60,625 bases of DNA, from the NCBI GenBank assembly GCA_002069605.1, contig MWBQ01000033.1, positions 1 through 60,625 on the forward strand. Direction: 5' to 3'. The DNA is from Candidatus Atribacteria bacterium ADurb.Bin276. Lineage in GTDB: Bacteria > Atribacterota > Atribacteria > Atribacterales > Atribacteraceae. Made by a program: the position numbers and the translations under genes. The notes under the pieces are model-generated. The model searched no databases. It saw only the letters and a list, made by a program, of their open reading frames with translations, and was not told the origin of the DNA. Below, one piece after another: positions 1 through 60,625 of this stretch (within the stretch, counting starts at the first letter, position 1; every line of letters begins with the position of its first letter).

Positions 1-12
1 AGGAGGTGAATT

Positions 13-1110
13 ATGGCTTTTCAGGGTGAGGTTATCATTAGGAAAGAAATGTTCCATTATAAAGAGATGGAATTGGTGAAAGGGAAGGCTTTAAAAGCCT
101 CACTTTTTATTTTTGAAAGTGGAATTCATGCCGTAAAATTAGAAAATGAGTTGGGATATATAACTGTTTTACCGTATAAGGGACATCAAATCTGGGACGC
201 GGTTTTTTATGGGCGAAGTATAAAAATGCTTTCAAAATTTGATGAACCAAAAAATGTTGAATCAATAGCCAATACCTACGGATGTTTTATGTACCATTGT
301 GGAGCCTTAAGAACCGGAAATCCAGGAAAAGAAGACACCCATCCACTTCATGGTGAGCTCCCTTACGCAAATTTTGACCATCCCCGGTTACTTTTTGGTG
401 AAGACGAAAAAGGTTTTTATTTAGCAATTACCGGAGAATTCCAATACAATGATGCCTTTACCTCAAGCTACTATCGAGCCTATCCAATTGTTAAGATTCA
501 TAGTCAATCATCCCTGTTAGATATTATTATTCAAATCGATAATCTTTCTGAGTATCCTATGGAGCATATGTATATGACCCATATCAATTTCCGACCCATC
601 GATTACGGGAAAATGATACAACCAGTTTCGTGGAGTCCAGAATTTATTAAACTTCGGGAAAGTACTCCAGCTCATTCGAAGGACATTCCTTTAAGTGAAG
701 AATATATTCAGTTTGTGAATACTATTAAAACCAATCCTGAACGCATGCAAACCATACTTCCTGAAGATCCTTATTTTCCAGAATTGGTTATTTATCTTAA
801 ATCTCCCAAAACCGATGATCAAGGATGGACACATTTTTTACAAGTTCATCCTAATGGTTCAGGAGATTATGTTTCCTACCGACCGGATCAGCTTGACCAT
901 GCAACCCGTTGGATTATACGGAACCGGGATCGAGAAGCCTACGGATTTTTATTGCCGGGAACTTGTGATCCAGAAGGATACACTCATGAAAAAGCAGCTG
1001 GTAATGTGAGAATCATTCCTGAGAAAAGTTCGGTAAAATACCATATCATTACTGGGGCGCTTGATCCAAATCGAACCAAAGAAATGCAGGAAAAGATAGA
1101 AAAGCTATAA
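13..1110 (+). CDS. DUF4432-family aldose-1-epimerase-like protein
   Basis: A 365-aa cytoplasmic protein of the galactose-mutarotase-like fold, closest in character to DUF4432 (aldose 1-epimerase-like) proteins. Such proteins are thought to bind or isomerise a sugar, and the exact substrate is unknown. No signal peptide or membrane segment is visible. Typical features are the HPLHGELPYA segment near residue 112, where mutarotases carry a catalytic His, and a MYMTHINFRP segment near residue 188. The ATG is preceded by AGGAGGTGAA at the very edge of the window, a near-perfect ribosome binding site, so the gene probably continues an operon from upstream. It lies just before a sugar isomerase and a sugar ABC transporter, consistent with sugar catabolism. 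Family assignment is from memory of motifs, not a search. Confidence 0.75.
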   Translation: MAFQGEVIIRKEMFHYKEMELVKGKALKASLFIFESGIHAVKLENELGYITVLPYKGHQIWDAVFYGRSIKMLSKFDEPKNVESIANTYGCFMYHCGALRTGNPGKEDTHPLHGELPYANFDHPRLLFGEDEKGFYLAITGEFQYNDAFTSSYYRAYPIVKIHSQSSLLDIIIQIDNLSEYPMEHMYMTHINFRPIDYGKMIQPVSWSPEFIKLRESTPAHSKDIPLSEEYIQFVNTIKTNPERMQTILPEDPYFPELVIYLKSPKTDDQGWTHFLQVHPNGSGDYVSYRPDQLDHATRWIIRNRDREAYGFLLPGTCDPEGYTHEKAAGNVRIIPEKSSVKYHIITGALDPNRTKEMQEKIEKL

Positions 1111-1421
1111 GGGAATAAAAATTGCCATCAAATAATTACTTATATATTTATTTTTTATGTTTATTTCATTCAGTATGGGGAAAACTATATTAACATAATA
1201 ATTAAAAGAATTTGATCATTGTAATGCATCATATTTATAAAGTAAACTAAACGTTAATTTACCGAAATAAAAACTTTAAATAATTTAATCAAAGATTCAG
1301 TAATAAGAAATTTTATAATTAATAATACTTATAAATTTAAATCAAAATTCATTGACATAAAAAGGGAGATATTTAAACTTAAATAAAAGAAATGATAATG
1401 AATAAGGAAAGGATGATTAAA
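1111..1421. other. AT-rich intergenic region, possible promoter
   Basis: About 310 very AT-rich bases without a credible gene. A TTGACA hexamer at 1352-1357 could be a -35 element for the isomerase gene downstream, but no convincing -10 follows at the right distance. No strong hairpin was seen. Confidence 0.4.
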
Positions 1422-2282
1422 ATGCACTATGGTGTTTTTGGTTTGTTGTTTTTTCCAAAATTTACACAAGAAAGAATATCGGTATTAGAAAAAGTTAAAA
1501 AACTTGGCTACGAAGGAATTGAAATTTCTTTAAGCGAAGATTATTTATCTTCTAATTTATCCAATGAAATTGTCAAAGAAGCACAAAAATTGGATGTTAA
1601 ATGTTTGTGTTCTACATCACTGGATGAAAAAACCGATATTACATCAAACGATAAAGCCATTAGGGAAAACGGAATTACTTTTCTAAAAAAGTGCGTTGAA
1701 GAAGCTGCAAAACTTGGTAGTGATGTTATCGGAGGGGTTATATATGCACCTTGGGGATTAAGCAATAAAAAAGGGAGAACTCGAGAAGAATGGGAAATTT
1801 GCAAGGAAAGTTTATTCAAAGTTGCAGAATTTGCTAAAGATTATAAAGTATTTCTTGCTCTTGAACCGGTCAACCGTTTTGAATCCCATTTTCTAAACAC
1901 TGCTGAAGAAGCGAAAACTCTTATAAATGAAATTAACCATCCTCAATTGAAAATTCATTTAGATACTTTCCAAATGAATGTTGAAGAAAATCATTTATAT
2001 GATGCCATCAAAACAGCTGGCGATTTACTTTTCCACTTTCATTGTTGTGCAAGTAATAGAGGAATTCCTGGTAATGGTCACATCGAATGGGACGAGGTAT
2101 TTCAAGGTTTGAAAGAAATTGGTTATAAAAGGTGGTTAGTTGTTGAATCGTTTACGCCCGATATTATGAAGGAAGAGTTTGGTCGTCAGGTTGCGATCTG
2201 GAGAGAAATTGCTGAACCTGAGGATATTGCCAAAAAGGGTTTGGATTTTTTGAAAAGCGTAGAGAAGAAAATTTTTGTTTAG
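1422..2282 (+). CDS. Sugar phosphate isomerase/epimerase (xylose isomerase-like TIM barrel)
   Basis: A 286-aa TIM-barrel protein of the xylose isomerase-like / AP endonuclease 2 superfamily, which isomerises or epimerises keto-sugars or inositol-type compounds with a divalent metal. Expected metal-site segments are visible: LALEPVNRF (Glu), KIHLDTFQMN (Asp), FHFHCCASNRG (His) and LVVESF (Glu) near the C terminus. The open frame extends up to 1392, but the ATG at 1422 is preferred: AAGGAAAGGATG lies just upstream and the family usually starts a few residues before the first beta strand (MHYGVFG). It sits directly before a sugar-binding protein gene, so its substrate is probably the sugar imported by that transporter. 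The exact reaction cannot be read from sequence. Confidence 0.82.
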   Translation: MHYGVFGLLFFPKFTQERISVLEKVKKLGYEGIEISLSEDYLSSNLSNEIVKEAQKLDVKCLCSTSLDEKTDITSNDKAIRENGITFLKKCVEEAAKLGSDVIGGVIYAPWGLSNKKGRTREEWEICKESLFKVAEFAKDYKVFLALEPVNRFESHFLNTAEEAKTLINEINHPQLKIHLDTFQMNVEENHLYDAIKTAGDLLFHFHCCASNRGIPGNGHIEWDEVFQGLKEIGYKRWLVVESFTPDIMKEEFGRQVAIWREIAEPEDIAKKGLDFLKSVEKKIFV

Positions 2283-2313
2283 AAAAGAGGTGATGATAAT
2301 AGATAAAATAAAA

Positions 2314-2340
2314 CTCTATTCAAATGAATAGGATTTTTTG
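2314..2340 (+). terminator. Weak hairpin with T-run between isomerase and binding-protein gene
   Basis: CTATTC and GAATAG pair around an AAAT loop (2316-2331), followed by a T6 run. It is a short, low-stability terminator or attenuator, and may reduce read-through from the isomerase gene into the binding-protein gene. Confidence 0.4.
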
Positions 2341-2372
2341 TATTTATTAATACTAAAAAGGGAGGAAGAAAA

Positions 2373-3341
2373 ATGAAGAAGAGCTTGTTTATTGTAACTA
2401 TTTTACTATTAACAGTGTTTGTTGTCAGTTTAGGTTTAGCACAGGCAAAAGAATATAAGTATGTGATCGTACCGAAGATAGTTCACCCTTGGTTTGATAA
2501 AGTTAACCAAGGAGCACAGGAAATGGCCGAGTTTCTTGAAAAAATAACTGGAGATACCTTTGTCATAGATTATAGGGCTCCAGCAACCGCAAGTGTCGTG
2601 GAACAAAACAGAATACTCGAACAAGCAGCAGCGACTGAACCAGCAGGTATTACTTTGGACCTTCTTGATGCTGAGGGGAATAGGCCAGTTTTAGAGGCAA
2701 TTCTCGCCCGTGGGATTCCCATTGTAGTATTTGATTCCTATGCTCCAGAAGGCATGGGTCTTACCACGGTTAATAATGATTTTGTAGCCCAACAGATTGG
2801 AGCCTGCCAGAGACTCGTGGATTTGATGAAAGCTAAAGAAAAGAAGGATGTTTATAAAGTAGCTCTCATTGAAGGAGTTCCTACTGCACCCAATCATAAG
2901 AAACGTTTTGAAACTTCAAAAGAGTTTTTTTCCAAGCTACCAGAGATAGAAATTGTAGCCGAAGGTGTTGATAACGATAGCATTGAACAAGCTCAGAAGC
3001 AAGCAGCTGCAATCATTGCTGCCCACCCTGACCTTGATGGTATGATAGCCCATAATGCAGCTGGACCAATAGGAGTCGGTCTTGCCATTAAAGAGGCTGG
3101 AAAAGTTGGAGAAATCATCCATGTCGGCCTGGATGATTTAGACCAACTGATTGTTTTGATAAAAGAAGGCGTTGTGGAATCTTCATATAGTACCAAACCC
3201 AAAATGCAAGGTGCGTATGCAGTTCTTTGTATGTGGTTACAGAACCAAGGAATTGCTACGCCAATGTTAGTTGATACTGGTTTTGTTGTAATAACCAAAG
3301 ACATGATTCCTGATGATGTAAAGGAATATAAAGGATACTAA
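2373..3341 (+). CDS. Sugar ABC transporter substrate-binding protein (RbsB-like)
   Basis: A 322-aa exported binding protein of the periplasmic-binding-protein-1 (ribose/galactose) type. A signal peptide is evident: a KK start, a hydrophobic stretch over residues 5-22 and a probable cleavage after LAQA. No lipobox cysteine is seen, so it is soluble or held in another way. The two-lobe fold is suggested by YVIVPKIVHPWF at the start and by HNAAGPIGVGLAIKEAG and HVGLDDLDQ late in the protein. GGGAGGAAG lies a few bases before the ATG. It is followed by a strong hairpin and then by the ATPase and permease genes of the same importer. The separate terminator would allow higher expression of the binding protein. 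The substrate is unknown, probably a monosaccharide or polyol. Confidence 0.9.
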   Translation: MKKSLFIVTILLLTVFVVSLGLAQAKEYKYVIVPKIVHPWFDKVNQGAQEMAEFLEKITGDTFVIDYRAPATASVVEQNRILEQAAATEPAGITLDLLDAEGNRPVLEAILARGIPIVVFDSYAPEGMGLTTVNNDFVAQQIGACQRLVDLMKAKEKKDVYKVALIEGVPTAPNHKKRFETSKEFFSKLPEIEIVAEGVDNDSIEQAQKQAAAIIAAHPDLDGMIAHNAAGPIGVGLAIKEAGKVGEIIHVGLDDLDQLIVLIKEGVVESSYSTKPKMQGAYAVLCMWLQNQGIATPMLVDTGFVVITKDMIPDDVKEYKGY

Positions 3342-3360
3342 AAGGAACTAATTATTGTAT

Positions 3361-3412
3361 CACCCATAAAAAGTTGCTCTTTTTAGGTTCAACTTTTTAT
3401 GGGTGGTTTTTA
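3361..3412 (+). terminator. Strong intrinsic terminator/attenuator inside the sugar ABC operon
   Basis: A perfect 16-bp inverted repeat (3361-3376 with 3390-3405, 13-nt loop) is followed by GTTTTTAATA. It lies between the binding-protein and ATPase genes, a usual place for differential expression of binding protein over transporter. Confidence 0.85.
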
Positions 3413-3441
3413 ATAAAAATGGATGAGGACAGGAAGAAAAA

Positions 3442-4959
3442 ATGGATTATATCTTAGAAGCAATCGGTATTACCAAAATTTTTCCAGGGGTAGTGGCTCT
3501 CAATGAAGTCGATTTCGCTTGTAAAAAAGGAACAGTCCATTGTATTGTAGGAGAGAATGGAGCTGGTAAAAGTACTTTTGTAAAAGTTTTAACTGGTATT
3601 TATCATCCTGAAAAAGGAAATGTAAAAATTGAAGATAAAAGTATCTTTGAGAACCCCGAAATTATTAATAAGGTTGCTTATGTTCCTCAAGAATTACAAT
3701 TATTTGAATATATGACGGTAGGAGAAAATTTATTATTACCTTTTAAAAGGAAAGGGTTAAATCGATTTTATTCGAGTAAAAGTAAAATATTTAAAATGGC
3801 AGCCCCTCTCTTAGAAAAATTCCACGTTGCTGAAAAAGCTGAGACTAGCGTAAATGATATTTCTCCTTCGAGTAAACAATTATTGCAAATAGCTCGTGCG
3901 CTAATCATCGAAGACTGTGAGATTATAATCCTTGATGAGCCAACAACCAGTTTGACCATTGAAGATACCAAGCGTCTATTTCAAGTAGTAAACCAACTCA
4001 AGAAAGAGGGGAAAGCAATAATATATATATCTCATAAGCTTGAAGAAGTATTTGCTATAGGTGATGAAATAACCGTTCTCAGAGATGGGAAAAAAGTTGG
4101 TTATTCAAAGGCTTCAGATGTTGATAGAAACTGGATAATAAAAATGATGTCGGGGAAAGAAATTGATGAAAGAATTATCTTCCGTCCTACCAAGAATCAA
4201 GGAGAACTTATATTAGAAGTAAAAAATCTAACCGGTAAAGGGTTTTTAAATATTAATTTTGAACTACACCGAGGAGAAATACTGGGATTTTACGGTTTAG
4301 TTGGAGCAGGGCGTTCTGAAATTATGCAGACTATTTTGGGGTATAGATATGTGGCTGAAGGAGAGGTACAAGTTGATGGAAAACCGTTAAAGCTCGGGAG
4401 CCCTCATTTTGCCATCCAAGGTGGAGTATTTTACCTTCCTGAAGAACGAAAGCAACAAGGGATATTTCCATATTTAAGTGTTCGTCATAATGTTGGGGTT
4501 GCTCTCGGGGAAAAAGTACTTAATGGGGTTGTGGTATCAGCAAAGAAAGAAAAATCAATGACCGAAGAGTTGGTAAAAGTATATTCGGTAAAAACATCTT
4601 CAATAGAAACACCGATAAGATTTCTAAGTGGAGGAAATCAACAAAAAGTTATTGTTGGACGTGCAATGTTTTGTTCGCCAACTCCAAAAGTAATCATTTT
4701 TGATGAACCAACCAAGGGAATTGATGTCATGACGAAAACCGAAATATATAAAATTATGAAAGATCTTGCTGAAAAAGAAAAGATTGGAATAATTTTAGTA
4801 TCTTCAGAACTTGAAGAATTAATGAGATGTTGTAATCGGCTTATTACTGTTTATCGAGGAAAAATAACTGGTGAATTCGACCCAAGTAAGGTTAAAACCT
4901 CAGAAATTATTGCATCAGCAATCAATGTTAATGATATAGAGCAAGTTGCTGCTAAATAA
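3442..4959 (+). CDS. Sugar ABC transporter ATP-binding protein, two ATPase domains (RbsA-like)
   Basis: A 505-aa double ATPase of the ribose/xylose-type importers (CUT2 family) that energises uptake at the inner face of the membrane. Domain 1 has Walker A GENGAGKST (about residue 38) and Walker B IIILDEPTTSLT. Its signature motif is unusual (ISPSSKQ in place of LSxGQQ). Domain 2 has the degenerate Walker A GLVGAGRSE typical of RbsA relatives, and a normal LSGGNQQKV signature and Walker B VIIFDEPTKGID. Length is normal for the family. It follows the hairpin terminator after the binding-protein gene and is 21 nt from the permease gene. The substrate follows that of the binding protein. Confidence 0.92.
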   Translation: MDYILEAIGITKIFPGVVALNEVDFACKKGTVHCIVGENGAGKSTFVKVLTGIYHPEKGNVKIEDKSIFENPEIINKVAYVPQELQLFEYMTVGENLLLPFKRKGLNRFYSSKSKIFKMAAPLLEKFHVAEKAETSVNDISPSSKQLLQIARALIIEDCEIIILDEPTTSLTIEDTKRLFQVVNQLKKEGKAIIYISHKLEEVFAIGDEITVLRDGKKVGYSKASDVDRNWIIKMMSGKEIDERIIFRPTKNQGELILEVKNLTGKGFLNINFELHRGEILGFYGLVGAGRSEIMQTILGYRYVAEGEVQVDGKPLKLGSPHFAIQGGVFYLPEERKQQGIFPYLSVRHNVGVALGEKVLNGVVVSAKKEKSMTEELVKVYSVKTSSIETPIRFLSGGNQQKVIVGRAMFCSPTPKVIIFDEPTKGIDVMTKTEIYKIMKDLAEKEKIGIILVSSELEELMRCCNRLITVYRGKITGEFDPSKVKTSEIIASAINVNDIEQVAAK

Positions 4960-4980
4960 TATAGTTTTGGAGTGTTTGAA

Positions 4981-5973
4981 ATGGCACAGAGAGAGAATGT
5001 TTCGAAGTTAAGAAAAACGATGGAAATAGTTAGAAAAACACGTTCAATTGGTGTTATTTTTGCGCTTATTGTTCTTGTTATTCTTGCTTCACTTTTGTCG
5101 CCTTATTTTTTAAGTGGTTATAATTTACAGGCTTTAACAAGGTCTCTAGCATTTGTCGGAATGATAGCCTTGGGTCAAGCATGTTTATTGCTTATTGGAG
5201 AATTGGATTTGTCAGTTGGCGCTATAGCAGGTTTTTGCGGGGTCATTGGTGGAGTGCTCATCATTAACTTAGGGTTTCATCATTGGCTTGCCTTTGGTTT
5301 ATGTCTCTTATTGGGAGCGGGATGTGGATTTCTTAATGGAGCTTTAGTTGCAAAATTGAATTTGAATTCTTTGGTCGTTACGGTTGGGATGACTGGTGTT
5401 TATACCGGTCTCAACCTGGTTATTTCTAAAGGAAGAGCGATAACCGGCATTCCGAAAGCTCTTTATTTCTTAGGTCAAGGTGATTTTTTAGGGATTCCTG
5501 CACCTTTTATCATTATGATTGGTGTTGCAGGGGTGGTATTATTTGTTACACAAAATACCATTTTTGGTCGTTATATGTATTCTGTGGGAAATAATCGTGA
5601 AGCATCAAAAATACTTGGGATCAGGGTAGAACGAGTCCAGATAATAACTTTCATGATGGCTGGATTGTTTGCTGCCTTAGCTGGTATGATAATGGTGGCG
5701 CGTCTTGGCTCCTCCCAACCTGCAATTGGGCAAGAGTGGGTATTACCATCAATTGCTTCTTCGGTTATTGGAGGGGTTTCACCAGCGGGAGGCATAGGAA
5801 ATCCTGTTGGTGCAGTATTAGGTGCCGTGATAACCGGAGTTATTGAAAATATAATTGTAATTTTTGGCATTTCTCCCTATTGGCAAACTGCAGTAAGCGG
5901 AGTGGTGGTCGTTGCAGCCGTATCTCTTGATTCAATTCAAAGAATTTTTTATGAAAGAAAAGTAAAATTATAA
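4981..5973 (+). CDS. Sugar ABC transporter permease (RbsC-like)
   Basis: A 330-aa polytopic membrane protein of the CUT2 sugar-importer permease family, with about eight to ten hydrophobic segments. The family-typical ELDLSVGAIAG segment is near residue 80, and conserved glycine-rich segments near the C terminus (SVIGGVSPAGGIGNPVGA) match RbsC/XylH relatives. A GTG at 4972 is also in frame, but the ATG at 4981 is preferred because GGAG at 4969-4972 is at the correct distance from it. It ends the operon; the next gene is convergent. Confidence 0.92.
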   Translation: MAQRENVSKLRKTMEIVRKTRSIGVIFALIVLVILASLLSPYFLSGYNLQALTRSLAFVGMIALGQACLLLIGELDLSVGAIAGFCGVIGGVLIINLGFHHWLAFGLCLLLGAGCGFLNGALVAKLNLNSLVVTVGMTGVYTGLNLVISKGRAITGIPKALYFLGQGDFLGIPAPFIIMIGVAGVVLFVTQNTIFGRYMYSVGNNREASKILGIRVERVQIITFMMAGLFAALAGMIMVARLGSSQPAIGQEWVLPSIASSVIGGVSPAGGIGNPVGAVLGAVITGVIENIIVIFGISPYWQTAVSGVVVVAAVSLDSIQRIFYERKVKL

Positions 5974-5998
5974 ACCTTTTTTATTGGTAGAAATGTGT

Positions 5999-6703
5999 TC
6001 AAGAATAAGGCCGAATGACAATTAGGTCTTTCTGGATTTGGTGATTAATTCGGTCTCGCCACTGGTTGAGAAGTGAGGGTACATATGGAGAAATAGTACG
6101 AGCCTCATCGCTTAGGGTTTTTTGAGGATGAAAGTTTTGCCAATACCAATGATTAGCGGAGGAGCACTTTTCAGCCATTTCAAAAAGGATTTTTTCATCG
6201 TGAAAAGGTGGATAAATGGTGGTACGGATTTCGGCTTGATTTGGATTATTAAGCGCTAGGTCTAAAACCGACTGACAGTTTTTATACCATTTTTCTCCTA
6301 AAACCTTTTTATATAGAGAAAAAGGAAGTTTATAGTCGATTCCCCACAGGTCAGCCAAACCAGCTTGAAAAATTTGCTGGAATGGCTGAAAAAGACTTCC
6401 ATTGGTATCGATTTTGATTAAAAATCCCTTTTGCTTAACTTGTTCCAAAAAGGGAAAAAGATCGGGGGCGTGGATTAACGGTTCACCCCCGGTGATACAA
6501 ACTGCATCAACCATCCCTTTTCTTCTCAGCAGGAACTCAAGAACAATACTTTCATGAATCTGAGGGAGGGATCCTTTTAAAAATACTAATTCTGGATTGT
6601 GGCAATAGGGACAACGAAAATTACAACCGCCAGTAAACAAGACGGTAGCTATCTTCCCTGGATATTCGATATAACTTACTTTTTGCCAGCCACGAAAAAT
6701 CAT
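5999..6703 (-). CDS. nrdG: Anaerobic ribonucleoside-triphosphate reductase activating protein
   Basis: A 234-aa radical SAM enzyme that installs the glycyl radical on NrdD. The cluster motif is CNFRCPYC (CxxxCxxC, residues 27-34), followed by the SAM-binding GGEPL. N-terminal MIFRGWQKVSYIEYPGKIATVLFTGG is characteristic of this activase group. It is the last gene of the minus-strand nrdR-nrdD-nrdG set, 62 nt after nrdD. The ribosome binding site is weak (AAAGAAA), which may mean partial dependence on upstream translation. Function is confident from the pairing with nrdD. Confidence 0.93.
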   Translation of the reverse strand: MIFRGWQKVSYIEYPGKIATVLFTGGCNFRCPYCHNPELVFLKGSLPQIHESIVLEFLLRRKGMVDAVCITGGEPLIHAPDLFPFLEQVKQKGFLIKIDTNGSLFQPFQQIFQAGLADLWGIDYKLPFSLYKKVLGEKWYKNCQSVLDLALNNPNQAEIRTTIYPPFHDEKILFEMAEKCSSANHWYWQNFHPQKTLSDEARTISPYVPSLLNQWRDRINHQIQKDLIVIRPYS

Positions 6704-6765
6704 AATTTCTTTGTATTGAATAAATTTATTCAGATTCGATCATGGAATTCTAAACCACTAAACTT

Positions 6766-8868
6766 TCAAATAGTATTTGAAACCACATATTCTTGGCGTT
6801 GTTTAAATTCTTCTTGCTTTCCGTGGTTCCAACGTTGAACCGGCCGATAATATCCTACTACCCGAGAGTATACCTCAGTATCAGTTCCACATTCCGGACA
6901 TTGGAAGATGCGACCGGAAATATATCCATGATTTGGACAGACCGAAAAAGTTGGTGTAACGGTAATATAGGGAACAGTATATTTCTCACAAGCTCGCTTT
7001 ATAAAGAGCTTGACAGTCTCGGGCTCGGGCGTTTCGGGCATAAAAGCGTGAAATACCGTACCACCCGTATATAAAGCCTGCAAGTCTTTTTGATGATCTA
7101 AGGCTTCAAAAGGATCATCAGTATAGTTTACTGGTAAATTGGTACTGTTGGTATAATAGGGCTCATTTTCTCCTGAGGTATAAATATCGGGAAAATGTTT
7201 TTTGTCATGCTTTGCCAAGCGGTAACTGGTGCCTTCGGCTGGGGTAGCTTCCAGATTATAGAGATTCCCAGTTTCTTCTTGGAAGTCTGCCAGACATTCT
7301 CGCATATACTTGAGAATTTTCAAGGCAAAAGATTTTCCTTCTGGGTCGGCAATATTTTTTCCAATAAAATTAATACAGGCTTCATTCATGCCCACCAACC
7401 CAATGGTTGAAAAATGATTTTTGAAGGTCCCCAAGTATCTTTTTGTATAAGGAAGAAGACCGTTTTTCATGTTCCGTTCAACAACTTTTCTTTTTATTTC
7501 CAGAGCAGTTTTAGCAATATTCATCTTCGCTTTTAACCGGGCAAAAAAATCTTCCTCGTCCTTACTGAGATAGCCGATTCTTGGCAGATTTATGGTGACA
7601 ACACCAATTGAACCAGTTTTATCCGCTGATCCGAATAAACCTCCTCCTCGATTACGAAGGACTCTTAAATCAAGTTGAAGGCGGCAGCACATGGATCGAA
7701 CGTCACCCGGCTTCAGGGAACTAGAAATAAAGTTCTGAAAATATGGGACACCATATTTAGCAGTTAATTGCCAAAGCAGCATAGCATTTTCTGAATCCCA
7801 GGGAAAATCAGCAGTAATGTTGTAAGTTGGTATAGGGAAAGAAAAAACTCTCCCTTCAAAGTCGCCTTCCAACATTACTTCGATAAAAGCACGATTGATC
7901 ATATCCATTTCTTGCTGGTAATCACCATAACAGCCTAAATCCGGTTGTTCTTTACCACCAATAATCACTGGTCTTTCTTTCATATCTTCTGGAACAATCC
8001 AATCAAAAGAGAAATTGATGAAAGGTGCTTGGCTCCCCCAGCGAGAGGGAACATTCATGGCAAACACCATTTGTTGAATGAGCTGTTTGGTCATCCGATA
8101 ATCGAGATGGTCAAAACGAACAAAGGGAGATAAATAAGTGTCTACGGAGTTGAAAGCCTGAGCACCGGCAAACTCCATTTGCATGGTTCCCAAGAAATTT
8201 ACCATTTGTCCAGTAAGCGCTGATAGGTGTTTAGCTGGACCGGCTGCAACCTTATCCTTAACACCTCCAAAGCCTTCTCGAATAAGTTCTTCTATTGACC
8301 AACCTGCACAATAGGCTGTAATACCATAAGAGAGGTCATGGATATGAACATCGGCATTTATGTGGGCATCTCTTACTTCATCGGGATAAATTCGATTGAG
8401 GGTATAGTGGGCCATTACTGAACCAGCAGCATGAAGGACTAATCCTGGATAAGAATAAGTGGTATTGGAATTTTCCTGGGTTCGCCAATCGGCTTTAAGA
8501 AGGTATTCTTGGACTATTTTTTCCACATCCACCGCGGCTTGGAGAGCTTCCCGGGCTTCCTGCCTTTTGCGCCGATAAAGAATATAGGCTTTTGAAACCT
8601 TTGAATAGCCATATTGAATCAGAGTTTCTTCTACTAAATCCTGTATGGTTTCAATGTCAACAGTGGTGTTCGTTCCAAATTTTTCGAATAGCTGATTGGT
8701 AACCACTTGACTCAACTCATTAGGGATTGTTTCAGATGTTTCACCTACCGCTTGAAAAGCTTTGTAAATAGCTCTCTCTATTCTTTTTCGATCAAAGGGA
8801 ACGATTCGGCCATCCCTTTTTTGCACTTTTTGGGGTGTTAATATATCAACATCAAAAGATTTACTCAC
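6766..8868 (-). CDS. nrdD: Anaerobic (class III) ribonucleoside-triphosphate reductase
   Basis: A 700-aa glycyl-radical enzyme that reduces ribonucleotides to deoxyribonucleotides without oxygen. An N-terminal ATP-cone (KRDGRIVPFDRKRIERAI, about residues 17-34) gives allosteric control. The CCRLQLDL segment near residue 395 carries active-site cysteine. The C terminus has a metal site (CPNH...CPEC) and the glycyl-radical loop SRVVGYYRPVQRWN. The start is GTG, with GGAGGG upstream. There is a 100-nt gap to nrdR in which I saw no second NrdR palindrome, so transcription probably comes from the nrdR promoter. Full length with no defects seen. No aerobic ribonucleotide reductase is present in the window. 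Confidence 0.96.
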   Translation of the reverse strand: MSKSFDVDILTPQKVQKRDGRIVPFDRKRIERAIYKAFQAVGETSETIPNELSQVVTNQLFEKFGTNTTVDIETIQDLVEETLIQYGYSKVSKAYILYRRKRQEAREALQAAVDVEKIVQEYLLKADWRTQENSNTTYSYPGLVLHAAGSVMAHYTLNRIYPDEVRDAHINADVHIHDLSYGITAYCAGWSIEELIREGFGGVKDKVAAGPAKHLSALTGQMVNFLGTMQMEFAGAQAFNSVDTYLSPFVRFDHLDYRMTKQLIQQMVFAMNVPSRWGSQAPFINFSFDWIVPEDMKERPVIIGGKEQPDLGCYGDYQQEMDMINRAFIEVMLEGDFEGRVFSFPIPTYNITADFPWDSENAMLLWQLTAKYGVPYFQNFISSSLKPGDVRSMCCRLQLDLRVLRNRGGGLFGSADKTGSIGVVTINLPRIGYLSKDEEDFFARLKAKMNIAKTALEIKRKVVERNMKNGLLPYTKRYLGTFKNHFSTIGLVGMNEACINFIGKNIADPEGKSFALKILKYMRECLADFQEETGNLYNLEATPAEGTSYRLAKHDKKHFPDIYTSGENEPYYTNSTNLPVNYTDDPFEALDHQKDLQALYTGGTVFHAFMPETPEPETVKLFIKRACEKYTVPYITVTPTFSVCPNHGYISGRIFQCPECGTDTEVYSRVVGYYRPVQRWNHGKQEEFKQRQEYVVSNTI

Positions 8869-8968
8869 AAAAATCCCTCCATATACTTTTTAAGAAATTG
8901 ATAATAAAAGAAAAAAACAACAAAACTAATTAGTGAACTGAATTAATAAATAGCATTGGTTTGTAGAA

Positions 8969-9430
8969 CTATTGTTTCTCTCCGGTCTTTAAAGTAGTTA
9001 AAATTTCCATAAACTGGTCGATATCTCGGAATTCTCGATATACTGAGGCAAAACGGACATAAGCCACCTGGTCTAATTCCTTTAATTTTTCCATAACCTT
9101 TTCTCCCACTCGGGACGAGGACACTTCTTCATATCCTTCATCCCGTATCTCTTTTTCGATTAGATCAGTTATGGACTCTAAAATTTCTACAGATATTGGT
9201 CGCTTTTCGACTGCTTTTAACATCCCATTCAAAACTTTTTCTCGGTCAAAAATTTCCCTTCTCCCGTCTTTTTTAATAATAACCAACGGTTTCCTTTCTA
9301 ACCGTTCATAAGTAGTAAACCTTTTTAAACACTTAGGACATTCTCTCCTTCGCCGCACCCCACTTCCTCCGTCGGCAACCCGTGAATCTATTACTCGAGA
9401 ATCAGGTTCACCACAAACCGGACAATGCAT
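8969..9430 (-). CDS. nrdR: Transcriptional repressor NrdR
   Basis: A 153-aa zinc-ribbon/ATP-cone repressor of ribonucleotide reductase genes. The ribbon is [15 protein letters not shown] followed by [15 protein letters not shown] (residues 3-50), and the ATP-cone starts at [17 protein letters not shown]. The open frame reaches 9445, but I place the start at the ATG at 9430. It gives the canonical MHCPVCG N terminus and has GGGGTG at the right distance, whereas the ATG at 9445 lies inside an NrdR-box-like palindrome and has no ribosome binding site. The gene is autoregulated if the two upstream boxes are real. It heads the nrdR-nrdD-nrdG set. Confidence 0.95.
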
Positions 9431-9436
9431 CTTGCA

Positions 9437-9452
9437 CCCCAACATATAGACT
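9437..9452 (-). promoter_or_regulatory. Proximal NrdR-box-like site
   Basis: A 16-bp site matching the core of the published NrdR box (acaCwAtATaTwGtgt): the core bases C, w, A, A, T, T, w and G are all present. It sits exactly 31 bp from a second site, the tandem spacing known for NrdR. It overlaps the leader and ribosome-binding region of nrdR. Confidence 0.6.
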
Positions 9453-9467
9453 TATATTTTGGATACC

Positions 9468-9483
9468 ATACTACATTTAGTAT
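9468..9483 (-). promoter_or_regulatory. Distal NrdR-box-like site
   Basis: ATACTACATTTAGTAT is a near-perfect palindrome that matches 12 of 16 positions of the NrdR consensus, including every core base. It overlaps the likely -10 element (9479-9484, TATACT on the minus strand), so bound repressor would block RNA polymerase. Confidence 0.65.
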
Positions 9484-9506
9484 ATAATAGCTTTGGGAAA
9501 AATCAA
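9479..9506 (-). promoter_or_regulatory. Predicted nrdR promoter
   Basis: On the minus strand TTGATT (9506-9501) and TATACT (9484-9479) are separated by 16 bp, a reasonable sigma-70-type promoter. The -10 overlaps the distal NrdR box. Confidence 0.5.
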
Positions 9507-9756
9507 TATGGAAAATAAAAAATATTCATAGCTTAATCCTGGGGGAAAAACTTTTATTTAAAAATGAACTTTTACACCTAACAGTCTAAGTTACTTGAAA
9601 TTATTTTGTTTTTCCTGGGTTAATGAATATAATATAGTCTTGGGATTAAGGGAAAGTTTTCAATAAAAAACCTATCAAGATGTTTATGATAGAGATAGTA
9701 GTTATAGAGTTTTATTCATTAAAATAAGGATGATATATCAAGGAGATGGATGCCGT

Positions 9757-10794
9757 TTGAAAGTTGGTATTCCTCGAGGATTGTTGTTTTATCGTTTTTA
9801 TGCCTATTGGACAACTTTTTTAAAGGAATTAGGTGCCGATCTGGTAATTTCTCCACCAACCAATAAGCTCATTATTCAGCGAGGCCTTACCTATGGAGTG
9901 GATGAAATATGCTTTCCGGTAAAAGTATTTTTAGGGCACTGTCATTATTTAAAGGATAAGGTTGATTCTCTTTTTGTGCCCCGTATGGTGAGTTTCTGTA
10001 AAAATGAATATAATTGCCCGAAAATTCTTGGTTTACCCGATGTCGTTAGAAATCTCTTCAATATTCCCCAGGAAAGAATAATTGATGATGAAATCAATAT
10101 GAGAGACCGGGGTTTTATTGGGTGGCGACAAGGTTTTATTGAAATAGGGAAGCGATTTACCTCGAATGTCAGAAAAATAAACCACGCTCTTCAAATTGCT
10201 GAAGAGGCTCATTTTCAGTACCGAAAAAAAATTGCTAATGGATATTTTCCTGAAAATTTGATTGATAACCATCCAATGTTAACCTCTTATCAGGAAAAAA
10301 TTCTTTTATTAGGCCATAGTTACCTGATCAATGATAGTTATATTAACATGAATATTCTTCATAAAATGAATACTATGGGTTATTCAATTGTTACCAGTGA
10401 TATGATAGATAATAAGGAGATCCGAAAAGCTTTAAAAAAAATTCCTAAACCCAGCTTTTGGACGATTTCCAATGAAGTATTAGGCAGCGCGCTCTATTCA
10501 ATATACCAAAAAGATCCGGCTATAAAAGGATTCGTTCATTTAGTATCTTTTGAATGTGGTCCCGATTCGCTGGTTGGTGAACTCATCGAGCGGTGGTTAA
10601 AAAGAGAGGTTTATTCTATTCCTTACCTGCGCCTTGAGATTGATGAACATACTGGCGAGGCTGGTTTGATAACTCGCTTGGAAGCTTTTGTTGATATGAT
10701 GAAATGGAGGACAGAAACATTTGAAAGCAACCTTTCCTCATCTTGCTCATCTGAATGTGGTTCTGGAGGTTCTTTATCCAGCACTGGGAATTGA
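9757..10794 (+). CDS. COG3580-like acyl-CoA dehydratase activase-related protein
   Basis: About 345 aa. It belongs to the DUF2229/COG3580-3581 group, found either as separate genes or as C-terminal parts of very large BadF/HgdC-type activases. The N terminus KVGIPRGLLFYRFYAYW and the DEICFPVKVFLGH segment with its conserved Cys are typical, as is the closing motif DEHTGEAGLITRLEAFVDM. The best start is TTG at 9757, with AAGGAGATGG at correct spacing; the ATG at 9730 has no site. The last 24 residues or so (Ser/Cys/Gly-rich) lie past the normal family end and are encoded in the region overlapping the next gene. Its biochemical role is not established; by context it works with the next two genes. 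Confidence 0.75.
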   Translation: MKVGIPRGLLFYRFYAYWTTFLKELGADLVISPPTNKLIIQRGLTYGVDEICFPVKVFLGHCHYLKDKVDSLFVPRMVSFCKNEYNCPKILGLPDVVRNLFNIPQERIIDDEINMRDRGFIGWRQGFIEIGKRFTSNVRKINHALQIAEEAHFQYRKKIANGYFPENLIDNHPMLTSYQEKILLLGHSYLINDSYINMNILHKMNTMGYSIVTSDMIDNKEIRKALKKIPKPSFWTISNEVLGSALYSIYQKDPAIKGFVHLVSFECGPDSLVGELIERWLKREVYSIPYLRLEIDEHTGEAGLITRLEAFVDMMKWRTETFESNLSSSCSSECGSGGSLSSTGN

Positions 10795-11821
10795 AGTTAT
10801 TCCTCCACCTCCAATTACTAAAAAAACTATTGAAATAGGAGTAAAACTCGCTCCTCAAAATGCCTGTTTTCCAATGAAAGTGACCTTGGGCAATTTCATT
10901 GAAGGCATAGAAAAGGGAGCTGATACTATTTTTATGGCTGGCGGAGTCGGTCCGTGCCGTTTTGGATATTATGGACAAATTCAAAGAATAATTATTGAAG
11001 ATCTGGGCTATGATGTGAATTTTGTGCTTATTGATTCGCCTCGGTATGGTTGGAAGAACTTTTTTTCCTCCTTAAAAACAATGGTTGGAGGCAAATGGTC
11101 GATTTCACGTATTCATCGAGCGGTTCGATTAGCTTGGAACGTTCTTCGATATGTTGAGGATTTGGAAAAAACCAGCCGACTGGTTCGATGGAAATTAAAA
11201 GAACCTTCACAACTTGATGGATTGATGGAAAAAAGCTTAAAAGAGATTAAAAACATCACTTCCGTTGCTCAATTAGAAGAAATACGGAGCAATGCCTTGC
11301 ATGAAATATCTCAACTTAATACTATAGAAAAAAATGAACCTATTAAGATAGGTATTGTGGGTGAAGTTTATATCGCACAAGAATTTAGGGTGAATTTTAA
11401 CATTGAAAAGCTTTTAGGAAATATGGGTATCTTAGTGGACAATTCAGTTTCAACCGCTGAATATGTTCTTAATTTTTTTCCTTTAACCCGTTCAAGAGAG
11501 AAAGAAGAAGCTTGGAAATTAGCTAAACCTTTTCTTAAAAGATTTGTAGGTGGAGAAGGGATTGACACGGTTGGAAGTACTATCCGATATGCCCAACAAG
11601 GTTTTGATGGAGTTATTCATTTATATCCTTTTACTTGCATGCCTGAGGCGGTTGCGAAAAGTGTTGTTGCAGGGGTAGGAAGGGAATACAATATTCCTAT
11701 ACTTCATTTGGCTATTGATGAACATGCCGGAGAGGCTGGAATGATAACTCGAGTTGAAGCTTTTGTTGATGTTTTGGAAATGCGTCGCCAACAAAATGTT
11801 CGAGAAGCATCGTGCTCATAA
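10721..11821 (+). CDS. COG3581-like acyl-CoA dehydratase activase-related protein
   Basis: A 366-aa relative of the preceding protein, with the family N terminus KATFPHLAHL...PPPITKKT and the conserved segments APQNACFPMKVTLGNFIEG and GGVGPCRFGYYGQIQ. It also ends with DEHAGEAGMITRVEAFVD. Cysteines in these motifs suggest an iron-sulfur cluster, as in 2-hydroxyacyl-CoA dehydratase subunits. The start is TTG with TGGAGG ten bases upstream. It overlaps the previous coding region by 74 nt in another frame, which implies translational coupling. Partner of the following ATPase; the substrate is unknown. Confidence 0.78.
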   Translation: MKATFPHLAHLNVVLEVLYPALGIEVIPPPPITKKTIEIGVKLAPQNACFPMKVTLGNFIEGIEKGADTIFMAGGVGPCRFGYYGQIQRIIIEDLGYDVNFVLIDSPRYGWKNFFSSLKTMVGGKWSISRIHRAVRLAWNVLRYVEDLEKTSRLVRWKLKEPSQLDGLMEKSLKEIKNITSVAQLEEIRSNALHEISQLNTIEKNEPIKIGIVGEVYIAQEFRVNFNIEKLLGNMGILVDNSVSTAEYVLNFFPLTRSREKEEAWKLAKPFLKRFVGGEGIDTVGSTIRYAQQGFDGVIHLYPFTCMPEAVAKSVVAGVGREYNIPILHLAIDEHAGEAGMITRVEAFVDVLEMRRQQNVREASCS

Positions 11822-11882
11822 ATAGTAACAAAAATTGGCTTTTATGAATGGTTAAAAGTGGGATGGCTGGAGGTTAGATATA

Positions 11883-12893
11883 ATGGATCTTTATCTCGGG
11901 GTTGATGTTGGTTCAGTGACAACAAAATTTGCCTTAGTTACAACCGATAAAGAAATTTACTCTAGTTGTTATTTAAAAACCAGCGGTGACCCGATTGCTG
12001 CTTTAAAAACCGGTCTTAAGTATATAAAATCCCACTATCCACCTGGAGGTGTAATACGGGGGGTGGGAACTACAGGTAGTGCACGCCATTTAGCAGGAGT
12101 AGTTGTTGGAGCTGATATGGTGAAAAATGAAATTACTGCTCATGCAGTTGCAGCCATAACTCTTCTGCCTGAAGTGAGAACGGTTTTTGAAATAGGTGGG
12201 CAGGATTCCAAACTGATCATTATTCGTGACCAGGTAGTGGAAGACTTTGCTATGAACACTATTTGTGCCGCAGGAACTGGTTCATTTTTGGAACATCAGG
12301 CAGTTCGTTTGGGCATCCCCATTGAAGAATTTGGTAAATTAGCTTTACAAGCTCAACAATCAGTACGAATTGCCGGACGTTGTACGGTATTTGCAGAATC
12401 GGATATGATCCATAAGCAGCAACTGGGTTTTGGTAAACCAGAAATCATCCGTGGTCTTTGTGAAGCATTAGTTCGAAATTTTATAAACAATTTGGCAACC
12501 GGAAAAACCATATTGGACCCTATCGTTTTTCAAGGTGGTGTTGCCGCCAATCAAGGGATCGTTCAAGCTTTCCACGATTTTTACCAAGGAAAGTATAAAA
12601 TTATTGTTCCCCAAGAATATGGGATCATGGGCGCATGGGGTGCAGCTCTTTTAGTGTTAGGTACAAAACAAGAAAAAACTTCATTCCAGGGTTTTGAAGT
12701 GATAAATCGTTCTTATGAAAATCGAAGCTTTACTTGCGATGATTGCCCCAATAGTTGCGAGATTGTAGTTTTGAAAGAAGAGAGTAAAGTAAAAGCTCTG
12801 TGGGGGAGTCGCTGTGGAAAATGGATTCCTGAATTAGTTGATGAAAAATTTTCTGAAAAAGAAGAGAAAACCTTATCTTTTTCGAAAAAATAG
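11883..12893 (+). CDS. BadF/BadG/HgdC-family acyl-CoA dehydratase activase (ATPase)
   Basis: A 336-aa actin/Hsp70-fold ATPase like the activator (component A) of 2-hydroxyglutaryl-CoA dehydratase and benzoyl-CoA reductase, which uses ATP to drive low-potential electron transfer from a [4Fe-4S] cluster held between two subunits. Motifs: DVGSVTTKFAL (phosphate 1), GGQDSKLI, NTICAAGTGSFLEHQ with the first cluster Cys, and GRCTVFAESDM with the second. An extra C-terminal stretch has CDDCPNSC and GSRCGKW, possibly a second metal site not found in the minimal activator. GGAGGTTAG precedes the ATG. The dehydratase itself is not in the window. Confidence 0.9.
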   Translation: MDLYLGVDVGSVTTKFALVTTDKEIYSSCYLKTSGDPIAALKTGLKYIKSHYPPGGVIRGVGTTGSARHLAGVVVGADMVKNEITAHAVAAITLLPEVRTVFEIGGQDSKLIIIRDQVVEDFAMNTICAAGTGSFLEHQAVRLGIPIEEFGKLALQAQQSVRIAGRCTVFAESDMIHKQQLGFGKPEIIRGLCEALVRNFINNLATGKTILDPIVFQGGVAANQGIVQAFHDFYQGKYKIIVPQEYGIMGAWGAALLVLGTKQEKTSFQGFEVINRSYENRSFTCDDCPNSCEIVVLKEESKVKALWGSRCGKWIPELVDEKFSEKEEKTLSFSKK

Positions 12894-12970
12894 TTAATGA
12901 GGGGTTTTTATTTTTTTCATTCTTATGGTATTTTAAAGTGAATCAAAAATTGGTTGAGGGGGGTTGTGTC

Positions 12971-13708
12971 ATGGCAGTTTCAGGTTTCTTACAAGAAAAC
13001 CGCGTAAGTGTAATTTCTGCTGTTTTAGCGGTTATATTTATTATTTTAACACCAATAGTATCTATAATTGGTGGTTTTGCAGCAGTTTCTGAGGTCACAA
13101 CTGGAGATGTTGCAACCGGGGCGGTGGCGGCAGGTGGCACGGTAGTCATTGCAGTGGTTTTTGCATTAATCAGTGCGATTCTCCAAGCAGTAGTGCTTTA
13201 TCAATGGGGGAATGTTATTAACAACAATATCAAGAATACCAAACATATTTTTACCCATGCCAAAGATCAGTTGCAAGATCCACTTCGTGGAGAAATTGGT
13301 TTTTTTGTGAATCGATTGGAAGATTTTTTGGTTCAAGCATGGCCATTTTATATCTATTTGGTATTGTATATTATTGCCCAATTTGTTGGCTGGTATTCAT
13401 TCCTTCTCTACTTGATCGGTTTTGTTTTTCTGGCAATATACTTATCGAATATTTTTAAAGCAACCAGCAAGGTTTCAGACATGAAAGATAAGATATATTC
13501 ATATCTCAAGGGAGCCAAGGGATATAATTCAGAAAGCTATATCTTCCGAATACCACAACGAAGTGTGGCTTTGGTTATTATATTAAGTGTTATAACTTTA
13601 GGAATATATTGGGCATATATTCTGATTAAATTAAGTATGGAAATAAATGAGTACGTTGCCAGCGATGAAAAAGTTCGACCTGAATTGGAAAAAATGTTAA
13701 CGACTTAG
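12971..13708 (+). CDS. Membrane protein with C-terminal DUF4234-like domain
   Basis: A 245-aa integral membrane protein with about five hydrophobic segments (around residues 12-35, 50-75, 120-160 and 205-230). The last segment, with VITLGIYWAYILIKL, looks like DUF4234. No catalytic motif was recognised. The frame extends to 12938, but the ATG at 12971 has GGGGGG-type binding sequence (12958-12963) and is followed by a plausible N terminus. A 14-bp hairpin closes the gene. The function is unknown. Confidence 0.7.
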   Translation: MAVSGFLQENRVSVISAVLAVIFIILTPIVSIIGGFAAVSEVTTGDVATGAVAAGGTVVIAVVFALISAILQAVVLYQWGNVINNNIKNTKHIFTHAKDQLQDPLRGEIGFFVNRLEDFLVQAWPFYIYLVLYIIAQFVGWYSFLLYLIGFVFLAIYLSNIFKATSKVSDMKDKIYSYLKGAKGYNSESYIFRIPQRSVALVIILSVITLGIYWAYILIKLSMEINEYVASDEKVRPELEKMLTT

Positions 13709-13728
13709 GTTGGTTCATAATATGAGCG

Positions 13729-13764
13729 AAATGCGGGGTAATGCCTATTACCCCGCATTTTAAT
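13729..13764 (+). terminator. Strong hairpin terminator after the DUF4234-like gene
   Basis: A 14-bp perfect stem (13729-13742 with 13747-13760, GCCT loop) rich in G/C, followed by TAATTT. It includes the farthest upstream in-frame ATG of the next gene, so that ATG is unlikely to be the real start. Confidence 0.75.
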
Positions 13765-13785
13765 TTCAAATTGAGGATTTATTGT

Positions 13786-14700
13786 ATGGTATTTTTTTTG
13801 ATACTACTAAATTTAGTTTTTTTTCTTACAACATTAATAAGTGGTGGTTTTTCCGTTCCAATACTCCTCCGTTTAGGTGCGAAATTTGGCCCCCTCATTG
13901 TTGCTGGAGAATGGCAAAGACTTCTGTTATGCATGTTTCTTCATGGGAGCATCTGGCACCTTTTCTTTAATATGTATGCACTCTATAATTTAGGCCGATT
14001 AGCTGAAGGAGTCTATGGAGCAAAGAAGTTTTTTATAATTTACATTGTCACTGGAATGGGAGGGAGCCTGCTTTCGCTTTTAATGAATTATTCCAATGTA
14101 AGCGTTGGAGCGAGTGGTGCCATCTTCGGTTTGGCTGGTGCGTTATTTGCTAGTGGATTAAAATACCGGAACACATCTTTAAATAGACTCGCCAGAAGTT
14201 TACTTCCTTTTATCCTTATAAATTTACTTATCGGTTTTGTAACTCCGGTAGTAGATAATGGTGCTCATATTGGTGGTTTGCTGAGTGGAATGCTTTTGGG
14301 TTACCTCGTTTCTCCTGGAGAAAGTTGGTTTGCATGGAAGAAAAAAGCCGAGGAAATCATTCAGTGGGCTATGGTGGTTTTTATTGCTGTAAGTGTGGTC
14401 ACTTTTTTTATCCCCAACACTTGGCAAAAATCCTCAATTGATTCAGTGATTACGTTTCATAATCAAATGCAAAATTATATTTGGATTGCCCAAAATGGAA
14501 ATCCACCTCCGGTTCACCTTCTGGAAAACCTCCCCGCCCCAGATCGAGAAGCTCGGGAAATAAAAAATAAAATGCTTGAATATTCTTCCAGCAGAACAAA
14601 AAACGCTGCCATCCTACAGGAGATTGAAAATGATTTTATGGTATGGAGAGATCGGGTTTTAAAAAAATATGAAGGTTTAATTTATGAAAAGGATAGTTAG
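13786..14700 (+). CDS. Rhomboid-family intramembrane serine protease
   Basis: A 304-aa membrane protein that cleaves transmembrane substrates. Family marks are complete: FLHGSIWHLFFNMYAL (HxxxN), the nucleophile loop GASGAIFGLAGA (Ser) and DNGAHIGGLLSGMLLG (catalytic His). Six or so hydrophobic segments fill residues 1-215, and a soluble, charged tail of about 100 residues follows. The start is placed at the ATG at 13786, with GAGG nine bases upstream. An earlier in-frame ATG (13741) lies inside the preceding terminator. Its substrate is unknown. Confidence 0.88.
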   Translation: MVFFLILLNLVFFLTTLISGGFSVPILLRLGAKFGPLIVAGEWQRLLLCMFLHGSIWHLFFNMYALYNLGRLAEGVYGAKKFFIIYIVTGMGGSLLSLLMNYSNVSVGASGAIFGLAGALFASGLKYRNTSLNRLARSLLPFILINLLIGFVTPVVDNGAHIGGLLSGMLLGYLVSPGESWFAWKKKAEEIIQWAMVVFIAVSVVTFFIPNTWQKSSIDSVITFHNQMQNYIWIAQNGNPPPVHLLENLPAPDREAREIKNKMLEYSSSRTKNAAILQEIENDFMVWRDRVLKKYEGLIYEKDS

Positions 14701-14756
14701 CTAAGATTTATTATTTATCTTTAGATAATAGTTTGTTGAGGAGGGCTGGAAACCTG

Positions 14757-15545
14757 ATGTTTAAAAACTTGATTTTAGATAAACCACTTGCATTTATCGA
14801 TGTTGAAACCACTGGTCTTCAACCGAATGTCGATAGAATAGTTGAGCTATCGATTCTTAAAATATTTCCTGATGGAAATTACGAGTATAAAAGCCATCGA
14901 ATAAATCCAGAAATACCTATTCCTGACCAAGCAACAGCAATACACGGTATTACCGATGAAGATGTAGTAAATGAACGAAAATTTCAAGAATACGCCTCAA
15001 TCATTAATGATTTTCTTGATGGTTGCGATATAGCCGGATTCAATGTGTTGAAATTTGATATACCTTTTCTTGAAGCAGAATTTAGAAGAGCGGGTATTCC
15101 TTTCCAAAATAAAGATCAGAAATGTGTCGATGTTCAAATACTTTACCATTTACTCGAACCAAGAGATTTAAAAAGCGCTTATTTGAAGTACTGTGGGAAA
15201 GAGATGGAATTAGCCCATACTGCTCAAGGCGATGCAACAGCAGCTGCTGAAATTTTGGATAAGCAATTAGAAATTCACCAGAATTTACCAAAAAATGTGG
15301 CGGGTTTACATGCATTATGTCGTCCAGAACTTAATAATTATGTGGATCCGGAAGGGAAGTTCATCTGGTCGAACGGGGAGATTGTATGCAACTTTGGGAG
15401 AAATTTCGGTTGGACTCTAAAACAACTTGCATCACAAACCCCTGATTATCTGCAATGGATGTTATCTTCAGATTTTTCACCCGATGTCAAAAAATTAGTT
15501 TATAATGCACTTCAAGGTAAATTCCCAAAACCAAAAGTAAAATAG
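14757..15545 (+). CDS. DnaQ-like 3'-5' exonuclease (DEDDh) with C-terminal ExoX-like region
   Basis: A 262-aa nuclease. Exo I: IDVETTGLQ; HGITDEDV follows; Exo II: NVLKFDIPFLEAE; Exo III: HTAQGDATAAAEIL, which gives the DEDDh set. The first 170 residues resemble the epsilon/DnaQ proofreading domain. The last 80 (FGRNFGWTLKQLASQTPDYLQWML) resemble the small domain seen in stand-alone exonucleases, in which a short DNA-binding element follows the nuclease. The ATG at 14757 is chosen over the TTG at 14733 because GAGGAGGG lies between them. It is probably a repair or DNA-trimming enzyme rather than the polymerase subunit. Confidence 0.88.
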   Translation: MFKNLILDKPLAFIDVETTGLQPNVDRIVELSILKIFPDGNYEYKSHRINPEIPIPDQATAIHGITDEDVVNERKFQEYASIINDFLDGCDIAGFNVLKFDIPFLEAEFRRAGIPFQNKDQKCVDVQILYHLLEPRDLKSAYLKYCGKEMELAHTAQGDATAAAEILDKQLEIHQNLPKNVAGLHALCRPELNNYVDPEGKFIWSNGEIVCNFGRNFGWTLKQLASQTPDYLQWMLSSDFSPDVKKLVYNALQGKFPKPKVK

Positions 15546-15614
15546 GTTTTAAAATTTACCTCTTTTTCTTGGAAAACTGAGAATTTTTTAAAATTAAGTG
15601 GTACTGAGTGTATA

Positions 15615-15648
15615 AAAAAGCTGGAGTAACAAAATTCTCCAGCTTTTT
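15615..15648. terminator. Bidirectional intrinsic terminator
   Basis: A 12-bp stem AAAAAGCTGGAG / CTCCAGCTTTTT with a 10-nt loop lies between the convergent exonuclease (plus) and ABC-2 operon (minus). It has a T-run on either strand, so it can serve both. Confidence 0.85.
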
Positions 15649-15669
15649 ATATTGTCCAACCAAAAGAAA

Positions 15670-17004
15670 TTATTTCTCAATATGACTCCGTCGGGATAGG
15701 ATAACGATTAGCGCAACAATTAAAGGAAAAAATGGAATTGCATATAAATAGCCGGCGTTATCTTTTTTCAATAACCTTATTACTCGCTCGCTTTTGGAAA
15801 CAGGTTGGTTGTTATCGGATTGGACCAATGAGACAGAATAGTCACGTTTAGGAAGATTTGGATCTAAAATAACTTTATAACTTTCGAAAGTCGGTTGGTA
15901 TCCCTGCTGTTTAAGCTCATCGCTATAATTGAGAATTTCATATCCCAATTCAGCACCGGGAATTTGCTTTACAAAGTAAGGTTGCTTATCAACTGACTGG
16001 AGAATTTGCTGCTTAAATCCCAGAATGGTTTTGATGTTATCGATTGGATCAACATGAACCCACTTCCAGCGTTCTAATCGCCCGACATTTTGAGGATCAA
16101 CTAGCTTGTTGTGGTATAGCTCATTGTATTCATCTTGAAGAAAAGGATTAAAGTAAAGTTCATTTTTTCCTATCGCATGGATAATCCATGAAGGTTCATC
16201 ACAATTTTCTTTTTTCGTCCAGCGGTTTCCCGGAATTATTTCGTAACCAGTGCCCCCTTGGCGACGGGAAGCAAAAACGATAACTTTTTTTTCGCTCCCT
16301 TCGACCAGCGTACCATCTTCGGCTCGAAGTTGAATTTCATAAGATCCAACCGGAAGTTGTAAAACAAAGCCTTGAGCTAATTCGGTTGAATAGAATTGAA
16401 CAAACTCAGGTGGCTTTGGTTCTTGAGGGATGGGGATATTAATTGGTCCAGTGTCTCCAGCTTCACGACGACGTCTTACTTCTTCTAAAAAACGATTAAA
16501 AGATTCACGATATTGGGCCATATTTTCATAGTATTGTCGTAATTGAGCATTAAATTGCTCAACGGCCGACTGATATTTTTCAAAGGATTCTATAGCAGAA
16601 GCCTCGGTGTAGACCACGGCTTTTTCTGAATAGTACCCTTTCGGGTAATAGAGTGAATAAGAAACCTTATCGAGAGTTTCAATAATTTTTCCATTTTGTA
16701 TTAACTCCAGCTTACCGGCAACCTCTTCATTAAGAGTACTAAAACCAGCCATATATTTTTGGGTAATCGGCCAGAAATAGACAATAGTTTTTCGAGGGCT
16801 TATTATGCTGGATTCATTAGCAATCAGATAAATTGTTTCTTCGGTAGCTGGGCAGAAGCTTTTGCTGTATCCTGAACCGTTAAAGGAAGTCAAAGAAAAT
16901 ACCAGTTGTTCTCGCAAAACCGGAGCTTCAGCCATAGCAATAGTTGAGACTCCAAATAGGCTTATAACAATGAGGATAAATAATGTTAAAGAATTTTTTT
17001 TCAT
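15670..17004 (-). CDS. Exported ABC-2 accessory protein with C-terminal membrane anchor
   Basis: A 444-aa protein of unknown family. It has a signal peptide (MKKNSLTLFILIVISLFG..., about residues 1-25), a long extracytoplasmic body, a charged, proline-rich region (EEVRRRREAGDT then PIPQEPKPPEF, about residues 185-210) and one C-terminal transmembrane helix ending in a short basic tail. The frame extends to 17073, but the ATG at 17004 is chosen: it gives the signal peptide, has GAGGTG upstream and overlaps the permease stop by 4 nt (ATGA). It is the last gene of a four-gene export operon, where it may act as the extracytoplasmic part of the transporter. No known domain was recognised. Confidence 0.65.
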   Translation of the reverse strand: MKKNSLTLFILIVISLFGVSTIAMAEAPVLREQLVFSLTSFNGSGYSKSFCPATEETIYLIANESSIISPRKTIVYFWPITQKYMAGFSTLNEEVAGKLELIQNGKIIETLDKVSYSLYYPKGYYSEKAVVYTEASAIESFEKYQSAVEQFNAQLRQYYENMAQYRESFNRFLEEVRRRREAGDTGPINIPIPQEPKPPEFVQFYSTELAQGFVLQLPVGSYEIQLRAEDGTLVEGSEKKVIVFASRRQGGTGYEIIPGNRWTKKENCDEPSWIIHAIGKNELYFNPFLQDEYNELYHNKLVDPQNVGRLERWKWVHVDPIDNIKTILGFKQQILQSVDKQPYFVKQIPGAELGYEILNYSDELKQQGYQPTFESYKVILDPNLPKRDYSVSLVQSDNNQPVSKSERVIRLLKKDNAGYLYAIPFFPLIVALIVILSRRSHIEK

Positions 17005-17822
17005 GCCTTGACACCTCTTCGGTTCATGATGAAGATGGAAAGAGAGAGAAAAATCACTACATACACGATGCAATATAGAACATTAGTAAAGAACAATGAC
17101 CAATTATCCAATATTACCGAATCTAAACCTCGTGATAAATAGGCAAAGGGTGAAACCCAATTGATTCCCTTAAAAACTAATTGAAGTGTTTCTCGAACAT
17201 AAAAAAGCGAAGTCGGGAGGGATTCTTTTTCTAATCCTAAAAGGGTACTATAAGAAAACTGGATGGCAAGGAATGCCCCAAAAACCGCAATGAGCGTGAT
17301 GACCGAACTTCTTACCCGGCTGGTCAGTGAGGAGATGAAAAGCCCAAAACTAACCACACAAGATATGAGAAATACTCCCATAATCAAGGCACGAACCAGA
17401 CCAGGAGTAAATCCTAAATTGGTAAAAAAGCTCACCAAGAAGAAGTAAACAGCAGTAAAACCTAATGAAATTACACCCAAAAAAAAGTCTTTCCAAAATT
17501 TAGCCATTAGAAAATTCTTTGAAGTAACTGGTCCGTAGAAGAGAACTTCTAAGGTTCCTTGTTCGCGTTCCCTTGATATCGAAATCGCCGAAATGAGTAC
17601 CAAGTAGAGTGAGATGATGATGATGGTGATATACAATGGATAATTAAGAGGAAATGCGCTCACTAAAATATCGTCTTCTCTAATTCCATCAAGAAAATTC
17701 TTTAAAATAAAAGATGAGGCGAAGAAGGAAACAAACAACACTCCATAATAACCCCAACTATACAAGCTATATAAAAGGTCTCTTTTTAGGAGAATCTTGG
17801 TAATTCTTCCTTGGCTTGCCAC
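17001..17822 (-). CDS. ABC-2 type transporter permease
   Basis: A 273-aa integral membrane protein with six hydrophobic segments. The ISREREQGTLEVLFYGPVTSKNF segment is typical of NosY/GldF-type ABC-2 permeases (about residues 83-105). The start is GTG at 17822 with GGAGGG upstream. It is placed 2 nt after the lipoprotein-like 239-aa gene and overlaps the next gene by 4 nt, so the four genes are a tight operon. With the ATPase at 18541-19488 it forms the core of an exporter or a membrane-remodelling system. The substrate is unknown. Confidence 0.85.
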   Translation of the reverse strand: MASQGRITKILLKRDLLYSLYSWGYYGVLFVSFFASSFILKNFLDGIREDDILVSAFPLNYPLYITIIIISLYLVLISAISISREREQGTLEVLFYGPVTSKNFLMAKFWKDFFLGVISLGFTAVYFFLVSFFTNLGFTPGLVRALIMGVFLISCVVSFGLFISSLTSRVRSSVITLIAVFGAFLAIQFSYSTLLGLEKESLPTSLFYVRETLQLVFKGINWVSPFAYLSRGLDSVILDNWSLFFTNVLYCIVYVVIFLSLSIFIMNRRGVKA

Positions 17823-17824
17823 AG

Positions 17825-18544
17825 CTATTGACCCTCCTTCTTAGTAAGCTCTACATTTTCAATGACATCTTCAAAAATTCCCTGTGGAGTGGTTAATAAT
17901 AACTCCATAAGACCGTATTTCTCGTTTTCTGTATCAATATCAAGAGCATTCCAGGGTATAATAGCTTTATTTCGAGCTAAATAAGAAGTTGGGTCCCAGA
18001 AAAGCTTCATGGAGCCGTCAAAAAGCTTTCTTCCCCGGCTATAATTATCTTCATCTCCATCACGAACATATAATTTACCTTCAAGCGTGAGGGGGAGGGC
18101 TGGATAATCGGATATGCCTTGCCCTTCATGATTTTTAAAGCGGATTTCAACTTCAATACCCTGCTCAGATGGCTCAGAGAAACATATGATACCAGCTAAA
18201 CCAGGGATTTCCTTCCCTTTCATGGTAAAATCAAACACATTTATTCCTTTTTTAATGTCTATTTCCTGTTGGATTTCTTCGTAATAGGGAGCAATAGCTT
18301 TAAGGGTGTGTTTTCCTGGGGGAATCCGGGTTAATTTATAATCTTTACTCATATATAAAATGTCCGATTTTCTATCAATAGTAATTTGAAGTTTCTTTAC
18401 CACATCCTGAGATATCTCGTCGACCACCTTACCTTGGAGAGTTCCCCATTTAGTACTGGTGGTGAAGTAGACGAAAACGAACAAAACTGCCAAGACAACA
18501 AGTATAAATGTAGAAATAAGGATGGTTGTTTTTTTCTTTTTCAT
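17825..18544 (-). CDS. Membrane-anchored protein with carboxypeptidase-regulatory-like domain
   Basis: A 239-aa protein. An N-terminal anchor (residues 7-30, after a KKKK start) is followed by a beta-sandwich of the PEGA / carboxypeptidase-regulatory type (GTLQGKVVDEISQDVV...LTRIPPGKHTLKAIAPYYEEIQQEIDI, about residues 34-105) and an uncharacterised C-terminal half. It probably faces the outside. It begins inside the last codons of the ATPase gene (ATGA overlap), so its production is coupled to the transporter. Function unknown; likely an extracytoplasmic partner of the ABC-2 system. Confidence 0.6.
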   Translation of the reverse strand: MKKKKTTILISTFILVVLAVLFVFVYFTTSTKWGTLQGKVVDEISQDVVKKLQITIDRKSDILYMSKDYKLTRIPPGKHTLKAIAPYYEEIQQEIDIKKGINVFDFTMKGKEIPGLAGIICFSEPSEQGIEVEIRFKNHEGQGISDYPALPLTLEGKLYVRDGDEDNYSRGRKLFDGSMKLFWDPTSYLARNKAIIPWNALDIDTENEKYGLMELLLTTPQGIFEDVIENVELTKKEGQ

Positions 18545-19488
18545 TGTCCATTCCCTCGGTTGGTTAATAACGAAATGTTTTGTTGGGTGATAGTAATAAA
18601 AGCTTCTTCTAAGCTCATTTCTTTCGCTTGCATAGCAAGGATGATATACCCAGAATTAAAAATAGCTTCTGAAAGGTCTTTACGGTAATCTCGATCGGTT
18701 TTCAGCTGGACTTCAACTTTGTTCTCTTTGCATTGAAAAGCTTGGATAAAGGGAAGATTGCTTAAAACCGGCTCTAAATTTTGGGCTTCCTGATTCAATT
18801 CAATGCGTATAGTCACCGTATCAGATAATTTTCTTTTAATATTATCCATATTATCTTCGGCAAGTAATTTCCCCTGATTGATAATTCCTACTTTTTTACA
18901 CAATTTTTCAACTTCGGAGAGAAGATGAGAGGAGACAAACACGGTCCGACCGGTTTCATGCTCTTCTTCGATCAGATCACGTATTTGCTTAATACCGGTT
19001 GGGTCGAGGTTGGCTACCGGTTCATCAAGGATGAGTAACTCTGGATCATGGAGAAGGGCTTTCACAAAGGCTAATTTTTGTTGCATTCCTTTAGAATAAG
19101 CACCGAGATTTTTATTTTTTTCTTTTTCTAAACCAACGGCATTCATTAATTTGTCTATCCGCTTCGGTCGATTTTCAACTTCATAAATTTCACCAAAGAA
19201 ATTAAGGTATTCTAAGGCGGTCATGTCACGATAAAAATACTGGCTTTCTGAAACAACACCAACCTTTCTTTTTAGTTTGACATCATTGGTTTTCATTTCA
19301 TTTCCAAGGAGAAAAATTTTTCCACTGGATTTAGGAACAAGCCCAAGAAGCATCATAATAGTTGTTGTTTTTCCTGCCCCATTTGGACCTAAAAACCCAT
19401 AAATATCGTTTTTTTCTACCTTGAGGTTTAATTCGTTCACTACCAGTAAATCATTATAGGCCTTGCATAGATTTTCAGTTTGTATCAT
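18541..19488 (-). CDS. ABC transporter ATP-binding protein (ABC-2 exporter type)
   Basis: A 315-aa ATPase with Walker A GPNGAGKTT (residues 34-42), a signature region SKGMQQKLAFVKAL, Walker B LLILDEPVANLD and an H-loop SSHL. A C-terminal extension (about residues 215-310) is like that of DrrA/GldA-type exporter ATPases. GGAGGACAT lies before the ATG at 19488. First gene of the operon ATPase, anchored beta-sandwich protein, permease, exported protein. Drug, lipid or polymer export are all possible. Confidence 0.9.
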   Translation of the reverse strand: MIQTENLCKAYNDLLVVNELNLKVEKNDIYGFLGPNGAGKTTTIMMLLGLVPKSSGKIFLLGNEMKTNDVKLKRKVGVVSESQYFYRDMTALEYLNFFGEIYEVENRPKRIDKLMNAVGLEKEKNKNLGAYSKGMQQKLAFVKALLHDPELLILDEPVANLDPTGIKQIRDLIEEEHETGRTVFVSSHLLSEVEKLCKKVGIINQGKLLAEDNMDNIKRKLSDTVTIRIELNQEAQNLEPVLSNLPFIQAFQCKENKVEVQLKTDRDYRKDLSEAIFNSGYIILAMQAKEMSLEEAFITITQQNISLLTNRGNGQ

Positions 19489-19728
19489 AGAACAGTTTTA
19501 TGTCCTCCTTTCAATATCACTAAAACGTGCTTCGGAATTTATCTTTTTATTAATTCTTTGGATTAAATAAATTCATTGATTATTTTATACTATTTATAGT
19601 GTAAATGTTGGTTAACCGTTCCCATATTGATTAAAATTCTTCTTTTAATATGTTTTAAGAAACGCTGGACGTATCAAAACCACTTTTTGAGCAGTATTTT
19701 ATGGTTTAAATAGAAAAGGAGGAAAGGA

Positions 19729-20526
19729 ATGCCGGAACTGCCTGAAGTTGAAATAATTAGAAGGGAACTCTTACTTCCTTTGTTAGGAGAAAGAATAGTT
19801 GATTTAGAAATAGATGATAAAAAAATTCAGATTCATTCCATGGATATCCTTAATAAGGTTATTACCGACCTGATACGAAAAGGGAAATATCTTTTCCTAA
19901 TTTTTAATGACTCAAGTTCTCTCCTTTTTCATATGGGAATGACTGGGAGTTTAATATATACCAAAGCCAAGGAAAATCTCCGGTTTCAAAGAGCTCGTAT
20001 CACTTTATCACAGGGTTTTATTTCTTTTTGTGATGCCCGCCGTTTTGGAAAAATTAAATATTTAACTGAAAATGAAAGAGAAAAAGTCATGGAAAACCTT
20101 GGGTTCGATCCGTTGCTTAGCGAGTATTCCTGGAATAATTTTGAAAAACTCTTAATAAACAAAACACTTCCAGTAAAAAATTTTCTCATGAATCAAGCCT
20201 GGATAACTGGAATTGGAAATATTTATGCCAGCGAGATTCTATTTTTAAGTAAAATTCATCCGGAAAAAAGAATGAAAGAATTAACCGTCCAAGAGAGAAA
20301 ATCATTATTTGATTCAATTCCCTTAATCCTTAATCAGGCAATTATATGCGAGGGAACTACTATTCGTGATTATCAACACACCAATGGTTCAAGTGGTTTT
20401 TTTCAAAATTGTTTGCAAGTATATGATCGGGAAGGAAAGCCGTGTTTGGTATGTGGAACTCCAATTGTAAGAATTAAAATGGCTCAACGAAGCACGTATT
20501 TTTGCCCTCGCTGTCAGAAAATATAA
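19729..20526 (+). CDS. mutM: Formamidopyrimidine-DNA glycosylase
   Basis: A 265-aa bifunctional base-excision enzyme that removes 8-oxoguanine and opened purines. The catalytic N terminus PELPEVE (Pro nucleophile after Met removal, Glu3), the GKYLFL lysine loop, the GNIYASEIL helix-two-turn-helix segment and the C-terminal zinc finger (CLVCGTP...YFCPRCQK) are all present. AAGGAGG precedes the ATG. It stands alone, divergent from the ABC-2 operon. An oxidative-damage repair enzyme in an anaerobe is common. Confidence 0.95.
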   Translation: MPELPEVEIIRRELLLPLLGERIVDLEIDDKKIQIHSMDILNKVITDLIRKGKYLFLIFNDSSSLLFHMGMTGSLIYTKAKENLRFQRARITLSQGFISFCDARRFGKIKYLTENEREKVMENLGFDPLLSEYSWNNFEKLLINKTLPVKNFLMNQAWITGIGNIYASEILFLSKIHPEKRMKELTVQERKSLFDSIPLILNQAIICEGTTIRDYQHTNGSSGFFQNCLQVYDREGKPCLVCGTPIVRIKMAQRSTYFCPRCQKI

Positions 20527-20742
20527 AGATTATTATCTATTCCGAATATATTTTTGAAAAGAAATGAACGCCTTCTGACTGAAGATGAAGGGAATTGTTC
20601 ATCGATTAACTTTGAATCTCTCTCGGGGGTGGGAAATTAATCAAAACAATCAAATAAATCCTTCTTTTTTAATAAAAGAAGACGAGTATGGGGGGAATGA
20701 TATTTATACTTATCACTGTTTTTTGTGAAAGGAGGAAATGTT

Positions 20743-21468
20743 TTGCTTAATCGACAAGGAGTCGGTGAGGGGTTACTTCACTTTTTTTTCCCTCAAAATT
20801 GTGTAAATTGTAAAAAATATATTACTGAGTCGGCAGGCTATCCCTTATGCGAAGTATGCGAAAAAATGATTCGAAAAGATATTTCCCCCTATTGTTTGAT
20901 TTGTGGAAGGCCAGTACAAAATAATCGCCAAATCAAATGTCGACGATGCCGAGAAAAACCTTTTTCTTTTGATCTTGCCCGAGCCATTACTCTATATGAG
21001 CCCCCGATTAAAAATGCTATTCATGCTTTTAAGTATCGAAAGATTCTATCGTTACGAATTTTATTTATTCATTTATTGGTCGAATTTTTATCTTCAAATC
21101 CCTTCTTTCGTGATATTGATGGAATTCTGCCGGTACCACTCCATCAATCTCGTCTTCGTGAAAGAGAGTTTAATCAAGCCGAAATCTTAGCACGAGGTAT
21201 TTCTGAAGTTTTACAAAAACCTCTCATCAGTAAAGCCGTAACCCGGAAAAAGAAAACTCTACCACAAGTAGGGCTAAGCATGAAAGAGAGAAGGCTCAAT
21301 CTCCAAGGCGCCTTTCGGGTGGAGAATGAAAAATTTTTAGCAAAGAAAAAAATATTAATCATCGATGATGTTTTAACCTCTCGTTCCACTGTGGATAGTC
21401 TTTCCTTGGTATTACGTCGAGCAGGAAGTCAAACCATATTAGTTTTAGCTTTAGCAACTGGAAAATAA
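20743..21468 (+). CDS. ComF-family phosphoribosyltransferase-like protein
   Basis: About 241 aa. An N-terminal zinc-ribbon (NCVNCKKY, CEVC, CLICGRP, CRRCREKP, residues 15-80) is followed by a type I phosphoribosyltransferase fold with the PRPP loop ILIIDDVLTSRSTV near residue 205 and the PVPLHQSRLREREFNQA segment typical of ComFC. In competent bacteria ComFC helps DNA uptake, but most members are of unclear role. The start is TTG at 20743 with AAAGGAGG at correct spacing; the GTG at 20725 lies before that site and is unlikely. Confidence 0.88.
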   Translation: MLNRQGVGEGLLHFFFPQNCVNCKKYITESAGYPLCEVCEKMIRKDISPYCLICGRPVQNNRQIKCRRCREKPFSFDLARAITLYEPPIKNAIHAFKYRKILSLRILFIHLLVEFLSSNPFFRDIDGILPVPLHQSRLREREFNQAEILARGISEVLQKPLISKAVTRKKKTLPQVGLSMKERRLNLQGAFRVENEKFLAKKKILIIDDVLTSRSTVDSLSLVLRRAGSQTILVLALATGK

Positions 21469-21504
21469 AAAATAAGGGTGATTTAATAAATTAAAGCTGA
21501 AATA

Positions 21505-21554
21505 ATATTCATAATTTTATAAAATATTGACATTATTAAGGAAAAATATAAAAT
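21505..21554 (+). promoter_or_regulatory. Predicted promoter of the SorC-family regulator operon
   Basis: TTGACA (21527-21532) and TAAAAT (21549-21554) with a 16-bp spacer. The expected start of transcription, about 21561, leaves a leader of about 60 nt before the preferred ATG at 21623. An AATATT...ATTTTATAAAAT...AATATT symmetric stretch lies just upstream of the -35. Confidence 0.5.
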
Positions 21555-21572
21555 AGATTTGAATGGATATTA

Positions 21573-21598
21573 AAAATATGAATGATTATTCATATTTT
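21573..21598 (+). promoter_or_regulatory. Perfect palindrome in the leader of the SorC-family gene (candidate operator)
   Basis: AAAATATGAAT and ATTCATATTTT form a perfect 11-bp inverted repeat with a 4-nt spacer, located just after the predicted transcription start and before the ATG at 21623. It is well placed as an autoregulatory operator. It is too A/T-rich to be a good terminator. Confidence 0.5.
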
Positions 21599-21622
21599 GA
21601 TTTTTTAATTAAAGGATTAGCC

Positions 21623-22582
21623 ATGAATCTTACCGATGAAAATGTTGAATTGATGACTCGAATTGCTTGGCTTCATTATATGGAAGGTCTCACCCAAAAT
21701 GAAATTGGCCAACAATTAAAACTTTCTCAACCTAAAGTTGCCAGACTTATCGACAAAGCGCAAAAAAATGGAATTATAAAGATATCGATTGAATCACCTC
21801 TTTCCAATTGTTTAAAAATTGAATCGATAATTCGTAAACAATTTGGGCTACAAGATGTTGTAGTAATCCCAACCCCTCAGGAAAAAGAGATTTATGAAAG
21901 CATTGGTCGAGCAGGGGCTTGGTATATGGAAAAGGTTTTAAATAATGGAGATTTGGTTGGAATTGCCTGGGGGCGGACCCTAAAACACCTGGCCTTAGCG
22001 ATTCGTTCGGCAAAAGTCAAGAATCTTAAATTCGTTACCATGGTTGGAGGCTTGACTTCCTCAGCTTCGCTTAATCCCTATACTATCGGGGAAAAACTGG
22101 CTTCAATATTTGAAGGTGAGTGCTATTATCTTTATGCACCAGCCGTGGTTGAAAGTGAAGAAATAAGAAATTTTTATTTGAATGAAAGAATAAATCAAAA
22201 TACTCTTCAACTTGCCTGTCAGGCTAAATGGTCTTTAGTGGGTATTGGTACGGTTGATGTTCGTTATTCAATTTACTCTTTAACTGGATTTATAGATTAT
22301 CATGAGTTAGAAGCATTAAAACAAAAAGGAGCAGTAGGAGATATTTTGGGTCAATTTTATACCATTGATGGAACCATTTTAGATACGCCCTTACATCGAA
22401 GAACAGTTGCAGTGCCACTTGAAAATATTCAAAAAATGCACAATGTAATCGGGGTGGCTGGTGGCGAAGAAAAAGCCGATGCTATTCTTGGAGCTCTCCG
22501 GGGTCATTTTATCAATATACTTATCACCGATGAAAAGACCGCAATGAAAATTATGAGTCGAATATCAGTTCTGGAGGGATAA
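21623..22582 (+). CDS. SorC/DeoR-family sugar-responsive transcriptional regulator
   Basis: A 319-aa regulator. The N-terminal helix-turn-helix is MTRIAWLHYMEGLTQNEIGQQLKLSQPKVARLIDKA (about residues 10-50). A large sugar-phosphate-binding domain of the SorC/CggR type follows (GRAGAWYMEKVLNNGDLVGIAWGRTLKHLA, then GVAGGEEKADAILGAL near the C terminus). The frame extends to 21563, but that would put the start on top of the predicted transcription start and through a palindrome. The ATG at 21623 has AAAGGA six bases upstream. It is followed 2 nt later by a PfkB kinase, and heads a polyol operon it probably controls in response to a phosphorylated intermediate. Confidence 0.88.
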   Translation: MNLTDENVELMTRIAWLHYMEGLTQNEIGQQLKLSQPKVARLIDKAQKNGIIKISIESPLSNCLKIESIIRKQFGLQDVVVIPTPQEKEIYESIGRAGAWYMEKVLNNGDLVGIAWGRTLKHLALAIRSAKVKNLKFVTMVGGLTSSASLNPYTIGEKLASIFEGECYYLYAPAVVESEEIRNFYLNERINQNTLQLACQAKWSLVGIGTVDVRYSIYSLTGFIDYHELEALKQKGAVGDILGQFYTIDGTILDTPLHRRTVAVPLENIQKMHNVIGVAGGEEKADAILGALRGHFINILITDEKTAMKIMSRISVLEG

Positions 22583-22584
22583 AA

Positions 22585-23517
22585 ATGGCCAAAGTAACTT
22601 GCATAGGAATCCTGGTTGCCGATCTCTTAGGTCGGCCTATCAATCGATTACCAGAAAGAGGGAAATTGGTTTTAATTCCACAAATGGAACTCCATGTGGG
22701 TGGAGGAGCTAACAATACCGGAGTGGTATTGAAAAAATTAGGCGAAGAAGTGGTGATGGTGGGGAAAGTTGGACAAGATGGTTTGGGTGAATTTATCATC
22801 AATTCACTTCGAAAAGAGGGGATTGATCCCAAAGGCATAACCATAACACAAGAATATTCAACCTCGGCAACTATGGTTTTAGTCGATGAGCAGGGAGAGC
22901 GTTCCTTTATTCACTGTGCAGGAGCTAATCAAAGCTTAAGAAATGCTGATATTCAAGATGAATTTTTTCACGACTCGGATATCGTTCATATCACAGGTAC
23001 ATTTTTAATGCCTGGTTTTGATGGGCCTGAAACAACCGCTCTTTTAAAGCGGGTTAAAGAAGCCGGCGTTACCACTTCAATTGATACTTATTGGGATGAC
23101 AGCGGACAATGGCTCAACGTCATTGAGCCCTACCTTCCTCTCCTCGATATATTTATTTCTAATCGGGATGAGTCTACCCGTATTTCTGGTCGTCAGAATA
23201 TAGTGGATAATGCCAAATTTTTTCTCGATTATGGTATTCAGATTGTAGCTATCAAGATGGGAGAAGAAGGGAGTTTTATCATGACTCAAAACGAAAAAAT
23301 ATTAGTTCCTCCCTTCCAAGTGAAAGCTGTAGATGGAACCGGTGCTGGCGATGCTTTTGCTGCTGGTTTCTTAGTTGGCTATTTAAAAAAATGGGATTTA
23401 TATGAAACTGGCCGATTTGCGAACGCCTGTGGAGCCATGTGCGTTCAAGCTATGGGAGCTACCGATGGTGTTGGGAACTTTGATGAAGTAATGGATTTTG
23501 TTCGTAAACACTCGTAA
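22585..23517 (+). CDS. PfkB-family (ribokinase-like) carbohydrate kinase
   Basis: A 310-aa sugar kinase. The substrate-binding GGGANNTGVVLKKLG segment (about residues 37-51) and the catalytic/anion-hole motif DGTGAGDAFAAGF (near 250) are present. The Asp of GAGD is the base. It starts 2 nt after the regulator gene, with GGAGGG inside the regulator's end. By context it phosphorylates a keto-sugar from the neighbouring dehydrogenases (for example fructose or a pentulose), but substrate cannot be called. Confidence 0.9.
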   Translation: MAKVTCIGILVADLLGRPINRLPERGKLVLIPQMELHVGGGANNTGVVLKKLGEEVVMVGKVGQDGLGEFIINSLRKEGIDPKGITITQEYSTSATMVLVDEQGERSFIHCAGANQSLRNADIQDEFFHDSDIVHITGTFLMPGFDGPETTALLKRVKEAGVTTSIDTYWDDSGQWLNVIEPYLPLLDIFISNRDESTRISGRQNIVDNAKFFLDYGIQIVAIKMGEEGSFIMTQNEKILVPPFQVKAVDGTGAGDAFAAGFLVGYLKKWDLYETGRFANACGAMCVQAMGATDGVGNFDEVMDFVRKHS

Positions 23518-23544
23518 ATTTTAAAAGAAATGAGAGGTTTTTGA

Positions 23545-24744
23545 ATGAACCAGTCTGTTCAATTTGGAGCAGGTAACATTGGAAGAGGTTTTATTGGTCA
23601 TCTTCTTTGGGAATCGGGTTATCGGATTGTTTTTGTTGAAGCCTATCCAGATCTTGTTAAACTTCTCAATGCTCGCTCAAAATACCCCCTTCGGTTATTA
23701 GAAAAAAACGGTCAAGAAAAAAATGTGACCATAGATAATTTAGTTGCTTATCAGACCGAAGAAAAAAACAATATTTCACAAGCTATTGCTGTTTCATCGG
23801 TTATTTTTACAGCAGTTGGTGTAAAAAATTTGCCGGCCATTGCTCCTTTAGTAGCTGATGGGATTCAGCTTCGCCTCAAAGAAAATCCTATCCCTATCAA
23901 TATTCTTTTGTGTGAAAATCTTAAAGATGCGCCTCAATTTTTTAAAAATGAAGTGAAAACTCATTTAAATACCGAAGGAAAACAATTTCTTCAGGAAAAA
24001 GTTGGTTTTGTTGGAACGGTTGTTGCCCGTATGGTTCCAGTAATGGATAAGCGATTTGGTGTTGATGACCCTCTGTTTATTGTTGCTGAAGCCTATCATA
24101 AACTTCCTTATGATGTGACTGCTGTGAAGGGAGTTTTTCCTGAAATCTCGGGTTTGAAACCAGTTCAAAATTTTCCTTCTGAGGTTGACAAAAAACTCTT
24201 CATCCATAATTTAGGTCACGCAACCCTAGCCTATTTCGGTTACTTGAAGGGATATGAATACATTCATCAGGCAATTGCCGATGAAGAAATAAAAAATCTT
24301 CTTGATGAAGTGCTCAATGAAACTTCAACTTCAATTCTTCGGAAGTATCCGGATTTAGATCGAGTTGAAGTTAACGAATTTGTTGAAGATCTAAAGGAGC
24401 GTTTCTTTAATCCGTTACTTATGGATACAGTTTATCGAGTTGGGAGAGACCCAATTCGCAAACTTGGTGAGGATGACCGCATAATTGGAGGGATCGCTCT
24501 TTGTCAATCTCAAAAAGTCTTTCCAGCTGCAATAATAAAGGTGACCGGATTAGCATTGAACTATGATTATAATAAGGATGCCGATGCGGTAAAACTCCAG
24601 AAAATGATTAAGGACAAAGGGATTAAAGAAGTCATTCATAAGTTGTGTAATCTTGATCCTGAAACCGATATTGGTGAAAAAATTATCCAATCCTATTATC
24701 AGTTTAGAGAGCGGTTTCGGATATTGAAGGAAAATAAATTGTAA
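23545..24744 (+). CDS. mtlD: Mannitol-1-phosphate 5-dehydrogenase family protein
   Basis: A 399-aa NAD-dependent long-chain polyol dehydrogenase that interconverts mannitol 1-phosphate and fructose 6-phosphate. The N-terminal Rossmann motif is FGAGNIGRGFIG (residues 7-18). The family-typical segments FVGTVVARMVPVM (about 157-169), VKGVFPEISGLKP, FIHNLGHATLAYFGYLKG (His/Asn catalytic region) and the Lys-rich catalytic area later in the protein follow. GAGAGG precedes the ATG. It lies in the SorC-regulator operon between a PfkB kinase and a zinc dehydrogenase. No mannitol PTS gene is seen, so mannitol 1-phosphate would need another source; a related polyol phosphate is possible. Confidence 0.88.
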   Translation: MNQSVQFGAGNIGRGFIGHLLWESGYRIVFVEAYPDLVKLLNARSKYPLRLLEKNGQEKNVTIDNLVAYQTEEKNNISQAIAVSSVIFTAVGVKNLPAIAPLVADGIQLRLKENPIPINILLCENLKDAPQFFKNEVKTHLNTEGKQFLQEKVGFVGTVVARMVPVMDKRFGVDDPLFIVAEAYHKLPYDVTAVKGVFPEISGLKPVQNFPSEVDKKLFIHNLGHATLAYFGYLKGYEYIHQAIADEEIKNLLDEVLNETSTSILRKYPDLDRVEVNEFVEDLKERFFNPLLMDTVYRVGRDPIRKLGEDDRIIGGIALCQSQKVFPAAIIKVTGLALNYDYNKDADAVKLQKMIKDKGIKEVIHKLCNLDPETDIGEKIIQSYYQFRERFRILKENKL

Positions 24745-24780
24745 ACTTCCCTCTGGGAAGAATTGAGAGGAGTGGAGTAA

Positions 24781-25830
24781 ATGAAAGCAGCTGTTTACTA
24801 CGGACCGGGCGATTTGAGAATTGAAGAAAGTCCCCTTCCGGAAATTGGACCGGGAGATATACTTCTGAAAGTCGGTGCGTGTGCAATATGTGGAACCGAT
24901 ATGCGGATTTTTCGTCATGGGCATCGCGGTGTAAAAATTCCCCAAATTGTTGGTCATGAGATTGCCGGTACTGTCGCTGAAATTGGGAAAGACGTGAAGG
25001 GGTATGCTGTTGGGGATAAAGTTGCAGTTGATCCTATTGTATCCTGCGGTGAATGTTTTTATTGCCGACGGGGATTAACCAACCTGTGCCTTACTTTCAA
25101 AGAAAATTATGAAGCTTTTGGATACTATTATCCCGGGGGTTTCGCTGAATATATGCGGATTCCAGAAAAAGCCATTCGGCGAGGGAATCTCATTCTGATT
25201 AAAGACGACTTGGCTTTGGAAGAAGCTGCTATTGCAGAACCAATGGCTTGCGCTTTAAATGGTCAGATGTTGTCCCAAGTTGGAGTTGGTGATCATGTCT
25301 TAATTATTGGAGCCGGACCAATAGGTTGCATGCATATTTCTTTAGCAAAAACCCTTGGAGCAACGAAAGTCATCATTTCTGAATTCCAGGAGGGTCGATT
25401 GAACTTGGCTCGTCAGTTCGGAGCTGATATTTATGTGAATCCCATGCAGGAAGATCTGAAAGAAGTTCTGATGAAGGCGACCAATGGAATTGGTCCTTCG
25501 GTTATTATCATTTCCGCTCCTGCTCGAAAAGCACAAGAAATGGCGTTGGATCTGGCTGCTAACCAAGCCCGAATCAACTTTTTCGGAGGGTTGCCGAAAG
25601 ATGACCACCTGGTGAACCTCGACAGCAATGTCATACATTATAAAGAACTCTTTATTCATGGTACCAGTGGAACAACTTCAAACCATATTCATAAGTGTAT
25701 TGAGTTGATGGCGGGGAAAAGAGTCAATGCTTCTCAGATAATTAGTAAGGTCATATCTTTAGAAGAGCTTCCTGCCATGTTAGTTGAAGCCGAGAAGGGA
25801 AATTATCTGAAAATAATCGTCAAACCATAA
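24781..25830 (+). CDS. Zinc-dependent medium-chain alcohol/polyol dehydrogenase
   Basis: A 349-aa MDR-family dehydrogenase like sorbitol or 2,3-butanediol dehydrogenase. The catalytic zinc ligands are C37 (CGTD), H59-E60 (GHE) and the usual later Glu. The structural zinc is C89, C92, C95 and C103. The NAD-binding motif is IIGAGPIGCMH (about residue 178). GAGAGGAG precedes the ATG. It is 36 nt after mtlD and about 100 nt before the fused E1 gene, in the same direction. A close paralogue lies at 34855-35895. Substrate unknown: a polyol or a vicinal diol. Confidence 0.9.
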   Translation: MKAAVYYGPGDLRIEESPLPEIGPGDILLKVGACAICGTDMRIFRHGHRGVKIPQIVGHEIAGTVAEIGKDVKGYAVGDKVAVDPIVSCGECFYCRRGLTNLCLTFKENYEAFGYYYPGGFAEYMRIPEKAIRRGNLILIKDDLALEEAAIAEPMACALNGQMLSQVGVGDHVLIIGAGPIGCMHISLAKTLGATKVIISEFQEGRLNLARQFGADIYVNPMQEDLKEVLMKATNGIGPSVIIISAPARKAQEMALDLAANQARINFFGGLPKDDHLVNLDSNVIHYKELFIHGTSGTTSNHIHKCIELMAGKRVNASQIISKVISLEELPAMLVEAEKGNYLKIIVKP

Positions 25831-25889
25831 AATCATCGCAAATGATTGGATAGATTGAGTTTTAAACTGAAATTATAAGCGGTTAAGCT

Positions 25890-25907
25890 ATCACAACTTG
25901 CTGTGAT
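25890..25907 (+). promoter_or_regulatory. Inverted repeat before the E1 gene
   Basis: ATCACA-N6-TGTGAT, a short symmetric site between the dehydrogenase and E1 genes, followed after a few bases by TAATTTTT. It could be an operator or a weak attenuator. The short arms leave it uncertain. Confidence 0.35.
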
Positions 25908-25933
25908 TCGCCTAATTTTTGGAGGTGTTTACC

Positions 25934-27943
25934 TTGGAGTCAAAAGACAAATTACTTCAAATGTATAAGGATATGCTTCGTATCCGCCGTTTTGAAGAAA
26001 CGGTAAGTGATCTTTTTTCTCAGGATAAAATCCGAGGGACAACTCATCTTTATATAGGTGAGGAAGCCGTTGCTGTTGGAGCCTGCAATGCGATTCACCC
26101 GGATGACTATATTACCTCTACCCATCGTGGGCATGGTCATTGTATCGCGAAAGGTGCTACTTTGCGGGAAATGATGGCCGAGTTATTTGGGAAAATAACC
26201 GGGTATTGCAAGGGTAAAGGAGGATCACTTCACATTGCTGACCTTAACGCTGGAAATCTTGGTGCCAATGGGATTGTAGGGGGTGGTATCCCAATCGCAA
26301 CTGGTTCAGGATTGACTGGTAAGTATAAAAAAACTGGGAAGGTTACAGTATGCTTTTTTGGCGATGGAGCATCCAATACCGGAGCTTTCCATGAAGCAGT
26401 GAATATGGCGGCTACCTGGAAATTACCGGTCGTTTATGTATGCGAAAATAATCTTTATGCCATGTCAACGCCGGTGCGAGAAGCTTTTCCTATTTTAGAT
26501 ATTGCTGAGCGAGGTCAAGCTTATGGAATGCCAGGTATAGTAGTAGATGGGATGGATGTATTAGCCGTTATGGAAGCTGTTGAACAAGCAGCAGAGAAAG
26601 CTCGTCGAGGAGAAGGTCCAACACTTATTGAATGTAAGACCTATCGATACTTAGGCCACTCCAAAAACGATCCAAGAGCTTACCGGACCAAAGATGAAGA
26701 AAAACAGTGGAAAGAACGTGATGCAATAAAGCGGTTTCGAAAATGGTTGCTTGAAAACACTGTTGCGACCGAAGAAGAAATTCAAACTATTGATGAAGAA
26801 GTAGAAAATGAAATAGCTGAAGCGGTAGAATTTGCCGAATCAAGCCCCTATCCCCCGCTGGAAGAAATAGTCAAAGACGTCTATGTTGAAGAAGATTTTG
26901 CTGAAAAAGAACGAAAAAAAGGAGCCAAAATCGTTCTCTCTTTTAACGAATATAGCGATAATCAAAAACTTAGAAATATTACCTATCGTGATGCATTAAA
27001 TGAAGCCTTAAGAGAAGAGCTCAATCATGACCCCAACGTAGTATTGATTGGAGAGGACATTGGTTTATACGGTGGGGCTTATGGAGTAACTCGGGGATTG
27101 TGGCAGGATTTTGGTGATGAAAGAGTAAGAAATACCCCCATCTCTGAGGCGGCCATTGTTGGATGTTGTGTCGGTGCGGCGATAACTGGTCTTCGTCCAG
27201 TTGGTGAACTGATGTATGTGGATTTTGCTGGATTAGCTATGGACCAAATTTATAATCAGGGAGCAAAGATTCGTTATATGTTTGGTGGGAAAGCTCGAGT
27301 TCCAATGGTTATTCGTACTGAAGGTGGCTGCGGCCGATCTTCAGGAGCCCACCATGCTCAAAGCCTGGAAGCCTGGTTTATGCATGTTCCTGGTCTAAAG
27401 GTAGTAATGCCAGCCACTCCTTTCGATGCAAAAGGTCTTCTCAAGTCGGCTGTTCGAGAAGATAATCCAATAATTTTTATCGAACATAAAATGTTGTATA
27501 ACACCAAAGGTTTAGTTCCTGATGATGAGTATCTTATCCCAATAGGAGTTGCTGATGTTAAAAAATCAGGTACTGATGTAACGGTTATTGCATATTCGCG
27601 GATGTTATTGGTTGCCATGGAAGCCGCCGAAATATTGGAAAAAGAAGGTATTCATATTGAAGTTATTGACCCCCGAACCCTGTTACCTTTAGATATCGAT
27701 ACCATTGTAACTTCAGTAAAGAAAACCGGAAAAGTAGTAATTGTTTCCGAAGCCTGTAAGACCGGTGGACCCGGGGGAGAAATTGGGATGCAAATTATGG
27801 AGAATGCCTTTGATTATCTTGATGCTCCCATGGTGCGATTATGTGCCGCCGATGCACCGGTTCCCTGTAGCCGATATTTAGAAGATAACTCCATTCCCCA
27901 AGCTAAAGATGTAGTTAAGACAGTAAAAGAGTTATTAGAATAA
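25934..27943 (+). CDS. Fused E1 alpha/beta subunit of a 2-oxoacid (acetoin/pyruvate-type) dehydrogenase complex
   Basis: A 669-aa thiamine-diphosphate enzyme that carries both E1 parts in one chain. The alpha half has HLYIGEEAVAVG, STHRGHGHCIAKG, GKGGSLHIADL and the TPP motif GDGASNTGAFHEAVN...CENN (about residues 143-173). The beta half begins near residue 345 (NITYRDALNEALREE) and has LIGEDIGLYGGAYGVT, TPISEAAIVG and EGGCGRSSGAHHAQSLE. The alpha half reads most like acetoin-dehydrogenase AcoA, and the distant E2 and AcoX-type genes fit, but pyruvate or another oxoacid is possible. The start is TTG at 25934 with GGAGGTG seven bases before. Followed by a hairpin terminator at 28012. Related two-gene versions are usual, so the fusion is notable. 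Confidence 0.88.
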   Translation: MESKDKLLQMYKDMLRIRRFEETVSDLFSQDKIRGTTHLYIGEEAVAVGACNAIHPDDYITSTHRGHGHCIAKGATLREMMAELFGKITGYCKGKGGSLHIADLNAGNLGANGIVGGGIPIATGSGLTGKYKKTGKVTVCFFGDGASNTGAFHEAVNMAATWKLPVVYVCENNLYAMSTPVREAFPILDIAERGQAYGMPGIVVDGMDVLAVMEAVEQAAEKARRGEGPTLIECKTYRYLGHSKNDPRAYRTKDEEKQWKERDAIKRFRKWLLENTVATEEEIQTIDEEVENEIAEAVEFAESSPYPPLEEIVKDVYVEEDFAEKERKKGAKIVLSFNEYSDNQKLRNITYRDALNEALREELNHDPNVVLIGEDIGLYGGAYGVTRGLWQDFGDERVRNTPISEAAIVGCCVGAAITGLRPVGELMYVDFAGLAMDQIYNQGAKIRYMFGGKARVPMVIRTEGGCGRSSGAHHAQSLEAWFMHVPGLKVVMPATPFDAKGLLKSAVREDNPIIFIEHKMLYNTKGLVPDDEYLIPIGVADVKKSGTDVTVIAYSRMLLVAMEAAEILEKEGIHIEVIDPRTLLPLDIDTIVTSVKKTGKVVIVSEACKTGGPGGEIGMQIMENAFDYLDAPMVRLCAADAPVPCSRYLEDNSIPQAKDVVKTVKELLE

Positions 27944-28322
27944 TTGAAATTATTTGGCAAGAGTGATATTTAAGCTTAATAGAAGTTATATTTTATGGAG
28001 AAATCCCCAACGGGCGCAATTCTATTGCGCCCCTTAAATTTTTATATAAATTTTAGCAGAATTAAATTTGTAAAACCTCTAAATGAGTGAGCAGAATAAT
28101 TGTTCATGCGATAGAGCAATAGAACCAGTTGAGGATAAGAGTGACTTTCATAAATTAGAATTCAATTTCCCTGATTTTCCAAGTAGGAATAAAAAAGTAT
28201 GGAAAATTCATAAAACATTTAATTCTTATTAAAAAACTTTAAATTAAAGGAGATGTTTTTTAATATTTATGTGTTAGTTCGATAACACTCGTCACTTTTT
28301 AAAAAAAACTAAGGAACATGAA
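27944..28322. other. Intergenic region before MFS gene: terminator and small palindrome
   Basis: 380 nt with the terminator at 28012 and a GTGTTA-N6-TAACAC inverted repeat at 28271-28288 just before the MFS gene, which may be an operator. No other gene is evident. Confidence 0.5.
28012..28040 (+). terminator. Terminator after the E1 gene
   Basis: A 9-bp stem GGGCGCAAT / ATTGCGCCC with a 3-nt loop, followed by TTAAATTTTTA. Ends the regulator-kinase-mtlD-dehydrogenase-E1 unit. Confidence 0.7.
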
Positions 28323-29492
28323 ATGGATCGAAAAACTGAAATCAAGTTTTATTTTATGATTGGTTTCGTACTTTATTTTTTAGCAATCTCAATGATCATT
28401 ACTGGTGCGGCTCTCCCTAAATGGATGGACATTTTCCAAGTAACCGCCGGTCGAGCCGGAAGACTTTTTTTCCTTTATTATTTAACCTATGTGATCACCA
28501 CTTTTTCCAGTGGTTTTCTTTGTGACCATTTCGGAAAAAAACCAATAATAGTTCTGAGTCAATTATTTCTTGGGATCGGTTTTTTTTGTATAAGCACAGC
28601 TCATTCTTTTCTTTTTATTGAATTGGGGATGTTAATTATGGGGTTGGGTGGAGGTTTTTGTGAAGCACCCATGACTGGTTTTATCTCGCAAGTTTTTAAT
28701 GGTCGAGAGGGATTTGCCTTGAACATGAGTCAGATTTTTTTTGGAATCGGAGCTGCCAGCGGTCCTTTTTTGACTGGATATCTGTTAGGAATAGGTTTTA
28801 GCTGGAGATATTTATATCTCATCCCCGGGATTGTTTCTATTGGTTTATTTTTTCTAATTTACTTTGAAAAAAAATTATTTCAAAAAGAAAAAAAAGGAAT
28901 TACCAGTGGGAGTATTCTGATTTTATATCAACGTTGGAAAGCTTTCTTGGCGGTAAGTTGTTTGGCGATGTTGCTTTATGTAGGGTCTGAGATCGCCAGC
29001 TCCTCCTGGATGAGTACCTATATTGTAAAAGGACTAAAAGGAAATTTGTATTTAGGCGGGGTAGCCATGGCTGGATATTGGGGGATGATAACCATTGGAA
29101 GAATAGTTTTTGCTTATCTTTCCCAGCGTAATCACTATGGAGTTCTTTTACGGATTTCATCCATTATTAGCTTGGTTTTTTTATTTTTACTTCTTATGAC
29201 CAATAGTATTCCCTTGGTTATATTATCCTTTATGGGGATCGGTTTTGGTTTTTCTGGCATCTGGCCTTTGGTCGTAGCCGTAGTTGCTAAAAATATTGAG
29301 GAAATGCAGGCTACTGCCATTGGGGTGGTAGTGGCCTTAGGAGGAACCGGTGCTTTGCTCTTCCCCTGGTTGTTTGGAATTTTTTCTGATTATATGGGGC
29401 TTCGTTTTATCTTCATTATGGTTGTTGTATTAGTGGTGGCGATGTTTTTAGTTTTTCAATCTCGTTTTTTTAAAGGGAGTATGAAGACCTGA
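28323..29492 (+). CDS. Major facilitator superfamily transporter
   Basis: A 389-aa transporter with about 12 hydrophobic helices. The FLCDHFGKKPIIVLSQ loop (about residue 70) after helix 2 is the MFS signature loop in a variant form, and MGLGGGFCEAPMTGFISQ is typical of sugar/organic-anion carriers. A central, Lys-rich loop (near 185-200) divides the two halves. The ATG has AAGGA upstream. It is separated from neighbouring genes by long gaps. Placed in a sugar/polyol island, it is probably a sugar or polyol carrier; substrate not readable. Confidence 0.85.
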   Translation: MDRKTEIKFYFMIGFVLYFLAISMIITGAALPKWMDIFQVTAGRAGRLFFLYYLTYVITTFSSGFLCDHFGKKPIIVLSQLFLGIGFFCISTAHSFLFIELGMLIMGLGGGFCEAPMTGFISQVFNGREGFALNMSQIFFGIGAASGPFLTGYLLGIGFSWRYLYLIPGIVSIGLFFLIYFEKKLFQKEKKGITSGSILILYQRWKAFLAVSCLAMLLYVGSEIASSSWMSTYIVKGLKGNLYLGGVAMAGYWGMITIGRIVFAYLSQRNHYGVLLRISSIISLVFLFLLLMTNSIPLVILSFMGIGFGFSGIWPLVVAVVAKNIEEMQATAIGVVVALGGTGALLFPWLFGIFSDYMGLRFIFIMVVVLVVAMFLVFQSRFFKGSMKT

Positions 29493-29617
29493 TAAAATAG
29501 AGATTAATAAAATGAAGCTCAGATTCATAATAAATTTCTTTTTGCTTTGATAAATGAGAACAGATATCTATGCCACTTTTTTAAGTGCCAGACGAGGAAG
29601 TAAATACCTATCTAAAC

Positions 29618-29670
29618 CGTCATAGCGAGGAGACCAACTGTTATTTGGTTTGACGACGTGGCAATCGCAT
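29618..29670. repeat. Type A repeat, copy 1
   Basis: About 53 bp beginning CGTCAT and ending GACGACGTGGCAATCGCAT. The same plan (CGTCATTGCGAGGAG at one end, CGACGTGGCAATCTCAT at the other) recurs at 31832, 51901, 51964, 54456 and 60378. The ATTGC and GCAAT ends can pair. Confidence 0.75.
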
Positions 29671-29732
29671 TTAAAAAATTTAAATTATGTAACTTTCTCA
29701 TTGTCTCAGGGTAACCATTAAAAAAACCAAAA

Positions 29733-29816
29733 ACACCCTCCCCCCGCTAAGCGGCACCCCTCCAAGGAGGGGAATTATTCATTCCCCCATTGAGGGGGGA
29801 TTCAGGGGGGTGTGCC
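29733..29816. repeat. Type D repeat, copy 1
   Basis: Begins ACACCCTCCCC, has CCCCTCCAAGGAGGGG and CCCCCATTGAGGGGG internal hairpins and ends GGGGGGTGTGCC. A second copy is at 54852-54942. Confidence 0.75.
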
Positions 29817-30123
29817 TTTCCCATTTTTTTAATCATTTATTACCCGTTTCGGTATTTTCAGGATAGACCTTCATGCCAATTTGGTGACACCAAATGAGGA
29901 TGAAAATCCAAGATTCGACCTGCCATGGCAGGTCGCTACATTAATTAAAGAGTGGGCACAATACATTGTGCCCCTACAATTTTATATTCTTTGGTAGGGG
30001 CTTGTTATCATGCCCGTTGGTTTTCAGGATAGAAAACGGGAAATTTAAATTTTACCTTAGATTCAAGGCTTTTGCCATAAAAAATATAAAAATACATCGA
30101 ATTGATGGAGGGAGAGGGTATCA

Positions 30124-31656
30124 TTGGTTTTGGCTGGTTTGGATGTAGGAACGAGTGGTTGTAAAGTTGTCCTTTTTCGTGAAGATGGAACTATGGTTGC
30201 TCAATCATACCGTGAATATCCTTTTATAACACCTCAGCCGGGTTGGTTGGAGATTAATCCCGAACATATTTGGGAAAGCGTTCTTGATGCACTTAACGAG
30301 GCTACGAAAAAGTCAAAAGAACCAATAGAAGTCGTAGCCGTTACCTCTCATGGGGAAACGCTTATTCCAATTGATAGATCTGGTAAAGCACTTTATAATG
30401 CTCTGGCAAATTTCGATACTCGAGCCCATACTTATATTGATTACTGGTTAGAAAGAGAAAACCCTTATAATATTTTTCGAATAACCGGCATGCCTCTGCA
30501 TGGTATGTATACGGTTAATAAAATATTATGGCTCAAAGACCATTGTCCAGACGTTTTTAAAAAAACCTGGAAGTTTTGTTGTGTTGAGGATTATATTATT
30601 TATCGATTGACGGAAGATCAACCAGTAATCGACTATTCTTTGGCGGCTCGAACTATGCTTTTTGATGTAGTCAAAAAAGAATGGTCGGGAAAAATTTGTA
30701 AATTGGCAGGTGTTGACCCACAAAATCTCTCTCGAGCCATTCCCTCTGGAAGCATAGCTGGAACCATTAGCTCAAAAGTATCTGGCATAAGCGGCCTTCC
30801 AAAAAATCTTTTAATTGCCACTGGAGGCCATGACCAGCCTTGTGGAGTTTTGGGATGTGGAGTGAAAAACCCAGGTGAAGCGATGTATGGAATAGGAACC
30901 TCCGAATGCGTTGCGCTCAATCTTGGGGGAAGCGCCTTTTTTAGCAGAGAAATGTTGGAAAACAGTTTTTGCTGTTATCCTCATGTTGTGAAAGATTCCT
31001 ACATTACTCTGGCGTATATAGCGTCAGGTGCGGTTGTGCTTCGTTGGTTTCGAGATGAGTTTGGATTTGAGGAACTTGAAAAAGCAGCCCAAATTGGTGG
31101 GAGCGCATACGATCTATTATTAAAGGAAATACCGGATAAGCCTGCCTCAGTATTTGTTCTTCCGCATTTTTCCGGCACGGGAACACCATACCTTGATGAA
31201 AAGTCACGAGGGGCAATAATTGGCCTTACTTTAGCAACCAGCAAGGAAGAAGTAGTAAAAGCGATTTTGGAAAGCCTCACTTATGAGATGAAAATAAATT
31301 TAGATTTATATGAAAGGTTCGGTTTACCTATCAACAGCTTGCGAGTGATTGGTGGTGGTTCTCGTTCGAGAGCGTGGCTTCAGATTAAAGCTGACATTCT
31401 TCAGAAAGCCTTGATCATTCCAAAAACTGGTGAAGCAGTTGCTCTTGGAACTGCTATGTTGGCAGGAGTTGCCAAGGGAGTATTCAAAAGCTTTGAAGAG
31501 GCAATTGATGCCATGGTTTCCTTTGAGGATTCCATCCAGCCAAACAATAGCTATTTACAAAACTATAATAATCGTTATCAGATATATCAGTTAATATATA
31601 AAGATTTGTTAAAAGTCAACAGAATGATCAGTGATCTGACCCGAGAAGAACAGTAG
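30124..31656 (+). CDS. FGGY-family carbohydrate kinase (copy 1)
   Basis: A 510-aa sugar kinase of the FGGY family. N-terminal phosphate motif is LDVGTSGCKVVLF (residues 5-17); GGHDQPCGVLGCG (about 236-248) and the C-terminal RVIGGGSRSRAWLQIKADILQ adenosine segment are typical. Length normal. The start is TTG (30124) with GGAGGGAGAGGG upstream; TTG at 30130 is another option. It resembles the kinase at 33072-34577 more closely (GMPLHGMYTVNKILWLKDHCPDVF versus the same region there) than xylB at 39497. Likely substrate: a keto-pentose, keto-hexose or similar. Confidence 0.88.
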   Translation: MVLAGLDVGTSGCKVVLFREDGTMVAQSYREYPFITPQPGWLEINPEHIWESVLDALNEATKKSKEPIEVVAVTSHGETLIPIDRSGKALYNALANFDTRAHTYIDYWLERENPYNIFRITGMPLHGMYTVNKILWLKDHCPDVFKKTWKFCCVEDYIIYRLTEDQPVIDYSLAARTMLFDVVKKEWSGKICKLAGVDPQNLSRAIPSGSIAGTISSKVSGISGLPKNLLIATGGHDQPCGVLGCGVKNPGEAMYGIGTSECVALNLGGSAFFSREMLENSFCCYPHVVKDSYITLAYIASGAVVLRWFRDEFGFEELEKAAQIGGSAYDLLLKEIPDKPASVFVLPHFSGTGTPYLDEKSRGAIIGLTLATSKEEVVKAILESLTYEMKINLDLYERFGLPINSLRVIGGGSRSRAWLQIKADILQKALIIPKTGEAVALGTAMLAGVAKGVFKSFEEAIDAMVSFEDSIQPNNSYLQNYNNRYQIYQLIYKDLLKVNRMISDLTREEQ

Positions 31657-32052
31657 TTATTTTATCCCCATTTTTAATAAAAAAGGAGATTAATATTACC
31701 AGGTTTTTTAAAATAGTTATTAGACCCTCATGCCACTTTGATGACACCAGATGAGGATGAAACTATATATACGCAGATTAATTTCCCCCTTTAGCAAAGG
31801 GGGTAAGGGGGATTTGAATTTTTTACTGCTCCGTCATTGCGAGGAGCTCGGCGACGTGGCAATCTCATTTAGTAAAAATTTTTTAAAGAAAAAGATAAAA
31901 TGATGAGATCCTCACGGCTTCATAAAGCGAAGCCTCAGGATGACGCCGGTGGCGCCAGATGGGATCCTCACGCGGGAAAGCACCGCTTAGGATGATGGTA
32001 ACATAAAATTATTTTATATTATCAGGATAGAAACAAAAGGAGGATAAAGTCA
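31657..32052. repeat. Repeat-mosaic intergenic region
   Basis: Nearly 400 nt, with type E (31722-31761), type C TTTCCCCCTTTAG...AAGGGGGAT (31781-31815), type A (31831-31868), and two type B hairpins (31901-31945 and 31958-31998, GAGATCCTCACGGCTT...AAGCCTCAGGATGACG). No gene. Confidence 0.75.
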
Positions 32053-33024
32053 ATGAAAAGTAAAGGATTTTCCACCGGTATATGGGTTTTTGGGGCGACC
32101 CCCGATCGGTTTTGTGTAACTGGATACAAATCAGGTGGGAACATCGAAGAGTCATTAGATCGAATCGCTGCGGTTCCTAATCTCACTGGCGTAATGATGC
32201 ATTATCCTCAACCACTTAATGAAAATAACGTCGATTTTGTTAAAAAAGCACTCCAAGATCGGGGCTTAAAATTAGCCTGTTGTGATGTGGATTTGTTTAG
32301 TGATCCAATTTTTGCCCGGGGAAGTCTGATGTCAGAAGATTCCGAATTAAGAAAAAAGGCAATCGATTATTCCAAAAAAGCAATGGATATTGCTGAGTAT
32401 CTGGAAGCGGGTGTAATGAATCTCTGGCCAGGTCAGGATGGTTTTGATTATCCCTTTCAGATTAATTATGTTGCACAATGGAATTTATTAGTTGAAGCAT
32501 TGATTGAAATTGCCCAACATAATCCTCGAGTACGTCTTAGCCTTGAATATAAGCTTCGTGAACCTCGGACCCATTCAACAATTTATTCTTCGGGAACAGC
32601 CCTCTATCTTTCTCATGCCACTGGATGTTCCAATGTAGGGGTAACGGTTGATTTAGGTCATTCTTTCAACTGTAAAGAATCACCGGCTAATGTGGTTGCT
32701 CTTTTGGATAAATTTGAAAAATTATTTGTTCTTCATCTTAATGATAATTATCGGGATTGGGATGATGATATGGCGGTTGGATCAGTTCATTTCTGGGAAA
32801 CCCTCGAGTTCATTTATTACCTGAATTTATCCAGTTATGAAGGATGGTTGGGTTTAGACATTTTCCCTTATCGAGAGGATTCTGCTGAAGCCTGCCGCTT
32901 TAGTATTGAAAATATTCAATATATGTTAGAGGTAGTTAATAAGATTGATCTCAAGACGCTTCACCAAATTCAAAAAGAAGCAAATTCCCTTGAAGCAATG
33001 CGTTACATAGGAAGCTTATTATAA
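32053..33024 (+). CDS. Sugar isomerase/epimerase, TIM barrel (xylose isomerase-like)
   Basis: A 323-aa cytoplasmic TIM-barrel enzyme. Putative metal-site segments: LSLEYKLREPR (Glu, about 166-176), VTVDLGHSFN (Asp and His, about 204-213), LFVLHLNDNYRDWDDD (His/Asp) and GWLGLDIFPYRED (Asp). The spacing resembles rhamnose/xylose-isomerase-like epimerases. AGGAGG precedes the ATG. It lies between two FGGY kinases, 47 nt or so before the second, suggesting isomerase plus kinase act in sequence on one sugar. Substrate unknown. Confidence 0.85.
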   Translation: MKSKGFSTGIWVFGATPDRFCVTGYKSGGNIEESLDRIAAVPNLTGVMMHYPQPLNENNVDFVKKALQDRGLKLACCDVDLFSDPIFARGSLMSEDSELRKKAIDYSKKAMDIAEYLEAGVMNLWPGQDGFDYPFQINYVAQWNLLVEALIEIAQHNPRVRLSLEYKLREPRTHSTIYSSGTALYLSHATGCSNVGVTVDLGHSFNCKESPANVVALLDKFEKLFVLHLNDNYRDWDDDMAVGSVHFWETLEFIYYLNLSSYEGWLGLDIFPYREDSAEACRFSIENIQYMLEVVNKIDLKTLHQIQKEANSLEAMRYIGSLL

Positions 33025-33071
33025 ATAAGAATTGGTGAATTGAATTTTCTAAATAGGAGAGGTGAGTGGAT

Positions 33072-34577
33072 TTGAGTTATTTGGGTATCGATGTTGGAAC
33101 AACTGGCTGCAAAGTGATCGCTTTTGATGAAGAGGGTCGTACAGTAGCCCAAGCCTATAGAGAATACCCCTTATATCAACTGAATCAGGGATGGATCGAA
33201 TTGGATGCTGACGAAGTTTTTCGTTCCGTTGAAGATTGTTTACAGGAGGTATCCAATTTCTATCGAGGTGATTACCCAGTAAGTTTAGCTATATCTGCAC
33301 AAGGCGAAGCGGTCATTCCGGTTGATGAAAAAGGTGGTTGCCTAGCAAGAAGCATGGTAACCTTTGACGAGCGAGGTGATGAGTTCGTTCCATTCTGGAA
33401 GGAAAAGCTGGGAGAAGAGAAATTTTTTAAAATTACCGGAATGCCTCTCTCGGGGATTGGAACGATTAATAAAATTCTTTGGTGGAAAAAGTATACTCCC
33501 GATATATTTTCAAAAGCCCGCTATTTTCTTTGCTACGAAGATTTTATTGTATTCCGATTGGGATTAAAACCAGCCATGAATTATTCTTTAGCGGGTCGAA
33601 CTATGATGTTTGATGTAAAAAAAGCTCAATGGTCGTCAGAAATTTTAGATATAGCAGGGATTGACGAGAATCAATTAGCCCAACCCTTTCCATCAGGGCA
33701 AGCAATAGGTCTTGTTTCTGAGGCCTTCAGAAAAAAGATGGGATGGCCACATCCAGTCTTAGTGGCTTGTGGCGCTCACGACCAACCATCAGGAGCTTTG
33801 GGAGCAGGCGTCATTCGACCTTATTTAGCAATGGATGCCACCGGAACCGTGGAGTGTATAGCACCGGCTATCTCTCAATTAGTGTTAACACCTTTGATGA
33901 GAGAAAACAATCTTTGTTGTTATCATCATTCGGTTTCCGATCTTTTTATCACTTTAGTTTATAATTTTACCGGCGGGCAGCTTCTCCGCTGGTATCGGGA
34001 TAATTTCGCTGGCTTGGAAAAAGAACAATCACGACTCCTTCAAAAAAATGTTTATGACCTCATTCTTGATGGACTACCAGAAGATCCAACCAACCTTTAT
34101 GTCCTCCCTCATTTTACCACCACTGGTACCCCATATTTTGATACGAATTCTTGCGGGATGATTGTTGGATTAAAATTCCAAACTACCAATAAAGAAGTGG
34201 TGAAAGCTCTTTTAGAAGGAATTAGCTTGGAGATGAAATTTAATCTTGAGTTACTTTCAAATGCTGGAGTTGAGGTGAGAGCTTTACGTGCGATTGGTGG
34301 AGGAGCACGAAATGAACATTGGTTACAGATTAAAGCTGATGTATATAACCTGCCAGTTGAAACCCTGAATGTTTCCGAAGCTGCTTGCTTAGGAGCGGCT
34401 TTATTAGGAAGAAAAGCCAGAGAAAATATTGAGGATTTTTCTTCATTAGTTAACTCGATTGTCCAGGTAAAACAAGTATATGAACCAAATCCAACCAACG
34501 CCAATCGGTACCTTGAAAAATATGAAGTTTATAAACACTTATATCCAGCTCTTAAACAATGTATTTATAAAAATTAA
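33072..34577 (+). CDS. FGGY-family carbohydrate kinase (copy 2)
   Basis: About 501 aa. GIDVGTTGCKVIAF at the N terminus, GAHDQPSGALGAGV in the middle and AIGGGARNEHWLQIKADVYN near the C terminus mark the family. It is a paralogue of the kinase at 30124-31656. Starts are GTG at 33066 or TTG at 33072; the latter is better placed relative to GAGGTG. Downstream of a sugar isomerase and upstream of a zinc dehydrogenase; substrate unknown. Confidence 0.87.
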   Translation: MSYLGIDVGTTGCKVIAFDEEGRTVAQAYREYPLYQLNQGWIELDADEVFRSVEDCLQEVSNFYRGDYPVSLAISAQGEAVIPVDEKGGCLARSMVTFDERGDEFVPFWKEKLGEEKFFKITGMPLSGIGTINKILWWKKYTPDIFSKARYFLCYEDFIVFRLGLKPAMNYSLAGRTMMFDVKKAQWSSEILDIAGIDENQLAQPFPSGQAIGLVSEAFRKKMGWPHPVLVACGAHDQPSGALGAGVIRPYLAMDATGTVECIAPAISQLVLTPLMRENNLCCYHHSVSDLFITLVYNFTGGQLLRWYRDNFAGLEKEQSRLLQKNVYDLILDGLPEDPTNLYVLPHFTTTGTPYFDTNSCGMIVGLKFQTTNKEVVKALLEGISLEMKFNLELLSNAGVEVRALRAIGGGARNEHWLQIKADVYNLPVETLNVSEAACLGAALLGRKARENIEDFSSLVNSIVQVKQVYEPNPTNANRYLEKYEVYKHLYPALKQCIYKN

Positions 34578-34854
34578 AGAATAGTGATTGGTATTGATAA
34601 TGGAGATGGAAAAGTAAAAAAATATAGTTTTCCGGTTTGGTAGATGGAGTAAGTTTACAAGAATAAACTTATTTTGGGATGGTTTAATCTTGTCACAGGT
34701 TCCAATTCACGATAGCAGAATAAACGACCCTGCCCATTGGTAATACAACAATTCCTTCTCTCTTGAAGAGAGAAGATAAGTATGGGGGTAAAAATTGGAA
34801 TTGATTATGTGTCACACATCACTGCCTTTAGAAATAGAAAGGAGAGAAAATAAA
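34578..34854. other. Intergenic region with fragment of type G repeat
   Basis: 277 nt. Contains CCTTCTCTCTTGAAGAGAGAAG (34752-34773), a hairpin like the type G repeats elsewhere. No gene; the upstream part of the next open frame (34795-34854) is not coding, since its ATG at 34855 has the ribosome binding site. Confidence 0.5.
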
Positions 34855-35895
34855 ATGAAAGCTGCGCATTTTCTCGGACCAGGTCAAATGGAAGTTCGTG
34901 AAGTCCCGAAGCCAGAAATTGGTGACGGTGAAGTGTTGTTAAAGGTAGCTGCCTGTGCTATCTGTGGAACCGATGTCCGTATTTTCCAATTTGGTCACCC
35001 AAAAGTGAAGCCGCCTCATATTACTGGTCATGAAATATCGGCTGAAATAGTTGAGGTAGGAAAGGGAGTAGAGGGTTATAAGATTGGAGATAAAGTTTCG
35101 GTGATAACAGTTATTTCCTGTGGACGCTGTCATTATTGCCGACGTGGTCTCCAAAATCTATGTCCCGACCAAGAATACATCGGGTACCATTTTCCAGGGG
35201 GGTTTGCCGAGTATTTAAAAATACCAAAAGCAGGCGTTGATAAAGGCAATTTACTCGTTTTGCCGCCAGATATGGATTTGCTTGAAGCCAGCTTGGTAGA
35301 ACCGCTTTCCTGTGCTGTAAATGGACAATCCTATTTAAACATTGGATTTGGAGAAACTGTTTTAGTGATCGGATCGGGTCCTATCGGATGTATGCATGTT
35401 GAATTAGCCAAAAACCGAGGAGCCGGTAAGATCATCATTGCTGATATATCCGGGGAACGTTTGAACTTAGCTAAACGAGTACAAGCCGATTACTATATAA
35501 ACTCAGCCGAAAAGAACCTAAAAGATGAAGTGTTGACTATTACCGATGGTTTGGGAGCGGATGTTATCATCGTAGCAGCATCATCTGGATCGGCTCAAGA
35601 ACAAGCTTTGGAGATGATTGCTCCTCAAGGGCGCATTAGCCTATTTGGTGGTTTACCCAAGGACAAACCAACCATTCAATTCAACAGTAATACTGTCCAT
35701 TATAAAGAGATAGGAGTGTTTGGAGTGTTTGCTTCTAATGCTTCTCAGTATGAAGAAGCGGCCAAGCTGATTTATTCCAAGCGGATTAATGCCAAGGGTT
35801 TGATTACCCATGTGGTTCCCCTTGAAAAAGTAGTTGAGGGAATCCAGCTGGTCAAAGAAGGAAAAGCCTTGAAAGCAGTTGTGAGTTTTTTATAG
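34855..35895 (+). CDS. Zinc-dependent medium-chain alcohol/polyol dehydrogenase (paralogue)
   Basis: A 346-aa MDR protein, paralogous to the enzyme at 24781-25830. Catalytic zinc ligands CGTD (C37) and GHE (58-60), structural zinc ligands in CGRCHYCRRGLQNLC, NAD motif VIGSGPIGCMHVE. The start is the ATG at 34855 with AAAGGAGAG upstream. It probably oxidises a polyol or diol to a ketone. Upstream of an SDR and AcoX-like gene. Both copies keep all zinc ligands, so both should be active. Confidence 0.9.
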   Translation: MKAAHFLGPGQMEVREVPKPEIGDGEVLLKVAACAICGTDVRIFQFGHPKVKPPHITGHEISAEIVEVGKGVEGYKIGDKVSVITVISCGRCHYCRRGLQNLCPDQEYIGYHFPGGFAEYLKIPKAGVDKGNLLVLPPDMDLLEASLVEPLSCAVNGQSYLNIGFGETVLVIGSGPIGCMHVELAKNRGAGKIIIADISGERLNLAKRVQADYYINSAEKNLKDEVLTITDGLGADVIIVAASSGSAQEQALEMIAPQGRISLFGGLPKDKPTIQFNSNTVHYKEIGVFGVFASNASQYEEAAKLIYSKRINAKGLITHVVPLEKVVEGIQLVKEGKALKAVVSFL

Positions 35896-36101
35896 AATAG
35901 CATTAAATGTTAGATTCATTTTCTTACTTGTTAACTTTTACTATCGGGAAGAAAGAGCTCCTATTATTTTTTTTGATTTATAACTAGAGAAAAAATGATA
36001 AAAACAAGTGAGGATGAGAACCGAAAAACAAGATTTTGGGACCGGAATCTATTAAAAAGAAAGGTTTCGAATATTTATAATAACAGGTGGTGAAAATATA
36101 T

Positions 36102-36890
36102 ATGGAAATCCAACCGTTGAAAGAAAAAATTGCTTTTATCACTGGTTCTGCTTCGGGAATAGGACAAGGAATTGCTCTCCGCTTTGCAAAAGAAGGAGCA
36201 CAAATTGCCTGTTGTGATTTAAATTTAGAAGGTGCAGAGAAAACAGCTCAAGAAGTCAAATCTCTTGGACAACAAGCTTTAGCGATTCAGCTAGATGTTA
36301 CCAAGAGTAAAGATGTAGAAAATGCAGTTCGACAGGTTCATGACCATTTTGGGAGAATTGATATTTTGGTGAATTCAGCCGGGATAATTAAAGCCAACTT
36401 TATAACCGACGTTCCCGAATCAACCTGGGATGCAATTATCGATGTTGACCTTAAGGGAACTTTTCTCTGTATCAAGGAAGTAACTAAATATATGGTTGAA
36501 CAAAAAGGTGGAAAAATTATCAATATTAGTTCTAAGTCAGGGAAGAAGGGTGGCTTGTGGCTGGCTGCTTATAGTTCAGCAAAATTTGGGGTAATAGGGC
36601 TAACTCAAAGTGTTGCTACCGATCTCGCCCCTTTTCATATCAATGTCAATGCCATTTGCCCTGGTAATGTGTTTTCAACCCCAATGTGGGATTTATTGGA
36701 TAAAGAATATTCAGTAAAATTAGGGGTTCCTCCTGAACAGGTTCGAAAAATTTATGTCGAAAAAGTACCTCTGGGAAGAGGTTGTACTGTTGAAGATATA
36801 TCAAACCTGGCGGTTTTTCTTGCTTCTTCACAGTCCGACTATATGACCGGTCAAGCAATTAACTTAACCGGTGGGCAGGAGGTCCACTGA
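36102..36890 (+). CDS. Short-chain dehydrogenase/reductase
   Basis: A 262-aa classical SDR, NAD(P)-dependent. Cofactor motif TGSASGIG (residues 14-21), NSAG, and catalytic S-Y-K in NISSKSG...AAYSSAKFGVIG. The C-terminal MTGQAINLTGGQEVH is usual. The ATG at 36102 has AGGTGG at good distance; GTG at 36087 is less likely. Overlaps the AcoX-like reading frame. It could reduce acetoin/diacetyl (2,3-butanediol dehydrogenase) or oxidise a sugar alcohol (sorbitol/ribitol type); substrate not decided by sequence. Confidence 0.88.
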   Translation: MEIQPLKEKIAFITGSASGIGQGIALRFAKEGAQIACCDLNLEGAEKTAQEVKSLGQQALAIQLDVTKSKDVENAVRQVHDHFGRIDILVNSAGIIKANFITDVPESTWDAIIDVDLKGTFLCIKEVTKYMVEQKGGKIINISSKSGKKGGLWLAAYSSAKFGVIGLTQSVATDLAPFHINVNAICPGNVFSTPMWDLLDKEYSVKLGVPPEQVRKIYVEKVPLGRGCTVEDISNLAVFLASSQSDYMTGQAINLTGGQEVH

Positions 36891-37869
36891 GCTGAATACG
36901 ATAGGCTTAGTTGTTAATCCAGCAGCTGGGAAAGATATACGAAGATTAGTTGCTCATGGATCAGTATTTGGGAATCGAGAAAAGGTCAACTATACTATTC
37001 GAATTCTTTTAGGATTTGACCAAATAACGACTGCACCAATAAAATTAATTTATATGCCCGATCCGTATGAGCTGATTGAAACGGTTATTGATGAAGTTGG
37101 TAAATCTTTAAAAAACATTGAGTTTGAGAAAGCACCAATAACCGTTTTTGGAGATGAAGCCGATACTACTCATTTTGCTCAATATATTTCCAAAAAACCA
37201 AATGTTTCAGCCTTAGTTGTTTTAGGTGGAGATGGAACGAATCGGTTAGTAGCTAAATATAGCCGGAAAATCCCTCTTTTTTCTATATCTGCCGGAACAA
37301 ATAATGTTTTTGCTGATAACATTGAACCGACAATTTGCGGGATGGCGCTTGGGTATTTTATTAATGGGTGGGTTAAAAAGGACCAGGTGTTAGAAAGGAA
37401 AAAAATATTACGAATTTTTCAAGAAAATATTGAAAAAGGCATTGCTTTGGTGGATGTGGTTTTATTAGATAAAAAGGAAATTGGTGCACGTGCAGTATGG
37501 GATTCGTCATTGGTGAAATTAGTTGTAGTCACTCAAACCGATTCCATGAAAACTGGCTTAAGCACCATTGTAGATCGGGTAATAAAGATATCATCCCAAG
37601 ATCCTTATGGAGGCTATGTTTTTCCCAATCGCAGTGGTCGGATGGTTGGAGTGGCCATAGCTCCTGGTTTAGTGCAAAAAATTGGTATTGGTGAGTGGGG
37701 TTATCTTCAGGAAAATCAATCAATACCAATTAATCATACTGATGGAATAATTGCTCTCGATGGTGAAAGAGAACTGCCGGTTCGTTCGGGGGAAAAATGG
37801 ACGGTCCTATTGGATAGAAATGGTCCGGTAAAAGCGAATATCAATCAGATAATGGAGAAGGTGCGATAA
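36871..37869 (+). CDS. ATP-NAD kinase-like protein (AcoX-type, COG3199)
   Basis: About 325-332 aa. A protein of the NAD-kinase/diacylglycerol-kinase superfamily, COG3199-like, which includes AcoX of acetoin operons. GLVVNPAAGKD starts the fold, LVVLGGDGTNRLVAKY carries the GGDGT nucleotide motif and FSISAGTNNVFA follows. AcoX has no proven activity. The start is uncertain: GTG at 36871 (listed) overlaps the SDR by 20 nt and lacks a clear site, while AGGAGG at 36877-36882 points to a CTG at 36892. Its neighbours (SDR, and E2 350 nt downstream) support the aco link. It is not a housekeeping NAD kinase by context. Confidence 0.78.
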   Translation: MGRRSTELNTIGLVVNPAAGKDIRRLVAHGSVFGNREKVNYTIRILLGFDQITTAPIKLIYMPDPYELIETVIDEVGKSLKNIEFEKAPITVFGDEADTTHFAQYISKKPNVSALVVLGGDGTNRLVAKYSRKIPLFSISAGTNNVFADNIEPTICGMALGYFINGWVKKDQVLERKKILRIFQENIEKGIALVDVVLLDKKEIGARAVWDSSLVKLVVVTQTDSMKTGLSTIVDRVIKISSQDPYGGYVFPNRSGRMVGVAIAPGLVQKIGIGEWGYLQENQSIPINHTDGIIALDGERELPVRSGEKWTVLLDRNGPVKANINQIMEKVR

Positions 37870-38211
37870 CTGAGATCATCCTATCATGGTTTACGAAGAA
37901 AAACTACTTAGATAAGTTAGAGAAGAAATCACTCTATTTGATAACACCGATTGTCAATAAAAAAATGAATGTAAAGTCAATATCCTTTTTCTGGCAAAGA
38001 TAGATAGGCTTGGATTTGAGTCTGATAATTAAAAAAGACGAAATAATCAGATTCTCACTGGGAATATCTTTACTCGGGATGATAGTTTTTATAATGATTT
38101 CTGATTATAAAGATAAGGTACCTTTATTTTTAAAACGTTAATAGAGTTGTTTTTGTATTCATTTCTTTAAATCCTTAACTTATTTTTTTTATTAAAAAGG
38201 AGAGATTGCCA
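37870..38211. other. Intergenic region before the E2 gene; possible tiny ORF
   Basis: About 340 nt. An open frame of 41 codons (TTG 38016 to stop 38141) encodes a peptide with one hydrophobic stretch (FSLGISLLGMIVFIMIS). It lacks a clear ribosome binding site, and the region weakly resembles a decayed type B repeat, so I do not call it a gene. AAAAGGAGAG before the E2 gene is the ribosome binding site. Confidence 0.3.
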
Positions 38212-39474
38212 ATGGCAGAAAAAATAATTATGCCCAAATTGGGATTAACCATGGAAGAGGGAGTTATTAACAAATGGTTGGTCAAAGAGGGAGATCAGGT
38301 CGAGAAGGGCGATGCACTATTTGAAGTCGCAACCGATAAAGTGAATATGGAGGTCGAATCAACAGCTAACGGAGTTGTTTTAAAGATTATGGCTGCCGAA
38401 GGGGAAACCATTCCAATTACCCAAACGGTCGCTTATGTTGGGAAACCAGGTGAAGTTATTGAAGAAAAAGAAGAATCTGTTCCAGCTCCTCAGAAAACTG
38501 AAGAGAAACCGGTATCAGTCCAAATAGAAGAAAAAAAGGCTACTATAGATTTGGAAACTGCAGGAGAACGAATCAAAGCTTCACCTCTCGCTCGTCGATT
38601 AGCCAGTGAATATGGTCTTGACCTATCAAAAATTCAAGGAACCGGACCGGGAGGGAGAATCGTTAAAGAAGATATTGAAAAGGCATATCAACAAAAGGAA
38701 ATCATTGCGCCACAAAAAGAAGAAAAACCAAAAGCAGAGCCAGTAGTTATGGTAAAAGAAACATTGATACCTGGTGAAGGATTACCCAAAGAAGTGATTC
38801 CTCTTACCCGCATGAGAAAAATTATTGCAGAAAGAATGCACAGTAGTATGCAAAATAAACCTCATTTTTACTTACAAATGGAGGTTTTAGCTGATGAATT
38901 GGTTAAATTAAGAGGAAGGATGTTGCCTCTTATTGAAAAAACCACTGGACTTCGAATTTCCTACAATGATATTTTGATAAAAATTGTTGCCCAGAGTTTA
39001 GAGAAATTTCCAACCATCAATGCTTACTTTCTCGATAATGGAATCCAGATGAATCCAGCCGTTAACATTGGAGTAGCTGTTGCCTTGGAAGATGGTTTGA
39101 TTGTTCCAGTAGTTAAAAATGCCAATCTGAAAGGACTATCACAAATTGTAGTTGAAACCAATGATTTATCAAAAAGAGCTCGTGAATCAAAATTGCTTCC
39201 CGAAGAAATAACCGGAGGCACCTTTACTATATCAAATTTAGGCATGTATGGAGTTGATTCTTTTAACGCTATTATTAATGCACCGGAATCGGCCATTTTA
39301 GCCTGTGGTGCAATTAAAAAACGTCCCTATTTTGATGGAGAAAATATTGTTGTAGCTTCTTTAATGAACTTAACCTTATCGGGAGATCACCAGATTGTAG
39401 ATGGGGCAGTTGCAGCCCAATTCATGCAATATTTAAAGAATCTCATTGAAGAGCCTTTGGGATTAATCGTATAA
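38212..39474 (+). CDS. Dihydrolipoamide acyltransferase (E2) of a 2-oxoacid/acetoin dehydrogenase complex
   Basis: A 420-aa E2 core enzyme. An N-terminal lipoyl domain carries the lipoylated Lys in TDKVNME (about residue 43), a flexible charged linker follows, then the peripheral-subunit-binding domain ASPLARRLASEYGLDLSKIQGTGPGGRIVKEDI (about 125-155) and the catalytic domain, with the active site DHQIVDGA near the C terminus. One lipoyl domain only. The ATG at 38212 is preferred over the upstream TTG. The E1 gene lies 10 kb upstream, among sugar genes, and no E3 was found, so the complex is split over the island. The acyl group (acetyl, or other) is unknown. Confidence 0.9.
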   Translation: MAEKIIMPKLGLTMEEGVINKWLVKEGDQVEKGDALFEVATDKVNMEVESTANGVVLKIMAAEGETIPITQTVAYVGKPGEVIEEKEESVPAPQKTEEKPVSVQIEEKKATIDLETAGERIKASPLARRLASEYGLDLSKIQGTGPGGRIVKEDIEKAYQQKEIIAPQKEEKPKAEPVVMVKETLIPGEGLPKEVIPLTRMRKIIAERMHSSMQNKPHFYLQMEVLADELVKLRGRMLPLIEKTTGLRISYNDILIKIVAQSLEKFPTINAYFLDNGIQMNPAVNIGVAVALEDGLIVPVVKNANLKGLSQIVVETNDLSKRARESKLLPEEITGGTFTISNLGMYGVDSFNAIINAPESAILACGAIKKRPYFDGENIVVASLMNLTLSGDHQIVDGAVAAQFMQYLKNLIEEPLGLIV

Positions 39475-39496
39475 ATAAAAAAGGGAGGGTCAATCA

Positions 39497-41026
39497 GTGA
39501 ATTATTTTCTAGGAATAGACGTAGGAACTACTGGGTGTAAAGCAATTTTAGTTGACGAAAATGGTGAACTTATTGCGAAGGGTGTAGAAGAATATCCCCT
39601 TTATACTCCACGTCCCAACTGGGCGGAACAAGATCCTTCTGATTGGTGGCAGGGAACCCAACAAGCTATCAAAAAAACCCTTGATTCAGTTTCTATTGAT
39701 CGAAAAGCTATCGTTGGTATTGGTTTGACTGGTCAGATGCATGGGTCGGTTTTTCTCAATAATAAAGGAGAAGTGATTCGTCCGGCTATATTGTGGTGCG
39801 ATCAAAGAACTGCAAAGGAATGCGAAGAAATCACACAAATCGTTGGTCGAGAAAAAATGATGCGGATCAACGGAAATCCGGTTTTAGCCGGTTTTACAGC
39901 ACCAAAAATTTATTGGTTGAAAAATAATGAACCAGATCATTATAAACGTATTGATAAAATTTTGCTTCCCAAAGACTATATACGATTTTGCCTGACCGGT
40001 GAATTCGCAACCGATGTTTCTGACGCATCAGGTACTTCGTTATTTGATGTACCCCGTCGACAATGGTCAGATGAAATCATTTCTGATCTTAAACTCAATC
40101 GAAATTGGTTTCCAGATTGCTTTGAGTCACCGGAGATAACTGGTTATTTAAAAAGAGAAATTGCTCAGTTATTTGGAATGAATGACCAAGTTATTGTTGT
40201 TGCCGGGGGAGGGGATAACGCAGCTGGAGCCATAGGAACTGGTATTGTTAAGTCTGGCTTGGTATCAGCGAGTATTGGTACTTCGGGCGTGGTTTTTGCT
40301 TTTAGTGATGAAGTTAAAATTGATATGAAAGGCCGTGTTCATACCTTTTGCCATGCGGTTCCGGGTAAGTGGCACGTTATGGGTGTTATGTTGGCAGCTG
40401 GTGGATCTTTCCGTTGGCTTCGTGATGTTCTTGGAACGGAGGAAAAAAACCTGGCGGCACTACTTGATAAAGATGCCTATGAGATTTTAACCGAAGAAGC
40501 GGCTCAGGTTGAACCGGGTGGTGAAGGTCTGATCTTTTTGCCCTATCTAACCGGCGAAAGGACGCCTCATGCCGATCCCTATGCTCGAGGAGTGTTTTTT
40601 GGTTTAACCCTCAAGCATCGGAAGAATGAAATAGTGCGTGCAGTTATGGAAGGAGTTACCTTTGGCATGAGGGATTCCTTTGAGATCATTCGAGAAATGG
40701 GAATTCCAATTGGGGAAGTCATGGCCATTGGTGGTGGTGCCAAAAGCCCATTGTGGAGAAAAATTCAAGCCGATATATATCAAGTTCCCTTGTACCAGGT
40801 TCGAGTAGATGAAGGGCCGGCATTTGGTGCAGCTTTATTAGCAGCGGTTGGGAAGGGAGTTTTTCCTAATGTGGAGCAAGCCTGTCAAAAGGCGGTGAAA
40901 GTGATGGATAAAGTTTATCCCGATTCCCAAAAGGGTATTCGGTATAACGAAATTTATCAAATTTATAAAGACCTGTATCCGGCTTTAAAACCATTTTATA
41001 AGAGGATTTCTAATATTTCTTGGTAA
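39497..41026 (+). CDS. xylB: Xylulokinase
   Basis: A 509-aa FGGY kinase that converts xylulose to xylulose 5-phosphate. GIDVGTTGCKAILVD, GLTGQMHGSVFL and RPAILWCDQRTAKECEEI (about 79-118) are xylulokinase hallmarks, with GGGDNAAGAIGTG (about 236-248) and AIGGGAKSPLWRKIQADI. The start is GTG at 39497 with GGGAGGG upstream, 22 nt after the E2 gene, so the E2 and xylB are probably co-transcribed. No xylose isomerase of the classical type is seen next to it; the TIM-barrel isomerases may serve. A strong hairpin follows. Confidence 0.93.
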   Translation: MNYFLGIDVGTTGCKAILVDENGELIAKGVEEYPLYTPRPNWAEQDPSDWWQGTQQAIKKTLDSVSIDRKAIVGIGLTGQMHGSVFLNNKGEVIRPAILWCDQRTAKECEEITQIVGREKMMRINGNPVLAGFTAPKIYWLKNNEPDHYKRIDKILLPKDYIRFCLTGEFATDVSDASGTSLFDVPRRQWSDEIISDLKLNRNWFPDCFESPEITGYLKREIAQLFGMNDQVIVVAGGGDNAAGAIGTGIVKSGLVSASIGTSGVVFAFSDEVKIDMKGRVHTFCHAVPGKWHVMGVMLAAGGSFRWLRDVLGTEEKNLAALLDKDAYEILTEEAAQVEPGGEGLIFLPYLTGERTPHADPYARGVFFGLTLKHRKNEIVRAVMEGVTFGMRDSFEIIREMGIPIGEVMAIGGGAKSPLWRKIQADIYQVPLYQVRVDEGPAFGAALLAAVGKGVFPNVEQACQKAVKVMDKVYPDSQKGIRYNEIYQIYKDLYPALKPFYKRISNISW

Positions 41027-41097
41027 TCAGGATAAAGAAAATTGAAGGATAGACGTTCATGACTCTAAATAGTGTCTTATGACAATGAAAATAATTA

Positions 41098-41147
41098 CCC
41101 CCTCACCCCTGACCATCTTTTATGATGGAGCGAGGGGGAAAGTTTTT
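41098..41147 (+). terminator. Terminator after xylB
   Basis: CCCCCTC...GACCATC TTTTAT GATGG...GAGGGGG stem with a T6 run at 41142-41147. It may be derived from a type G repeat. Confidence 0.7.
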
Positions 41148-41268
41148 TAATCATTGAGGAGCTCCTTCTCTCTTTAAAGGAAAGACGAGGGTGAAGGAGA
41201 AATATAAAAAACATTATCCACCATTATTCACCAGTCACCGATCATTGTTATTTTAGGAGGTGAGACTA

Positions 41269-42252
41269 TTGGATAAGAAAGCCATATGTTTAGGGGAACT
41301 CTTAATTGATTTCGTATCCACTTTAAATGGCGTAACCTTAAGGGATGCTCCAGGCTTTGAAAAAGCACCAGGGGGTGCTCCTGCCAACGTAGCAGTGGGC
41401 TTGTCAAAGTTAGGTATTGAAACTTATTTTATTGGAAAAATTGGCAAAGATGCCTTTGGTGATTTTTTAAGAATGACTTTGGACAAGTATGGTGTCAAAA
41501 CTAATTATTTAACTACAACGACTAAAGCAAAAACTACTTTAGCTTTTGTTTCTTTAACTGAAGAGGGCGAAAGGGATTTTGTTTTTTACCGAGATCCAGG
41601 AGCAGACATGCTTTTGGACCAATCGGATATTATAGATTTGATATTTTCTGGAAGCGGTGTTTTTCATTTTGGATCAATTACTATGACTCACGAACCATCC
41701 AATAGCGCGACATTTAAGGCAATTCAATTAGCTCGTAAATATGGTTATTTGGTATCTTTTGATCCGAATTTACGGCCAGCCTTATGGAAAACCTTGGATG
41801 AAGCACGGGAAAAAATGCGGCTTGGAATGGAACTATCCGATGTTGTAAAATTAAACGAAGAAGAAGCGATGTTTATTGCAGAAACCAATACCGTTGAAGA
41901 AGCAATTCGTTACTTACAACGAAGCTACAATCTTGCTTTGGTTATTATAACCTTGGGGAAAGAAGGTTCTATCCTTGTTCACCAAGAAAAATCACTTCGA
42001 GTAGAAGGCTTTCCGGTTCATGCTGTTGATACTACTGGAGCTGGAGATGGCTTTGTTGCTGGACTGATCAGTTCACTTTATATGTTTTGGAATGACCTGA
42101 GAGAAAGAAAATCCATCCCTGATGACACACTTCGTTATGCAGGTCGTCGTGCCAATGCGGTAGGAGCACTCACAACCTTAAAAAAGGGAGCTATTCCAGC
42201 TCTTCCAACTCAAGAAGAGGTTGAAATTTTTATTGAGGAGAACCCCTTGTGA
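41269..42252 (+). CDS. PfkB-family sugar kinase (fructokinase-like)
   Basis: A 327-aa kinase with CLGELLIDFV at the N terminus and APGGAPANVAVGLSKLG (about residues 33-50), both typical of fructokinases. FVFYRDPGADMLL and the DTTGAGDGFVAGL motif near the C terminus complete the family set. The TTG at 41269 lies at proper distance from AGGAGGTG and is preferred over the GTG at 41260. Overlaps the next gene by 4 nt. Probably makes fructose 6-phosphate or a related product. Confidence 0.88.
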   Translation: MDKKAICLGELLIDFVSTLNGVTLRDAPGFEKAPGGAPANVAVGLSKLGIETYFIGKIGKDAFGDFLRMTLDKYGVKTNYLTTTTKAKTTLAFVSLTEEGERDFVFYRDPGADMLLDQSDIIDLIFSGSGVFHFGSITMTHEPSNSATFKAIQLARKYGYLVSFDPNLRPALWKTLDEAREKMRLGMELSDVVKLNEEEAMFIAETNTVEEAIRYLQRSYNLALVIITLGKEGSILVHQEKSLRVEGFPVHAVDTTGAGDGFVAGLISSLYMFWNDLRERKSIPDDTLRYAGRRANAVGALTTLKKGAIPALPTQEEVEIFIEENPL

Positions 42253-43202
42253 TTTTGGTGGTTTGTGCCAATCCGGCTCTTGATCGACTGCTCGTTTTAC
42301 CCGAACTTGGTTTAGATGGAGTGAATCGAACTTCTCGGGTTGAGGTCACGGTGGCTGGAAAGGGAATAAATGTTGCTCGAGCACTTCAGACAATGGGGCT
42401 TGAAAGTCATCTCTTCCTATTTTTAGGAGGCGAAAATGGGAATAAGGTGGCGAGAGGTTTGTCCCAAGAGTGTCTTCCTTTTGATGCTTGGCCAACTCTT
42501 GGAGAAACTCGTCTTACCACAATTATTCATGAAGAGAAAATACATCGGCATACGGTAATTAACGAAAGTGGCCCTATTGTTCCTTTTGAATCTTCTTTAG
42601 ATTTAATCCATAGCATAGAGAAACAACTTAAACCGGATGATTTTCTTATCCTGTCTGGTTCATTACCAAGAGGAGTCAGGAGAGATTTGTATTCAGTTTT
42701 AATTCATATTGCGCATCAAAAAAAAGCTTATTCAGTGCTTGATAGCTCTGGTATACCTTTTTCTTTGGCTCTGAAGTCAATTCCATTTTTAGTTAAACCA
42801 AATGTTAAAGAAGCCGAGGAGGCACTGGGATTTGCTATTCTATCATTGGGTGATAAAATAAAAGCGGTAGCTTGTTTTCAAAAGATAAAGATACCCTTAG
42901 TTATTCTATCCGATGGTCCAAATGGATTAGTGGTTGGATATCATGATGAAGTTTTTATTGTGAAAGCCGATAATACCTTAAGGGGTGGGGGATATGCAAT
43001 TGGATCGGGGGATACCTTAGTTGGAGGAGTAGTAGCTCAACTTTCACAACAGGTTGATGTTAAGGATGCTATTATATTTGGAACCGCCTGTGGGCTCGCC
43101 AATACCTTTTGTTCAGGAGCGGGGGTGTTTAACCTGGATATGGCACACCAGTTTATGGAGCACATTTTCATTGAAAATTATTACTCATCTAAAAGGAGGT
43201 AG
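42249..43202 (+). CDS. 1-phosphofructokinase-family hexose kinase (PfkB)
   Basis: A 317-aa kinase like FruK, LacC and tagatose-6-phosphate kinase, acting on phosphorylated sugars. ANPALDRLLVLPEL and VAGKGINVARALQTMGL are typical, and GSGDTLVGGVVAQ is a variant of the usual GAGD motif (Ser in place of Ala), still with the base Asp. The start overlaps the stop of the fructokinase gene by 4 nt (GTGA), so the two are coupled. Likely gives the bisphosphate step for a ketose; the exact substrate is unknown. Confidence 0.85.
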   Translation: MILVVCANPALDRLLVLPELGLDGVNRTSRVEVTVAGKGINVARALQTMGLESHLFLFLGGENGNKVARGLSQECLPFDAWPTLGETRLTTIIHEEKIHRHTVINESGPIVPFESSLDLIHSIEKQLKPDDFLILSGSLPRGVRRDLYSVLIHIAHQKKAYSVLDSSGIPFSLALKSIPFLVKPNVKEAEEALGFAILSLGDKIKAVACFQKIKIPLVILSDGPNGLVVGYHDEVFIVKADNTLRGGGYAIGSGDTLVGGVVAQLSQQVDVKDAIIFGTACGLANTFCSGAGVFNLDMAHQFMEHIFIENYYSSKRR

Positions 43203-43207
43203 CTGCG

Positions 43208-43756
43208 ATGGAAGTGGTGGTTCGAGGAAAAAATATCGATGTCGACGACCTCATGAGAGATTATGTGACCAAAAAGTTGTCAAAACTTGATAAGTTTTTC
43301 CATAAGCTTATCGATGCAACTGTTGTTTTCAGTTTGGTTCGAGGACGAATTAAAAGTGAAGTTACCATGACAGCAAGTGGGATTGTTCTTCGAGCTGAAG
43401 GAGAAGGACCCGATTGGAGGACATCTTTCGAAACTGTCGATGATAAATTGGAAAGACAGGTTAAACGTTATAAAGAAAAACTGGCTCGCCGAGGTGCTTT
43501 GAAATCAGTGGAAGCTCTCTCGGCAATCGAAATCAATGAGATTCTTTCTCAAACCGAGAGCGAAGAAAAAATTCCCGGTAAGTTGGTGCGTACTAAAGAA
43601 TTTACACTTCGTCCCATGACGGTTGAAGATGCCATTTTACAAATGGAACTTCTCAGCCATTCTTTTTTTGTTTATAAAGATATAGATAAAAATAAAGTTC
43701 AAATTCTCTATAAAAGAAACGATGGAAACTACGGCTTAATTGATCCTATATATTAA
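43208..43756 (+). CDS. hpf: Ribosome hibernation promoting factor (long form)
   Basis: A 182-aa long-form HPF, which forms inactive 100S ribosome dimers in stationary phase. The N-terminal domain MEVVVRGKNIDVDDLMRDYVTKKLSKLDKFF binds the ribosome. The C-terminal domain, LVRTKEFTLRPMTVEDAILQMELLSHSFFVYKD (about 125-157), is the dimerisation domain. AAAGGAGGTAG precedes the ATG. Only 5 nt after the hexose kinase gene, so it is probably co-transcribed. In Firmicutes hpf sits next to secA and prfB; here a short module is inserted between. Confidence 0.95.
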   Translation: MEVVVRGKNIDVDDLMRDYVTKKLSKLDKFFHKLIDATVVFSLVRGRIKSEVTMTASGIVLRAEGEGPDWRTSFETVDDKLERQVKRYKEKLARRGALKSVEALSAIEINEILSQTESEEKIPGKLVRTKEFTLRPMTVEDAILQMELLSHSFFVYKDIDKNKVQILYKRNDGNYGLIDPIY

Positions 43757-43854
43757 CTTCTCATTGTTAAGATATAAACCAGTTATATTTATCGAACATT
43801 GGAAAACATTATTGATAAAGAGTTTTAAAAAAGAATCCTTTAGGTGGGGAAATT

Positions 43855-44541
43855 ATGGACGTACCGATTGATTTTAAAGCTATCGAGGACTCAATAAGTT
43901 GTATTGACGGCATTATTAATGTAAAAATTGTCGGAGAAGGTTCAAATATCACTGAGATTCATGTTTTATCCAATCGGAGCAAGGGGCCTAAATTATTAGT
44001 TAGGGATATTGAAACTCTTATCAAGGCTCGTTTTGGTGTTGAAATTGATCATAAAAAAATTAGCGTTGTGAGTTTCGACTTGGAAGAACCACCTCACGAA
44101 ACAACGGTAATCCAGGAACGGCCTATTTTATGGGGAGTTGGATGGAAAAAATCCGGTGATAATTTTCAGGCGGACGTTGAAATCAAACTCGTTGACAAGG
44201 TTTATCGTTCTTCTCTTAACAGCAAAGCCTGGGACCAGAGAGAGCGGTGTTCGTTAATTGCCCAAGCAGTTATAGATTGTATGAATCAAATTGTTGCAAC
44301 TCCATTGTTTTCCTTACGAGGAGTTACCGTTCATAATTATTGTGAATTTGATGTGGCAGTTTGTCTGGTTGATTATCGTAACTTCGGAAAAGCCGAAGGG
44401 ACTTTGATTGGTACAGCCTTACTTCGAGATGAAATCTATGAAACCGTTGCACGATCAGCATTGGATGCAGTAAATAGGAAAGTGAATTATTATCATTCCT
44501 TCCATCGGGAAAATTTAGAAAAAAACTCTTTTGAACATTGA
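43855..44541 (+). CDS. Conserved hypothetical protein, function unknown
   Basis: A 228-aa soluble protein with no signal or membrane segment. An N-terminal region (about 1-75: SCIDGIINVKIVGEGSNITEIHVLSNRSKGPKLLVRDIETL) looks like an alpha-beta domain that could bind a ligand, and a second region (about 85-215, ALLRDEIYETVARSALDAVNRK) probably forms a repeat-like fold. I recall similar proteins in anaerobic Firmicutes next to HD and DUF5317 genes, but assign no function. AGGTGGGG precedes the ATG. Just upstream of a structured leader and the HD-GYP gene. Confidence 0.6.
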   Translation: MDVPIDFKAIEDSISCIDGIINVKIVGEGSNITEIHVLSNRSKGPKLLVRDIETLIKARFGVEIDHKKISVVSFDLEEPPHETTVIQERPILWGVGWKKSGDNFQADVEIKLVDKVYRSSLNSKAWDQRERCSLIAQAVIDCMNQIVATPLFSLRGVTVHNYCEFDVAVCLVDYRNFGKAEGTLIGTALLRDEIYETVARSALDAVNRKVNYYHSFHRENLEKNSFEH

Positions 44542-44656
44542 AAAGGAGTGATTTTAAGCCAAAAATAGATTGAAATGCAATCCGAAGAGGAGGAAATACC
44601 GAGAAGCCAAGTTTTTACCAGTCCATCTATTATGGATATAGAACTATAAGGAGAAG

Positions 44657-44866
44657 AAAAGGCGGCCAGGGGTCTATAGAGCGAAGCGGCCTTCCCATCT
44701 TTACTTAGCGAAGAAAGGTGGAGAATGATCGCAGGGAGGGCTTTCGAATGAAAAAACTGCTGAGCATTCTTCTTGGTCTTTTGGCCATCGTTTTAGCCAG
44801 TGGTGCTGGTTTCCATTGGAGATAAGCTAAAGTTGCAATAGAAGCCTCCCTGGTCGCCTTTTTTAA
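44657..44866 (+). terminator. Long-range terminator/anti-terminator pair around the mini-ORF
   Basis: AAAAGGCGGCCAGGG (44657-44671) pairs with CCCTGGTCGCCTTTT (44848-44862), one G-U pair, then a T-run. The alternative pairing is between the mini-ORF ribosome site (44732-44745, CAGGGAGGG-rich) and 44841-44852. The two exclude one another, as in attenuators. Confidence 0.55.
44748..44825 (+). CDS. 25-aa hydrophobic leader peptide
   Basis: MKKLLSILLGLLAIVLASGA-type peptide of 25 residues, with a KK start, a hydrophobic stretch and a GFHWR end. GCAGGGAGGG lies at good distance before the ATG. It has the composition of a signal-like or small membrane peptide. It is enclosed in a long RNA stem and may control the downstream HD-GYP gene by its translation, or be a functional small protein. 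Not in a recognised family. Confidence 0.5.
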   Translation: MKKLLSILLGLLAIVLASGAGFHWR

Positions 44867-44874
44867 AATTTTGG

Positions 44875-46125
44875 ATGAAGTCCGATAAAAAGAAGCATCT
44901 ACTAGATTTTTATATTTATTCAGTTATTATTTTTGGCATTGCTTTATTTTTATATTCGCTTTTAACCATTGATTTAAGTCATTTTCCTCTTGCTCAAATC
45001 ATCACCTTCCTGGTATTGATAATGGTTACCGAAGCTTTACCAATTCACCTTTCTCCCCATACTTCAATATCCGTTAGTTTTGCTATAATTTATGCTTTTA
45101 TTTTACTAACCAACCCTTATTTGGTAATGATTGCTACTTTCATTGGAAATGTTTTAATTTATATGAAATCAGGCTGGAAAAAAAGCCTGTTTAATGGTGC
45201 TCAATTTGCCATTTCAGCCTTTCTTTCAGGGTATGTTTTTCAACTCCTCGGGGGCTATGCTTACGCTTGGGATCAGTTTGCTTTTTATATAGCCATTGTC
45301 ATATCCATATTAGTTTTTTTCTTAAGCAATGCTTCCTTGGTTATCATAGTCATTTCTTTAAGCACGGGTATATCAATTCCGGTTTTATGGAAAAAAGATG
45401 TCAATGGAATCCTCCTGCAATATTTTGGACTTTTCCCTTATTCACTGTTGCTTTACCTAATATATCTGCGCATTGGTTATGTGGGATTATTTTTATTCTT
45501 TTTTCCTCTGATGATAGCAAGGTATTCATTTAAGCTTTATGTTGAAACGAAAAAAGTCCATCTTGAATTATTACGAGCTCTCACTGCTGCGTTGGATGCT
45601 AAAGACCCATATACTCAAGGCCATTCGGCTCGGGTAGCAAAAATTTCTTTGGCAATTGCAGAAAAGCTCAACCTTTCCGATAAAAAGCAAGAAATGATTG
45701 AATATGCAGCCTTGCTTCATGATGTTGGAAAAATTGGGATTGAAGACGCGATTTTAAGAAAACCAGGTCCTCTTACTGAAGGAGAGTATATCATTGTTAA
45801 ACAGCATCCAGTTATAGGTTTTGATATAGTTTCTAAAGTCGACTTTTTAAAGGAAATCGCCGGTTTAATTCGATCTCACCATGAGAGATGTAATGGAAGT
45901 GGCTATCCGGATGGAAAGAAGCAGACCGACCTTCCTGTTGAATCCCTTATATTAGCAGTGGCTGATGTTTTTGAAGCTTTAACTTCCGACCGGCCTTATC
46001 GTAAAGCGTATTCAGTAGAAGAAGCTTTAATTATAATGGAAAATGAAGGAAACGAATATTATGATTTTAAGGTCATAAAAGCACTTAAAGAGATTTTGCA
46101 GGAGGGCTTTGAGGTTGCTGGCTGA
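44875..46125 (+). CDS. HD-GYP domain cyclic-di-GMP phosphodiesterase-like protein with N-terminal membrane region
   Basis: A 416-aa protein. The N-terminal half has about seven hydrophobic segments (residues about 12-225), a membrane sensor of unknown ligand. The C-terminal half is an HD-GYP domain (about 232-412): KDPYTQGHSARVA, LLHDVGKIGI (HD), KQHPVIGFDI, SHHERCNGSGYP (GYP motif) and VADVFEALTSDRPYR. All metal-site segments appear to be kept, so it should hydrolyse cyclic di-GMP. Its start lies at the end of the structured leader. Overlaps the next gene by a few codons. Confidence 0.9.
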   Translation: MKSDKKKHLLDFYIYSVIIFGIALFLYSLLTIDLSHFPLAQIITFLVLIMVTEALPIHLSPHTSISVSFAIIYAFILLTNPYLVMIATFIGNVLIYMKSGWKKSLFNGAQFAISAFLSGYVFQLLGGYAYAWDQFAFYIAIVISILVFFLSNASLVIIVISLSTGISIPVLWKKDVNGILLQYFGLFPYSLLLYLIYLRIGYVGLFLFFFPLMIARYSFKLYVETKKVHLELLRALTAALDAKDPYTQGHSARVAKISLAIAEKLNLSDKKQEMIEYAALLHDVGKIGIEDAILRKPGPLTEGEYIIVKQHPVIGFDIVSKVDFLKEIAGLIRSHHERCNGSGYPDGKKQTDLPVESLILAVADVFEALTSDRPYRKAYSVEEALIIMENEGNEYYDFKVIKALKEILQEGFEVAG

Positions 46126-46651
46126 TTTTGTTTTAATTGGTATTGTTATAGGTTATATCAGTCGCGGAAATTTCCAAAATCTAAAACAAGCGAACATTCC
46201 TTATTTATGGCTCATCGTTTTGGGTTTTTTGGTGAAGTTTATTGGCCCGTATTTCTCCGAATGGTCTTTTCAATGGTTCAATATTATTGGTATGATTATT
46301 GTTTTTATTGGGACCCTTTTTAGTTATAAGTCCTATGGAATGAAAATTGTCTCGGTCGGGGCATTTCTCAATATCCTAGTTATTCTTTTTAACCGAGGGA
46401 TGATGCCGGTTTGGCTACCAATGGTTCAGCGGCTTCAACTTCATGATTTAGCGAATCATTTGGAAAATGGACTTTATCTTGATTATACTCTCCTCAATAC
46501 TTCTACTCGACTTCCTTTTTTGGGTGATACTCTTCCTTATTACTCGCTTATTATGCGTCGCCCCTTTGTAATCAGTATCGGTGATTATTTATTAGGTATC
46601 GGTTTAATGGCCTTCATCATATTTTATATGAGAAAGAAATATTCAAATTAA
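46115..46651 (+). CDS. DUF5317 family membrane protein
   Basis: About 178 aa with four to five transmembrane segments (about 3-17, 28-45, 55-70, 78-95 and 155-172). The conserved-looking FNRGMMPVWLP and LLNTSTRLPFLGDTLP segments match my memory of DUF5317 proteins. The start is TTG, 46115 preferred (site AGGAGGG nine bases upstream) or TTG 46109. Overlaps the end of the HD-GYP gene, so translationally coupled. Function unknown. Confidence 0.72.
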   Translation: MLADFVLIGIVIGYISRGNFQNLKQANIPYLWLIVLGFLVKFIGPYFSEWSFQWFNIIGMIIVFIGTLFSYKSYGMKIVSVGAFLNILVILFNRGMMPVWLPMVQRLQLHDLANHLENGLYLDYTLLNTSTRLPFLGDTLPYYSLIMRRPFVISIGDYLLGIGLMAFIIFYMRKKYSN

Positions 46652-46849
46652 CACTCCAATCCTGAAAACCCATCTATGAGCTTGATAAATCAAGTCCTTA
46701 AAAAAGTTTTTTAAAGATGGCATTGCTACGATACCTAACTCCTTTCAATAATGGCTTTTGTAAAAAGCTTTTACCATCATCTGATACCAAAAAGTCACAG
46801 GGCAAACTATCCTTAAAGAATGAACTCCAGAAGGTCTAAAGGGGTATGA

Positions 46850-46855
46850 TATAAT
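46850..46855 (+). promoter_or_regulatory. Extended -10 promoter of secA
   Basis: TATGATATAAT (46845-46855) carries TATAAT with an upstream TGn, so a good extended -10. No clear -35 is seen. It would give a leader of about 90 nt before secA. Confidence 0.5.
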
Positions 46856-46907
46856 GATTTCGCCTTTGTATGATTATCATAGGATCTGAAAGAGGGTTTT
46901 AGTCTTG

Positions 46908-46935
46908 GCCAATTTACGACCTTTATAAAATTGGC
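46908..46935 (+). promoter_or_regulatory. Hairpin just before the secA ribosome binding site
   Basis: GCCAATTT and AAATTGGC form an 8-bp stem with a 12-nt loop, ending directly before GGGGAGG (46936-46942). It could influence translation start on secA. Confidence 0.4.
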
Positions 46936-46948
46936 GGGGAGGCATTCA

Positions 46949-49447
46949 ATGTTCGGATTAATCAAAGAATATTTTGGAAAAATTTCTCAAGATCGATTCC
47001 TGAAAGATGTTACAGAACGTTTTGTTGATCCAGTTAATTCTTATGAAAAGGAAATATCGCTTCTCAACGATAAAGAGCTCGCCGACAAAACCCTTTATTT
47101 TAAAAATCGTTTAGAAAATGAAGAAAGTTTAGACGATATCTTGGTTGAAGCTTTTGCGGTGGTGAGAGAAGCAGCCCGTCGAGTAACCGGCATGAGGCCA
47201 TTTGATGTTCAAATTATCGGGGGAGTTGTATTGCACGAAGGAAGAATCGCTGAGATGCAAACTGGTGAGGGCAAGACATTAGTTGCAACTATGCCAGCCT
47301 ATTTGAATGCCCTAACTGGTAAGGGAGTTCATATCGTAACGGTAAATGATTATTTAGCTCGTCGCGATCGATACTGGATGGGGCCAATTTTCGAATTTCT
47401 TGGTTTGACGGTTGGCTTGATTCAACATGCTTCAACTTTTGAGGAGAGAAAAATAGCTTATCGAAGTGACATTACCTATGGAACCAATACTGAATATGGA
47501 TTCGATTATCTCCGGGATAACATGGCACATCGCCGGGAAGATATAGTGCAAGGGGAACTCAATTATGCAATCATCGATGAAGTAGATAGCATTTTAATTG
47601 ATGAAGCCCGAACGCCTCTCATCATTTCAGGGCCAGCAGAAGATTCGACTGAAATATATTATAAAATTGATCGGGTGGCGCGCAAGCTCTCTCATTCAGT
47701 TGACTTTGACTTTGAAGAAAAAACTCGATCCATTTGGCTGACCGAAGAAGGAATTAGCAAAGTAGAAAAACTCCTTCATGTTGACAACCTCTATGATACT
47801 GCGGGTAAAGATTCAATTGATCAGCGAGTTCGCCAGTCTTTAAGGGCTCATCATCTATATAAAAAAGATGTAGATTATGTTGTGAGAAACGGTGAAGTGA
47901 TTATCGTTGATGAATTTACCGGACGGCTTATGGAAGGTCGACGTTATAGCGATGGCCTCCATCAGGCCATAGAAGCAAAAGAAAATGTTCAAGTGGCAAA
48001 TGAAAACCAAACTCTCGCCTCGGTGACCTACCAAAATTATTTTCGTATGTATAACAAAATCTGTGGGATGACTGGAACGGCAAAAACCGAGGAAGATGAG
48101 TTTATCTATACTTACGGTATGTCAGTTGTTGTTATACCTACCAATAAGCCCCTTAAACGGACCAATTACCCTGATGTAATATATCGTACTGAAAAAGAAA
48201 AGTTTGAAGCAGTGGTTGAAGAGATAGAAAAGTGGCATCAAGAAGGGCGTCCGATATTGGTCGGAACCGTATCAATAGAAAAATCTGAAAAATTAAGTCG
48301 AATGTTGGAAAAAAAGAAAATTCCTCATCAGGTATTAAATGCGAAAAATCATGAAAGAGAAGCAGCTATTATTGCTCAAGCTGGAAGAAAAGGAGCAGTA
48401 ACCATTTCAACCAACATGGCAGGAAGAGGAACTGATATTATTTTAGGTGGTAATCCTGAATACCTTGCTCGAGAAGAGTTAACAAACCAGGGACATAATC
48501 TGGAATTTGACCTCAATCCTGACCAACAGAATCATTTACAACAACTTGTTCAAAAATCCCAGAAAATTGCCGAGGAAGAACATGCTTTAGTGGTTGAAAA
48601 AGGAGGGTTACATGTTGTTGGAACCGAACGTCATGAGAGTCGGCGGATTGACAATCAATTACGAGGACGAGCAGGTCGTCAAGGAGACCCAGGTTCGTCA
48701 CGTTTTTTTCTTTCCATGGAAGACGATCTATTGAGACTTTTTGGTTCAGAAAGAATATCCGGAATTATGGATAAATTTGGTGTTGAAGAAGGAGTTCCCA
48801 TTGAACATGCTTTAGTCACTCGGGCGATTGAGGGGGCTCAAAAGAAAGTTGAGGGGTATCATTTTAATATTCGAAAAACTCTTCTTCAATATGATGATGT
48901 CATGAATAAACAAAGAGAGGTCATCTATAATCAAAGGCGAACTCTTTTGGCTGAAAACAATTTACGTCCATTAATTTTTGGTATGTTGAATGATGTGGTT
49001 CATGAATGTGTGAGTGCCTATGCTGCTGAAAAAACCTATCCCGAGGAATGGGATTGGGATGGTTTTGATCGCCGACTATTTGACCTTTTTGGTTTTGGTC
49101 ATGGAGTTCCTATGAAACAACGACCCCAAGCTAAACCAGAAGATTTAGAAAGATTGATAATTACTCGCTATAAAGAAATTTATGAGCAAAAAGTAAGCGA
49201 GGTAAACGATCAAGTATTTCGTGAAGTGGAAAGATTTGTTGGTTTACGGGTAGTTGATGGATACTGGAAAGAACAATTACATAATATGGACCATCTTCGA
49301 GAGGGTATTGGGCTTCGGGCGGTTGGTCAAAAAGACCCATTTGTTGAATATCAGATCGAAGCTTTTGATATGTTTCATGAAATGATTGCACAAATCCGTG
49401 AAGATATCGTTAGATATCTTTTACGGATTCGGCTCCGAGGGGAGTAA
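46949..49447 (+). CDS. secA: Protein translocase ATPase SecA, lacking its in-frame SEC-C tail
   Basis: An 832-aa motor of the Sec export pathway. DEAD-like motor motifs: [16 protein letters not shown] (Walker A), [35 protein letters not shown] (Walker B, DEVD), [10 protein letters not shown] and the [25 protein letters not shown] segment in the second helicase domain. The ATG at 46949 has GGGGAGG upstream; the farther TTG at 46931 is not needed. The frame ends RLRGE-stop at 49447, before the usual zinc-binding tail. That tail is encoded right after in the +1 frame (49443-49616), a frameshift in or next to a GGGG run (49439-49442). Confidence 0.95.
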
Positions 49448-49616
49448 ACCACCGGCACCTTCCCGCCGTCCAGTTCAGTCTTCACCGGTTCGAACCGATC
49501 AAGTTCAACCGTTGGAAAACCAAAAACCAGACGTTGCAAAAAAAGGAAAAATTGGTCGTAATGATCCCTGTCCGTGTGGGAGTGGGAAAAAGTATAAGTA
49601 TTGTTGTGGAAAATAA
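49443..49616 (+). pseudogene. secA: Out-of-frame SEC-C zinc-binding tail of secA
   Basis: In the +1 frame relative to SecA the sequence reads [14 protein letters not shown]...[25 protein letters not shown] to a stop at 49616: a proline-rich linker followed by the canonical CxCx8CC zinc motif that ends most SecA proteins. One G too many in the run GGGG at 49439-49442 explains it. No start codon with a ribosome binding site opens this frame. It is either reached by ribosomal +1 slippage at GGG-G, lost in nature, or hidden by a sequencing error in a homopolymer. Confidence 0.85.
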
Positions 49617-49814
49617 ACTTGGTTTTTTAAAATAATTTTGATACAATTCTTGCTTATTCTGTTTAATAAATAGAATGATGGGTGAATAGCGAACAGGAAT
49701 CAGAAGACCACAGTCTTATTAGGTATATATTTAATTAATGGGAATTAATGAATGAATCTCATTATATCTCAAAAAGAAAATTAGGATTCGATAGTTTTTA
49801 GGAGGTTATAAGTA

Positions 49815-50913
49815 ATGGCGATTGATATTTCTCTTGAATTCAGTACCATTCGACACAAGCTTAGTGAAATAGGAGAATATCTTTGAAGAAGAACAAATAC
49901 AATTAAAAGTTCAACAAATTGAGAAAAAAATGAATTCCCCCGATTTTTGGAACAACACCCAAAATGAGAGGGAATTGCAGGATTATAAAAAATATAAAAG
50001 TTTAATTGAAGAATACGAAGAACTGAAAAAGGAATATCAACTGATAGTTGAGCTCCAAGAAATAATTACTCCTGACGATGATGAGTATTCTGATCTTGAA
50101 AAAGATATCCATAACCTTTCGGGGAAAGTTGAAGACCTGGATATCCGTTTGTTATTCCGTAACCAGGAAGACCAAAGCAATGCAATCATAACTATTCATT
50201 CGGGAGCCGGTGGAACCGAGTCTCAAGATTGGGTCCAAATGCTTTTTCGAATGTATAGCCGATTCTGTGAAAGAAAAAAATTTGATGTTAAAGTAACCGA
50301 TGTTTTAGAGGGAGAAGAAGCCGGCTTAAAACACATTACCTTTTTAGTCCAAGGTCAATATGCTTATGGTTACCTGAAATCAGAAAGCGGAGTTCATCGA
50401 CTGGTGAGAATTTCTCCCTTTGATGCCAATCGAAGGCGTCATACGACTTTTGCCTTGGTGGATGTTATTCCCGAGGTGAGTGAAGAAATCAACATTGACA
50501 TTAATCCACAAGATTTACGAATTGAAACTTTCCGAGCTGGTGGTCGTGGCGGGCAGCATGTGAATACAACCGATTCGGCCGTGAGGATAGTCCATCTTTC
50601 CAGCGGTTTGATTGTGCAATGTCAAAATGAACGTTCACAGCATCAGAACAAAGCAGTTGCCATGAGAATATTGAGAGCCAGGCTTTATGAACTAATGAAA
50701 AAAGAGCAAGAAGAAAAAATCTTAGAGATTAAAGGCGAGCAAAAGGAAATTGCCTGGGGGAATCAAATCCGGAGTTATGTCTTTCAACCCTATAGTATGA
50801 TTAAAGACCATCGGACTGACTACGAAGTTGGCAGTGTACAAAGAGTTATGGATGGAGAAATTGATGATTTTATCGATGCTTATCTTCGAATGGATTGGCA
50901 AGGACAGGTTTAG
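49815..50913 (+). CDS. prfB: Peptide chain release factor 2 (programmed +1 frameshift)
   Basis: A 366-aa release factor for UAA/UGA when joined: 49815-49883 and 49885-50913. ATG 49815 starts MAIDISLEFSTIRHKLSEIGEYL, ending CTT TGA at 49881-49886. Skipping one T continues as EEEQIQLKVQQIEKKMNSP. The upstream AGGAGA (49871-49876) plays the part of the internal Shine-Dalgarno, as in E. coli prfB. Functional motifs: GGQ in RAGGRGGQHVN, SPF in RISPFDANRRRH. AGGAGGT precedes the start. It follows secA as in Firmicutes. Confidence 0.97.
49881..49886 (+). other. prfB: prfB +1 programmed frameshift site
   Basis: CTT TGA: the codon in the P site followed by the in-frame TGA that is read by RF2 itself. 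Low RF2 permits slipping by one base. The classical autoregulatory site. Confidence 0.95.
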
Positions 50914-50924
50914 GTATAAATATC

Positions 50925-51818
50925 ATGAAAGTTTACGCTTTGGTAGGTCCAACCGGAACAGGCAAAAGTTATCGAGCTCCTCATATAGCTCAGAGATATG
51001 GGATTGACTGCATTATTGACGATGGACTATTAATTTCCCAGGGGAGCATTATCGCCGGAAAATCTTCTAAAGCAGAAGTAAGCAAAATTAAAGCAGCAAA
51101 AATCGCGGTTTTTTATTTTACTGATCATCGTCAACAAATTATTGAAGCATTAAAAAAAATTCAACCCCCTAAAATAATGATTTTAGGTATTTCTCTAGCA
51201 ATGGTTGAAAAAATATGTGAGCGTTTGCAGCTTCCTTATCCATCTGAAATTGTGATGATCGAAGACATTGCTAGTCCAGAAGAAATTGAAAATGCTCTTC
51301 AAGCTCGGATTGGAGAAGGGAAACATACTATTCCAGTTCCTTTGGTTGAACTAAAAAGAAATTTATGGGGAAATATTGTTGATACTATTCCAGTGAAAGT
51401 TTGGGGTTGGTTTTATTCTTCCAGAGAAAAGACTGTGGTACGGCCACCTTTCAGTTATTTAGGCAAGTTGGTTGTTTCAGAAAGCGCTTTACGATCTATC
51501 ATTTTAGTTCTTTTAACCAACCTTCCTTGGATTAAAAAAATCAATGATATTTTTTTACATAAAGTTGAGTCTCATGTTAATGTTCGAGTAGGTTGTGTTT
51601 TTAAAAATTATTATCAATTAGTCCAAATCTGTGCTTTTATTCAGAAGTATTTAAAAGAAAAAGTAGAACACCTCAGCGGAGTTGAGCTGATCGAAGTCAA
51701 TATCGACATTGATCAAATCGCCTTGATTAAAAATGGAGAAATTGTTGAAAAACGGACAACTAAGGTTAAAAAATCATCACGATCCGAGAGGACAAGAATT
51801 TCTTCTTCTCGAAAATGA
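50925..51818 (+). CDS. P-loop / Asp23-like fusion protein
   Basis: A 297-aa protein with a P-loop NTP-binding motif at the very start (LVGPTGTGKS, residues 6-15), some sequence of a small NTPase domain through about residue 140, and a C-terminal region (VVSESALRSIILVLLTNLPWIKK...VNVRVGCVFKNYYQLVQICAFIQKYLKEKVEHLSGVELIEVNIDID, about 183-275) that looks like the Asp23/Gls24 envelope-stress family. The tail is charged and Ser/Arg-rich. The start is the ATG at 50925 (close to prfB stop). Asp23 proteins are linked with envelope homeostasis; a P-loop companion is uncommon. Function unknown. Confidence 0.65.
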   Translation: MKVYALVGPTGTGKSYRAPHIAQRYGIDCIIDDGLLISQGSIIAGKSSKAEVSKIKAAKIAVFYFTDHRQQIIEALKKIQPPKIMILGISLAMVEKICERLQLPYPSEIVMIEDIASPEEIENALQARIGEGKHTIPVPLVELKRNLWGNIVDTIPVKVWGWFYSSREKTVVRPPFSYLGKLVVSESALRSIILVLLTNLPWIKKINDIFLHKVESHVNVRVGCVFKNYYQLVQICAFIQKYLKEKVEHLSGVELIEVNIDIDQIALIKNGEIVEKRTTKVKKSSRSERTRISSSRK

Positions 51819-52326
51819 AACCGATTCATTTTAAAAAATAACGATAAATTTTCATGCCACTTTGATAGCACCAAATGAGGATGAAAAAACCTACCTAAAA
51901 CGTCTTTACGAGGAGTCCAAACGTTCTTTGGTTGGCCAACGTGGCAATCTCATCAGCCCACTCCGTCATTCTGAGGAGCGTATTTTGCGACGTGAGAATC
52001 TCATCCTTAAGAATATTTTAATATAAAAAGAAATAAAAAATGAGATCCTCACGGCTTCTAAAAGCGAAGCCTCAGGACGATGTATCAAAATAGTTCCTTC
52101 TCCCTTGAAGGGAGAAGGACAGGATGAGGGTGAAGCCCAAGATTCAAGTCTAGGTTTGGTGTTTTAAAATTAAACTTGAGGGAAAAATTCAAACATCCCC
52201 CTCACCTTAATCCTCTCCCACCAGGAGAGAGGAAAAAAGAAAAATGAAAGAAGGTGAGGATGAGAGTTAAGATAGAATTGGTTTTAACTTTAATGGATTA
52301 AATAAAAAACTGGTAGGGTTAAATTT
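51819..52326. repeat. Repeat-mosaic intergenic region
   Basis: About 500 nt with type E (51851-51886), two type A copies (51901-51952 and 51963-52004), type B (52041-52081), and two type G hairpins (52095-52133, CCTTCTCCCTTGAAGGGAGAAGG; 52196-52235, CCTCTCCCACCAGGAGAGAGG). No gene seen. Confidence 0.75.
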
Positions 52327-53886
52327 ATGTCCAGAAAAAAAATGGAAGAGCTCATTAACTCTTTAGTAAATAAAAAAGAAAAGATTCTTTTGGGTGGAGG
52401 AGTGGCTGCAATTGATAAACAGCACCAAAGTGGAAAACTAACTGCCCGAGAAAGAATTTTTCTCTTGCTTGACGAAAATAGCTTTGAAGAAACCGATCTT
52501 TTTATTGAGCATCGCTCAACCCGTTTTGGAATGGATGAAAAAAAACCACCGGCTGATGGAGTCGTCACTGGTTATGGAACTATCGATGGAAGGCCGGTAT
52601 TTGTATACTCCCAAGATTTTACCGTTATGGGTGGGTCTTTAGGGGAAATGCATGCACAAAAAATATGTAAAATTATGGACATGGCATTAAAAGTAGGTGC
52701 CCCCATTATAGCTATTAATGATTCAGGTGGTGCTCGAATTCAAGAGGGCATAGATTCCCTATCTGGTTATGGTCAAATATTCTATAGAAATACTTTAAAT
52801 TCAGGTATCGTTCCCCAGATAGCAATAATAGCTGGTCCTTGTGCCGGAGGAGCAGTATATTCTCCAGCTCTTATGGATTATATTTTTATGATTCAAGGCA
52901 CAAGTAAGATGTTTGTAACTGGCCCTCAAGTTGTGAAAGCAGCGACCGGCGAAGAAGTCACTGCCGAAGAATTGGGTGGTGCCCATACTCACGCTACCAA
53001 AAGTGGAGTTGCCAGTTTTGTATCCAGAAGTGAAGAAGAGTGTTTCTTTGAAGTAAAAAGGCTTCTTTCATACCTACCTTCTAATAATGCCGAAGAACCT
53101 CCAGTAGGAGAATGCCATGACCCAGTTGATCGAAAAAATACCTCTTTTTTGGATATTGTATCTACCAATCCCAATCGACCTTATAATGTTAAAAAAATCA
53201 TTGAAGATTTGGTTGATCAAGGTTCTTTTTTTGAAGTTCAAAAAGATTTTGCGAAAAATTTAATCATTGGATTTGCTCGAATGAATGGTCATACTGTGGG
53301 TATAGTGGCAAACCAACCCTATCATCTGGCTGGATGTTTAGATATCGATTCTGGTGACAAGGCGTCTCGGTTTATAAGGTTTTGCGACGCTTTCAACATT
53401 CCTCTGGTTACGCTTGTTGATGTTCCAGGGTTTTTACCAGGAAGTAATCAAGAATTTGGAGGAATCATTCGACATGGAGCAAAGATTCTCTATGCTTACT
53501 CAGAAGCCACCGTTCCCAAGATTACGGTAATAATGCGAAAAGCATATGGTGGTGCTTATTTAGCTATGTGTTGTCGTGATCTCGGAGCTGATTTGGTATT
53601 AGCTTGGCCGACTGCTGAAATTGCCGTAATGGGTGCCGAAGGGGCGGTCAATATCATTTTTCGCAAAGAGATAGAAACAGCTTTAGATACTCAGGTTGAA
53701 AGAGAGAGATTGCTTGAGGAATACCGTCAAGAATTCTATAATCCTTATGAAGCCGCCAAAAGAGGGTATGTCGATCAAGTTATCGATCCTCAAGAAACTC
53801 GGCTAAAGGTTGTTCGAGCTCTTGAAATTTTTTGGTCAAAAAGAGTTACGGGAAAGGGAAAAAAGCATGGGAATATCCCAGTATAA
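52327..53886 (+). CDS. Acyl-CoA carboxylase carboxyltransferase subunit (methylmalonyl-CoA decarboxylase/propionyl-CoA carboxylase type)
   Basis: A 519-aa biotin-dependent carboxyltransferase that moves a carboxyl group between carboxybiotin and an acyl-CoA. Crotonase-like halves with family segments KLTARERIFLLLDENSFEE, DFTVMGGSLGEMHAQKI, IAINDSGGARIQEGIDSL, GPCAGGAVYSPAL, SGDKASRFIRFCDAFNIPLVTLVDVPGFLPG and MRKAYGGAYLAMCC. No carboxylase or biotin-carrier gene is next to it, so it may act as a sodium-pumping methylmalonyl-CoA decarboxylase with its partners elsewhere. The ribosome binding site is weak. Overlaps the next small gene. Confidence 0.9.
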   Translation: MSRKKMEELINSLVNKKEKILLGGGVAAIDKQHQSGKLTARERIFLLLDENSFEETDLFIEHRSTRFGMDEKKPPADGVVTGYGTIDGRPVFVYSQDFTVMGGSLGEMHAQKICKIMDMALKVGAPIIAINDSGGARIQEGIDSLSGYGQIFYRNTLNSGIVPQIAIIAGPCAGGAVYSPALMDYIFMIQGTSKMFVTGPQVVKAATGEEVTAEELGGAHTHATKSGVASFVSRSEEECFFEVKRLLSYLPSNNAEEPPVGECHDPVDRKNTSFLDIVSTNPNRPYNVKKIIEDLVDQGSFFEVQKDFAKNLIIGFARMNGHTVGIVANQPYHLAGCLDIDSGDKASRFIRFCDAFNIPLVTLVDVPGFLPGSNQEFGGIIRHGAKILYAYSEATVPKITVIMRKAYGGAYLAMCCRDLGADLVLAWPTAEIAVMGAEGAVNIIFRKEIETALDTQVERERLLEEYRQEFYNPYEAAKRGYVDQVIDPQETRLKVVRALEIFWSKRVTGKGKKHGNIPV

Positions 53887-54070
53887 AGTTGAAGCCAAGG
53901 TTAACCCTCAAATAATAGCTGCAGTGATAGCTGCGGTCCTTCAATATGAGCATGATGAACAACCCGGGGAAATAATTATAGAAAAACAATATATCCAACA
54001 AAAAAATAAAGGGTGGAAGAATTTATGCTTGCAAGAAAATTGTTGGGGTTTATCGCGTTTTAGGTATTAA
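53867..54070 (+). CDS. Small protein overlapping the carboxyltransferase gene, possible decarboxylase accessory subunit
   Basis: 67 aa from the ATG at 53867, inside the end of the carboxyltransferase gene. The N-terminal half (VEAKVNPQIIAAVIAAVLQYEH) resembles the short alpha-helical segment of OadG/decarboxylase-associated small subunits. After an A7 run near 54000 the frame becomes Trp/Cys-rich and less protein-like, while another frame there reads as a Lys-rich continuation for about 27 codons, so an indel is possible. Function uncertain. Confidence 0.45.
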   Translation: MGISQYKVEAKVNPQIIAAVIAAVLQYEHDEQPGEIIIEKQYIQQKNKGWKNLCLQENCWGLSRFRY

Positions 54071-54463
54071 TTTCCATCAGCAATTAAAGTAAAAACTCAA
54101 AAATCAGAAAGAATGATTCCGTTATTCCTTAGCGCTAAATAAAGATGAAAACCCAAGATTCGACATGTCATGGCATGTCGCAACAATAAAGAAACACCGG
54201 GCGCAATAAAGACCGAGGGGGGCGAATATTTGATTCCTTCTCCCTTGATGGGAGAAGGTGAGGATGAGGGTGAAGATCCAGAATGAGATTATGATTGGTT
54301 GCTATAAATACGTTAATTGTAAAAATCGTTCCGGTATTATCAGGATAGACCCTCATGCCATTTTTGTGGTACCAGATGAGGATGAAAATTGCTTATTCAG
54401 AAATCAATCCCCCCTTTAGAAAAGGGGGTTAGGGGGATTTGATTTTTTTCCCGCTCCGTCATT

Positions 54464-54622
54464 CAGACTGTGTCACAATTATTCTGTAAATTATTTACCC
54501 CCACTAATGCTAATATTTTATAGTAATATTGGGGATAGATAACCAAAAACTAAAGATAAATGTACCTTGTCCTCCACTTTCAAGCTATTCTTGGTGTATG
54601 AAAGGGATTGTGACACAGTCTG
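54464..54622. mobile_element. MITE-like insertion, 159 bp, with perfect 16-bp terminal inverted repeats
   Basis: Left end CAGACTGTGTCACAAT (54464-54479), right end ATTGTGACACAGTCTG (54607-54622), exact inverses. ATT lies on both sides (54461-54463 and 54623-54625), a likely 3-bp target duplication. It splits a type A repeat whose uncut form reads CGTCATTGCGAGG, so the insertion point is exact. No open frame of note; it would need a transposase elsewhere. Confidence 0.8.
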
Positions 54623-54851
54623 ATTGCGAGGAGACCAACCGTTTTTTGGTTGGACGACGTGGCAATCTCATTCCTAAAAAACAGTGAGTCGTGAATAGTG
54701 AGACGTGAGTCGAATAAAAAAAAATAAAAAAATGATGAACTTTGGTAGTAAGAAACCCATAAAAAAGCTTCCTACTTTAGAAAAGGGTGAAAAAATTTAA
54801 AAAGATGAGATCCTCACGGCTTCCTAATGCGAAGCCTCAGGAAGACGTAAA

Positions 54852-54942
54852 GACACCCTCCCCGCCTTAAAACGGCACCCCTCCGAGGAGGGGAATTGAT
54901 GAATTCATTCTCCTGTTGACGGGGGATTCAGGGAGGTGTGCC
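54852..54942. repeat. Type D repeat, copy 2
   Basis: ACACCCTCCCC at the start, CCCCTCCGAGGAGGGG inside and GGGAGGTGTGCC at the end; closely similar to 29733-29816, which lies 25 kb away. Confidence 0.7.
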
Positions 54943-55133
54943 TTCCAAAATTTTAATCTCTTTTCATTTGTTCCCGATGTTTCAAGAAAAATATTTATGT
55001 CATTTTTGTAGAATCGGTCAAGAATTAAAATATTTACTCATAAATCAATCATTTAAAATGAGGATGAAATTTTATTATTTATTACTCACAATCACAGCTC
55101 TCTTTATTTACAAAAAAGAAAGGAGAAAAGGTT

Positions 55134-55838
55134 ATGGAGAATCCAATATCATTTTTTAAGAACCGAAAAATTATTGATATAACCGGAGAATTAGAAAATA
55201 ATCTTTGGGGTTATTATTCTTTGCCAGGTATGGAAAAGGTTGTTCCACCGGTAGTTATAAGCACTATTGCTTCAGTTGAAAACCAAGGATTTTTTGCTTC
55301 AAAAATATCGGTCAGCACTATATCGGGAACGTATTTGGAAGCCGGGTCTCACGTACTTACCAAGGGAAACAATCTTGATCAGCATTCCCTGAATCAATGC
55401 ATTCTTCCTGCCAAGGTCATTCAACTCCCCACTCAAAAACCAAAAGCTCTGATCACCGTCGATTTATTAACTCAGTTTGCCCCGGAACTCAATCCTGGAG
55501 ACGCCTTGTTAATAGGTACCGGTTGGGATCAACAGTGGAATAAGCCGGGTTTTGTGCTTGATTCACCAAATTTGGATAGAAAAGCCCTTCAGTGGATTAT
55601 CGATAAAAAAATTGCTTTATTAGGAGTTGATTTAACTTGTATTGAAGCTTCTTGGTCTGAAGATGATGAGGAAGCCAAGGGAAGTCTTCTAGGCTCTCTA
55701 TTTGAGTCAGGCGCTCTTCTGTTGGCTCCGATTGTCAATGTTCGGAAAATCACTCAAAAAGAAGGTATTCTTCTTGCTCTCCCCATGAAGGTTAAAGGAA
55801 CATCCGGAGCGCCGGTAAGGGCGATTTTCTTAGAATAA
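55134..55838 (+). CDS. Cyclase-family protein (kynurenine formamidase-like) with altered metal site
   Basis: A 234-aa protein of the cyclase (KynB) family, metal-dependent hydrolases of amides and lactones. VSTISGTYLEAGSH (about residues 62-75) sits where the family has the metal motif HxGTHxDxPxH; here the first two His are missing (Ile and Tyr), Asp is Glu, and only the last His is kept. GDALLIGTGWDQQWN and LGVDLTCIEASWS are otherwise normal. AAAGGAG precedes the ATG. The divergence may mean a new activity or loss of it. Confidence 0.75.
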   Translation: MENPISFFKNRKIIDITGELENNLWGYYSLPGMEKVVPPVVISTIASVENQGFFASKISVSTISGTYLEAGSHVLTKGNNLDQHSLNQCILPAKVIQLPTQKPKALITVDLLTQFAPELNPGDALLIGTGWDQQWNKPGFVLDSPNLDRKALQWIIDKKIALLGVDLTCIEASWSEDDEEAKGSLLGSLFESGALLLAPIVNVRKITQKEGILLALPMKVKGTSGAPVRAIFLE

Positions 55839-55937
55839 GATTAAGATTCATTAAATATTAGTTATTAAATACCGATAATGATAATATAACTATCAGGACA
55901 TTTATTCTTTATTTAACTCTGGTAGGAGGGGTTATCC

Positions 55938-56750
55938 GTGAGACCGGATAGGAATTTTTTTAGAAATTATTCTGATTTTCGCAGAATATTAGTTTATATC
56001 CTATTCTTTTTAAGCGTTGTATTGGTAGTTATTCCCGGACTAATTGCCCAGCTCATACAAATCGCAGCCATTATCCTCCTGGGTTGGTTCATTCTTCAGA
56101 TCTTATTTGAAATTTTTAATCGACTAACCGTTTTAGAACGTCCTCAACAGTATGATAATTTTTATTCTGCCTGGCCAGATATCAAAGACTGTATTATGAA
56201 TGCCTTTAAAAAAGGTTCCCCTTGTACAATTTGGTGGCTAGAAAGTTCATTGGAGCATGCCTCGGTTATGGTTGATGATGTACTCAAACCAATTTTACAA
56301 AATAGTCCAAAAAATCCTTTGAAAATTGAGTTAGTGATGTTGGATCCGAGCTGGTCAGAAATTGAGAAAATAAATCCTTCCTGGATATCTTTGGCTAAGT
56401 CTAACTATGAAAGTTTGCATGTCTACCTGGATGTATATAACGAAGAAATTCGCAATCATGAATGGTCAATCGCTTTATCACTTTATCGTTTTTTGCCTAA
56501 TTTTCAAGGAATATTGGTAAATTCTGAACATCTTTTTGTTAGTTCTTGTACTTGGAAAAACGGCAAATTAACTGACGATAATTTTTATGAGCTCTATCAT
56601 TTTAATGACAACTTTGGAGGGAAAGAGAAAATCGATCAATTTAAAAGCTGGTTTGAGCATTGTCGGAAAGAAAATCAGAACCTTACTCAACCAAAATCAT
56701 CGAATCAAGGTGTGACTTTTTACATCACCACCGAAGATAAAAAGAAGTAA
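55938..56750 (+). CDS. Hypothetical membrane-anchored protein
   Basis: 270 aa. Two hydrophobic segments near the N terminus (about residues 16-55) are followed by a soluble part with no motif I know; late segments (GILVNSEHLFVSSCTW) look like those of phospholipase-D-like sensor domains, but the HKD motif is absent. The start is GTG at 55938 with AGGAGGG upstream. Lies alone before the large signalling gene. Function unknown. Confidence 0.55.
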   Translation: MRPDRNFFRNYSDFRRILVYILFFLSVVLVVIPGLIAQLIQIAAIILLGWFILQILFEIFNRLTVLERPQQYDNFYSAWPDIKDCIMNAFKKGSPCTIWWLESSLEHASVMVDDVLKPILQNSPKNPLKIELVMLDPSWSEIEKINPSWISLAKSNYESLHVYLDVYNEEIRNHEWSIALSLYRFLPNFQGILVNSEHLFVSSCTWKNGKLTDDNFYELYHFNDNFGGKEKIDQFKSWFEHCRKENQNLTQPKSSNQGVTFYITTEDKKK

Positions 56751-56754
56751 ATCA

Positions 56755-56884
56755 AACCCTGATTCAAAATTCAACCATTGCTTAGCCTTCAACGCAACGC
56801 CAAAAAGCATGTTTTTAAAAGTTATCAGTAATAGCCATTGTCGAAGATCGCAGAGCGTAATAACGTTGAACTAAGGAAAGGGTT
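56755..56884. other. Structured intergenic element
   Basis: About 130 nt with nested inverted repeats: AACCC/GGGTT (56755-56759 with 56880-56884), CTTAG/CTAAG (56781-56785 with 56871-56875), TTCAACG/CGTTGAA (56788-56794 with 56864-56870) and ACGC/GCGT (56797-56800 with 56855-56858). Together they make one long interrupted stem. Could be an unrecognised RNA, or a repeat. The other 165 nt up to 57049 hold only AT-rich sequence. Confidence 0.4.
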
Positions 56885-57049
56885 CAGGCTTGAAGAACAA
56901 TATTAAAACAATTTAAAATATTATTTTTCAAATATGACAAATGCTTTAAAAGCTGATAAATTAATAAGTGAAAAATGAATAAAAGAGTAAGATTAAAAGA
57001 TGAAAACATTTTCTGTTTAAAATCTATATAAATTAATCAGGGTATAATA

Positions 57050-59473
57050 TTGAATTATTTTCCTATCATTCTTCAGACAACAGGCATCATCGTTTTTACT
57101 TTTGGTTTAATAATATGGAACCGTAAATCACTACTAAGCCGCAATTTAGCCTTACTAGCTTTTGCTTTAGCTCTTTGGTCGATTACTGATAGCTTTTTAT
57201 ATGTAAGTCCTTCCCTAAAGTACAAAATCTATTGGGCAGCTATTGGATATCCCGGTTCTCAATTTTCCCCAGTCTTATTATTCTTTTTTTTCTTTAATTT
57301 TACTGGTCTGGAAAAATTACTCACTCGAAAAAGAATGATTCTTCTCTGTATATTACCGGTAATTTCAGTGGCTATGGCTGCAACCAATAGTTGGCATCAT
57401 TGGCTTTGGGCTAGTTTAAAAGAAACAGAAGGATGGTTTGGATCGGGAACATTATTCGTTCACGGACCATGGTTTTGGGTAGAAGTAATTTATAGTTATA
57501 CTTTAATTGGTGTTGGGGTATTCCTTTATCTCCGTTTTCTAATAAAATCTTCGAAAGAATTTTCTTTAAAAGCTCGTCAAATTCTGACACTATCTATTTT
57601 TCCTTTCTTTGGGCACCTTTTGTATATATTTTATCCAGAGGCTTTTTCTGGGTGCGATTTGACCCCCTTAATATTTGGTGCTGTGGTCTTAATTTTTATC
57701 TGGTTTTCCTTCCGCTATCAATATATCGATCTGGTTCCAATTGCTCGATCAACTTTGATTGATAATCTTGAAGTCGGATTTTTATTTCTTGATATTTTCA
57801 ATCGAATCGTTGATATTAATCCAAAAGCAAAAAATTTTTTAAATCTCACCAATTCAATTATCGGAAAATCAGCTGAAAATTCCATTCCTATTTGGTCGAA
57901 ATTGGAACAAATATCCAATGATCCAATAATTGTTGACTTGGGAGGTAACAAAAACCATATTTATCTGAGTGTTTACAGTTCCCCAGTTATAGGTAAAAAC
58001 GGAAGTTATATCGGAAAAGTTATGGTTTTCAATGAAATTACTGAACAGTTGAAAATCAAGGAAGCTTGGTTAAAGACAGAACAAGAGAAGTCTCTCATCC
58101 TTCAAGCCATGAGTGATACGGTAGCTTACTATAACAGTCCTAACCTTACCATCAGTTGGGCAAATCCTGCGGCAGCTATTTCAGTAAATCGAAAATTGGA
58201 TGAAATTTCTGGGCTTCATTGCTATGAAATCTGGCATCAAAGATCAGAACCTTGCGAAGAATGTCCGGTTTTGAAAACCTTTACAACTGGTCAAAAACAA
58301 ACTATTGAAAAAGAAACCCCTGATGGCCTTACCTTCGAACTACATTCTTATCCGGTTTTTGGTAACCAGAATAAAATTATAGGAGTTGTGGAAATAGGTT
58401 ATGATGTTACAATTCGGAAGAATTTTGAAAAAAGAATGAGATACTTTAGTTTTCATGATGCTTTAACCGGCCTCTATAATCGAGCCTATTTTGAGGAAGA
58501 GCTCAAAAGGCTTTTCGGAAGTAGAGAAATTCAGATTGGAATACTCCTTGCTGATGTAAACGGCTTAAAATTGGTTAATGATGCCTTCGGACATCAAGCA
58601 GGAGACCTGTTGTTGAAACGAGTTGCTGACATATTGAGACTGACTTGTAGGAAAGAAGACTTGATTGCTCGCTGGGGTGGGGATGAATTTATTGTTCTTC
58701 TCGCTAATATCAATATAGAAAATTTAAAAGAACTGGAAAAAAGGATCCAGGAAGCATGTTTAAAAGATAATAACGAACCAGTTCCCCTGAGTATTTCAGT
58801 TGGATACGCAATCAAAGAAAAAAGAGGAACTATAGAAGAGCTTTTAAAAATCACCGAAGAAAGAATGTACCGAAAAAAGCTGGATGAGGGTCCATTCAAC
58901 CGCCAGAGAATTCTTGACTATTTAGAGGATATTCTGGAAAAGATATCCAGAGAAAATGGCAAACAAATCGAGAATATGAATATTTTGTCCAATGCTTTTG
59001 CTCAAGAACTTGGTTTATCCGAGCATGAAAAAAAGCAGTTAAATCTGTTGATTCGCTTCCATGATTTAGGGAAAATAACCATTTCTCAAGATATAATTAA
59101 TAAAACTACCGAGCTAACTCCCGAAGAATGGGAGAGCATTAAGAAACATTCTGAAATCGGGTATCGGATTGCCAATTCATCTCCCGAATTAGCTCCAATA
59201 GCCGAAGCGATTCTTGCCCATCATGAGCGTTGGAACGGTCAGGGTTATCCCCAAAACCTCGAAGGTGAAAAAATACCCTTATTAGCACGAATTCTTGCCA
59301 TTATTGAAGCCTACGATGTGATGTTAAGGGGTAGTCCGTATAAAACTCCGTTGACCGAAAAACAAGCCTGCCAGGAAATCCAAGATCAGGCAGGATACCA
59401 ATTTGATCCCCGCTTAGTAGAGAATTTTCTTAAGTTGATTCAACAAGCAAAGTTGAAGAAGGTGGCTGAGTAA
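57050..59473 (+). CDS. Membrane 7TM-PAS-GGDEF-HD-GYP cyclic-di-GMP signalling protein
   Basis: An 807-aa protein. N-terminal seven-helix membrane sensor of the histidine-kinase 7TM type (about 1-230), one or two PAS-like regions (about 232-330 and 345-455, the latter with a CEECP motif), a GGDEF domain (about 465-620) with ARWGGDEFIVLL and an upstream RKED inhibitory site, and an HD-GYP domain (about 640-800) with FHDLGKITI and HHERWNGQGYP. Both diguanylate cyclase and phosphodiesterase sites look intact, so it may be bifunctional. The start is TTG (57050). No other gene in its unit. Confidence 0.88.
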   Translation: MNYFPIILQTTGIIVFTFGLIIWNRKSLLSRNLALLAFALALWSITDSFLYVSPSLKYKIYWAAIGYPGSQFSPVLLFFFFFNFTGLEKLLTRKRMILLCILPVISVAMAATNSWHHWLWASLKETEGWFGSGTLFVHGPWFWVEVIYSYTLIGVGVFLYLRFLIKSSKEFSLKARQILTLSIFPFFGHLLYIFYPEAFSGCDLTPLIFGAVVLIFIWFSFRYQYIDLVPIARSTLIDNLEVGFLFLDIFNRIVDINPKAKNFLNLTNSIIGKSAENSIPIWSKLEQISNDPIIVDLGGNKNHIYLSVYSSPVIGKNGSYIGKVMVFNEITEQLKIKEAWLKTEQEKSLILQAMSDTVAYYNSPNLTISWANPAAAISVNRKLDEISGLHCYEIWHQRSEPCEECPVLKTFTTGQKQTIEKETPDGLTFELHSYPVFGNQNKIIGVVEIGYDVTIRKNFEKRMRYFSFHDALTGLYNRAYFEEELKRLFGSREIQIGILLADVNGLKLVNDAFGHQAGDLLLKRVADILRLTCRKEDLIARWGGDEFIVLLANINIENLKELEKRIQEACLKDNNEPVPLSISVGYAIKEKRGTIEELLKITEERMYRKKLDEGPFNRQRILDYLEDILEKISRENGKQIENMNILSNAFAQELGLSEHEKKQLNLLIRFHDLGKITISQDIINKTTELTPEEWESIKKHSEIGYRIANSSPELAPIAEAILAHHERWNGQGYPQNLEGEKIPLLARILAIIEAYDVMLRGSPYKTPLTEKQACQEIQDQAGYQFDPRLVENFLKLIQQAKLKKVAE

Positions 59474-59551
59474 GCTCCAAATGATTTTTAGCCATTAATT
59501 AAGGGAAGAAATAATTCATTTCTGTTAAGAGAGGTTTAGGGAGGGTATATT

Positions 59552-60097
59552 TTATTTTTTCTCAAGTCGATAGAGAAGAAAATGTGCTAATTCAAAGACT
59601 TCGATTCGAGAAAATCCAGTTTGATCAGCCAAACGATTTAATTCATCTCTGTAAACTCGATGAGCAATCGGTGGACCAGACTCTTGGATAAGGTATGGCC
59701 ACTCTAAAATAGCTAATCGAAACCGGGTCACTCGATAAGCTTCTTGTAAAGCTTTAAGTCGGTTATCAGTTTCATGAAAGACTAATCCCATAAAAACCAG
59801 ATCGAAGGACTCATCAGGGAAAGGAAGCGCTTCTGCCAAGCCTTCTATAAATTGAACCTGGGGTGCGATTTTTTTGGCAAGGGGGATAAATTCCGGATTA
59901 GCATCGATTCCAATAGTTTCAAAACCATGCTGATAAAAAGCTTCGGCGAAAACACCGCTTCCAGTTCCAACGTCTAAAATTCGGTGGAAAGAAGCTCCTT
60001 CAGTTGCAATGTTAACTACCCGATTCAGTTCAAGGCGCTCCAATCGTTCAGGATTGCGTAGACGGTTGATATCTCCTTGAAATCGGCGTTCATGCAT
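59552..60097 (-). CDS. Class I SAM-dependent methyltransferase
   Basis: A 181-aa methyltransferase. LDVGTGSGVFAEAF (about residues 39-52) is the SAM-binding motif I, GIDANPEFI motif II, and ALPFPDESFDLVFMGLVFHE motif IV. Substrate not known; it resembles Methyltransf_11/ubiE-like enzymes. GGGGGT precedes the ATG. Minus strand and convergent with the signalling gene. Confidence 0.87.
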   Translation of the reverse strand: MHERRFQGDINRLRNPERLERLELNRVVNIATEGASFHRILDVGTGSGVFAEAFYQHGFETIGIDANPEFIPLAKKIAPQVQFIEGLAEALPFPDESFDLVFMGLVFHETDNRLKALQEAYRVTRFRLAILEWPYLIQESGPPIAHRVYRDELNRLADQTGFSRIEVFELAHFLLYRLEKK

Positions 60098-60593
60098 TTT
60101 TGACCCCCAGTTTTGAAGATACTGACATTAAACTACCTAATGATTTTACCCAATTGGAGCAATTACATCAATTTATCTAAAAATATTGACAAGATTCATG
60201 TTTTAAAATTATTCTTAATTTGTACTCATTCCAAATAAAATATAAGTCTAAGATAGTAAATTGATTATTATGAGAGAATATTTAATACTGTTTTGTTTTT
60301 TAATATTTTTAATATTATAAAAATATGCATCCAAGCCCTGATTGGTATTAGATAAGAATCAAAGTATCTATCTAAAAAGACATTGCAAGGAGTTCAACCG
60401 GCTTTAGATTGGACGACGTGAGAATCTCATCTTTTAAAATAGTTATGAATTAAAAAAAAGATGACGAATCAAATCTTTCTATTTCCCTTTATCCAAAGAT
60501 GTTTTATTTATGTAACTCAAGAAATCCCGTTTCTAAACAATTTAGGTCAATATTAAATAACCATTAATAAATTTAAAGAATGGAGGGAAAAAA
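60098..60593. repeat. AT-rich intergenic region with type A repeat copy
   Basis: Nearly 500 nt without a gene. It contains a diverged type A copy at 60378-60430 (CATTGCAAGGAGTTCAACC... GACGACGTGAGAATCTCAT). A possible -35 TTGACA is at 60186-60191 with a weak -10 after it. GGAGGG at 60582-60587 is the ribosome site of the next gene. Confidence 0.6.
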
Positions 60594-60625
60594 ATGAAAG
60601 AAAAGAAAAAGAAATTAACTACTGC
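60594..60625 (+). CDS. Start of a gene running off the window
   Basis: ATG at 60594 with GGAGGG upstream, followed by MKEKKKKLTT and then the edge. Too short to assign. A basic start that could be a signal peptide N terminus. Confidence 0.5.
   Translation, partial: MKEKKKKLTT

Follow-up and report, generated by a model that had tools for sequence, protein, structure and literature searches.

What is encoded between gene X and the HD-GYP phosphodiesterase gene of Candidatus Atribacteria bacterium ADurb.Bin276, and does this interval merely set expression of the gene behind it or also supply a product of its own? We addressed this question in contig MWBQ01000033.1 (60,625 nt; hereafter the window). 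A first-pass annotation had read the interval as a candidate attenuator whose terminator stem encloses a hydrophobic mini-ORF. The interval and its flanking genes contain the following features.

43855..44541, + strand: gene X, encoding a 228-aa protein without Pfam/NCBIfam match, the usual upstream neighbour
44655..44672, + strand: P1 5′ arm (44657-44671 of the first-pass annotation, lengthened by 2 nt on its 5′ and 1 nt on its 3′ side)
44680..44686, + strand: motif M1, AGCGAAG (consensus AGCGRAG)
44688..44696, + strand: P2 5′ arm, GGCCTTCCC
44695..44702, + strand: P3 5′ arm, overlapping the last P2 bases
44707..44712, + strand: motif M2 (AGCGAA), located in the loop of P3
44714..44721, + strand: P3 3′ arm, AAAGGTGG
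44734..44742, + strand: P2 3′ arm, GGGAGGGCT, over the mini-ORF ribosome site
44748..44825, + strand: mini-ORF MKKLLSILLGLLAIVLASGAGFHWR, 25 codons, GGGAGGG ribosome site
44847..44864, + strand: P1 3′ arm with T-run
44875..46125, + strand: MASE9-HD-GYP phosphodiesterase gene, HHERCNGSGYP signature intact
46109..46651, + strand: gene for a DUF5317 membrane protein, following HD-GYP in the operon

Long-range stem P1 and the overall fold

Direct reading of the window revealed that 44657-44671 (AAAAGGCGGCCAGGG) pairs with 44848-44862 (CCCTGGTCGCCTTTT) over 15 bp, with one G-U, ahead of a T-run. This core of P1, claimed by the first-pass annotation, is present and is conserved far beyond the genus. 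P1 encloses ~175 nt, not a short loop. The predicted fold of 44640-44870 scored -82.6 kcal/mol (z -3.4), and none of 200 shuffles was equally stable. The window's P1 had a helix score of 41.4, whereas 400 shuffled sequences averaged 24.0 (sd 3.4) and did not exceed 40.0. P1 was also tested by cross-pairing arms of different elements, an approach free of the bias of model-fitted alignments. The helix score was 36.1 in the first 67 elements, vs 21.4 for arms swapped between elements; in 105 elements, the mean was 35.5 vs 23.5. The sequence of P1 varies freely, and each variant (AAAAGGCGGCCAGGG, GGACCGGGACGAGCC, AAGCCAAAACATCGA, TTTAGATCGACTAAA, GCAGTAAACCCGAA) has its own complement. P1 is kept by complementary but differing sequence across Atribacterota and Bacillota.

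A block just 5′ of P1 (GGATATAGAACTATAAGGAGAAGAAAAGGCG, 44630-44660) is almost invariant among congeners. It contains AAGGAG (44648-44653), which would come near the HD-GYP start if P1 forms; the HD-GYP gene in the window has no clear ribosome site. Bridging of the upstream AAGGAG to the HD-GYP start by P1, in the style of T4 gene 38, is possible in the window's genus. It is not a general explanation, because many clostridial HD-GYP genes carry their own ribosome site after P1.

P2, P3 and the AGCGRA motifs

Two further helices, P2 and P3, were present in the predicted fold of 44640-44870 and absent from the list of the first-pass annotation. M1, P2 and P3 all lie between the P1 5′ arm and the ORF, and M2, the second AGCGRA, lies ~25 nt 3′ of M1. 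In the covariance-model alignment, P2/P3 covariation was 0.411, vs 0.203 in shuffled and at most 0.135 in slid controls. Changes on both sides were seen for 13 of 13 P2/P3 pairs, a count that leans towards structure since the alignment (69 rows, two of them weak matches by chance) was fitted to the covariance model. In most elements the P2 3′ arm overlaps the mini-ORF ribosome site, usually running from the site towards the start codon. Accessibility of the site was 0.32, vs 0.43 with shuffled upstream sequence; the thermodynamic occlusion is thus modest. JS1-like Atribacterota families lack M2, and their P2 sits 5′ of the ribosome site instead of over it. A candidate fourth hairpin (CCTT..AAGG) is visible 5′ of the ribosome site in many sequences. 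The GGA in AGCGGA had raised the possibility of CsrA sites; these are unlikely by sequence reasoning, because AGCGAA is equally acceptable at the motif.

The mini-ORF and its peptide

The 25-codon ORF with a good ribosome site, also claimed by the first-pass annotation, was found at 44748-44825 and is likewise conserved far beyond the genus. Its peptide has a basic start and a single hydrophobic helix and ends in A[G/S]GA-x-aromatic-x-W. Single-base codon differences comprised 989 synonymous and 365 non-synonymous changes, relative to an expectation of ~2.85 non-synonymous per synonymous change (omega ~0.13; the pairs are not independent). This synonymous excess indicates that the peptide product is under strong purifying selection as a protein. 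In the GGA/SGA core the second G is invariant and the A is conserved at 98%. Counted from the A of AGGA, small residues recur at -11, -7, -4, 0 and +3; the resulting heptad-like face would suit packing of a membrane helix. The C-terminal ends differ (R, RP, RG, WL, VV), with tails of 4-10 residues. The peptide of JS1-like Atribacterota is MKINKAKLISFLISVMALLLAGGAKFKW. Pfam and NCBIfam searches with the peptide gave nothing above cut-off and only weak matches to signal-peptide regions. Together with the covariation of P1 and P2/P3, the peptide bears out strongly what the first-pass annotation had expected of related genomes.

Distribution of the element

Over its full length, the interval shares 84-87% identity with its counterparts in three congeners; in other genera and families of the window's order, the ORF alone can still be recognised. 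A peptide-pattern scan of ~85,000 species genomes matched Candidatus Atribacteria and Candidatus Caldatribacterium californiense. Surprisingly, Tissierellales/Clostridia also matched, among them Dethiosulfatibacter aminovorans; other scattered matches lay inside unrelated, mostly long frames and look like chance. The Tissierellales loci share the order X, RNA with mini-ORF, HD-GYP, DUF5317. Among 391 class-level genomes around Dethiosulfatibacter, a peptide profile found 23 credible members and a protein X profile found 46 X-bearing genomes with a clean E-value gap; wherever one of these 46 was inspected, both RNA and hydrophobic mini-ORF were present. Covariance model R1 matched 41 of the 391 Clostridia-class genomes, once each and always after X, and matched the window's own genome once. 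Atribacterota families that appear to be JS1-like also carry RNA and mini-ORF. In a wider sample, X was present in 161 of 399 genomes of a Bacillota-side phylum, and the element in 28 of the 29 best loci. The phyla sampled were Atribacterota and the Bacillota side.

Linkage to the HD-GYP gene

Downstream sequence of 600 nt or more was available for 137 X loci, and in 101 of these X was followed by an HD-GYP gene. The AGCGRA motif and a mini-ORF (96 recognised by pattern, 5 by eye) were present in all 101. The remaining 36 loci, many of which continue with secA or a spoVS-like gene, had no mini-ORF; the single pattern hit among them (L268) was a false positive. Presence of the element thus follows the phosphodiesterase gene, not X, and the tie of stem and mini-ORF to the HD-GYP gene that had been proposed for the window was borne out. 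In one locus (L097, ~1400-1620), hpf, peptide, P1 and HD-GYP are kept, and X and the AGCGRA part (M1/P2/P3) are lost. From this joint loss, a single case, one might suspect that X reads the P2/P3 part.

The AlphaFold model of X was confident (pLDDT 86). The C-terminal half of X is similar in fold to the leucine-binding regulatory domain of LeuA (Foldseek E 4e-5), and one member gave a Pfam LeuA_dimer match at E 0.014. This half shows a fainter likeness to tandem double-stranded-RNA-binding domains (E 4e-3). A separate region, which the order of strands and helices would place in the N-terminal half, resembles the EscJ ring-building fold. These likenesses are resemblances of fold, not assignments, and TM-scores over the whole query were low. 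X is common in Bacillota, where paralogs adjoin secA and spoVS-like genes.

Terminator signals and known RNA families

The first-pass annotation had taken P1 and its T-run for a terminator, competing with a pairing of 44732-44745 with 44841-44852. Just 24% of 102 elements had five or more T among the 8 nt that follow P1. A standard terminator scan did not call P1. The T fraction was 0.41 directly after P1 and 0.27 further on. The T-run (T6 in the window) is kept within the window's genus, where occasional termination at P1 is possible. The competing pairing requires a bulged G to form in the window and is not conserved: 94 related elements scored 14.3, vs 13.7 for mismatched controls. A choice between terminator and read-through thus fails the T-run, competing-pairing and terminator-scan tests. 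Promoter searches around the element, covering both strands, found 2 sites, vs 4.5 expected.

A search of the region against Rfam covariance models, which had been suggested for its identification, gave no fitting family among 4227. Nothing was found on the element at gathering score in the window and 43 related loci. Permissive E-values, applied to the window's element and to a clostridial one, likewise gave nothing. Like the c-di-GMP-I and -II riboswitches, the element is an RNA 5′ of a c-di-GMP-turnover gene; neither covariance model matched it, in agreement with the first-pass annotation. The same annotation had recommended a test for raiA RNA. This RNA, also named ModT, affects c-di-GMP (PMC11706538) and, like the element, is a structured Bacillota RNA near hpf. 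RF03072 had no match in 44400-45000 at E ≤ 10 or anywhere in the window at gathering score, and the window element differs from it in sequence and site. raiA RNA was observed as a separate RNA in the same neighbourhood of three loci from Clostridia and JS1-like Atribacterota (L140:3024-3227, L203:2880-3085, L213:351-567). Other known RNAs near related loci were a c-di-GMP-I riboswitch, TPP riboswitch, glmS ribozyme and group II intron (L220:3373-3459; L225:2853-2957; L049:4990-5138; L091:69-139). The open-access literature searched for the peptide strings and for HD-GYP/RNA combinations gave no name or description of the element; one may exist elsewhere.

Discussion

In our judgement, the existence at this locus of a conserved RNA structure and of a micropeptide under selection is nearly certain. 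To account for them we propose that the micropeptide is gated at translation, resides in the membrane and acts together with the membrane-bound HD-GYP phosphodiesterase; taken as a whole, this mechanism has about an even chance of being correct. The transcript between X and HD-GYP would fold into a closed form, with P1 clamping both ends and P2 covering the mini-ORF ribosome site and spacer, beside hairpin P3. A ligand or protein is likely to be recognised at the two AGCGRA motifs. Opening of P2 would allow translation of the ~25-residue peptide, a gating suggested by the position of P2 and by the modestly lower accessibility of the site (0.32 vs 0.43). The small size of this effect, the arrangement in JS1-like families and the L097 locus count against the model. 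The peptide, with its basic N-terminus, hydrophobic helix with a small-residue face, GGA (or SGA) and terminal tryptophan, most likely resides in the membrane. There it probably helps or tunes the MASE9-HD-GYP phosphodiesterase encoded next, and hence cellular c-di-GMP.

The strict linkage could alternatively mean that peptide and RNA only regulate HD-GYP expression. The RNA and translation of the mini-ORF would then set expression of HD-GYP and DUF5317 in cis, via termination at P1 or altered HD-GYP translation, and the peptide would have no later job or would act in the ribosome tunnel. The position of the element immediately 5′ of HD-GYP in every case and the T-enrichment after P1 are consistent with this reading, as is the length of 25 residues, which is compatible with in-tunnel arrest peptides such as TnaC and ErmCL. 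However, three quarters of the elements have no T-run, and the peptide alignments contain no run of regulatory-amino-acid codons. The variable C-terminal end of the peptide is unlike strict arrest motifs, and the P1 arms lie outside the ORF, so that a translating ribosome would not open them. We consider purely cis-acting attenuation unlikely but plausible.

The peptide might instead be a bare signal peptide, cut after an A-x-A-like site to give a ~5-residue product (e.g. GFHWR) that is sensed by the MASE9 domain of the HD-GYP protein. Its basic start, hydrophobic core and small-x-A ending fit this proposal, and the tail, its variable part, has exactly five residues after GA in 70 of 102 peptides. 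The module contains no protease or exporter gene, however; the small-residue face runs on through the helix, as in helix packing; and the terminal W is kept (80%), whereas pheromones tend to diverge. Such a secreted signal seems improbable to us. Far more doubtful still is a type I toxin-like system, in which end-to-end pairing and a hidden ribosome site would silence a small hydrophobic toxin. Type I toxin mRNAs can be long-range closed, and the anatomy of the element and its short hydrophobic product are similar to theirs. However, the element occurs in one copy per genome at a fixed operon site in two phyla and is not mobile, repeated or patchy; its residues are strongly conserved, its link to HD-GYP is strict, and promoter-like sites on either strand were not above chance.

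A conserved RNA structure beside a conserved short ORF is known from the Downstream-peptide motif/yfr6, where the RNA lies upstream of the ORF (PMC2864571). In the window, by contrast, P1 encloses the ORF, and the neighbours differ. The likeness of the peptide itself to a further group is one of size, helix and setting, and its gene differs in lying inside a conserved closed RNA. That group is of the KdpF, AcrZ and MgtS type: ~25-50 residues, with one helix, encoded beside or acting on a larger membrane protein.

The element combines a conserved RNA with a conserved micropeptide, neither with a match in Rfam, Pfam or NCBIfam, and in two phyla its link to a c-di-GMP phosphodiesterase gene is strict. 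We tentatively suggest, with rather less than even confidence, that it represents a novel class of RNAs that sense a ligand or protein, of sufficient age for Atribacterota and Bacillota to share it. Such an RNA would enclose the gene of a transmembrane micropeptide and control its translation, and the micropeptide would be a regulatory subunit dedicated to a c-di-GMP phosphodiesterase. The presence of the element also illustrates that 25-codon genes inside structured leaders can escape annotation. For the HD-GYP signalling enzyme, the element points to a so far unrecognised route of control, and it offers a test case for the control of membrane HD-GYP proteins in Gram-positive and deep-branching anaerobes.
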